A DNA stretch of 64,000 nt from Anas platyrhynchos (Eukaryota; Chordata; Aves; Anseriformes; Anatidae). Positions 1 through 64,000 of this stretch are shown here, piece after piece. Made by a program: the position numbers and the translations under genes. The DNA is taken from contig NC_092601.1 of assembly GCF_047663525.1 (NCBI RefSeq), positions 17,383,501 to 17,447,500 on the forward strand, in the 5' to 3' direction. The notes beneath the pieces are model-generated. The model was not told the DNA's origin. It saw only the letters and a program-made list of their open reading frames with translations, and did no database searches. The first letter of the stretch is position 1, and each line of letters starts with the position of its first letter.

Positions 1-154
1 GCCGGCCGGGCCCCCTCAGCTCAGCCCGCGCTCCCGCTCAGCTCCTGTCGCAAAAAGCGGCGCGATTCCCCTCAGCGTTACGACCTGCCGCAAAGCACCG
101 CGGCGGGGTGGGGGGGGGAACTACCCCTCCGATTGCACTGCGAGGCGGGGGGGG
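1..154. promoter_or_regulatory. GC-rich left edge of a probable bidirectional promoter
   Basis: This stretch is very GC-rich with C and G runs and has no supportable coding frame. In mammals TOP3A lies head to head with SMCR8, so the left edge may be the 5' flank or untranslated first exon of TOP3A on the minus strand; I saw no TOP3A protein sequence, so this is inference from known synteny. At 120-141 there is a degenerate ZNF143-like motif that begins ACTACCCCTCC and ends GCACTGC, which looks like the oldest member of the array that follows. Confidence 0.4.
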
Positions 155-411
155 ACTACAACTATAATGGCGTCGTGGGGTCAGAACTACAACTCCCGTG
201 ATGCCGCGCGGCGGGGAGGACTACAACTATAATGGCGCCATGGTGCGGAACTACGATTCCCATGATGCTGCGCGGCGGGGAGGATTACAATAGAACTACA
301 ACTATAATGGCGCCGTGTGGTCAGAACTACACCTCCCATGATGCCTCGCGGCAAGAAGGACTACAATTATAATGGCGCCGTGTGGTCAGAACTACAACTC
401 CCATGTCGCCC
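120..411 (+). promoter_or_regulatory. Tandem array of ZNF143/THAP11-type motifs (about 65-bp units)
   Basis: A roughly 65-bp unit is repeated. Each full unit begins ACTACAACTATAATGGCG (155-172, 220-237, 295-312; a variant at 360-377) and then carries a motif of the form ACTACAACTCCCATGATGC (186-204, 250-268, 326-344 and a shorter one at 391-405), with the degenerate copy at 120. The second motif matches the SBS element bound by ZNF143 (Staf) and THAP11; the first contains the ATGGCG core of YY1 sites. The array sits directly upstream of the likely SMCR8 start site. SBS elements are known to be enriched in bidirectional housekeeping promoters. The motif and repeat are seen directly; binding is inferred. 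Confidence 0.8.
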
Positions 412-480
412 CGCGCGCCCCGGCCCGCCGCGGAGCCCCGGCGAGGCCTACCGGCGGCGGCCCGGCCGTCAGGTGAGCCC

Positions 481-491
481 AAGATGGCGGC
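481..491 (+). promoter_or_regulatory. YY1-type initiator/5'UTR site
   Basis: The sequence AAGATGGCGGC is a full match to the YY1 consensus found at or just downstream of the start site of many housekeeping genes. It lies about 100 bp upstream of the SMCR8 start codon, so transcription probably begins near 440-480. Confidence 0.6.
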
Positions 492-513
492 GGCGCCGAG
501 GCGGCGGCCGTGA
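484..513 (+). other. Nine-codon upstream ORF in the SMCR8 5'UTR
   Basis: The ATG inside the YY1 motif opens a short frame (MAAAPRRRP, then TGA at 511-513) that ends 79 bases before the SMCR8 start. If the mRNA begins upstream of 484, this frame would be met first by scanning ribosomes and could lower SMCR8 translation. It is probably a by-product of the YY1 motif rather than a made peptide. Confidence 0.35.
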
Positions 514-592
514 GGGGAGCGGGGCCGGGGCTGCCCGGGCGGCCTCGGCGGCGGCGGCGGCGGCTGCAGGCGGCTGCCGAGGCCCGGTCGCT

Positions 593-3500
593 ATGATCGG
601 AGCCCCCGACGTGGTGGCGTTGGCCAGGCAGGAGGAGGAGGCGGCGGATGGCGGGGACGGGGCGTGGAGGGAGCCGCCGCTGCCTGAGGAGTACTCGGTG
701 CCTCTGGCGCCTTTGGGCGGGCACGGGGCCAACCCCTGGGCCCGGGCTGGAGGCCGCAAATTCCTGCGGGATTTCATCCTGGTGGCCGAGTTCTCGGAGC
801 AGGTGGGGCCGCAGCCGCTGCTCACCGTCCCCGACGACGCCAAGGTGCCGGGCAGCTTCGACCTGAATTATTTCTCGCTTCGCATCATGTCGGTGGATTA
901 CCAGGCCTCCTTCGTGGGCCACCCGCCTGGCTGCGCTTACCCCAAGCTGAATTTCGTCGAGGATTCCAAGGTGGTGCTGGGGGACTCGAAGGAAGGCGCC
1001 TTCGCCTACGTGCACCACCTGACGCTCTACGACCTGGAGGCCCGCGGCTTCGTGCGGCCCTTCTGCATGGCCTACATCTCGGCCGACGAGCACAAGATCA
1101 TGCAGCAGTTCCAGGAGCTCTCGGCCGAGTTTTCCAAAGCCTCCGAGTGCCTGAAGACGGGCAACAGGAAAGCGTTCGCCGGCGAGCTGGAGAAGAAGCT
1201 GAGGGACCTGGAGTACACCCGCAGCGTGCTGCACAACGAGACCGAGATACAGAAGAAAGCCAACGACAAGGGGTACTACACCACACAAGCCATCGAGAAA
1301 GCCAACGAGCTGGCCAGCGTGGAGAAATCCATCATCGAGCACCAGGACCTGCTGAAGCAGATCCGCTCCTACCCCTACAGGAAGCTGAAGGATTCCGAAT
1401 TCCACCCCTACGAGCCCGAGTGCGCCCCGGAGCAGGCCGGCAGCGTGGGCAGCGATCAGGAATTGGCCGCCCCCGACCTGGCTGAGGCGGGCGAGGAGAT
1501 CCCCTGCTCCCACCTGCCCTCCTACACCCCCAAGCTCATCAAAGCCAAGTCGGCCAAGTGCTTCGACAAGAAGCTGAAGACACTGGAGGAGCTCTGCGAT
1601 ATTTATTTCTTCACCCAGACCCTGGACCAGCTGCAGCAGATCGAGAGGACATTCAGGGGCGACGTGTGCTACCTCCTGACCAACCAGATCAGCCGGGCGC
1701 TTTTGAAGCAGCAAAGCATCACCAACTTCCTCTTCGAGGACGCGTCTTTTCTGGACGAAAAAGCCCCCGAAAAGCAGCACCGAGGCTGCCAGGAGCTCGG
1801 GCAAGATGCCGTCGACGGAAAGTGCCCGGAGGAGTCCCCAGCCCCGAAAGTGGTCATCAGCCTGGGGTCCTACAAATCCAGCGTGGAGTGCGTGCCCATC
1901 AAGATGGAGCAGGACATCGATGACCCCCCGGAATCCACGATGACCGAATCTGTAACTTTTGAGCCCCAGGAGAACCTGGACTATCTCGATGCCGACCTTA
2001 AAGGCAGCATCAGCAGCGGTGAGAGCATCGAGGTTCTCGGCACGGAGAAATCCGCCTCGGGGCTGCCCAAATCGGAGAGCCAGGCCAGTTTGCCCATCAG
2101 CCCCAGTCCCCAGGTGGGCAGGAGCAAGGTGGGCAGCAGGAGGACCGTCAGCGAGGACAGCATCGAGGTGCTCAGCACCTGCCCTTCCGAGGCGCTCATC
2201 CCGGAGGACTTCAAAGCGAGCTACCCAAGTGCCATTAACGAGGAACCTTACGCCGACGAGGAGGGGGGAGGCCTCCGCTTCGCCCCCAGGTTCAGCCCAG
2301 CCGAGGAGCGGGAGGACGACCCCGACCCCGCAAATCCCACGGGGGTCGATTCCGCCTGCTGCATCGGCAAGGAGAGCCCTGGTTTCCTCGAGCCCCTGCC
2401 CGGCCTGGCCCACAAGCTGTGCGACGAGGACGGGGTGGTGAGGATCCCCCCGCAGCCCTCCCGGCAAGCCGAGCAGGGCCCCGAGGGCATCCCGGGAGGG
2501 CTTTTACCCCACGAGCTCGCCCCTCGCTCCCCGCTGGGCGGCGGGGAGCCGAGCAGGAGCAGCCTGGACGAGTGCTCGGACTCCACGAGCTACATCAGCA
2601 GCGCCGCCTCCACTTGCTCCGACCGCACGCCCTCTCCCGCTCGCCCCCCGTGCCCGGCCAGCGAGAGGCACAAAAAAAAAGCCGGGCAGAACGCCCTGAG
2701 GTTCATCCGGCAGTACCCCTTCGCCCACCCCGCCATCTACTCCCTGCTGAGCGGCAGGACCCTGGTGGTGCTGGGGGAGGACGAGGCGATGGTGAGGAAG
2801 CTGGTGACCGCCCTCTCCATCTTCGTGCCCAGCTGCGGGGCTCACGCCAAGCCCGTGAAGCACTGGGGCACGGCCCCGCTGCACGTGGTGGATTTCCAGA
2901 AGTGGAAGCTGATCGGGCTCCAGAGGTAAAGCCAGGGGGTTGTGCGGGGTAAAATTTTGGTCCCCGAAGGGTTTCAGGGAGGATTTGGGGTTTGGTTTTG
3001 GGGCTGGTCTGAAAATGAAGCGCTCCTGGAGGGCCGGTGTGTGCTGCTCCCTCCCCTTCCAAAACTCTTTTAACGTTTCTGGCTAGAGAAAACCTTTCCA
3101 GCTGTTTTCCTCAGGAGGTGGTAACACAGCCACGAGGTCGGTAGGTTCGAAATTGGTTAGAAACCGGAGGAATAGCTTGTGCCAGAGCCTGTGGCACCTG
3201 TATTTCTGTTTCCTCGGAAAAAACACCTGAGGACCGGCTGGAACAGCTCCCGACGGAGCGTTTCTGAGTCAAAACACAGAAATTTGCGTCCTGGGCTGCG
3301 TAGCCTGGTGGTTGTGGCTGCCTGAACCGCCCCGAGCTGGGATCCTGCCCTGATTTCTGTGCTGGGGAGGCTGACAGCTCGGCCAGCAGCTGCTTCCCAG
3401 CTCTGCTGGCGAGGTCTTCCAGAGCCCCGAGTGTTTGGTGGCTGACGAAGGCTTGCGGTTAGATGCTATTTTTATGAACAAAAGCATTTCGAGGAGCTGC

Positions 3501-4760
3501 CTGCAACCTGTGTCAGGCATTTAATTAACATTCCACGGGGAGGAGGGCAAGTGTGGGGTTTAAGGCAGGTGCTGGCAGCAAACCCTTCGTGGGGGGGGGC
3601 TTGGGAAGGAATTTGGGGGGCAAATCAATGATTGTAGGGGTGCTGCAGCTGCCCGGGCACCTCTCCCACCAGCTCGGGGTGCTCCTGGGCTGCTTCTCCT
3701 GGAGAGATCCGAGCCAGAGGAGCAGAAGAGGTTGCGTGGGCTCCCAGTTTGCATTTAAATCACAATAATTGAGGCTTGGTGAGTAATTGCACACACGGTG
3801 AGGGTGCCAGGGGGTGTTGCACCTGGGTGAGAAATGCCCAGGGAATGGAGGGCTCCCCGTGCAAAGGGAGGGCAGGGGGGTTGTGCCCCACCCCGGGGCA
3901 GCTCCCTGCCCACGCAGCCACGCGGGTGGAAAGCAGAAGTGGTGGCAGGGAGGTTCCTGCTTCTCGTTGCCTCCTCCAGGAGCTGCCAGATCCGCTTCTG
4001 GTCGCCGGAGATGTCTCTTCGCTTCCTCCCCGGCCTCGTTTCTGTGTCTGCCAGGGAGGAACTGTCCCAAAGGGCAACACGTGCCTGGAGCAGCGCGTGG
4101 GGGGGGCCAGGAGGATGAGATTTCCTCGGGGTTTGGCTGATTGGGGAGGCCGTTTGGCCATCCTCACCCACGCCAGGCTTTGTGAGCTCGCAGGACACCT
4201 CGGGGGTGATTCAGACAGAGGGAAAACACGCGTGGTGCGGGCACAGACAGCCTGCTGCGTGTCCCACAGCTTTCCTCCAGCTGTAACCTCTCTCTTGCTG
4301 TTTCAGGACGGCGTCCCCTGCGGGGGTGAACGTGCTGCACGCCCTCAGCCGCTACAGCCGCTACGTGAGCATCCTGGACGCCGACAGCAAGACCCTGCGC
4401 TGCCCCCTCTACAAGGGCGCCCTGGTGGCCCGGCTGGCGGACCACCGCACCCAAATCAAGCGAGGCAGCACCTACTACATGCACGTCCAAAGCGTCCTCA
4501 CCCAGCTCTGCTCCAAAGCCTTCCTCTTCACCTTCTGCCACCACTTGCACCTCCCCATCGCCGAGAGGGAGCCGGAGGAAGCCGTGGCGAGCCGCCGGCT
4601 CAATTTCCTCAAGCACCACCTGGGCCTCGCCAACGAAGATCTCAAAATCGTGCAGTATTTAGCCGAGCTGCTGAAGCTGCAGTACATTCAGGAACCCGGC
4701 CGGGGGGGGAATCCCCTGCTCAGATTTGACTACGTCCCCAGCTTTTTGTACAAAATCTAG
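593..4760 (+). CDS. SMCR8: SMCR8, C9orf72-SMCR8-WDR41 complex subunit
   Basis: Coding exons are 593-2925 and 4307-4760, joined in phase at a GT-AG intron (acceptor tttcag), giving 928 aa against about 937 in human. SMCR8 is a longin/DENN-fold protein that forms a cytoplasmic complex with C9orf72 and WDR41; the complex acts as a GTPase-activating protein for small GTPases and regulates autophagy and lysosomes. The start MIGAPDVVAL matches the human start MISAPDVVAF, with G at -3. An open in-frame stretch back to 317 runs through the promoter repeats and is not taken as coding. Residues 58-210 (DFILVAEFSEQVGPQPLL onward) are the conserved longin part; the arginine finger described as human Arg147 is kept in DLEARGF at residue 151. 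The DENN C-terminus ends in FDYVPSFLYKI. The middle (about 350-740) is serine/proline/acid-rich and less conserved. Identification is firm. Confidence 0.97.
2926..4306 (+). other. SMCR8 intron
   Basis: A single GT-AG intron splits the arginine codon of the LQR-TASPAG junction. It is moderately GC-rich, with C-rich and G-rich stretches, and I see no further exon, RNA gene or named repeat in it. Confidence 0.9.
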
Positions 4761-5060
4761 CGGCTCATGGGCCACGCTCTGCCTGCCACACTCGGGTCCT
4801 GGCCCCGACCCCGCGTGCTTGCCGTCGATGCCGTCTGCAGTCGCTGTCATCCATCAGGAAGGGGTGAAGGAGCCAGCGGGTCTGCCAGCACCTCAGCTCC
4901 CCAAAAATCAGCATCTGGGGGACTGAATCCAGTTCCCTGTTGCCGAAAATGTAGGGGTTCCATCACGTAGGACGCTGGGCACTCCGTTTCGAAGGGTTAG
5001 AAGGGACGCTGGTAACTCCTGAGGGGTGTTGGGGTGGCTTCCTGGGGGGATTGTGGCACA

Positions 5061-5120
5061 GAGGGAAGGTTTTAACCCAACAGGGAAGGTTTTAACCCAG
5101 CAGGGAAGGTTTTCACCCCG
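5061..5120 (+). repeat. 20-bp tandem repeat, three copies
   Basis: The unit is close to CAGGGAAGGTTTTAACCCAG and occurs at 5061, 5081 and 5101 with few changes. It lies in the probable SMCR8 3'UTR and has no evident function. Confidence 0.85.
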
Positions 5121-8100
5121 CAGAGCCTGACGTGAGCGTGGGGTGGCACCGTTGTGCCCGCAGCAGCAGCGGGTGGTGTCCCTCTGCATCTCCTGAGCTC
5201 CCTGGCGCTTCCCAAAATCTCTCAGCCCTGGGCCTGAGGGGCAGCAGTGAAGGCAGGGCTGCTCCTCTGCATTTTTGCCAGCCTCTCAGCTTTGTAAAAA
5301 CCTGGAAAGGGAAAGGGGCTCCTGGAGCAGGCTGGCGCTAGCGCCGCCGCCGTGAATGTAGCACCGTGCCTTGTTCGTGTGTCACCTCCTGCGTGCTGGG
5401 CGGCTGCTGAGAGCTCTGGGGGGGGAAACCAGGAATCCTCCCAGCTTTTCAGGCCGAGGGCGTCCTCGTAAGGAGAGGTGGGAGCTGAAGGGAGGTGGGA
5501 GGCTTATTTTTAGGTGCTTTTTGGGAGGGGGAAACGAGCGGCACAGTTCAGCTGAAGCTGTGCTGTGTGATGGCGAGTGTGGGGAGCAGGCTGCCTGGCT
5601 GCTGAGAGGTCTGGGAGGAAGGGGCTGGGCTCCACGCTGTACCTGTACGTGTTTTTTGTTTTTTTTTTTCCCCTTTCTGTTGGGCAGTTGCCCTTGGTGG
5701 TAAAGCAGGGTCAGCGTCGCAGCATGCTGCTTCTGGCTGTGCCAATTGATTTTATCTCCAAGCCTTCGCCGTGGCTCACCTACCTCTCGTTCCTGGGGAG
5801 TGCTGGATGCAAAAAGCAGCCTCGCTTTTATTTCTTTTTAGCACTCTGATCATGCGTTGAGAACAGCTGTGATCTTGCGAGATGAGCCGAGGATTGTTTT
5901 TTGTTTTTTTTTTTTTGATTTGCCTGTTTTTAAAACCTCTGTTTACCACCATCATGATGACGCGAGGCGGTGCTGCTGCAGAACGCCGTCCTTCTGCGCC
6001 TGGGGAGGTTTGTGTGGTCTGGGGTTTGTCAGCACGAGCTTGATCCCGCTGGAAATTGCTTTGATAACTGCTCTGAAAGCCGTGCCCCGAAGGCAGGGAG
6101 TTGCCCGGGGTGTGCTGCCCTGCTGCCAGCATCCACGCTTCAGTCCCGTGGCTGCCTCATCCCTACCTGGAAAGGGCTCTCGAGGAGCTGAGGGAGGCAC
6201 AAACTAACGGGGCAGAGGGTTTAGTTTAAATCCTAGCATTATTTGTGGGGATTTACAGTGAGGCAGTCGGGACTCTTGAGCTCGTGGTGCTCTCTGGGGG
6301 ATTTCTGAGGTCAGGAGGGGTTTGTTGGGGAATTTCTGGTGCGTGGTTTGGAAGCGGCGTGGCTTTGCCTTTGCCAAAGGTGAGCAGTGTGCCGGGATGT
6401 CAGCTGCTGTGTGTGCGGGCTGTGAACCCTCACAGCGTGCTCAGAACCTTCCCCTTCACGATCCTGTGCCCTCCTGTCCCCTGTGAGCTGGGTGTGCTGG
6501 TGGAAAAACTCCCACGTCCACAGAGAACACGTCCTGCAGTGACTGGAGGCGTCCTCATGTCCGTCTGTGTCCATCTGAACAACTTCCAAACTGGCGGCTG
6601 CTCATCTCCCTGCCCCAAAGCAGCTCTGAATTCGGGAGGACACCTCAGGGGCTTCACGGGGACCTGTTGTGGAACGGGAGCTGTGTTACCTGCAGCCGTG
6701 AGGAGCCCGGGAGCCCTTCCAAACCTGGCTTGGGACGTGGATCAGGAACCCCTGAGCTCACCGCCCCGTGGCAGGGAGTTGTGCTGGTGGTTCTGGAGCC
6801 CGATTCCTGTCTTCTCACCCATTTTTCCACCTCTCCGATCTGCCTGCGCGGTGAAGATCCCTCCGTCAGCACTTTAAGACGCTTTCCTCACCTTCCCCGT
6901 TATCTCCCTCGCTTCCACCCTCCGCAGGCTTCCCGCAGGTGAGGCTCTCGGTGCTCACAGCCCCCGCAGAGCACCCCGGTGTGCTCACACCTCCGTCCTC
7001 CCAGCACGAGCAGGGCTGGCTCCTCGCAGCCCCCCTTCTTCCAGCCCCGGCGGTGCTGTGCATGGCCACCATCCTCTGCCTGCCCCGAGCCTCCTGCATG
7101 CTGCCCGTGGCCCCTCCTCGCTGCCAGCGGGACGGATTTCCAAGCCTGAGCGGAGAATTCATCACCACCGAGGCCTCCCGGGGCTGGCTGCGGGGCTGCT
7201 TTTGTGCTCCTCTCCTTCCCTGCCTCCGCAGCCCCCTGCTTGCTCATGCCCTGAGCCGCTTTCAGCCTCGCCGCCAGGATGGTGAGCCATAGGAGCCGGC
7301 GCTGCCAAACCCTCTGCAGGTTTCTTTTCTCAGAGAACAGCGCTCGGATTCACCTTGGGCCGCTGGCAATCACTTCCGAGCAGCTCCTGAGCTGCCTTGC
7401 CTTGGCTAGGGAAGCACTGCCTACACTCGAGCAATATTCCCCATTTCGGAAGGGGTGGGAGAGGCGCCGGAGGAGGCAGAGCTGCTGGCTCCCTCCCTCC
7501 CCCCTCCTCCCCACCCCTAGGCACATTTTTTTTGGGTTTCGTTCAGCACTGGAGGCCCCGCTGCTGGTTTGGGGAGCCGGGCAGGACCCCACTGCGGGAC
7601 ACGGGGCTCGCAGCAGCCTTTTGGAGAGGCGACCTCAAAACGTGATCAGCGATCGGGCAGGGCTGCACGGGCTGAAGGAGGGCGCCTGCTCCGCGCTGTG
7701 CCCCGAAAGCACAACGTCAGATCGAGGGACAGCCCCTGCCCTGCTACCTGAGGGAGCTTTGCACTTGCTGCTGGAGCTGCAGGGCTCACAAACCCGCCTG
7801 CTGCTCCCCGAGATGTTTAACTGGAAGGCAGAAACAGGGTACCCAGCCCCGCTGCTCGCCCCAACGCGGGGCGAGCCTGGATGGGGATGGGGCTGGGCTC
7901 AGAGCTGCCTCCGAGGGCTGCCAGGAGGCTGGGATGAATTTCTCCTCTTCTTTTAAAGCACTGTATCCTATTCCTGCATGTTGAGGTCCGTGTGCGTGCC
8001 TGTGTGTGCCGAATGCTTGCGTCAGTAGTTAGAGCGAGTGTGACCGGGAGCAGTCCCAGAAGCATGTCTCGGTGTCGTGCTGTCAAGTGTTCCTGCACAA

Positions 8101-8149
8101 GACTTTAACAGATGTTAACACCAAACGACCAGTCTGAGAAATGTACTTT

Positions 8150-8310
8150 TAAAAAAAAAAAAAAAATTATTTATTTGGGTTCAGATATTTTTGAAATACA
8201 AAAAAAAAACGAACCAAAAAATCGGTTTTATTTTTTTTTTTAAAGCTTCTAATTCTTGGCGTACGTGGTGGTTAAATCCCTAAATTTTCCTGTGCTTATT
8301 AAAAAATGGG
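8150..8310. terminator. Convergent poly(A) region of SMCR8 and SHMT1
   Basis: A sharply AT-rich block with long A and T runs separates two convergent genes. On the minus strand AATAAA occurs at 8170-8175 and 8227-8232, placing the SHMT1 3' end about 660-720 bases after its stop. On the plus strand ATTAAA at 8298-8303 can serve SMCR8. The two transcripts may therefore overlap tail to tail by up to about 150 bases. Confidence 0.55.
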
Positions 8311-8893
8311 TCCAGCGAAGGTTTGTGCGCGGAGCTCTGGGAAACCCCTGGAGCCCAGGGCTGGTGCTAGCAGTGGAGGCGGCCGAGCAGCCCCAGGAGG
8401 GCTGGTCCTGGGGGATTTTTTGGCCCCATCAAGGCACGTGGAGGCTGGCAAGGACGAAGGCAGAGCTGGCACCTCCAAAGGCAAGTCTGGGATGCTGAAG
8501 CCAGGACGGCTTTTTTTTTTTTTAAGGTGCTGGCTCCTGGGGGTAGATTCACATTTTTTTCCCCCCCAGCCACGCTGGGCAGGGGGTTTTGGCGAAGATA
8601 ACCACGCCAGGCAGGGCTGTGACCTCCTCTGCTGCTCCCACAGCGGGGCAGAGCTGGCTGAAACCCAAATCCTGAAGCTGGGGGTTTCCTTCTGCTCGGA
8701 CCCAGCGGTAGCGCGGGGCTGTGCTCAGAGGGGTTCCTGCCTCCGAAACGGGGTGAGGAAGAGGCAAACGAGGATCTGCTGCTGCACGGAGCCACTGCCA
8801 GCAGCAGGGAGGAGGTTTTGGGGTGCTGGGCTCGGGGGCTGGGGGTCTGTGTGGGTGCTGTGGTCCTGGGTTTTTGGCTCGGGGCGCTTCCCC

Positions 8894-11800
8894 TTACAGG
8901 ACGGGCAGCCCTGGGAGCGGGAAGGTCGCTGCGAAGGCTTCCACCTCCATCTTCAGTGCCTTGAGCTCCTTCTGGTATTTCTCCTCCTCCAGTTTCTCCT
9001 TGAACTCCTTCAGCGTGGCCTTGGGGCTCATCTCGTTCTGCACCCGCAGCGTCAGCTCGATCCCTGCGGGGTGAGGGACGCCAGGCTCAGCCCTCCCGGC
9101 CGCAGCACCCGCTGCATCCAGCGGCTCTCCAAACCTTCAGTGGCTGCAGGTTTGGCTGGCCCCAGCTGTGGCCAGATGCCCTCTCCCACATCCAGATGTG
9201 TAGCTGGGACAAGGATTTCTCGCTTGTGTGCTCCCCCCAGCAACTGGAGAGGGAGAAGCTGCCCGGCTTAGCCCACGTCTTGCCCTTTGTCAACGTGGTG
9301 GCTCTCCCGGAGGAGCTGTGCTCAGCCCCACACACCCACCAGCCCGGTCCCTGGTGTCCCCGGTGTCCCCGGCCTCACCTCTGTGGATGTACTGAGCCAC
9401 CATGCGGAAATCATCCTGCTGGAAGCCGCGGGAGGTGAGAGCTGGGGTCCCAAAACGCAGCCCGCTGGGGCGCAGGGCGCTGACATCGCCTGCAGCAGAA
9501 CAAGGGAGTCACCACGGGCACCGGGAGCCTCGCGGGGAGCTCTGAGAGCCCCGGGGGCCAGCTGGGAGCAGGAGACACGGGGGAAGCCCAGCACGAGGGA
9601 TGGGATTTGGTGGAGTTTGTAGGGCACCTACCGGGGCACGTGTTCTTGTTGCAGGCGATGGAGCAGAGCTCCAGCACCCGCTCGGCCCGGCCACCGTCCG
9701 TGCCTCTGCTGCGCAGATCCAGGAGGATGAGGTGGTTGTCGGAGCCCCCTGCAAAGAAAAGAGGTTGGGGTTGGAGTGAATTGGGTTGGGGTTGGGGTGA
9801 ATTTTGCTCCTGATCAAAATTAAAGCAAGAAAAGGTGTGGGAAATTCACCGGGGCCTGCCCCCGAGCTGGAGGGCGGCGGGGTGCCTCGCTGGGGAAGGG
9901 GCTGCTTAGCAGAAGTGTTTAGGAATGGTTTTATAGGGTCCTGAGGAATGGCTACAGCAGTGCCTGGCCCATCACCTCCACGCATATGGGGACCCTGCTG
10001 GCCTGGGACTGTGCAGAGGAGCCAGCCCCGTGCTGGTGACCCCGAGCGCCCCTTACCCGTGACGATGTCGTAGCCCAGCTCCATCAGCGCTGCCGCCAGC
10101 GCCCTGCAGTTGGCCACCACCTGCTGCTGGTACGCCTTGAACTCGGGCGTCATGGCCTGCCGCAGCGCCACGGCGATCCCTGCGGGGACAGAAAACAGCG
10201 GGGGGAGCTCGGGGGGGGGCTCCCAAAAGTTTTCGGAGGGTTTTTGGGAGAGCTGGTGGGGACGCGCGGTGCCGCCAACACGAGACGAGGCGGCTGGCCC
10301 CGCGGTGGGTACCTGCGATGGCGTGGTTGTGCGGCCCCCCCTGCAGCCCGGGGAAGACCGCCTGGTTGATGAGGCTCTCCAGGTTGTAGAGCGTTTCCTT
10401 GCCCGTTTTGGGGTCCACGCTGCGGGTGCCTGCGGGAGGGGAGGGCGGCGGGGCTCAGCAGGCTGCTCAGCCCCCTTCATCCACCCCCTGGCCACTCGGA
10501 GAAGGAGCTGAGGTTGTTCCTCTTCAGCTCCAGACCTCTGAAACTCCCCCAGCTGCTCGCAGGAGACCCCAACCCTCTCTGCCTTTCCTCCTTTCCCACT
10601 GCAGCGGGCAGGAGCTTGGATTTGTAGCTCCCCCCAGTGCGCAGCTCGGGCACCTTTGCGGTAGAAGATCATTCCGGCCCTGCAGCCCCGCAGGGTTTTG
10701 TGCGTGGTGGTGGAGACGACGTCGCAGTGCTCGAAGGGTGAGGGCACGACGCCGGCGGCCACCAGCCCGCTGATGTGGGCCATGTCGGCCATCAGGTAGG
10801 CGCCGTTGGCGTCGGCGATCTTCCGCATGCGGGCATAGTCCAGGTTGCGCGAGTAGCAGCTGACACCTGCGGGGAGAAGGGCACATTGCGGGGACACGAG
10901 AGGGTGCTGGGGGGGCACCCGGGGTTGGGACAACCCAGGTGAGGACACGAGGTCCCAGCAGAATGGGTGTCGGAGGTCTCTTGGTGCTGCGGGCATCAGG
11001 GAGCGACCCCGGTTTGTTTTTAGGGCTGATCCCTTACCTGCTATGATCAGCTTGGGGTGGAAGAGGCGGGCGTTCTCCTCCAGGCGGTCGTAATCGATGT
11101 AACCCGTCTTGGGGTTGACCTGGGGGAAGAGGAGGAGGAGGATTCAGCCACCTCGCCGTGGCCGGAGACCAGCTGCCGTTGCCCTGAAGCAACAAAAAAA
11201 TCTTGAAATCCCGACGGCTGTGCCCTGATTCCAGCGGGAGCAGCTCTCCGTCCCCACCTTGTAGGGCATGGACTCGAAGAAGACAGAGGTGGCCGAGATC
11301 TTCTTTTTGTCCGTCATGAAGCCGTGCGTCAGGTGCCCCCCATCGGGCAGGTCCAGCCCCATGATCCTGCCGTGAGGCTCCACCAAGGCCGTGTAGACGG
11401 CGAAGTTGGCGGGGGAGCCTGCGGGGGGGAGCACAGCGGGGTGGTGAGGGGGGTGTGGGGATGGCAGAGCCCAGCCCGGTTGATCCCGGGGGGTGCCGTT
11501 ACCTGAGTAGGGCTGGACGTTGACGCCCCACTTTTGGGGGTCGAGGCGGTAGGCCTGCAGGGCTCGCTTCTGGCACAGCCTTTCCAGCTCGTCCACAAAC
11601 TCGGTCCCGCCGTAGTACCTGCCGGAAAATAGGGCAGGATTCAAACCTCGGGGGATTCAACCTCGGGGGATTCAAACCCAACAGGATGGTGCTGTGTTCA
11701 CGCAGCTGTGACCCCGCTGAGATCCTCCAGTATGTGGCCGAGGCCAGGAGCTGAGAGGGTCAAATCCTGCCCTGGGGAAGCTTGGCTGTGGCTTCCTTCC

Positions 11801-12580
11801 CAAAGATAAGGTCTCGAGGGGGCCGTGGCGGTGTGGGTGGTTCCTCTCCCTTCCCTGCGGGGTTTGGAGGGGGTCAGGCTCTCCCCAGCCCCGTACCTCT
11901 GTCCTGGGTAGCCCTCGGAGTATTTGTTGTTCAGGCAGGACCCCAGCGCCTCCAGGACCGCTCGGCTTGCAAAGTTCTCCGAGGCGATCAACTCCAGCCC
12001 CAGCCTCTGCCGCTGCTTCTCCTTCTTGATGATGCTGTGCACCTTGGGGAGGGGAGAGAAGCAGCTTGGGACGTGCCCTCAGAAGGGACAGGGCAACGGA
12101 GAGCAGCCTGGAAAGGGACTGGAGGAGGGAGAGGAGATCCCTTCTTGGTGCAGCCGATCCCAGCAGTTCCCATGTCCTGCCATGTACATTTTGGGGCTTC
12201 TAGCTGCCACACAGCCATCAGATCATTCAGCTGGCACTTGGGTTAGTGTCAAGGGTAACTGCTGGGTGGCTACAGCAAGAGCTGAGCCTGGCAGAGACGT
12301 CTGAGCCTCAGGCAGGGGGCTGTGAGCAGCAGATGAGGAGTTCCAGCCCCGTGGCTGCAGGACGCCCTCTCTCCTCTCGCACAGAGCATGGACGAGTCCC
12401 AGCAGCTCAGCCTTGGACCCTGTCCCCATCCCGAGGCGCTCGCTGTCCCCAGCAGCTGCTGTGCCAGGCAGGGGCTCTCACCTCGGGGTCGTTGGTGTCG
12501 AGCGGCTCCATCACCATCTTGTTGTGGGAGGCCCAGAGCTCTGTGCTAGGGAGGCTCGAGTTGGCTGCTGACTTCTCCAT
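8894..12580 (-). CDS. SHMT1: SHMT1, cytosolic serine hydroxymethyltransferase
   Basis: Eleven coding exons on the minus strand, in transcript order: 12580-12482, 12042-11897, 11618-11503, 11418-11258, 11119-11038, 10866-10654, 10429-10313, 10179-10057, 9748-9632, 9489-9379, 9063-8894. All junctions are GT-AG and in phase, giving 484 aa (human 483). The enzyme is a pyridoxal-phosphate homotetramer or dimer that converts serine and tetrahydrofolate to glycine and 5,10-methylene-tetrahydrofolate, feeding thymidylate and methionine synthesis. The PLP-lysine motif [10 protein letters not shown] is present in the sixth coding exon (lysine about residue 258). [24 protein letters not shown] and [13 protein letters not shown] are all intact, and the protein ends LFPLPGLP-like as [10 protein letters not shown]. 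The first exon encodes [20 protein letters not shown]; its 5'UTR part begins at an acceptor at 12602, so there is at least one noncoding upstream exon. Identification is firm. Confidence 0.97.
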
Positions 12581-12602
12581 CTCCTGCTGCGTCCAACGTC
12601 AC

Positions 12603-13470
12603 CTGCAAGCGGAGAGGGGAGCGGGTGGCTTCTGCACCGTGCCCGTGGGGGCTGCTCCTGCCCTGCATCTTCCCCAGAAATGCAGAGGGAGCAACCGCAG
12701 CGAGGACCTGCTGGGGGAGGAAGGCACTGGCAGCTCCTGGTGTTTCCCTGCTGGTTTCAGATGGGTTTGTTGGCTGGGGATTTGGCCATTCTGCACACCC
12801 ACCCACCACTGTCCCCCTGGGCACTGCCCCCCCAGCTTTATGGGGCTTCCCCCGTCCTACCCAGGGTTTTAACGGAGCCAAAGAGCCCTGGAGCAGCCGT
12901 GACAGCCCTGCTCCCCCCCGGGCTGCACACAGATCGCCTTGCCCGTGCCCCCGGCCGGTTGGATGGAGCCGTGAGCTGGTTATTAAGCTCCCCACTTGGC
13001 TCGCCTGTGCCCAACCCGTGCCAAGCCGCTGCCGGAGCAGCCGGGTGGCAGCGAGGAACGGGCAGGGGCTGGCTTCGGGCAGGCCTCCGGGGCTGCGCAA
13101 GGCTCCGGGGGGGCGGCAGCCGCCCCTTCCCATCGCGGTACCCCCGGGTTTGATCCCGGTGCCGGTCCCACACGGCCCCTACCGGCCCGCTCCTGCTCCC
13201 GGTCCCTGCTCCGGATCCTGCTCCCGATCGCGATCGTGCTCCTGGTTCCGCGCGGGAAGCCGCGCGCCTACCCTAGGCAGCTCGGCCACGCCCCCCTCGG
13301 CGCCTCCACCAATCAGCGCCTCGCTCCGCCTTTTTCTCAATGGAGCGGACCCACGGCTCCGGAAGCTTCTCCGCCAATCAGCGGCGAGCCCCGCTCCCCC
13401 CGCCTCTTCCTATTGGTCGGCGCCGAGGCGTGGCGGGAGGCGCTGGCAGCACGTGGCGCGCTGGGCACGG
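12603..13470 (-). promoter_or_regulatory. SHMT1 5' region: CpG island promoter with three CCAAT boxes
   Basis: The island contains CCAAT boxes at 13309-13313 and 13374-13378 (plus strand) and 13412-13416 (as ATTGG), spaced about 65 and 38 bp, a typical NF-Y arrangement. A GC-rich 13150-13270 segment with repeated C/G-rich triplets follows on the minus strand. A possible splice donor, read on the minus strand as GG then GTAGGCGC at about 13271, would close a noncoding first exon that joins the acceptor at 12602. The promoter is well supported by position; the exact start site is not. Confidence 0.6.
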
Positions 13471-14889
13471 GTCACCTTGGGCGGCCACATGGGGGCACGG
13501 CCCCGGTACCCCCGGGGCACCCCCCGGGCACCCAACCCCCCCCAGGCACCCAGAGCTCCCCCCAGGGCACCCTGAGCCCCCCGGCAGCCCCTGTCCACAC
13601 CGGCTGCAGTGCTCCCAGCCCCCCTGCCCACCCCCCCCAGGAATGGGGCAATGGCCAGAGCGGGGTCATGAGCCCAGGGGGTCCCGCTGGGCATGGGGTA
13701 GGGTCATTAGGGTTAGGGTTACCTGATCCTAACAGGTGTGGGGAGCACAGCACACCCTGACCCCTCCGTGGGGCTCTGTGGGGTAAGGGGGGCCCCCAGG
13801 GGGGGCACATGGTGGGCATGGGGTGGTGTCTTCGTGCTTCGGGTCCAAGTTGGGTTGGCCAACCTTGCCTGAGAGGCTGTGCCCCGGGCAGAGCTTCAGG
13901 GGTTAAACCGAAGCAGTGTAAAATGGGGAACGAGGGTAGGGAGGGAGAGATCCTACTAAACGCCTCGTGGGCACGAGACGTGGAAAAATGGAGCGAGGCA
14001 CCCTGAGTCACGGTGGAGACGAGCGGTGGCTCAAAGGGGAGTCAGGCAGGGGGAGAGCAGAGCCAGAGGGAGAGCGGCGAGGAGCACGGAGCTGTGGTGG
14101 GTCCTCCTGGGGACCTGGCGAGGAAGGTGCTGGTTAAGGGGAAGCGCAGGCTCGTGGAGGCAGGTTTGTGGGTAAAGGACTGCCCGTTGCACCAGGACAC
14201 ACCTCGGGTATCGCTCTGCCTAGGAGAGGACACAGCCTCAGAAGGTATTTGTTGAAGGAGCAGGATTTTAGCTTCATCACTCTAGAAGCTTTTTAGTGTC
14301 TCTATTGGCAATGCCAGCCCCCTGCCCCTCAGCGCCCAGGCTGCAGTGGGCCTTCTGGCATGGAAGGAGCTGCAAGCAAAACAAAAATCTTTTTTATTAT
14401 TTATTTTCTGGCTTAAAACGTGTCGCAGTGTTGGTGGGCAGGCGGTCAGTGCGGGTGACAAGCTCTGCAGGGATGCAGGGGCTTCCCAGGGGATGTGTAA
14501 TTGGTTTTGTCTTCATGGATCCCTGGGTTTTTACTTGCAGCAGTGGGAGTTGTCCCCGTGGTGGCTGAGTTCCTGCTCTCCCCTTCCTGTCGGTACCGTC
14601 CCTTCTGGGACATGTCAGAGCAACCCAAGGCATGCAGAGTACCCTCCTCCCTCTGTTTCGGTTCACTGGAATCCTGCTCAATCCTGCTTGAATTCCTTGT
14701 GCCTCACAAGAGTTTTTCTGCCATTCTGAAGCTTTGCAGATGCTACAGAGAGGGACGGTTGTTATGAAGTTGTATTCAATAGATATTCCAGCTTTCTATA
14801 TACGTTTTGGGTACAGTTGCTAGCAAAGATTTGCTCTGCTGAGCTGTGGGAGCTGCAGCTAACAGCAGTGTGTGCTGCTGTGATTTCAG
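13471..14889. other. Intergenic or 5' intronic sequence before the GPCR
   Basis: 13480-13640 is a C-rich tract of repeated GGCACCC-like words whose minus strand is G-rich enough to form quadruplexes. 13707-13720 is TTAGGG TTAGGG TT, a two-unit telomere-like motif. The remainder has no convincing exon. The GPCR coding exon starts at a splice acceptor, so at least one noncoding exon must lie in or beyond this stretch; I could not place it. Confidence 0.5.
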
Positions 14890-14904
14890 GACTGGCCTGC
14901 GGCG

Positions 14905-15990
14905 ATGGAGAGCGTCTCTTCTTCCCCATCTCCCTTCCCGGGCACTTCTCCCACCGTGCCTCCTGCGAACGCCACTGCCCACGATCACTACTCCGGCCTC
15001 CAGAAGAGCATGCATGTGCTCTCCATGGTGGTGTACAGCGTCGCCTGTCTGCTGGGGGTGACGGGCAACGGCCTCGTCATCTGGATTGCGGGCTTCAAGA
15101 TGAAGAAGACGGTGAACTCGGTGTGGTTCCTCAACCTGGCCATCGCCGACTTCATCTTCACCTTCTTCCTGCCCCTCAGCATCGCCTACACGGCGCTGGG
15201 CTTCCACTGGCCCTTTGGGAAGCTCCTGTGCAAGCTCAACAGCACCATCGCCTTCCTCAACATGTTTGCCAGCGTCTTCCTCCTGACGGTCATCAGCATG
15301 GACCGCTGCGTGTCGGTGGCTTTTCCCGTCTGGTCCCACAACCGCAGGAGCCCGGAGCTGGCGGCCAGGATTGCTCTGGGGACGTGGGTCCTGGCCCTGC
15401 TCCTCAGCTCCCCGTACCTCGTCTTCCGTGACACCGTGGTCAGCTCCAGGAACGTCACCAGCTGCTACAATAATTTCGCCCTGTCCGATGACTACACGTC
15501 CGAGGCAACGCGGAGGCTGTGGAGGATGCGGCATAAAGCCATGATCATAACCCGCTTCCTCTGCGGCTTCCTCGTCCCCTTCACGGTGATCCTCCTCTGC
15601 TACAGCATCGTGGCCGTCAAGCTGAAGAGCAGGCAGTTAGCCAGCTCCGCCAAGCCCTACAGAATCATCATTGCTGTCACGGCCTCGTTTTTCCTCTGTT
15701 ACTTCCCCTATCACGTCTTCTCCTTGCTAGAGATATCCCAAAACTCTTCCAGCCACGAGATGAAAATGGCCCTTTACATAGGGATCCCCTTGGTTTCCAG
15801 CCTTGCCTTCTTCAACAGCTGCATCAACCCCATCCTCTACGTGTTCGTGGGGCCGGATTTCAAGGAGAAGTTTCGCCAGTCCATCCTGTCCACCTTCGAA
15901 GGGGCTTTCAGCGAGGACTCGGTCCTGGCCAGCCTGACCAGCAGGAGGAAGTCCAGATCTGCTTCAGAAGCGGAGGTCCCGAGGGTCTGA
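14905..15990 (+). CDS. Chemerin-receptor-like G protein-coupled receptor
   Basis: A single uninterrupted coding exon gives 361 aa. A splice acceptor (gatttcag) ends at 14889, only 15 bases before the ATG, a common layout for chemoattractant receptors with a noncoding first exon. Seven membrane segments are visible. Key features: N-glycosylation sites at about N22 and N183; GNGLVIW in TM1; NLAIADF in TM2; the Cys109-Cys187 disulphide pair; DRC in place of DRY at 133-135, as in chemerin and formyl-peptide receptors; FFLCYFPYH in TM6; CINPILYVF in TM7; and a serine/arginine-rich tail. Similarity to CMKLR1 is the best I can recall (VWFLNLAIADF, SSPYLVFRDT, RFLCGFLVPF). CMKLR2 (GPR1) and FPR are less close. 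It is probably a Gi-coupled leukocyte receptor. I leave the symbol empty because it may be a paralogue rather than the CMKLR1 orthologue. Confidence 0.9.
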   Translation: MESVSSSPSPFPGTSPTVPPANATAHDHYSGLQKSMHVLSMVVYSVACLLGVTGNGLVIWIAGFKMKKTVNSVWFLNLAIADFIFTFFLPLSIAYTALGFHWPFGKLLCKLNSTIAFLNMFASVFLLTVISMDRCVSVAFPVWSHNRRSPELAARIALGTWVLALLLSSPYLVFRDTVVSSRNVTSCYNNFALSDDYTSEATRRLWRMRHKAMIITRFLCGFLVPFTVILLCYSIVAVKLKSRQLASSAKPYRIIIAVTASFFLCYFPYHVFSLLEISQNSSSHEMKMALYIGIPLVSSLAFFNSCINPILYVFVGPDFKEKFRQSILSTFEGAFSEDSVLASLTSRRKSRSASEAEVPRV

Positions 15991-16666
15991 GCGTGCTCTG
16001 CATCACTACCATGGCCGGAGGGGCAGTTCCCTTCCCTGCTCTGCAGTTTCCCCTCCTTTCAGAGCTGTAATTGCAGGACTGAGGGCTGCGAAGGGCCGTG
16101 CACACTCACAAACTGATCTAATTTTTTTGGGTCCTACCACGACTTAACCAGAAAACTCTCTGGAGCTGCAGCAGGGCTCCTGAAAAGTTGGAGTCACAGC
16201 ATTTTCCTCCCCGTGCCCTTTCCTTGGCTGCCTGTTTCCGTGTACCCATTTTTTGGCTGTGCCCAAAGCCCCTCGGGCTGTGCCTTGCTGTGGTGCCCGG
16301 TGTCCCTGGGGGCTGTGCTGGGGGGGGCGACCACTGGGTGGGTGGTGCTGCCGATCTGTCTCAGCTTCTGGATTTTTGCAGGCGACCCTTTACAAAGCTC
16401 ACTGGGGTGGTGACTGCTGACGGGGCTCCCTTTATGTTCCTCTCTCCTGGCAGCTCTTTGCCAAGATGCAAAAATTCTGGGGTTCCACCAGGGGGCAAAA
16501 TCGGGTGCAGCTGTGTCGGCGTTGAGGCTGTCCAGAGAAGAGGATGGAAAGGGGGAAGAGCTATTCCATAAATCCCTTATAATCAAATCTGTAAAGAAAA
16601 CAAGCATCCTTTCCCATTTATCATACCAGTCTGGCACACGGGCTGCTAAAGCTTAAGTAAAAAATG

Positions 16667-16672
16667 ATTAAA
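16667..16672 (+). terminator. Candidate poly(A) signal of the GPCR transcript
   Basis: ATTAAA lies about 680 bases after the GPCR stop codon and is followed by an A-rich run. A second hexamer (AATAAA at 18287-18292) is farther away; without transcript data the choice is open. Confidence 0.3.
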
Positions 16673-19063
16673 TTAAAAAAAAAAGCCGCTTGGACAGGCA
16701 GTGGGATCCATCCAGAAGCACTCTCACAGATGCATCTTTTAAAGAAACGGGGTTAAATGAAATAGCAACGTGTATTTTTGTAGGATCTGGCCCAGCTAGT
16801 AAAATATTCATCTTTTCTCTCTCCAGATGTGTGGCAGGATGAATCATGAGATTGCGCTCCAGTTACTTGGGTTTGATGAGCAGCCTCTTTCTGAGTACTT
16901 GGCTGTGTTTGTGTTTGACATTCTTCTGGTCCTTACGTAGCAGAAATCTGACTTTTTGTACCGTTGGTGAACGAGTATTAAACCTCATTAAACTAATTTA
17001 AAACCTTCCCGGCCTGCTGTGTTGCCCGTGTGATAAAACTCAGTAATCTGGCTGAGCTGAGCAGCCAGATGAAATGATGAAACGCTCCCAGCCTGGGCGT
17101 GTGAATTCCCAGGCACTTCTCTCTTCGGCGTGGATGGCTGTGCTGAGCGAGAGCTGTCACTGGAACACGCTGGGGATTAATTACGGGTCTGCTGGGCCGT
17201 GCAATATTAAATGAAGGTCGTGATCCCACCGGCAGGCGTGTGCTTAACCTGAAATTCATGCATCATCCCGCGGAGATCGGGGGAATGTGACGGGACCATC
17301 CGTATGTCAAGCCTGAGCGAGCAGCGAGCTTTGCCCTTTGCCACAAATTGCTGCCTGTCAGGCAGATAAAAGCGCAATGTTTGCTCGGCGCTGTGCAACG
17401 CCGGGGCTGTTTGCTTGCTCCTGGTGGTGAACTCCAGCATTGATTGCAGCGTCAAGGTTGCGCAGCTCGAAGTTTGCTCTTTTGGCTTTTCTTCATCTGT
17501 TGGCAGAGCCCACGTAATTCCTGGTGGCAAACGGCTCCGAGGCTGTGACAAAGACCTTGGCCTCCTGCCGTGTCTCCCAGCACCCCAGCACCCCCAAAGG
17601 CCAGGGCTTGAAGCACTGGCCCAGTTTGTGAGAGCAGAGAAGCAATTTTCTGGGTCGTTTGGGCATGCGAGGCGGGTACGGGCTTCCCATGGGACATGAT
17701 TGAAATGAGGCAGTGTCAGGGTGGAATTGCCACTGCAATGGCAGGAGGTAACTGCCCTACAGAGCACCACCTTCTCCAGGGCATCCCAGCCCTGTTTCGT
17801 CAGCAAACTTCAGAGCCACAACTCCCAGACGTTGCCTCCACCCTAAGAGGCATGTTATCACGGCTAAGCAGAACAGTGTGACTTTACAAAGCTGAACAGC
17901 TCCCTGCAGGATGGGGAAGGACATGCAGAGCTTTCAGACCACCGTTCCTGAGCACGCTGTCAAAATACTGTTGGGAAAAAAATAGGGAAGGGAATGTTTT
18001 CTTGGTGGTAACCCTCAGCTCACAGCTGTGTCGCAGGATGCACTCGAGATAGGAACGGTTCTGTCACCCAGGGTCTGATCCTGAGGCTCTGTGCAGTGAG
18101 AAGCCAAGCACGGGGTTAGGATGCTCAGGACTGGCTCCAAGATAAATCTGCCCCGTATCAAATTCCCCCGTGTTCAGTCTCATTATCACATTGATAATCA
18201 TGGTAGTCCCTCATTCCTAACTAGAAGGCAGGCTGCTCATTCTCTCTGCTATTCGTGTTTGTCTTGTGTGTATCTAGAAAAGCTTAAATAAAAAAGAAAT
18301 TTAAAAAAAAAAAAGAGGGAAAGAAAAATTTCCAAAGGCGTATAAAAAATCCCAAGAGGTTGAATATTTGGGCAGCTGTGCCGCCCTCTGACGCAGCTTT
18401 GCTCTCAAGGCTCTTTCAGATGCGATGGGATGGGTGGCGCTGGGCTCTGGGAACAGCCTGAACCCCGTGGTGTTTGCAGTTATTGGGAAAGGTGCAAATT
18501 GGCTGCCCTGCTGGCACGGGGCTGATTGGCCCTGCGGAGGGGCCGATCCGTGGGTGAGCAGACAGCCCTGCGTGTATAAAAAGGGTTGGGATGCACAGAG
18601 CCACCTGGGGCTGTGCACAGGGAGAGCAGAAAATAAGCAAGTTTTGGCAGTCAGGGTGTTTGGGGTGAATTAGCAGAGCAGGGTGAGCAGTTTGGTGAGG
18701 TCTTTAATGCTTTGGAGTTGAGTGTGGTGGATCCGGTACAGCCAAAACATCTTGGTGAAGAGCTGGGAAGGGCTTGGCGGGTGATTTTTGGCTAGAGGCT
18801 TTGTCATGGTGAGCCCACGGGCAGAAAAACAAAGCCCGTGCCTTCTGAGTGCAAAAGATGCTCTGGACAGAGCTGTGGCCCAGAGCTATCCTCCAAGGAA
18901 GGGAGCAGGGGAAGGTGATAGCTCACTACCCAGTGCAGATGGAAGAATAACTAAATGGAAATAGGGAAGGAAGAGTAGGAGCTGAGACAGCCTCAAAAAT
19001 ACCAGCAGCATGATGGTGGGTGTAACGAATGGGAGGGTGATTGCAGTAGGTGAGGAAGGTCTC

Positions 19064-19103
19064 ATTAAGGAGGACTTAATGAGATTAAGGAGGACTTAAT
19101 GAG
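19064..19103 (+). repeat. Perfect 20-bp tandem duplication
   Basis: The unit ATTAAGGAGGACTTAATGAG occurs twice head to tail without a mismatch, which suggests a recent slippage or repair event. The unit is itself partly palindromic (ATTAAG...CTTAAT). No function is evident. Confidence 0.9.
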
Positions 19104-22100
19104 ATGGTAAAAGCCTGTGTGAAAGCTGCTAGTTCCCTTGCATTTCCTCTGGTGAACCCTTCCTGGTGAGTAAAAATTTTAAGTGTCCCATTGTTGAGTT
19201 TGGGGAATGGACTTGTTAGATAAGGCTAAGCAAAAGACAGTGCTGGGAGGTCTGAGAGCAGAACCTCTTCCAGAGCTTGTTGAAGTTAGGCAGGAAACAA
19301 TACGACAAGTTAGAGGATCAATATTGTTAAAAAGCTTTTCTGTGAAGGAGAGGCGTTGGTAATAGCGTTAGTAAATCACACAAGCTGAGCCTTTGCAGGG
19401 TCTCTCAATCTTTTCTTGGCGTAGCAGCTGGGTGAGGATCCCACCCTGTGCAGGAGTTAACCTGTTATTGCTGGCCCAGGGTCAGCACCAAGCTGGGGAG
19501 GGAACAGGGTGTCTCTGCTGGTTGCACTTTGGTCCTTCCCTGCACATCTCCTGGTTTCTGCTTAGCTGCACGGGGCAGAGTTGGACACCAAACCTTTCTT
19601 CACTCTACATCTGTGTATGTGAGGCACAGGATCTCTTCTTCTGTTCCGAATTGTGCTTTAATGAGCAAGCCTGCCATACACTGACCCATGACTAATTTGA
19701 ACCCTTCCTTTATCTTCACTAACATGATGCATGCTCGCTCCCTCCCTGTAGAGGAGCTGTAGCGTAGCGCAGTGATACAGTGAATGGCAAGTCACACCAG
19801 GACCCAGTGAGCAGGACAGAGAGCAATGGGATGTTTGGCACTGTGTAGCCAGTCAATTTTCCTAAAATGACATTGCTTCATTGTTCAGTTCAACGGCTTT
19901 TGTCTAATGGAGAATCGAAGGGCAAACCACATCTGTAAGCAGGAGGTGATAGGGTGTTACGCGGGCTTTGCAGGACAGGCACAGCAAAGAGAAAATGAGA
20001 ATGAAGCGAAGGATGCTGCTGCTGTTCTGTTTCAGGGCAGCGTTTGCTCAAATTCTTGCCTTTTCATCCAGCCTGAGATGTTTTGCTGTGCAGTGACCTG
20101 TTAAACACTGGCTATTCCAACAAGCCTCTCGCTCCTTTGTTTGAAGGCTGATAGGAGATAACCCCGTGCCCATGCCGAAGGCTGATGCAGCAGATCTCTG
20201 TTAATCATTTCAGACTGACCCGGAACTCAGAGCACTGCTAGAAACAGGAAAACAAACTAAACTCAGTGGCTTTTTTTCAGACAAAGCTTCATGACTCAGG
20301 AGGAATGTGACTGTAACAGAAAGAGCTGGTGCCTATTTCCTGCAGACAGACAAGCCACAGTTAGGCAGTAATGCTTGATAAAACAAAAATAATGCTGTCT
20401 ACCTACACAGCCCTTCACATAGATAAGATGTGTACTCTGCTCTGGGGCCTTTTTTTAAGGCACTTCGGTTCCCAGAAGCGGGGAATACTATTTTCCAGAT
20501 CACTATCAAGTGTGGGAAAAAAATCATAAAATTACTCTTCCTTCCCTTGATTCAGAAATGTGTTTATAGTTGCTCAGAGTTCTGCCTCACTAGCTGGGCA
20601 ATATCCAAGCTGGCATCTTCTGGAAACCAGACACGGTCATTCCCGAGGCAGGGATGGGAGGTGGTGGCCTCCAGGCTATGCTCGGTGCCCATGCGCTGCA
20701 GAACATCCCAGCAGGCTCACAACGGGTGTGTAGGGCTGAGGACGTCTTCAGGATGCTTTGTAGGACTGTTGGGAGAGACAAAACATGTTCACAGGGCCGT
20801 GTTAGGATCAAATCAAAATGTTTTTCCAGTGTGCCAAGCTTAATAATTCTTACCATCACATAGATTGGCAGAGGAGTATAATATCCAATTTTATTTAAAA
20901 CCAACAAACACCACTCACACAAACAAAAAACACCACCACAACCTGGCAGAGCAGTGATGGATGGAGCTTAGGAGACTGGATGATAGTAGCATTTGTCTTT
21001 TCTCGGGTGATGCATGCAGGCTGTCACCCAGCCAAGCACGGGATGAGCAGCGCCCTTCACCTTGGCTGGACTAGGCGTGGATTTTTTATTTATTTATTTT
21101 TGAACATTTCTTCCTGCCAGAGTTGCATCTGGATTTAGAACAGCAAATCTCTCTGAGCCACTATATTCACACCCTGCAATTTTTCAGAATTCCTTAGATG
21201 ATTGCTAATTGGATCATTGTAAACGAAATAAAATCCAGGTGCTCATTTTGGAGGAACTATTTGTAAACTCTTGGATAGCATATTGTAAAATTAACAAATC
21301 CCTCTCTGTTGGGACTTGAGATTTAAATTTACATTCCTCTGATCAGGGGGGGAAAAAAAAAAAAAAACAGAAACAGGAAAAAAATTGATTTGCTCAAAGA
21401 AAACAAAGGCATCAGAAGACAATCTTTTCAGTTCCTGGTTCTGTGGTTTGCTTAGGCAATGCCAGGAATTTGGGGCAGCATGAATCAAGTAGTCAGCAAA
21501 TTCTGGGTGTCCCCAGGGTATTGAAAAATGCTTCTGGGGAAGGCTGTTAATTGCATCATGGGTCATTGCTTCAATATGTGTTGTTTCTAGCTGTTCTGCC
21601 TTAAACTGCTCTGCCATGCCAGCCTGTAGTGAAATCCTGCAATGAAGACTGATGTTAAGAGAAATCTCTGCTGCTGTGAAGAGGCTAACAAAAAGCTCAA
21701 ACACTCCTTTTCCCCCAAACAAAATAAAACAAAGCAAAGATCTTTGAAATACAAAGATCGGTGAACCTAAACTGACAGTGGGAACACCAGCATGTAATCA
21801 GAAAAATGCAGACTGGAAATGGTGGGGATGGTGAGGCCCATTTTCCTATGCTTAGCAGTGTGAGTCAAAGAGATGCTCTAGAAACACAGAATGACTGCAG
21901 CATTGTGTCTCCGAGGGCACAAACAAGCTTACGGTCTCCCTGCTCACATATTTCAGACAGATGTCTTTGCTTTTTGAGAGTGCTACAAGCGGAGAGCTCT
22001 GCACCTGGCAGCTGCTCCAGGTTAAATTGCTCTCCTGCCCGGCTTTGACTGCTGGAAGTGGAAAAAGAGACAACTGATGAAGTGTTAGAATGCAAGAAGC

Positions 22101-23129
22101 AAATACTGTGAGCAATGGGGAAGCACTGGTGTGTGAATACTTAATGTGGAAAATACAGCTCATAATGGCAGAAACTGTTTTGAAGTATTAAACCAAAAGT
22201 TGTTGGTTTTTCAGGTGCATCTGGTGAGAAGTCCTGGCAGCTGTGCCTCTCCTTCCTCTTTCATGGTATGTAAGTATCTGTCCAGGTGTTCCAGGCCTTG
22301 CTCAAATGCACCCTGTATGTTGCAGTCCAGGAATAAATAAATATAATTCAGTTATGAGAGAAGCTGTGATGAGAAATACCTGATCTGTACCTTTACTCTA
22401 AATGCTAAAATTCTGATCCCTATGTAATAAAGTGCTGTTGATCTTGGGCACACTGAAAAGCACAACTTAAAACAGCTTCTAGCCACGGAGCTAGGGGAAA
22501 AAGGGTCAGAAAAGGAAAAAGGCTTGGTGCTTGAGTATTTACTTGGAGGGGAGGGAGGAAGAAGGGACAGATGGATAACCCTGGCAAGAGCCTTATCCTG
22601 AATTTATGCAGGATGACTCTAAAGTTTGTCCAAGGAGTGAAAGCACACATAGCTTTTGTCATGGATGCTGTCCTGTGATAAACCTGAGCTTTTAAAGAGT
22701 GACTAAACCCATCCTCTTGCTGCAAATGAGGTAAAATGCACGTTCATCCAATTTAACCCAAGTGTTATTGGGGGGGGGGCATGGACTCGGTACAAATTGT
22801 GTGTGCTTTGGACAGCATTTATAAAGGAATTAAGGGACCACTTTTTGCTATTGTTTTTGACTTTACAGAACATCTTTATTCTCCACAAGCACTGTTGGAT
22901 AAGATAGGGGATGGCGAAGCCCCTCCGTTGCGCTGGCGGAGCCCACAGCAGCGCATCCAGCCACCCCATGGGAGCAAAACCACAGACATCTGCCTGCTTA
23001 TACCTTTCCAAGGGGACTCTCACAACCCAGAGGGGGCCGCCGCCCACCTCGGGTGGTATTTAAAAGGAGCAAAAACGATAAAAAAGCAGCTTTATTAACG
23101 GGAACCCCCACACACCCCCATCACCATCG

Positions 23130-23371
23130 CGGGGCCAAGATGGCGGCGGCGGGGAGCTCCCCTCAGCCTTAGGCGGGAAAGGCGATGGGGGGGGGTGAGG
23201 GCGTCGCCTCGCGCCCGCCCCTCGCGCTCCCCCCCCCCCGCTCCGTGAGGCGCCGCCGCCATCTTGCGAGCGGCGCAACCGGAGGGGCCGAACTCTGCCG
23301 CTGCCTCCGCCTCTCCCCGACCCCTCCGGCCGGGGCCGCTTCACCCGGGGCCGGGGGGCCGGAGCCGGCAG
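23130..23371 (+). promoter_or_regulatory. PRPSAP2 CpG-island promoter and noncoding first exon
   Basis: A strong GC-rich island carries a YY1 site AAGATGGCGGC at 23137-23147 and an inverted one (GCCGCCATCTTG) at 23255-23266. A consensus splice donor (CAG then GTAAGG) after 23371 most likely closes the noncoding first exon. The coding start lies 3.2 kb downstream at 26541. Start-site position is inferred. Confidence 0.6.
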
Positions 23372-24970
23372 GTAAGGCATTAACCGAAGGGGCTTCTGGA
23401 GCTCCATCAGCCTCGCTTCAAGCGGCTGCGTGAGGCCCCCTTTCACAGCGCCCCCCCCCCCCTCTCTTTCCTCACACAGGGTCCGCCGCCTGAGGAAGGG
23501 GCTGCGAGGGCCTCGCCTCAGGGGGCTCTGAGGGAGCGAGCCTCTTTTTTTACCCTTTTTTCCCCCTTTTTTCCTCTCTTCTCTCCTCCCCAGGGCAGCC
23601 GGGGGCTCCTCGCTCCCACAGGTGAAAGGGGGAGCAACCCCCAGGCCCCCTGAGGGAGGAGGGGAGGGGATCCTGAGGTGCAGGGGGGTTGGGGGTGTGC
23701 AGCCCCCCACCAGGAGCAGCTGGGGGACACAGGGAGGTGTGGGGCTGAAGGGGCGACCCTCTTGCCATGTAGTCCCGGGGGACACATCCCTGGTTTTGGG
23801 ATGTGGGGAGTGGTGTGTGGGGGGGTCTGGTCTCCCCCCCCCCCCCAGCCCTTGGGGATCCCAGGAGCGGTGCTGTGGTGGTCCCAGGCAGTTTATCTTT
23901 GCCTCAGTGGCTGTTGGTGTGCTCATGCTGTGGAGGTGTAAAAGCCTGTGGAGGTGAAGCAGGTGGGAATAAAGCTCGTGGACATCCAGTCCTGTAACTG
24001 TGCTCATCCTCACGTGTTTGTGTAGCTGTGTGCAGCCCGAAAGAAAAGGTAGGAGTTCGTGGGCAGTGCCTGCATTGGATGCGTGCATTCTCTTCCAGTC
24101 CATGTTGGTTTGGAAGACCTGCCCACCTCAAGCTAGAGAGGTTTGTGGTCCCACGTCTGTTTGTGGATTCATGTCTTTACACCCCTAATAAAGTTTTTGT
24201 GAGCGTGCTGTCATCCCAGTACCCTTCTAAAGTTTGATACATCAGCATTACTCTGCAAGCAGGACTTCTCCCTGCCTCACACACAGTGTAGCCCACTTGT
24301 TGCTGCTGAAGTACATCCGCAAGTGAAGTCCTTGGCCTGTGGTTATAAGAAAAAACATCTTTGGTGTTGCTTGTGAACGTCAGCATCGTATTGTGGAGTA
24401 AAATACATCCTGAGTGGTGAACAGGGAAAAACTTGTCTTTCAGCACATTTCTTAATTCCCCTCATTTTCTTAATCCATGCAGAAAAGAGGTAACAACTGG
24501 AAAGAAATCGTCATTAAAAACCACCATGTAAATATTTCCAGTACTCTCTGAAAGCCGTCTTTACGTTGCTCCCATCTGATCATACAAGAAGGGTACTTCA
24601 GGTGATGTTCCAAAACCTAAAAGCATTTCTAGTACGTGCCCACTTTATTGGATTTAAGATGTCTTTAACACCATTAGGGATGTTTGGCAGGCCACCTGGG
24701 AGCTGTGGAGGTTAAGCATGTAGCGGAACGAAGGAAGAAACATGAGCTAGGAAATGGAATTTGATTTTTATTTTCCCTTAAATTGTGGGGAGCTTGGTTC
24801 GGGAGGGATGTAGGTAAGCTTTAGGTTGGATGTCTGTAACCACTGCCTTTTAGGAGTTGGGTGTTGGTTTATTTATTTTTCTTTTCCCAAATGTCTGAAA
24901 GTACAAGCAGAAAGGATTTTATTTTTTTTAATGGTATAGGATATGGGATTGTGGTATTCCAGGGTAAGGG

Positions 24971-25003
<33 letters not shown>

Positions 25004-26508
25004 CATACACAAGGTAAGGGTGTACCAGGAAGCCAGGTATAGGGATCCCACTGGGTTTAATGGAGTCAATGACCGAGCATTCAAGTTCCATTGCTGAGGT
25101 TGTCCCTGTTCGTGCTCTTTCTGCATGTTTGGGAAGTTTTGGCAAAGGGCAGGTTTTCATTCACAGCAGCTGAGCATAGCACGGCCTCTTTGTGAAGGGG
25201 TTGGCGTTAGGAAGTTCCTGACTTGACCCTGGATCCCGACAGAGGATGAATTGGGTACACTGCTGGGACTAGGCCAAGCCAAGCAAGTGTGTGGCAGGTT
25301 GCAAAGGTGGGCTGGGGTAGTTTTATAACAGAGCTAGCCAGCTGTTCCCCTAAGCATGAAAATTAAATGCTGTTTGGGAGCACTTGGTAGTCAATAAGCC
25401 TTCAGTTTTTTAGAACAGCTACAGGTGACTTGAAGAATTTAGGTTTCTCCATAGGGAGATGTTTGCCAGGGAAGTTATTGATTTATCTGAGCTCCCATTC
25501 ACTTTATTTTGAATTACACAGCTCCTATTTGATATTTTCAGCCCCCTACTTAAATGCTAAAATGCTACACAAATGAGCTATTTATGCATAAGTGAGGTGC
25601 TGCAGTCTAGGACTTTTTTGGCTGCTGGTAAGCATGATTGTTTCTTTTATTTGAACAAAACGTTATGTGAGAATAGGGCATGAAAATATGATGTTTCAAA
25701 AAAGAGTAACAAGTGTGAAGATGGAATCCCATCAAGTAGTGGTGTTTGCTTTTATTTTGGGGGAAAATGTATAGATTTCCTCTTGATGTTTTTCTCCTGT
25801 TTTCACAGGAGAAATATTAGTATCAAAGAATGACAACAGCTGCTTCATCAAGTGGATGCCTTGTGCAAGAGGGCATTATTTACAGCTACCAGCTTTACTG
25901 AGCTCTTCCTTACATTTCATCCTTATTTGTAAGTTTATAATTTGTTGAAAAGAGGTGGAAAGATGCACAGCTATGGAAATGGACGCCTCTAGTCAGTTTA
26001 GCAGAGAGCTAGGACTTAAAGGCTCTCTTGGCTCAGTTCTGCCTCTGACTGGCTTTGTGATTTTGAAAGTTAGCATTGCTCAGTTCTAGAAAGGGTACTG
26101 GAAAAGAGAATCTATGCTGCTAGATGATAGCCTGAGGAAAGCATTTAATAAGCAAACAAATAAATAACCGCTAAGATATTGTCAAGGAGAGATCCTTTGG
26201 AGACCTCTACTGAAGCGTTTTGCTGGTGGGTGTGTGAAGCCTGGGGACAGGAGAAGGAAGGAAAGAGAGGCACAAGTCTGTTCGTTGTGCCCCACTGCTG
26301 GGTGTGCTGAGCTAGGTTGTAAACAGTGTAGCTTCTGGGCCACAAACCTCTATAAGGATATCTGTGTGGTGCTATTAAAATGTTGGTAAATAGTAAGAAT
26401 GATGGAGAATACAGGATTATGAGAAACCCTTCACTGTCTAAACAGAGAAAATTTGTCCGTTTTTGATTTTTAAAGCTGTGACTTTACCAGGCCTTTGCTC
26501 TCTTCCAG
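23372..26508 (+). other. PRPSAP2 5' intron sequence, with a possible second noncoding exon
   Basis: The first kilobase is still GC-rich; after about 23950 base composition drops sharply. 25809-25928 is a candidate noncoding exon: a good polypyrimidine tract and CAG acceptor precede it and TTT-GTAAGT follows it. A (GT)n-(TA)n microsatellite lies at 24971-25003. No coding frame is supported. Confidence 0.45.
24971..25003 (+). repeat. (GT)n-(TA)n compound microsatellite
   Basis: About eight GT units run into about nine TA units in the 5' intron of PRPSAP2. The length is likely to be polymorphic. Confidence 0.9.
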
Positions 26509-26540
26509 TCTTCTAGGAGTGGGAAGACAACTTAGGTTTG

Positions 26541-29500
26541 ATGTTTTGTGTGCCATCAACTGAAATTGGGGCCAACATGAATATAACGAAGGGAGGACTG
26601 GTGCTGTTTTCAGCTAATTCCAATTCATCATGCATGGAACTATCGAAGAGGATTGCGGAGTAAGTAAAACCTGCCTGCAGGGCAGCTTGGGATCTTACTG
26701 CCATTGTAAGGGGACTTCTTTTAGAGAAGACTGATTTCTCTGTTTTGTGGTAGTTACATGGGAAAGCTATCACAGCTGGGATGAACATCTGGTGTACGGT
26801 ATTGCACAGCCTATTTCAACAGGTCGATAACGAAGAAAGTAACTTGTGATTAAGTTGTTCAGTGACAGGTTGTGGTTGTCTGTAGTATGTTGTTGTGAAT
26901 GCAGGAAAATGAATGTTTGGGTAGTGTTAAATACTCTACATTTTAGATGGGGACATTTATTAGCTTTAAATACATGAATAGCTTCAGAAGAGCATGTATG
27001 ACTTCAGTGATTTTTTTTACCTTGCTCTTGTAACAGTATTAGGATGCACAGTGCAGAAGTATTGGGTGCTGTGGGGCTCTTCCTGAGGCTTATGCACCCA
27101 AAGTTGGATATAGAAAGGTGTCATGCCTCTGAAGAACTTGGGCATATGTACCTATTGTATTCCTTTCTATTATTTTTTTTTTAGTGGTGATGGGCTGTGC
27201 TAATATTGAAATGGAATAAACACAGCAGACACTCAGATTTCCTATTCACTCCAGACTGACATTTGTCTATGGAAAAGGATGCTTTAAAAGTGAACTCTTA
27301 AGCATTTTGAATGTCCGTTGTCATCTGTCTATATAGATACAGAGAGAGTGCAACTGGTTTTAGTGTTTGGTTTTTTTTTTCCTGTTTTTCTCCTCAAATA
27401 TGGCATTTTCAGTAACTATCACAACTTCTTTAATGGTTTTGCGCTTTAATGGGCTTTTCATTCTTTTAGCCCTTCAATTTCACTTACTGACTTCTGGTTT
27501 TAATTTTTCTTCTGCAGGCGATTAGGGGTTGAGATGGGGAAGGTTCAGGTTTATCAAGAGCCAAACAGAGGTGAGCATTTCACAGGCAGAACTGGAAACT
27601 TACCTACCTACAATCTGCCTTTATCACTGCCCATTTCTTGATTCCATTGCATCTTGCTCCTCACATCTTACATATTTCTCTTAACAGAAACACGAGTGCA
27701 GATCCAGGAGTCTGTGAGAGGGAAGGATGTATTCATCATCCAGACAGTTTCAAAGTGAGTAGTTGTTGAGAGACACTGTACAAGCGTTTTGATGTGGACC
27801 ATCCATAGGAATGCTTCTGTTCTAACTTTTCTTTGCATATTATGTATGTGACACAGTATAATAAGCTTAGATTAATTATAGAGGCTTCTCTTTGTGTGCT
27901 TTTTTTTGTTTTGATACATGCACAAAGAAGACTTCAGTGTAAGCCAACTTCTATTTTCATTTTCAATGAAAATGTCAACGAAACTTTCCCCATGGTTTCT
28001 GTGTTCTTTCGCTAAGTGCATTCTTTTGCTCATGACATTCTCTTTAAATTCCTCCCTTTTCAGCTACCATGGTTCCAGCACCATCACAAAGCTCTAAATG
28101 TAGGAGGAGCATTTCCTAGGCAATGTGTCGTGTGACTCAGAAAACAGTTTTGTTGGTTTTGTGAAAAGAACTTTAAAAATACAGAGACTTTTTTTTGATT
28201 TCTAATGGCACCAGAAATAGTGGGTCTTGTAGTTGATGACTGGTTCTCATCTACAGATACCCTCTCAGTCTTCTTGTTTAGATCAGAAAATAGATGACAG
28301 TTAGTAAATGTTTAGCCTGCTGTTGGCTTGAACAAAAGAAAAGTATGTTGGAAATCTGATTTTTTTTTAAAGGTTATCGATACTGAAAAATACATCTATT
28401 TTGCTTTCTGAGCAATAGAAATAGATGTTGGAGATAAAAGTATGGTGTAGTTTGTCACAGCAACATGCTGTATTACCAAAAGCCTGAAAATGGAGTATGC
28501 TGAAAAGTGCTGAATTGACCAAAAAAAAAAAGTGAAAATAATGAAATGTAATTCTAGTAAAGAATTAAAATGCTGGGTACAGGACGCTTACATCCTTAGG
28601 TGTGCAGCTGGATTTGCAATGAAGATCTCTCACACTCTAATACAGTGAAGTAATGGATGTAGATGTTGTGTTGAATTCAGCTGCAGGATTTTTATGCATG
28701 AATACAGAACTAGACGCTTCTCATTCCAGGGATGTGAATACTACGATCATGGAACTCCTGATCATGGTGTACGCTTGTAAAACATCCTGTGCCAAAAGCA
28801 TTATTGGAGTGATTCCTTACTTCCCATACAGCAAGCAGTGCAAGATGAGAAAAAGGGGCTCCATTGTCTCTAAATTACTGGCTTCAATGATGTGCAAAGC
28901 TGGTAAGAATGCAGGTTGTTGTGAAATAATCAAGGAAATGGGGGGTCCCACGGGCAGCGCTCAGATCCAAAGAGGTCTGTGCACAAGGTGGGACTTTGTT
29001 GAAAGACTTTGCAGTTATTTTTAATAAGTTTGAAGTACACATAGAATATAACTAGAGATATTTCAAGATGGTGAGTTCATTTAAAAATAAATACATCTTG
29101 CAACATCCATTTTACATCGCATCCTACTGTACTGGCAAGATGAGTCTGCTGCTTTGGGCTGTGCTATCCCTCCCTCATAATGCTGTTCTTGGCCTTTCTT
29201 ACATTTTTGAGCAGTTGTACTTTGTCATTTCTAGTCTGTCTGTCGTAGCTGTTGAATATTTTGTTTGTCCTTTACATTTGAGTTGAGGTGGGAGAATGAG
29301 TTTGCGCATTTTCAGCCATTAAGACACTTTATTTCCTGCTTCTTTCCTTTTGCTTTCTTTCCCTGGGAAGAATTGGCAGTTAAAATGGACACTGCAATCG
29401 GGTTCTTATTGTGAGAGAAGAAATGTGGCAGTGATTAGAATTTGGGCCTCTTTCTGAGGAGTTCAGAACTCCAGTGTTTACTGTGTCCCACTATGTGGTA

Positions 29501-32500
29501 GAGGACCATTTATCTTGTTCATGGTTCCACGTTGTCAGGTGTAAACGGAGAAGGAGCATACCTGCCTCAGTGTGGCACTACTGCTTCAGTTATGTGGATT
29601 GTTCTCAGGTGCTTGTTGAAGACACAGTAGCAATTGGGAAGCAGGGATAACCCTTGTGTATTTAAAAGGGACATAGTTCCTAGGCTTACTGAAAGCATGT
29701 AGCATAATGTTCTTGTTTTAATGTAGCTTAGAGAGTTTGTTCTGAACAAACTTGTTAAACTTACTAGAGAAATAAAGTGTATCTGTTATTGCTCAGTTTT
29801 CCTGACCTGCTTCTTCATGCGTCTTTTTTTAAGGACTAACTCATCTCATTACCATGGATTTACATCAGAAGGAGATACAGGGCTTCTTCAATATTCCAGT
29901 TGATAACTTGAGAGCATCTCCATTTTTACTACAGTACATCCAGGAAGAGGTGAGGAAGGCCTACTTTACACTGTTTTTTAATTATTTTTTGCAGTGTCTC
30001 AAGGCTTGTGAAATTCCTGTGAGAAGATTAACAATTCAAACAGAATTTTAAAGGGGGGAGGGTCATGTTGGGGCAGGAAGTGGTGTGTTGGTTCTTTTCC
30101 TTCCCAGAGAGGCCTGATTTTCCTTTTCATGAAGAAATGGCATTTTATTTTCCATGTAAGGATGCTGTTCTGTCATCTTATACATATCCTGCTAAGTAAT
30201 ACATGTATATAAAAGAGCATTTTTCTATTCTGAGTATCCTCTTCCTTTTCTGTTTCCAATTTCCTTGCTATTTACAGGATGGAATGCTGGTGTAGGTGTA
30301 ATTTATATAGCATTATGAAAATATTTTGCAGGCTAACTTGTAAACGATGAGAGCCTAACCATCCTAATCTGAAAATAAGAACAGATGACTTCTGTTGTGG
30401 GGAAATCTCCACCTGCTGTTTGTTCAGCATGTCTTGACTTGAGGGAGCTTAACTTCTGATGTTCTCTGCAGCCATTTCTCCATCTTTGAAATGGATATTA
30501 CTTTTATAAAGCGCTTTGAGAAGTGCTACGGACAGATTCATGTGGACAAATTGTGCAGTTGGTAATTGTAGGTGTAAGACGTGGACTATGTCTGCCTAAT
30601 CATCATTTGGAAGAAAGCAAATCTTTTCCTCCTGGTGAGAAGAAAACGTATAGTTTGCTCTTACTTTTTGAACTCAAGCATTTTTGTTGTAAAGAGAGAT
30701 AAGTGCCTTAGTTTGAAAAAAGAAGGAAAAAAAAAAGGCCTTATTATGATACTTCTAAAAGTTTGTTGGGGAATCAGTTACCATTTGAATGTGTCGTTAC
30801 AATTTGTTTGGTAATTTGTCTGTCTGAGAAAGAGGGAAGATGATAGAACAAAATTCCTGGCTCTGGCTTTGCCACAGTCATTCATCTTGTGCATCAAGAC
30901 AGAAGCATTGCATGTTGTAATCAATATATAAGTTTTTTTTAAAAAAAAAAAAAAAGTGGAAAGCCAGATACGTAGACTGAAGACATGTTGTGCCTTTGTT
31001 TGTTACTTGAATCTGTGGACTATGGTAGGTAACAAGGCCACGTTCCCAGTTTAGTCTTTAAGCATATCTTGATACCCAAAGTCTTAACGTTTTAGGAAGA
31101 TTTGCTGCAGCTTTGAGTCTGGCTCTCCTGGTGCTTTCTAAGAAATGAACGTTCACAGAGCTCTGCTGAAGTATGTGTAGAGAGAGGACTTAAAAGATCC
31201 TTCCAGCTTTTAATTTCTTGATTCCTCTGCTTGTTTGTGAGATGACTTGCTAAAACAGAAGTTGACCGAACCTACCTGATCACACAGGATCTGTGCTGGC
31301 AAGTACTTCACTAGCCAAGTGATGTGTAGTATCCCTTTTGTGAAAGAAAGGGATACTACACATCACTTGGGATACTTCCCGTGCTGCTCCGGAAGAATTT
31401 AGTATTCATCTCAAGCTCCCGGTGACAGCAGCTTGCTGCAAATCTTGCACTGTCAATACCAAAGGATGAGAAATGTTTCAAGGGGGAGTTGTGATGGGAT
31501 ATGTTGAATAGCATGAAATAGAGTCCAGCTTGATAAGAACGGAGGTCACTTACAAAGCACTTAGCTGAAAGTTGAGAGGATGAGGCCGTACAGTTGTTCC
31601 CTGTCAGAAAATTATGTGTAGGTGTGAAGGGACTTATTTGGTGTTCTGGGATGAAGTCAGTCCAATCAGTGAAACTCATTTGTATACGGATAATTTGGTG
31701 GTTTTCCTTTGTATGCCTAGCAAATATTTATAATTAGTGTCTTCTATCTTCCTTATGTGTACATGTTAAGCTCAGAGTGACTCGTTAATCTCGGAGTGAC
31801 ATAGCTCTTTGTTACTAGGAGCTGTTGATGTCTTGCTGTCTCTCGGATGACATTTCTGGCTTTCTGACTTCATTTCGAACAAATTTGATAATTTGGCAGG
31901 GGAAAAATGAGGCAATGATGTCTGAACAAGATCAAAGCCTTTATTATGTCAAATGACAGGCCCTGCCTTGTCCATACCTTCCATCATGCTAATCTTCATA
32001 GCCTGTTGTTTAACTAAGCATTTGTAAAGGACAGAACATGCTGAATTCCCAGTATTGTAGGTGGAGTTGGTAGCACTGCGGATTATTAATGCTGCCTGAC
32101 TCGTCCTCTGAAAAGCTCTCATTTTCAATTGGTTAGGCCCCTGCCAAAATTCAGAAGTTAAATCAGCATGGGAAAAAATTCTTTCAGATAGAATGCTTTT
32201 GGAAACACTCAGCAAGTGTGGTGTGCGTTTGAGGATGAGGCTGTGGAATAACTTACCTTGCTTGTAGTTTTAAAAATGAGTATTTCTGTGTTTTGGAGCT
32301 CCTATTTAATGTCTGGCAGTAAGATTGTGAGTTCTGTGTTAGGGTCCTGTCCCTCCAAATTTATCAGGTGACAGCTTTAACAGATCTAACAGCCAGGAGG
32401 CTTCAGGCCTGCAATAGTGGGGTTCCCTGGGACTGGATGTGCTCTGCAGGACTTGCGAGTGGCTGTGCGTTATTGTTATGACAACTGCTGCAAGACCAGA

Positions 32501-35500
32501 CAGGTTCTGTGTGTGCTGCGCTCTGGCACAGCTTGTCCCAGGGCAGTACAGTGAGGGAAAGTGCTGAGTTCGCAAGGAAGGGGCTGCAGTGAGATACCAA
32601 AGTGAGCCCAGGCTGCTGGTGGAAGGTCTGGAAGCACCAGCAGTGGAGTGACAGCCTGTGGTTCCTGTATGGGTGCAGTGAATGTAGAATTTTTATTCCT
32701 TTTAGTGGTCCCTGTAAGGAGTCATATGATGTGGAGAGGCCAGTCTTTTTTTTTGGTTTACTTTGAAAAACAACCCTGAAATGAGGAAATGGATTAAATG
32801 CTGTGTTTTCAAGTGATTCAAGACTGTTGTGTGCATGCACAAGACAACTTAAGTCGAACAGGAAGCTTTAGTTTTGATGGTTTCCTGTTTTTTAACATTT
32901 GCCTGCGTAGTCCATACGTTCTTCTAAGGTGGTTACTTTTGTGTGATCTGTATATAACGTGGTGTTTGGGAGAGGTACAACTTTCAGCTAAAATCTGAAT
33001 TTGCTTAATATCTGAATTTCCTGAGATGTGAACTCTCAATATGTACCATGGATTCTTGAGATTGCTGTCTTACGTTAGGTAAAACATTAAATGCTTAAAA
33101 TTCTTTTGGCAAAATGAAGTTCTGATTCTTACTGAGTTGAAATCTGTCTGAAGATACGAAGTAGACATTGCTATCTGTTATTTACTACAGATACCAGACT
33201 ACAGGAATGCTGTAATTGTGGCCAAATCACCTGCGTCTGCAAAGAGGTGGGTACGATCTGCTCTCTTGTGTTAGAGCAGGAAATCTCTATCCTCATTTTG
33301 TTCTTAGGGTCGAGTAAAGGACAGATATTTAACAGTTAAAAGATGCAGCCTGCAACCCCCTGCCACCTACACTTTCAGATGTGCAGTTTTTACATCGTCA
33401 CGAAATCGTAATAAATCTAAACGGAGGTTAAAAAAAAACAAGCTGATGTAGTAAATCAGTGCAGTGCTTCTGATAAAGAAGCTATTTAATTACATGATGT
33501 ACACGAGTATTACATTTACGTTATGAATTTCCTACTGTGAATGAAGAAAAATCACTAGAAGTGGTACACCACTAATCCAAAGTAATTGCTTAGCAAACAG
33601 CTCAGAATGTGGTTGATCAGATCCTAAGTGTGGCTGACTTACAGCCTAGCGTGGTGGAACAGGATTTGATGGTTGAGACTGCTTTCCTTGTGAAGTTCTT
33701 GTTGGCTGAACAATTGTTCTTAATTCCTGTAGCTTTTTGGTTTGCTATACCTAATCTCTAGAATTATACCGCTCTGAGAAGGTGGTAAAGAGTTGGATGA
33801 TGATTTAAGAGATAATTCATTTGCTGTGGTGACAAACTAATAAATTGCTGAGACATTACCTAGTCTTTGATGCCAAGGAATCATGATATTCTTTGTAAAA
33901 GCAAACAACCATTGTTTTATATAGTAAATCCAAAATGCTTTACTTTGTAGAAGTACAGTGAGGGGAACAAATTGCCATCTTTGTTTCGCAATGGTGGTAC
34001 TTAAGTGATTTTTTTCTCTTTTGGCCAATTACTTTACATTTGCTTGTCTTTGTTTCCTTTATTTGGTGTCGGTATTGTCTCTTGGGTGTAGGCAGGCATT
34101 TGCTGAAGCATTTTCATGCTTGTCAAGTAACTGTGAATGCCAGCAAATGACCTCACTTGAGTTGCACATGTATAGGAAAGGAGACTTTTGCAGGAGAGCA
34201 TCCCAGAGCTGTGTTTGTACAGCTTCTTCACGTGTGCATGTGAGCATTTCAGAGTAGTCTGAGGGAGGTGCATTGTGTTTGGACAAGGGTGGCGGAACAT
34301 TTCGGCCTAATTAAGGACAAGCTTCACAGACGAATGTCTGCTTGTGAAGGAGAACTTACTCCTGAAGGAGCTTGTGAGCTTATTGGAAAATGAATAAATC
34401 ATTTTACTGTTGTTTTGAACTTTATTCAATGTAATATTGCATATTTAAATCGTTATTGTAGTTTCACTGATACGATTACGCCTTCGAAGTCATAACTCTT
34501 AAATATGCATGGAATCATAATTTATCTGTATTTAACCTCTTGAAAAAAATAACTGTATGACAACCACAGGGCAAAAGATTCTCCAATTTTAATTAACTGA
34601 GCATCACAATGAGCAAATAACTCGGTGGAGTTGTTTGGATAGTGAAGCCAGGCTTAAGGTTAAAGGAAGTGATTCAGGCCACAGGTCCTAGATACTAAGG
34701 TTAGAACAAAGTGACGTGCTGGTCTCACTTTGACCACGAAGAGAGCAGGTCGCTGGTGCAGGCTAGATACTGAGCTCCGGGGTGTGCAAGGCAAGGTAGG
34801 ACGAATGTCACTGCTGCATTTTACTTGCTGCTTGCCATGTCCGGGTTACGAGTTCTGTCTGAATTTCCCATTTTCCTGACTCTGCTTTCCACACTCATCC
34901 AGCTAACCTTAAACTTCATTACCTAAATTCCTAACTTCAGTCAAATAAATGCTGCATGGCGAAGGAACTTTTTGTAAGTTTATAGAAATCTGAGCTGTTT
35001 AAATTTCAAGAGTAGCTTGTCAGGCAAAATGATTTTGACTTCCTTTTCTGTAGGATATCCAAGGTTACGTGTGAGAAGGTCTGGGATATTGTCTTACTTA
35101 GTCCACGTCTTGCTAAAAATAAATAGATGAATATTTGTTTTCTGTTTTCATTTGAATATTTTTTCCTATTTAATTAAATATAGGCAACTCAGACATCTAG
35201 GCTATTCTTGGTGACTGTTAGGTGAGACCAGCTAAAGCATGGGATCTCAAGAATGCTGAAAGCCAGGAAGTGTTTTTTGACTGCTGGGCAAAACAAAAGG
35301 GAATAATCAGATTTGTGTGACTTTGCGGCATTTGCCCTGATGCTTGCAAGGCCAGTGTGGATGCTTTCAAGGTTATTTCAACTCTCACAGGGCTGGTGAA
35401 AACAAGATTCTGTGGGATAGGTGACTTCTTCTAGGTATTTTCTTACGATTTTAGGATCTTTTTTTTAACCCTTTCTCTACAGGGCACAGTCATTTGCTGA

Positions 35501-37645
35501 GCGCTTACGGTTGGGAATTGCTGTCATTCACGGGGAAGCTCAAGATGCTGAGTCTGACATGGTGGACGGCCGACACTCACCACCTACAGCCAAAAACGTA
35601 GCTGCTATTCATCCCAGTTTAGAGATACCCAGTAAGTAAGTTTGTGTGTGAGAGTATTTACCTACTATTTTGGGAGAGGGGGACAGTGATGGCACCATCA
35701 AAGAGGAGCAATTCTTTATAAAAACATGAGGAATGGAAAAGGTTACTATTTGATACTTTTTGTCTGTAGTTTTAGTGCTGGGATGATTGTGAGATCTGTG
35801 CCCTGCGTGGGAGGAGCTGTGCCACCACAGTCAGTCAGAAGAGCCTGTGGCAGAGAGGCCACACTTTTGCCAGTTGGCTTTAATGTTTGAGTTTTGTTCT
35901 GGGACGCAGAGCTAATAAGCTGAGCTGAGCTGGCTTTGTGTGGAGCCGGATCAATGTCATAAGCCTTGACAAGGAATCCTTGCTGAACGTGGGTGTGACC
36001 TGTAACTGTGCCAGCAAAACTTCATCGCATGAAAACCTAGCTTGGGTTTCAGTAGGCTGATTGAACTGGTTGTGCCTGCATGCCGCTCTCTGCATGTAGT
36101 TAATACTTCTTCGCTAAGCTTAAAAAAAAAAAAAAGTATTAAAATCTTGGTGCTTTTCCCAGCAACACTGTAATAGTTGGAGCAGTTGTCACCTCACTTC
36201 TTGCTAAAACAGTGGTGACCCATGCAAAGTTGACATTTCCACGCTTGAAGTAAATTGTATAAACCTTCTTTTTTCTTTTTTTTTCTGCCTCTGTAAAAAA
36301 AAAAAATAAATAAAATAAAATTGCCATTGATCAGTGCTGATTCCCAAGGAAAAACCACCCATCACAGTTGTTGGAGATGTAGGAGGAAGAATAGCTATCA
36401 TCGTGGTAAGTAAGATTCCATAGCTTCTGATAAATGATACTGAATATGCTGAAGTTACAGAAATCAAGTATATTTTTGCTTTATCAGCAAATGAATTTTG
36501 ATGGTGGGCTTTTGATACTGCACTTTTTATCCCATGAGGCAGTAGCCTGCACATTTACTGAAGCTGATTGTGTGAAATGCGGAGTGATGTTATAGTGGGT
36601 TTGGACACTGTTTTTCCACGCTAATGCTTGCCATCGAGCTAAGGTGTCTGAAGAACAACATGAGCGAAAATGCCCATTTTGCACTAGATGTAAACTGTTA
36701 ACATTTGAAAAAGATTAAATGTCATTCTGGGTGCACTGCATTCATTATCAGTAGGTAGCTTAAGACTACACCTTGGTCTGAGAGCGTGTTGAATCTTCAC
36801 TGACTCAAGAGTGTCTTGTTCTGACAGGATGACATTATAGATGACGTCGACAGCTTTCTTGCTGCAGCAGAGACCCTCAAGGAGAGGGGGGCTTACAAGA
36901 TCTTTGTAATGGCCACGCATGGCCTGCTCTCGTCAGATGCTCCCAGGCTGATAGAGGAATCTGCAATCGATGAAGTAAGCATGAATTCTGAGTGGCTAAT
37001 CAGATGGTCTAGTTGGTTGGTTTATTTTTTTAAGAGCAATTTTATCCTGATAATTCTTAAAATATACTGGCATTAAGAACTTAGGTGGGATGTTGCTGGG
37101 TTTTGGCTTTCTTAGCGTTGAATTGTACACTAGAATATCCCTAAACTACAGCAGTGGAAAACCAGGGAGAGCAGAGAGATGACAGACTGCTGGTATAAGC
37201 AGACTTTTCCCTTCAGTGTGGGGGATATTTTTGTACCTTCCTCTGACCTTAGGTGTCAGAATGAAAGGAGGGAAGGATATTGCCATTAGTATCCATGCAT
37301 ACGCAGTACAGCAATGCATAGCTCTTCTGAAGATTTGGATCCTGACAGTAATGTAAAATCTTGTTCTGTTATCAGCAAGGGTGGCTTCCTGGGGTCTGGA
37401 GGACAGACATTCCCTTTCGCAGTTCTGATATGGGAGGTGGAAAGCGTGAAGCTGTTAAGACTTTCTAAATTTTTTTCTTTCTGTAGGTGGTTGTTACAAA
37501 CACGATTCCCCACGAAATACAGAAACTCCAGTGCCCTAAAATCAAGACTGTGGATATCAGCATGATCCTCTCAGAAGCCATTCGCAGGATCCATAACGGG
37601 GAGTCCATGTCGTACCTTTTCAGAAATATAGGACTGGATGATTAA
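26541..37645 (+). CDS. PRPSAP2: PRPSAP2, PRPP synthetase-associated protein 2 (PAP41)
   Basis: Ten coding exons: 26541-26659, 27518-27570, 27688-27754, 28730-28902, 29834-29949, 33191-33246, 35483-35631, 36335-36405, 36828-36974, 37487-37645. All are bounded by AG and GT and join in phase to 369 aa, the same length as the human protein. The protein is a non-catalytic relative of PRPP synthetase that sits in the cytosolic PRPS complex and damps its activity, so it limits precursor supply for nucleotides. The start is [31 protein letters not shown] and the PRPP-loop region [10 protein letters not shown] are visible. The insert that marks the associated proteins ([32 protein letters not shown] region) replaces the catalytic flexible loop. 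The C-terminus is [11 protein letters not shown]. The coding exon begins at an acceptor at 26508, giving 32 bases of 5'UTR in that exon. Identification is firm. Confidence 0.97.
31315..31370. repeat. Perfect 24-bp inverted repeat (hairpin) in a PRPSAP2 intron
   Basis: Arm 31315-31338 begins CCAAGTGATGTGTAGTATCC and its exact reverse complement occupies 31347-31370, with an 8-base spacer. The intron is the one between 29949 and 33191. The transcribed strand would fold into a 24-bp stem without mismatch. Confidence 0.95.
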
Positions 37646-38190
37646 TGCTTTTTAGTCTAAAGAAACACCCGGGCCAAACTGGAAGCGAACAGATAAAGAG
37701 CTGTGAAGCATCATGCTTATCTTAATATTTCTATTGAGCCACTTTTTTGTTTCCTCTCAGTTTAAGTATCAAGGTAGAACAGTTTTTCAGAGCAATTTTT
37801 TCTTTGCAGTTTTTTTTGGGGGAGGGACGGGGAGGGAAGGGATAACATTTTACAAAAAACTGTTCTAGTTGCTTTTAGGTTAGTTGCACTATATACATAG
37901 TGGGGGGAAGAAAAAAAAAACAACAAACACAAAACACTTGAGGCAAGAATTTGGCTTCTAAATTAAGCATTCCTTTTCCAAAGCTGCTTGCTTACAAGTG
38001 CTTTAAAAGATAATAAAATGAAGTGACTGTATAATATTTGCATTTTAAAAGCCAAAAAGGTTGTACTGTTGTATGCAGTTAAGTGATTTTGTAGGAGTGC
38101 TTTTATAGAAAAGCATATGAAATATGCACCTGTATTTATTTTCTGCGACAAAGAATAAAGATTTGTTTTGTGTGAGCTTTCTAAAAATGT
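37646..38190 (+). terminator. PRPSAP2 3'UTR and poly(A) signal
   Basis: The 3'UTR is AT-rich with T-runs. AATAAA at 38154-38159 lies about 510 bases after the stop and is followed by a TG/T-rich stretch (tttgttttgtgtgag), as expected of a cleavage site. An earlier AATAAA at about 38011 is a possible alternative. Confidence 0.75.
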
Positions 38191-40547
38191 TTATACAGTA
38201 GTCACTTGTCTTCTAAAGTGTCCCCCCTTACAAATGATTTGCAGATCCTGTGGTATTGAAAGAAATCAGGAGGTGAATTGATTCTTTTATGCTAATGTGC
38301 TACTTAGGAGTGTAAACAGGATTCGAGCTTCTCGGCAGCGAGGAAGATAACATCTGTTTTGCTTGTTGCTGTGCTGTAACACCTGCAGACAAGGAGAGGC
38401 TGCTTTTCCTTAATACCCTAATGCTCATCATCGCACTTCAACCTGTCTTTCTGCCGAGCACTCTTGTAAAATGCAAAATACACGCAACCTTTCAGCAGCC
38501 ACCCGGTTTCTGGGGACTGTCATGAAGGTGTCGATAAGATTTGTTGTAATTTGTCAGGTTCAGTGCACCTGCAGCGTGCTGCTTCGCTTCAGGCTATGTG
38601 CAAGGAAACTAAACCTGTGGCTGGGTGGCAGGGGACAGCAGGGACTTGGGAGAATTTGGGAGTTGTTTTTTTTTTTTTGGAGGGGGACAATTATGGAATT
38701 GGGAGGGTATCATGCAGGGGGTATGTGAAGGCTGGTTTTAATGGCCTACTCTGAGCTTCTCAGAGGCTGAACATCCTGGCTTGTGGTGGGTTAGTGAGCG
38801 TTTTTTGGGGGTGGGTGTCTGCTGGCACAGCACCTGGGCTGTGACTGAAAATCCTCTGTGTGTTAATCAAAGATCTATGGACTTTTCTTGGTACATTCAG
38901 CAAGTGAGATGAAAATTTTATTCAAGCAACTGCTCGCCTCTGTCCAGATAACGTTATTTTCATTCTTTATTCTGTGAGGTTATTTTTCCTCACAGCATTG
39001 TTTAATTTTTTACGATCTATCTCTCCAAAATGTCAAAACGCAAGGCTGTGCCTGGTTACACTTTACTTACGGTAGGTTACTGAACAGTTCCGTGGTGTTA
39101 GTAGATGCACCAGGCTGACACATTAACACTTGTATGTACTTTGAAAGTGTTAATGCAGGCTGAATTCCAGCAGAGCAGTGAGGGAGGACTTTAATCCTTC
39201 CCACAAAGGTGCAAACCCACAGGTGGGGCCGTTGGAGATGGTTTCAGAGAGGAGAAATCCCTCGATCCATCTCAGTGGCGTGCATGTTACCTGGTGTGTG
39301 CTTTCTGAATGAATCCTTGTGACATGTAGTTGGGGAGTTGGCGAGTGAGCCAAGCATCCAGTGCAGAAAACAGTCCGATTACTGAACCCAGGGAAACTTT
39401 AAAGTATTATTTCATTGTTTCAAGCTGAATTTTGGAGACTGGCTTCATCCCCACGAGCATTTCTGCTGGTCAGCCTTGGCTGGCTTGCTGAGGCTCCACA
39501 ACTCTGTGCTCGATCACCGATTTAGCACATAAACCCCCCACCTTGGGTTAATTCAGCGCAGTAAAATTGTATTGATTAGGATTAAAGACTTTGAAACTAT
39601 CGTGGTCATAAGACAGGATCGCTGGACCTTTGGCTTTCCTAGCGGGGTGGCTGGAAGGGAGCAAAGCACGTGTGACTTCACTCGTGTTTTTATGGACTCC
39701 TGCAGTACAGCGTGGTCCTGCAGGGTTACCCAATCTCTGTGTGCTTTTCTCAGAGGCAAAAATGCCGGATCACCAGAAATGTGAGCTATTCTTAGAGGTG
39801 TTTCACTGGGATCCTTCAAGAGAACGTGAAAAAAACCTGCTTTTTGTACAGTAATTGACTAGTCGGGAGATAATGCAAATTCTTTCCAGATCGGTAGCAT
39901 CTGCAAGAAAAATATTGGGGTTTGGTTTACAGCTTATAAAGGGCAATGTTAACAAACGTTTACGCTAAGGTAATTTGTAAAGCTGCAAACAATTTCTATT
40001 AAACTCAAAAAAAAAATAATCTAAAATGTATAACACTTGTCCTAAAATTGATCCTAAAGCTTCCTTTACTAACGAGGCACAGGTTGTGCAGTCCCCGTGT
40101 GCCTGCTGGAACTTTTGATCAAGTCTTAAACTATGAGAAGAGGAACAGCTGCAAAGACTTGAAATTCCTACAGGTTTCATGACAATAATTGGCTAGAGGG
40201 GAAAGAAGCTGTGATAATTTCTTGTCCAGCAATGTCTCGACACCAAGCACTGCTGCAAAAGGGCTGCTGAAAGCCCTCAGAAACCGCACCAGAGAAGTGC
40301 AATAAATGCCCACTGTAGGAGCAGCCTGCGGTTTCCTTAAAATCTATGCAAAAACGGGGAAAAAAAGGGAAAGAATTGAGGCTCCCACACCGAGCGATGG
40401 CCCTCAAACATCTTTGGAAGTGTTGGAAGCGAAGCTCCCGGTGCTGCCTGGATTAATGATAAATTCCCCCAAGCGGCTAACGAGTTACTGATTCAGTGAT
40501 CCCCTGGGGGAGGCTTTGCCCGGGATGAGGGAGGCAGCAGAGGAGGG
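38191..40547. other. Intergenic region PRPSAP2 to SLC5A10
   Basis: I see no coding frame, RNA gene or named repeat. Base composition rises from AT-rich to GC-rich toward the right. A promoter for SLC5A10 must lie at its right end; see the HNF1-like site. Confidence 0.6.
40452..40464 (+). promoter_or_regulatory. HNF1-like site upstream of SLC5A10
   Basis: ATTAATGATAAAT matches the HNF1 consensus GTTAATNATTAAC at most informative positions and lies 84 bases upstream of the SLC5A10 start codon. Renal proximal-tubule transporters are commonly HNF1 targets, so the position makes sense, but binding is inferred. Confidence 0.4.
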
Positions 40548-43080
40548 ATGGAGGGCAATTCCACCGCCGGCTCCTTCGCCCCCTCGCAGCAGTTCAGCGT
40601 TGCTGACCTTGTCGTCGTAGTGCTTTATTTTTCCTTAAACATCGCGGTGGGGATATGGGTAAGAGCATTCTTCGCTTTCCGCTTTCTCCTGTAACCGTTT
40701 AGAAGCACCAATGTTCTTTTTCAAACCATTTTTGAGGGCTGGCTTTTCTTCCTGGCATCTTTTTGCAAGCCTCTTGTTACTTTCCAGTTGTCGTTTGCAT
40801 TTGTTGTGTCTTTTGCCCTATTGTGCTGCGTTTGCTCGTGGCCAAGGCTTGGCCCCACAAAACCTCCCCGTCTGGGGATGGAGGCAGGACGGGCGCATCC
40901 TCTCGGGGGGTGCCTCCTTTGCTCTTCGTGGCTCCAGGTGTTTGGGGTGCAGCTGCCACTCGCTGTAATTAGCCTTGAGCTGCCGAGCTCCCATTAATTA
41001 TCCAGTCTCCCGTCTCTCGGCTTCTCGTCTGGCAGACTTGGTTCTTGGGTTCTCGGTGTCTGGGCGCGCAGGGGAAGGGCTGTGCTCATCTCTTCTCCTC
41101 GCAGTCTTCGTGCAGGGTGAACAGGAACACCGTCAGTGGCTATTTCCTTGCTGGCCAGGACATGGCGTGGTGGCCAGTAAGTAGAGCCCCCCCCGAGTCT
41201 TGTCCTGGGCACCGGGGATGTCCGGCACCGTTCCCCTTCCCACCAAATTCCCCCTTCACCACCCTGTGCTCCGCTGCCTGCCCCCACGTTCCCAGCCCGT
41301 GCACCTCCTCCTGCGGGGCTCCGTGCTCCAAGGGAGCCGTGGCTGCCTCAACTCCCCCATTTCTTTGTTTCCTGCCCTTATTTCAGCATCTCCTTGACAA
41401 ACTGGTTGTAGGTCTTCCTGCATCGCCGGCTGGCAGCTTGCACAGGGCCACCTCCGGGCAGGGCGCGGTGCCACCGCCGTGCACGTGGCTGCTCCTCGTC
41501 CTCCCAAAACCCAGCGATTCCACCCCAAACCCAACCGGGGCTGCCGAGGGGAGCTGGGCGCAAGGGAGTGCTGGTGGCGGGGACCTCCTTGTGGGCGTGC
41601 TGAGGGATTTTCCTGCCTGCTGTGCCCGTGTCCCCCGTGGCTGCAGGGGAATCCTGCTCTCGCCCACAGATCGGAGCCTCTCTGTTCGCCAGCAGCGAGG
41701 GCTCGGGGCTCTTCATCGGGCTGGCCGGGACCGGTGCTGCCGGGGGGATCGCTGTCACCGGCTTCGAGTGGAACGTAAGAAACGCATTGTGGTACCCAAA
41801 AACGTGAGTTTCTCGAGCCACAAAGCAGCACGGCCGATGTCACAGCAGCTTCGTGCCAAGACTGGTGGCCTGGAAGGAGTCACGCAGGGGCTACGAGCAC
41901 AACGCTGCTAATTTGGCTTCTCCACATCATGCCCAGTGCGTGCACAGTGAATTTGGGGTCAACTCAAGTTTTTGCGCACAGGGGGAAGGCTGTTTCAGGG
42001 CAGAGCCTCCCCCTCCTGCCCCTGCCTGCCCCCCGATGAGGGGAATGGCCAAATGGGTCACCAATTCCCTGCTGTCCCATGTGCCACTTCCAAAGCCCTT
42101 GGGTCCCGCAGCGAAAGCGTGGCATTTGGGTTGCCCAGTGCTCGGGGAGCTAGCAGGGTGCTCATTTTTGGGATGCTGCAGGCTCTGCTGTGGCCTTATA
42201 TACCCGCTGTTTGAGGCCATTTGGAGACAGAAAGGTGCCTCAGAGGGGCACTGAGGCTGTTTCAGGTGTGTGCCTCCTGCCTGTGCCGCTGCTTCCTTCC
42301 CGACAGGCGACGTACGCCCTGCTGGCGCTGGCCTGGGTCTTCGTTCCCATCTACATCTCAGCTGGGGTACGTGGGGCTGCGGTGCCACCGCCATCCTCCC
42401 CAAAATCCGCCCTGGTGACGCTGCCCTGCGCCCATCAGGACAGGGCACCCAGCGCTCCCTCCCCTCCGCAGATTGTCACGATGCCCGAGTACCTCCAGCG
42501 GAGGTTTGGAGGCGAGAGGATCCGCGTGTACCTCTCGGGCCTGTCGCTCCTGCTCTCCATCTTCACCAAAATCTCCGTAAGTCGCCCCCGCGATGAATTT
42601 CCACCCAGCAAAAAGTTTGGGGTTTTGGAGCTGCTGCAGGAGGGGGGACCCTGAAGGATCTGTGGCTGGCTCTCAGGATCCCCAAAATGCGGGATTTCAG
42701 GCAGCAAGGAGCCGTTGTGCACCTATTGGATGGCCCAAGCATGCGTGGAAAGTGCCTGACTCACATGGCATGTTCAGGAAAATACTCCCAGGAGTATTTT
42801 CACCCCATTTTGGCCTCATTCATGGTGTGCAGCCCCAGCTCCTCTCCTCCCTCTGCTATCCCCTTGGGAAGCAGGGGAAGTTTTCCCAAGGAAAGGGCAA
42901 AGCGCTGGTGGCACCGGGACAGAGCAGGGCACAGAGCCCTGGGGCTGGAGGTGCTCTGAGAGCAAACAGCTCCGAAATGATCCCGATCCCGAGGAGAAAA
43001 CTCCTGGAGGGAGCAACCCTGCACCGCCCTGAGTGGGTGAATCCAACCCTGGGGTGTCCGCAGGGGGGCAGCTGTAAAAA

Positions 43081-43323
43081 GTGCTTTTTGCATGGGGTGG
43101 CTGCAAAAACAAATAATAATAATAATAAAAAAAAAGTCGCCAAGTCACCGTGCTTTTTGCATGGGGATGGTCGAAAAAAAAAAGGTTATTTTTGCATGGG
43201 GATGGTTGCAGGAAAAAAAAACGCTTTTTTGCATGGGTCGCAGAAAAAAATGTGCTTTTTGCATAGGCGTGGTTGCAAAGGAAAAATAAACCAGCGCTGC
43301 TTTTGCATGGGGCTGGCTGCGGG
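43081..43323 (+). repeat. Degenerate minisatellite, six copies
   Basis: The core GTGCTTTTTGCATGGGGATG followed by GTTGCA and an A-run recurs at about 43081, 43150, 43185, 43222, 43252 and 43296. Spacing varies from 30 to 69 bases because the A-runs differ in length; one copy contains an (AAT)n tract. Confidence 0.85.
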
Positions 43324-44412
43324 AAGGAGGGCCGGGAGGGAGCGGGGCTCCCCACGCAGCGGCGCTCCCTGCCCGCGGCTGCGCCCCGCCGTGCTGCCAT
43401 TTCCCTTCATTTATTGCAACTTGCGTGCTCCTCGCCTGCTCTGTTCCTGCTGCTGCAGGGCTTTGAGCGTGGCCGCAGCCTGCAGAAGCGGTGCTGGTGA
43501 CTCTGTCGGTGCAGCTGCCACCTGGATTTCCCCCTCCCAAAAAAAAAAAATAAAAAAAATCTGGAGCTGGAGCTGCCCAGGTTTGGCTGCTGCTCCCCAC
43601 ATGTGATGGGTGGCAGCTCCCGGAGCATCAGCCGGGTTTGGCAATGGCACATTGATTATTCCCTGGTCGTCCTGATGCCCAGGAACATGCTGTCACTTAT
43701 TCATCCCCTGTGCTGCCCGGGAGAGGTCCGGTCCCTGCTCCTGTGGGCACAGGGAGGAGCTCGAGGGAGATGCTGTGTGAGGCTTGCCGGGCACTGGGAG
43801 CCAAGCAAATCCCTGCTGGTGCCTACAGGGAGAGGTTGGAGGCTGGGGTGGGATTTCTGGTGGTTTTTTTTTGCTCTTGCTGCTCTGAATTTAAAGAAGG
43901 AAATCTAATTTGAGGGCTGCTCATCTTCGAGTCTCTCCAGGTGACCACAGCCGCTGCCGAGCGGCTCTGCCCATGCCCTTTCTCAGCCTTTTCTGCGCCT
44001 TCTTTGGGCTGTTGGGTTTTCTGTCACCTCTGAGTCACGCAGGATCCAACAGAAGAGGATTCGGCCTTGCACGGGGATTATCGTGGCTTCCAGCTCGGCT
44101 CAGGGTGAATCTGCCCAAACACGGGGCGCTTCCAGCAGTGCGCGGGGCGTTGGCACCGTGCGTGGCCAAACCAGCCCCGAATCCTCTCCCCAGGGAGCCT
44201 GGGAGGAAGGTGCGAGGCTCAGGGCAATGTGTCAGCGTGGCCACCTGGCTTGGGCTTCCTCTGGTCCCCTCTGGGGCCACCTTTCCCTGCGGGTGCTGGG
44301 TTTACTCATGGATCTCCTCTCCCCTTTCTTCTGGGCATCACCGCTGCTCTGGTGGCCCTTCCATGGGCAGGGGACGCGTCCATCTCTCCTCTGAGGGCAT
44401 TTTACATTTGCT

Positions 44413-44456
44413 GGTCCCCAACCCTCAACGTTTTGGTCCCCAACCCTCAACGTTTC
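44413..44456 (+). repeat. 22-bp tandem duplication
   Basis: A unit containing GGTCCCCAACCCTCAACGTT occurs at 44413 and again at 44435 almost unchanged. Confidence 0.9.
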
Positions 44457-44462
44457 GTGGCA

Positions 44463-44592
44463 GGGCAGCCCAAAACCTTGCTGAAAGATCACATCCCCCA
44501 TGGCTAGGAATATGCAAGGATTTGGCCGGGCAGCCCAAAACCCTGCTGAGAGATCGCGTCCCCCCTAGCTAGGAACACGTGAAGATTTGCAC
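44463..44592 (+). repeat. 65-bp tandem duplication
   Basis: Two adjacent copies start GGGCAGCCCAAAACC at 44463 and 44528. They share AGATC, TCCCCC and GCTAGGAA.A blocks in the same order and differ at roughly a dozen positions, so this duplication is older than the neighbouring 22-bp one. Confidence 0.85.
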
Positions 44593-47500
44593 AAATGTCC
44601 TGGATTTGGCAGAAAGCCCCTGGAGACTTTTCTGGAGCCTGGGCAACTCGTTCTGCCCGGGTTCTGGCTTTGCCAGCTGTTAAAGCCAAGCTCCTTGGGA
44701 AGGCACCGATGGCGTTGGGTAAGAACGGGTTCCCAAGTGAGGTCAGCGGTGGAGGCAGGGATCTCGCTGGATTACGAGGCCTGACTTCAAAGGCTTCTGC
44801 TCCCCTTTTTACAGTTGAAAGGACTTGTTTTATGAATAGGTCATGCCTGGATTTAATTAGCTTGTTTTTGTATTCGGGGTGTCTTATTAACAGCTCGGTC
44901 ACATGCGCTTTTATTTTTCTCCCACCGTAGCAGAATTAGGAGGAAGGGAGGTGGAGACACCTCCTGCTTCCTCATAGCGAAGGATTAGACTCATTTGCAG
45001 ACGACTGCAAAAATGCTTAAGCGTTGAGAAAGCCCGGAGAAGGGGTTATGAAATGCCTTCTCCCGGGCTGAGGCTTTGGGGAAGGAGCGGGCAGGCAGGG
45101 GATGGCGAGCTCCACGGGGCACCGAGGGTGCTGGCCTAGCACGGTGCTGGGGAGGCTCCAAAATTTGGGGATTCTCTCTTCTTGAGGGATGGCTGAGGGC
45201 ATTCTCCTGGGGTTTTTGGGCCTCGTAGCTTCAGCGTGGTGCTGACTTGGCTTGGTTGTTGCCTTGTAGGGCTGCTTGGGGGGTGGTTGTGGTGGCAAGG
45301 CAGATATCGACGGGGAGCTGCTCTGTGGTTGCTGCTGAGCTGGTTCCTCTCCAGCAGGACCTTTATGGGGTGAATCGCCTTTTGGGACTGCTGAGGGCTC
45401 CCCCGAAGACGTGGCCAAGCTCGAGGGCAGCTGGAGCACATAGCATCTCTGTTGGGATGTCTGTGCTGGTGTCAGGACCAGTCCCTGAACTGGGATCCTC
45501 AGGCTCAAGTGCTTTTCTGGCTGGCTCAATTTGGGATTTATTCAACATTAATCCTGCCCATGTGGGCTTGCCTGACAGGGAAAAGGCTCTCGTATCATGC
45601 TGAAGCTGGACGTGTGCTACCCACTGACCTTTGTGTCCCCGTGCCCTGATTTGGGAGCGTTTGGGAGAGGGCAGAGCTGGGGCAGGAGCTGCCGTGCGGG
45701 ATGCAGCACCAGGCCTGCACAGCACTCATCCCGCGTGATGGGGCAGGAAAGCCTCGCTGCTCGGGGTGGTTTTTGGGACGAACGTGAAGACAGATGTCAG
45801 ATCAGGGCTGGTGTGTTGGCTGCGGGGAGCAGGCACAGCTCCGGGCGAGGGCGTGGAGCTGCTGCAGTGTGCACTTAGCTCATCCTGCCTCTTCCTGCCC
45901 CATTTCCTCCTCCGAACGAGGTTTTTCTGACAATTTCCCAGCCCAGTGCTGGGGTCTTGGCCATGGGTTGAGGCGTGGTGGTGGCTTGGGGTCCTCCTGT
46001 CCCACAGCAGGGATGGGGGACGTGATGTGGGCGCAGGAGCTGCTGTGGTGGTTTTTTGGGCACTACAGTTTGTCCTTTTTGGCCAAGCAGAAACCCAGAG
46101 CCTTTTCTGGGGGCTTTGCAAGGGGAGCTGCAAAGGGGAGGGCAAGCACAGGAGCACGTCCGTCATGGCAGCACCCGTTGACGTGTTGGAGGATCCTTTG
46201 GCACTGGTCCATACTGGGGTGCAGGACCCCTGGGCTCAGGTCCTGGTCACTTGGGACCAAAATCAGCTTCTGCCATTGCCTGTGCCTCAGTTTCCCGAGA
46301 TGAAAAACCAGGAGGCAAGGCTCAGGCAGTGCTGGGCTTCCTGCTCTCAGTTTTGGGGTTCCTGCTCTCCATTCGGGAGCTGCCCACGTGCGCTCCCAAG
46401 GGATGCAACAGCACCGGAGACGTTGCTGCTCCTCGTGTCCCTCTGCCCTCACCCAGCTGGGCCCAGTTGCGGACTGGGCTGCCTCCTGGTGCCCCCAGGA
46501 TGGAACTGGCCATGCGTGGCCGTGAGGATGCTGCCTGTTACCGCCTCTGTCCCCGCACAGACCGACCTGTACTCGGGGGCCCTGTTCGTGCACGTCTGCC
46601 TGGGCTGGAACCTCTACCTCTGCACCGTCCTGATGCTGCTGGTCACGGGGCTCTACACCATCGCAGGTAGGCTGCTCGGCCTCCGCTGCCCTCAGTCCAT
46701 CATCTTTGGTTTTATTTTTTCCATAGTTCTTTGGGATTTATAGGGTTTTAAGCTCAGGCCATGGGGTTCCCGTCCCCAGTCCTCCCCAGCTGGTGTTTGT
46801 GCATCCCTCCTGAGCGTCAGCGCGGGCAGTGACTCAAGGCGGGAGCTCTCCTTTGTCATTACAGCTTTTCTTTTGCAATAACTCGCTCCTCCTCCGTCTC
46901 ATGGCTAAGTGCTTTCTTGTGTGTGCACCGATTTGTAATCAGGGCCTCTCCTATTACAGGGCCATTCCTGCAGCACCTCAGATCTGCGAGCCCTTTGCCT
47001 AACTCACTTCCTTCCCACCCGCCCTGCCTGCAGTGCAACTTGCTGCCCGAAATTCCTGCCTCCCCGTGGGGATCAGGATCATTTGGTACCTCTCCTCTGT
47101 GATCTAGGGCGATGACAGCTTGGAGATGGAGAAGGATACCGTGAATTTTCCTGGCTTGCAGTCCCACTCCTGGGCTGCGGGACCGTTTATCCTCGCCAGG
47201 AGATTATTTCATCCTTTATTGCAGCCGGGACGTTCCCTTCCCTGGGAGCTCCCGAGGAGACGCCTGGCGATAAATTCTCCCTCGCTATCTCGTCCCAGCC
47301 ATCAGAATGGGAAACGGCAGAATAATTAGATCCGAAACACGCTGCATTTTGCAAGACCTCAGTTTGAAGCAAATCCCACGTTGCCTTTTTCCTGCCCACG
47401 AGGCTCGTTGTGCAGCACGGCGCCCCGGTGTGCGCCCAGGCAGAGGGTGTGCTCCCCGCCTCACCCCGATCCCGAGCACATCCCCGAGGATCCCAGGCAC

Positions 47501-48369
47501 GGCTGGGGCAGGGCAGAGCCCGGAGCTGCCTGGATGTGAATGAATCAGGGATTTGGGTTGAAACGGGTTCAGATTCTGACCCATTTTCCGCGGGCCCGCT
47601 ACTTCTTGGTGCGTTTTTTTTTGGCTCGTGATCATTGCTTTCTGGCTGGGTGAATGAGCCCCGGGTTTGCAGTGGGAACTGGTGGGGAGCTTGGGATGGG
47701 AAGGGAGAAATACCATGGGCTGGGTGGAGAAGAGGACCCCCAAAAACATCACGTGCTGGAAAAATTCAATTAAAGGATTGGGGGAAGGAGCTGAGGGGGG
47801 CTGGGGCTGTCCTGCGTCCTCCCAGCTGTGTGGGGACGTGGAGCCGTGTCCCCTGGCCGCCCTCCCCTGCTCCCCAGGGGCCACAGCCCCATCGCTGCGG
47901 TGCTGGAGGGGCCAAGGCGGATCCAGGCGTGTGTGGGTGGCTTTATTGGGGCTGCACGGCTGAGCCGAGCCCGAGGGGTGCTGACAGAGCTGTGCCTTGC
48001 TCCTTGCAGGGGGGCTGGCGGCCGTCATCTACACCGACACGCTGCAGACCCTCATCATGGTCCTCGGAGCCATCGTGCTGGCCGTGAGAGGTAAGAGCTG
48101 GCTGGGTTAGGTCCCAGCTCGGGGTTTGAAGAGGACGGTTCTCTCCTTCCCAGAGAAGCACCGATAACAACAACCACCCCAGCAGGAGCGGGGACCCGTG
48201 CCAGGCAGGGGAGCTGCCCAAACAGCTCGGCACCGCGGCCGCAGCCCGCGTCAGATGAGGTGCTTGGATGTTGCTGATGGTTGTCTGAAGCTCTCTAATT
48301 GCCCGGGAGCTTCTCCGAGGCTTTTGTCTTGTGCTCTTGGCTGGCTGCGAGGCGGCAGAGCGGGAGGAG

Positions 48370-48392
48370 GAGGGCAGGCAGGCAGGCAGGCA
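48370..48392 (+). repeat. (GGCA)n microsatellite
   Basis: About five GGCA units lie in SLC5A10 intron 7, between exons ending at 48090 and starting at 50636. The rest of that intron is GC-rich without a convincing feature. Confidence 0.8.
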
Positions 48393-50322
48393 TGGCCTGG
48401 AAAATGCCCCGCGGCCACCGCACGGCTGAGCTGTTTCGAGATGCGCCAACCTGCTCGGCACGGCGAGGTGTGTGCGCAGGGGGGGTGGTGTTTGGGAGAG
48501 TCACTGATCCGGGGGATCAAACAGACGGGCTGCTGGCCACGCAGCTCCTTCCCTGGTGGTGGGAGAGCCCAGGGCCTCGAAGGTGGTCGGTCCATCAGGG
48601 ATGCCAATAAAGGATGCTCTCCGTGATTTTGCCCTGTTTGAATCTTTAGGTCGTGACAACGGTGCCAGAGCTGCTGCTGCTCGCCTCTTAGCCTGTGATG
48701 GCTCTGGGTTGCTGCTGCCCGGGCTCACATTTCCCCAGGGGGGACAGCACGGGGTGTGTGGATGCTCCTGGGTGTGCTTTCATGTGTGGGCACGGACACA
48801 GGGGGTCACCGACCACTGGGGGCCTGGGGACAGATGTGGCTGTCCTGGTGGTGGCTCTGCTCAGCTCCAGCACTGTCCCACAGCCCTCACCGTGTCCACT
48901 TGGCGCTGACCACAGGGCCCCTGCTCCTGGCGGGGCACACGGGCAGGATCCCTGCGTCTGCAGGCTGCCTTCTCGCTGCCCCGGCTTCCTCGCCCTGCTC
49001 CTTCCGTGTGAGCAGGCGTAGGTGTTGCAACTTGCCTCCTGACACCTTTTGGAAAGGGAGCAGGTCCGCACCCCCGGGCGCGAATCTCTGCTTTCAGCAC
49101 TCAGCCTCTGCCTCTGGAGAGGCCCTTTGTTGGTGCCCAACGCCCATGCAAAGCTTGGGAGTAGCCGGTGCCTGGATAAACCACGCGCTGGAGAGGCGCC
49201 AGCTCTGCTTGCACAAGAGCAGAAGCGGTTTGCAAATGCTCCCTCCTTGTGAGATACCGGGAGGGGTGGCTTGCAAAGGGGGCTGGGGGGTGTGGTGCCC
49301 CTTTCCAAGCACCCCAAAAGTCTTGGGTCATGGGGAAGGGGTCAGGGCTGCGGGTCGGTGCTGGAAGCAAGAGTTCTGCAGGGGGTGCTGCCCTTGGATA
49401 GGGGAGCGGGGAGGGAATATTGGAAATGGGGAATTGCTGGGCACTGCCTGTGGCTGGGAGGGGTGTGGGGATGCTGGACCTGGGGGGAACCACCCAGGGA
49501 TGCTCTGGATCTTGCTTGGAGCCTGAGCTGTGTCTCCGAGTGGTAAAGCAAAGGGATTCCTCCTCCCAGCACCCAAACCAAGTCTGAGCGCAGAGCCTTG
49601 CTCTCCACAAGCAGCCCCCAGTTGGTGCTGGGACCTTCTCCAGCCCTTAGTGAAGCCCCTTCCTTGCCCCCCAGCCTGGCTCCTCACCAGAGGGAGCTGT
49701 ACAATGCCCCCTCCATGATCCCCATGTGGTTCTGGGGTCCCCCCTCCTCTCCCAAGCATGAGCAGCCACCGTGGGTGCAGGGTGCCAGCACGCCCACCCA
49801 CCCGCTCACCCCCTCCAGGGTGCTGCATGGGTGGCAGGGGGAGGAAGGTGGGTGCCTCCCAACCCTCCCTCCTCCAAAAAGCCATGCTGCTGGCTCCCAA
49901 ACCCTGCTGCTGGCAGAGGGGGGGGCAAGCAGGGCTCATCCTGTGCCCCCCAGAGCGGGGAGATGGTGGTGGGGGGGAGCACGGAGAGCCCAGGGCAGGA
50001 GGAGCGCCAAGGCAGCTGCGCAGGGCTCGGGGGTGAGCTTGCTGGGGCTTGCTCCTGGCACGTAATCCTGAGCAGTGCTCAGGCTAAAGATCCTGTTTCC
50101 TAGGAAGAACGCAGTGAAAAGGGACTTTTCTGTTCTGTTGGACTTCAAGCTTGAAGGCTTAAGGGTGGAGGGGGGAGCTGGGGAGTGCTCGGAGGGGAAG
50201 AAAGTGCTTGGCCAGACGCTTGTGCCAAGGCACCTTGAGCCGCAGCGAGTCAAAGCAAAGGCTGGCTAATTTTCAATTTTAATAGTCCTAGGTGAGTTTC
50301 CTGTGCTTCGGGACCGGGGTGC

Positions 50323-50899
50323 TTTAATAACAGGTTGCTTTTACAGTACGAAGTCAAAAGAGGTGGGTCCCTTGAGGAGCCTTTGTCCCGGGATGTGGGT
50401 CACCCACCCTCGCGAGGGAGGGCAGCCCGCCGCGGGACCTGCTGTGCAAAACGGTAGAAGAGTCTCTTAAATAACTAGAATAAAATACGATTGCGAGCCT
50501 TCCCTCGGTGGGAAGGGGGCCAGGAGGGGCAGCAGTTCTCAATAACGAGTCCTCGAGCGGGTTTTGTCAGCTCAGCTCGGAGGCGAGCGGGTTTTGACGG
50601 GCTCTAACCAGCCTCCCCCCAATGATGCCTTCCAGCTTTTAATGAGATCGGAGGCTACCCCAACCTGGAGGAGGCTTACTTAAGAGCCGTGCCGTCCAAA
50701 ATTGTGCCCAACACGACCTGCCACCTGCCCCGAGCAGATGCCATGCACCTCTTCCGAGACCCAGTCTCTGGAGATCTGCCGTGGACTGGGATGACGTTCG
50801 GGCTGTCTATCATGGCCGCGTGGTACTGGTGCACCGACCAGGTAAATGGAAACGTTATTCCCCTGCCCCGAGTCGCAGCGCGTCCACCCGTGGCTTCCC
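50323..50899 (-). terminator. Probable FAM83G 3'UTR, antisense to an SLC5A10 exon
   Basis: The FAM83G stop is at 50900-50902 (minus). Between it and the SLC5A10 exon 8 edge at 50841 no poly(A) hexamer is visible. Minus-strand ATTAAA occurs at 50638-50643 and 50323-50328. Either choice makes the FAM83G 3'UTR run through essentially all of SLC5A10 exon 8 (50636-50841) on the opposite strand. Confidence 0.5.

Positions 50900-64000
<13,101 letters not shown>

Follow-up and report, generated by a model that had tools for sequence, protein, structure and literature searches.

The TOP3A-SMCR8 locus

The window, which is the whole 64,000-nucleotide stretch of Anas platyrhynchos DNA analysed here, begins at C15:17,383,501 in a genome of 1.26 Gb and 42 contigs. 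It carries SMCR8 on the plus strand, with a first coding exon at 593-2929 (frame open to 2929) that matches the Pfam Folliculin family and PDB chain 6lt0_B (phmmer; query 1-778 against chain residues 1-787, 1100.8 bits), and a last coding exon at 4326-4757 (+) that matches two PDB SMCR8 sequences (phmmer; E 2.1e-69 and 3.4e-69). About 120 bp from the left edge of the window, and approximately 180-470 bp ahead of the SMCR8 start codon, lies an array of short repeated elements; a further 10 kb to the left was fetched from the same genome (L004). On the minus strand of this fragment, phmmer identifies the first coding exon of TOP3A by its matches to PDB 4cht and 4cgy (E 1.5e-13, the alignment running through RKVLCVAEKNDAA); its likely start codon is at L004 9383, corresponding to window position -497. 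The start codons of TOP3A and SMCR8 are about 1.09 kb apart and head to head, in line with the distance of about 1 kb used to define a divergent arrangement. Since TOP3A (minus) and SMCR8 (plus) flank the array, a putative divergent promoter is supported here, and the bidirectional arrangement of the two genes proposed in the preliminary description of the window is borne out by the phmmer matches. TOP3A is a topoisomerase of the nucleus and the mitochondria and SMCR8 is a partner of C9orf72, both being of medical interest.

A possible TOP3A splice donor at about window position 0, on the minus strand, would place an untranslated TOP3A exon just to the left of the array. Another possible splice donor, CAG/GTGAGC, follows the array at 467-482 (+) and precedes the SMCR8 start codon.

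Ten further frames of the window were chosen by codon usage, and seven of them match Pfam families: serine hydroxymethyltransferase exons (minus strand, three frames), SACK1 exons (minus strand, two frames), a rhodopsin-family receptor nearest to the chemerin receptor (plus) and a sodium:solute symporter exon (plus). The hydroxymethyltransferase, symporter and SACK1 frames presumably belong to SHMT1, SLC5 and FAM83 genes, respectively. The receptor is encoded by a long open reading frame at 14968-15954 (+), of the chemerin/formyl-peptide type (best PDB match 7ykd_A, E 2.9e-93), which has the hydroxymethyltransferase exons on one side and the symporter exon on the other.

Organisation of the array

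The interval between TOP3A and SMCR8 contains a tandem array, reported by TRF as a repeat of period 65 with 3.9 copies at 140-405 and 76% matches. In the unit alignment, positions 155-425 are composed of four copies of a 65-bp unit, starting at 155, 220, 295 and 360, preceded by a degenerate left copy at 120; the earlier proposal that a whole promoter module had been amplified in tandem is supported. Each unit has two ACTAC boxes, one in an A element (ACTACAAYTATAATGGCG) and one in a B element (ACTAC..YTCCC..). The boxes start at 120 (degenerate), 155, 186, 220, 250, 295, 326, 360 and 391, so that the eight intact boxes are spaced 30-45 bp apart with A and B alternating, and all elements of the array are oriented toward SMCR8. 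The step from A to B is 30-31 bp and that from B to A is 34-35 bp, or 45 bp across an insertion, and the intervals between B sites are 66, 64, 76 and 65 bp, in agreement with the spacing of about 65 bp first described. The long third interval (76 vs 65 in the unit alignment) contains the insertion ATTACAATAGA at about 284-294 (+), which resembles a partial extra box; it had been located correctly and given as 10 bases, its size being 11 bp. The eight intact ACTACR boxes are found in the 306 bp of 120-425, where first-order models predict 0.006 (composition of the flank), 0.03 (whole window) or 0.33 (the array itself).

The element ATAATGGCG, recognised from the start as a part of the duplicated unit, occurs in every one of the four units (155, 220, 295 and 360). 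In each of the four it includes an ACTACAA box of its own, which the first reading, limited to the B sites, had overlooked. Beyond this shared box A and B resemble each other with P 0.010 (gapped) and 0.018 (ungapped). An ancient half-unit duplication making A and B cousins is suggestive only, as an alternative offset scores no worse (11/19 vs 11/22), and we do not claim the additional relic copy that might be seen near 79-111 (P 0.010, post hoc).

Searches for other kinds of element gave no Rfam family over 1-3000, no tRNA by tRNA search, no match of the unit pattern in viral contigs and no bacterial-type promoter or terminator in 1-700, the last with a bacterial model that is unsuited to vertebrate DNA.

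The B sites

B elements have the form ACTACAACTCCCATGATGC and mostly continue into CGCG. The sites were scored against the M4 consensus ACTAYRNNNCCCR, the 18-base ZNF143 SBS consensus YWCCCRNMATSCMYYRCR as quoted in the excerpt of PMC5006282, and the 27-base SBS2 reference AAACTACAATTCCCATTATGCACCGCG as quoted in that of PMC7154149. B2 (186-210), B3 (250-274), B4 (326-350) and B5 (391-415, nearest to SMCR8), all on the plus strand, match M4 at 13/13 positions, SBS at 16, 15, 17 and 15 of 18 and SBS2 at 21, 22, 21 and 21 of 27, respectively. Their Ronin motif scores are 13, 13, 13 and 14 of 15. The leftmost site, B1 (120-144, +), appears to be a degenerate relic, with M4 11/13, SBS2 16/27 and SBS 10/18 in register, the last rising to 14/18 when the site is shifted by 2 bp. 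The SBS2 arrangement, in which YWCCCRNMATSCMYYRCR follows ACTACA, is seen in four of the five B sites. The five ZNF143-type motifs of the preliminary description (120, 186, 250, 326 and 391) are consequently to be read as four strong sites and a degenerate one, and only one of five is weak where weakness of three would have spoken against the array.

An SBS score of 15/18 is reached by 4.5e-4 of background positions and is by itself not rare, so that it is the combination of M4 and SBS which counts. With a 19-base pattern allowing up to three mismatches, the window gave four sites, and 100 shuffles gave 0.20 on average and never more than 2. The best SBS2 score elsewhere in the window, on both strands, is 18/27 compared to 21-22 for B2-B5, and in simulations of about 1,000,000 positions no score of 20 or more occurred with the composition of the flank and none of 21 or more with that of the array itself. 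The 10 kb upstream of the window hold no site of the same type. On these scores the identification of the B sites as ZNF143-type is supported, and they are better named putative THAP11/ZNF143 composite sites.

The A elements and YY1

The A elements consist of a THAP11-type box and an ATGGCG core. By reading of the sequence and the unit alignment, A1 (155-172), A2 (220-237) and A3 (295-312) are the exact 18-mer ACTACAACTATAATGGCG, and A4 (360-377) is ACTACAATTATAATGGCG, with one change; all four are on the plus strand. They match M4 at 10/13 positions, SBS at 9-10/18 and SBS2 at 13-15/27. The exact 18-mer occurs at three places in the 1.26-Gb genome, all of them within the TOP3A-SMCR8 array, and its reversed control at none; as well under one occurrence is expected by chance, this mainly indicates that the exact A element is not dispersed.

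A scan for YY1 sites had been suggested in the preliminary description. The ATGGCG core is there in every unit, and the remainder of the YY1 consensus CAAGATGGCGGC (from a table row in the excerpt of PMC12810902) is missing: the A elements agree with it at 8/12 positions. Outside the core the agreement is no better than chance, and it is the core alone that points, weakly, to a YY1 role for A. A full match to CAAGATGGCGGC is seen by reading of the sequence at 480-491 (+), downstream of the array. It is overlapped by a short upstream open reading frame of nine codons (484-513, ATG GCG GCG ... TGA; A at -3 and G at +4) ahead of SMCR8. The same consensus is also present at 23140 (+) and 23262 (-), about 120 bp apart, possibly marking a second divergent start region.

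Divergence between the units

In the alignment of the four units 23 of the 65 columns are variable, distributed as 1/18 in the A element, 6/13 in the linker from A to B, 6/19 in the B motif and 10/15 in the B tail. A is the best-kept stretch of 18 columns (22/47 variable elsewhere, hypergeometric P 0.0012, or 0.03 if any run of 18 columns is allowed; in units U1-U3 alone 0/18, P 0.0036), and A and B motifs taken together have 7/37 variable columns (P 0.0016), these being tests chosen after the alignment had been seen, on four copies the last of which has its tail at the array edge. Conservation of the B motif does not clearly exceed that of the linkers (variable columns 6/19 vs 16/28; in U1-U3 4/19 vs 11/28).

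Pairwise, the units differ at 8-19 of 64-65 positions (12-30%), so that the duplication is neither very recent nor false. Tandem copies are a common place for assembly errors, and a false tandem duplication in the assembly might for this reason be considered; the differences are far above those of false duplication or read error and make it most improbable.

The main rival of a functional array is neutral growth of the repeat around one working site. An ancestral ZNF143/THAP11 site would have been functional, slippage or unequal exchange would have multiplied the 65 bp around it, and the extra copies would add little, the work being done by one or two sites, probably those nearest to SMCR8. 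GC-rich promoters are a common place for tandem repeats, and the 65-bp period with its 11-bp partial duplication, the decay of B1 and the B-motif columns, which vary about as much as the linkers, all fit such a history. What it accounts for less well is that, with units this far diverged, four of five B sites keep the complete M4 motif and the A 18-mer varies in a single column. We regard neutral growth as doubtful, though as the strongest of the alternatives.

The degree of conservation of A could also mean that selection acts on A (ACTACAAYTATAATGGCG) as the binding site of a different factor, for example E2F or TBP, and that the B sites matter less. A2-A4 contain GGCGCC and all four units contain TATAA, which we take to be E2F and TBP motifs, and A fits YY1 poorly outside its core. 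This explanation leaves aside that the agreement of the B sites with the combined THAP11/ZNF143 motif is far beyond chance and that the ACTACAA box is common to A and B, and we consider it unlikely.

Related clusters in the genome and helical phase

A genome-wide search for pairs of exact ACTACAAYTCCC sites separated by 40-70 bp returned 10 matches, compared to 4 for the reversed control, so that the pair count alone is weak evidence of enrichment. The ten matches fall at eight places, none of which is the TOP3A-SMCR8 array, because its exact boxes (186 and 391) are too far apart. In 3 kb around the eight places 2, 4, 3, 4, 13, 3, 3 and 2 M4 sites were counted. Three or four M4-type sites per 3 kb are present at L006, L007, L009, L012 and L013 (contigs C3, C10, C15 at 8.13 Mb, and C26 twice); at L006 one of the four is on the opposite strand, and at L009 two overlap.

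The locus with thirteen sites (L010 1350-1947, about C17:771799-772396, minus strand) is an array of ACTACAACTCCCAGCATGCC-type sites with one extra copy that has no ACTACA box. Its ACTACAACTCCCAGCAT core is well kept and the columns of the sites are mostly kept. Multi-copy clusters therefore recur in the genome and, one of them having 13 copies, the TOP3A-SMCR8 array is not the largest. An A-type element (ACTACR, 4-8 bases, ATGGCG) was not found in any of the fetched loci L004-L016. Pfam scans of 10 of the 50 listed frames near the C17 array and of 10 of the 38 near the C10 cluster gave no match. Nine more frames, taken from four loci, yielded a single match, to a class I (M) tRNA synthetase exon that lies about 2 kb away from the C36 pair.

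It had been suggested that the sites of the TOP3A-SMCR8 array could face the same side of the DNA. Resultants calculated for helical pitches of 10.4, 10.5 and 10.6 bp were 0.15, 0.07 and 0.43 with all five B sites and 0.09, 0.33 and 0.67 with the four good ones; with so few sites and such dependence on pitch, a one-face arrangement is not supported. In the C17 array, where repeats of similar length make the sites non-independent, the values are 0.11, 0.56 and 0.69, and helical phasing may be present there and perhaps in arrays of this kind more generally.

A proposed model of the promoter

We propose, with a probability of roughly two in three, that the divergent TOP3A-SMCR8 promoter contains, in this array, a homotypic THAP11/HCFC1/ZNF143 cluster formed by tandem duplication of a 65-bp module to four or five copies. 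The sequence, the copy number, the gene arrangement and the conservation of columns are observations; binding, additive output, direction and start sites are what we infer. In the module a THAP11/ZNF143 composite (B) would be preceded, at a distance of about 31 bp, by another THAP11-type box that is fused to an ATGGCG core (A). Any intact B could bind ZNF143 or, alternatively, THAP11 together with HCFC1, and each A would be recognised by a THAP11-type protein and perhaps also by one of YY1 type. Several boxes would raise the odds of a bound activator and keep the region open, driving initiation toward SMCR8 and, in the opposite direction, TOP3A.

In the excerpts available of the papers concerned, M4 and SBS2 sites are described as occupied by THAP11 with HCFC1 or by ZNF143 (PMC5006282, PMC4082612, PMC12698189), a cited title ties HCFC1 to ZNF143, THAP11, YY1 and GABP, Ronin is stated to multimerise and to be able to bring sites together in vitro (PMC10329844), and ZNF143 is credited with bidirectional activity (PMC7154149, citing Anno 2011). 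It is from the use of these sites by THAP11 and ZNF143 and from Ronin multimerisation that we derive the predicted higher occupancy and open promoter of a cluster with more boxes. The excerpts disagree on how the two proteins relate: THAP11 and ZNF143 exclude each other in PMC4082612, and Zfp143 is a Ronin antagonist in PMC10329844, whereas in PMC12698189 Thap11 and ZNF143 form a composite and Thap11 supports ZNF143. ZNF143 is further described, in the excerpt of PMC11118474, as hiding nearby YY1 sites and repressing, so that neighbours in the array might compete rather than add. The mean distance from an M4 site to the start downstream of it is given as 81 bp in PMC10329844 and as about 89 bp in PMC5006282; measured from B5, and together with the YY1 sequence at 480, these distances predict an SMCR8 start near 470-490.

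A bolder version, which we hold only tentatively and think improbable, takes A (ACTACAAYTATAATGGCG) as a true composite in which a THAP11-type box is joined, with constant spacing, to the ATGGCG core of a second factor; A would alternate with the THAP11/ZNF143 composites, and selection on the array would act on A as its unit. In that case amplified arrays based on THAP11, reaching 13 copies, would make up a separate promoter class in bird genomes, tunable by copy number.

Comparison with known systems

In the literature searched, which covers few subscription papers, no report of an array between TOP3A and SMCR8 and no paper on a bidirectional SMCR8-TOP3A promoter was found. SMCR8 together with ZNF143 gave a breast-cancer signature only, judged by its title; among the matches listed for ZNF143 minisatellites and for ZNF143 tandem repeats in chicken promoters nothing was relevant by title, and the literal strings of the A and B elements led only to papers unrelated by title. 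Most human M4 genes have one copy of the motif and DFFA has two, according to the excerpt of PMC5006282. If sites are usually single, as that excerpt indicates, the four-copy and 13-copy arrays offer a natural copy-number series, suited to testing how THAP11 and ZNF143 share one sequence.

The TOP3A-SMCR8 array is an unusual example of a known promoter type and no new type of element; it stands apart by its alternating A element and by its position between divergent genes. It resembles M4/Ronin (THAP11-HCFC1) promoters in that B2-B5 match ACTAYRNNNCCCR completely, directly upstream of a gene, and differs in combining four M4 sites with four A elements that share the ACTACAA box without the CCC part (10/13). 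Compared to the ZNF143/Staf sites, B2-B5 are closest to SBS2 AAACTACAATTCCCATTATGCACCGCG (identity 21-22/27, vs 17-18/27 to SBS1), with TGATGC in place of TTATGC in B2-B4 and a tandem arrangement interleaved with the A element. The YY1 elements near starts have an exact counterpart at 480-491 and share the ATGGCG core with all four A elements, which have TATA before it and CC or TC after it instead of CAAG and GC. The 13-copy array on C17 likewise has ACTACA.CTCCCAGCAT sites arranged head to tail on one strand and separated by diverged linkers, but is without an A-type element, has a spacing of 33-83 bp and a CpG ratio of 0.21.
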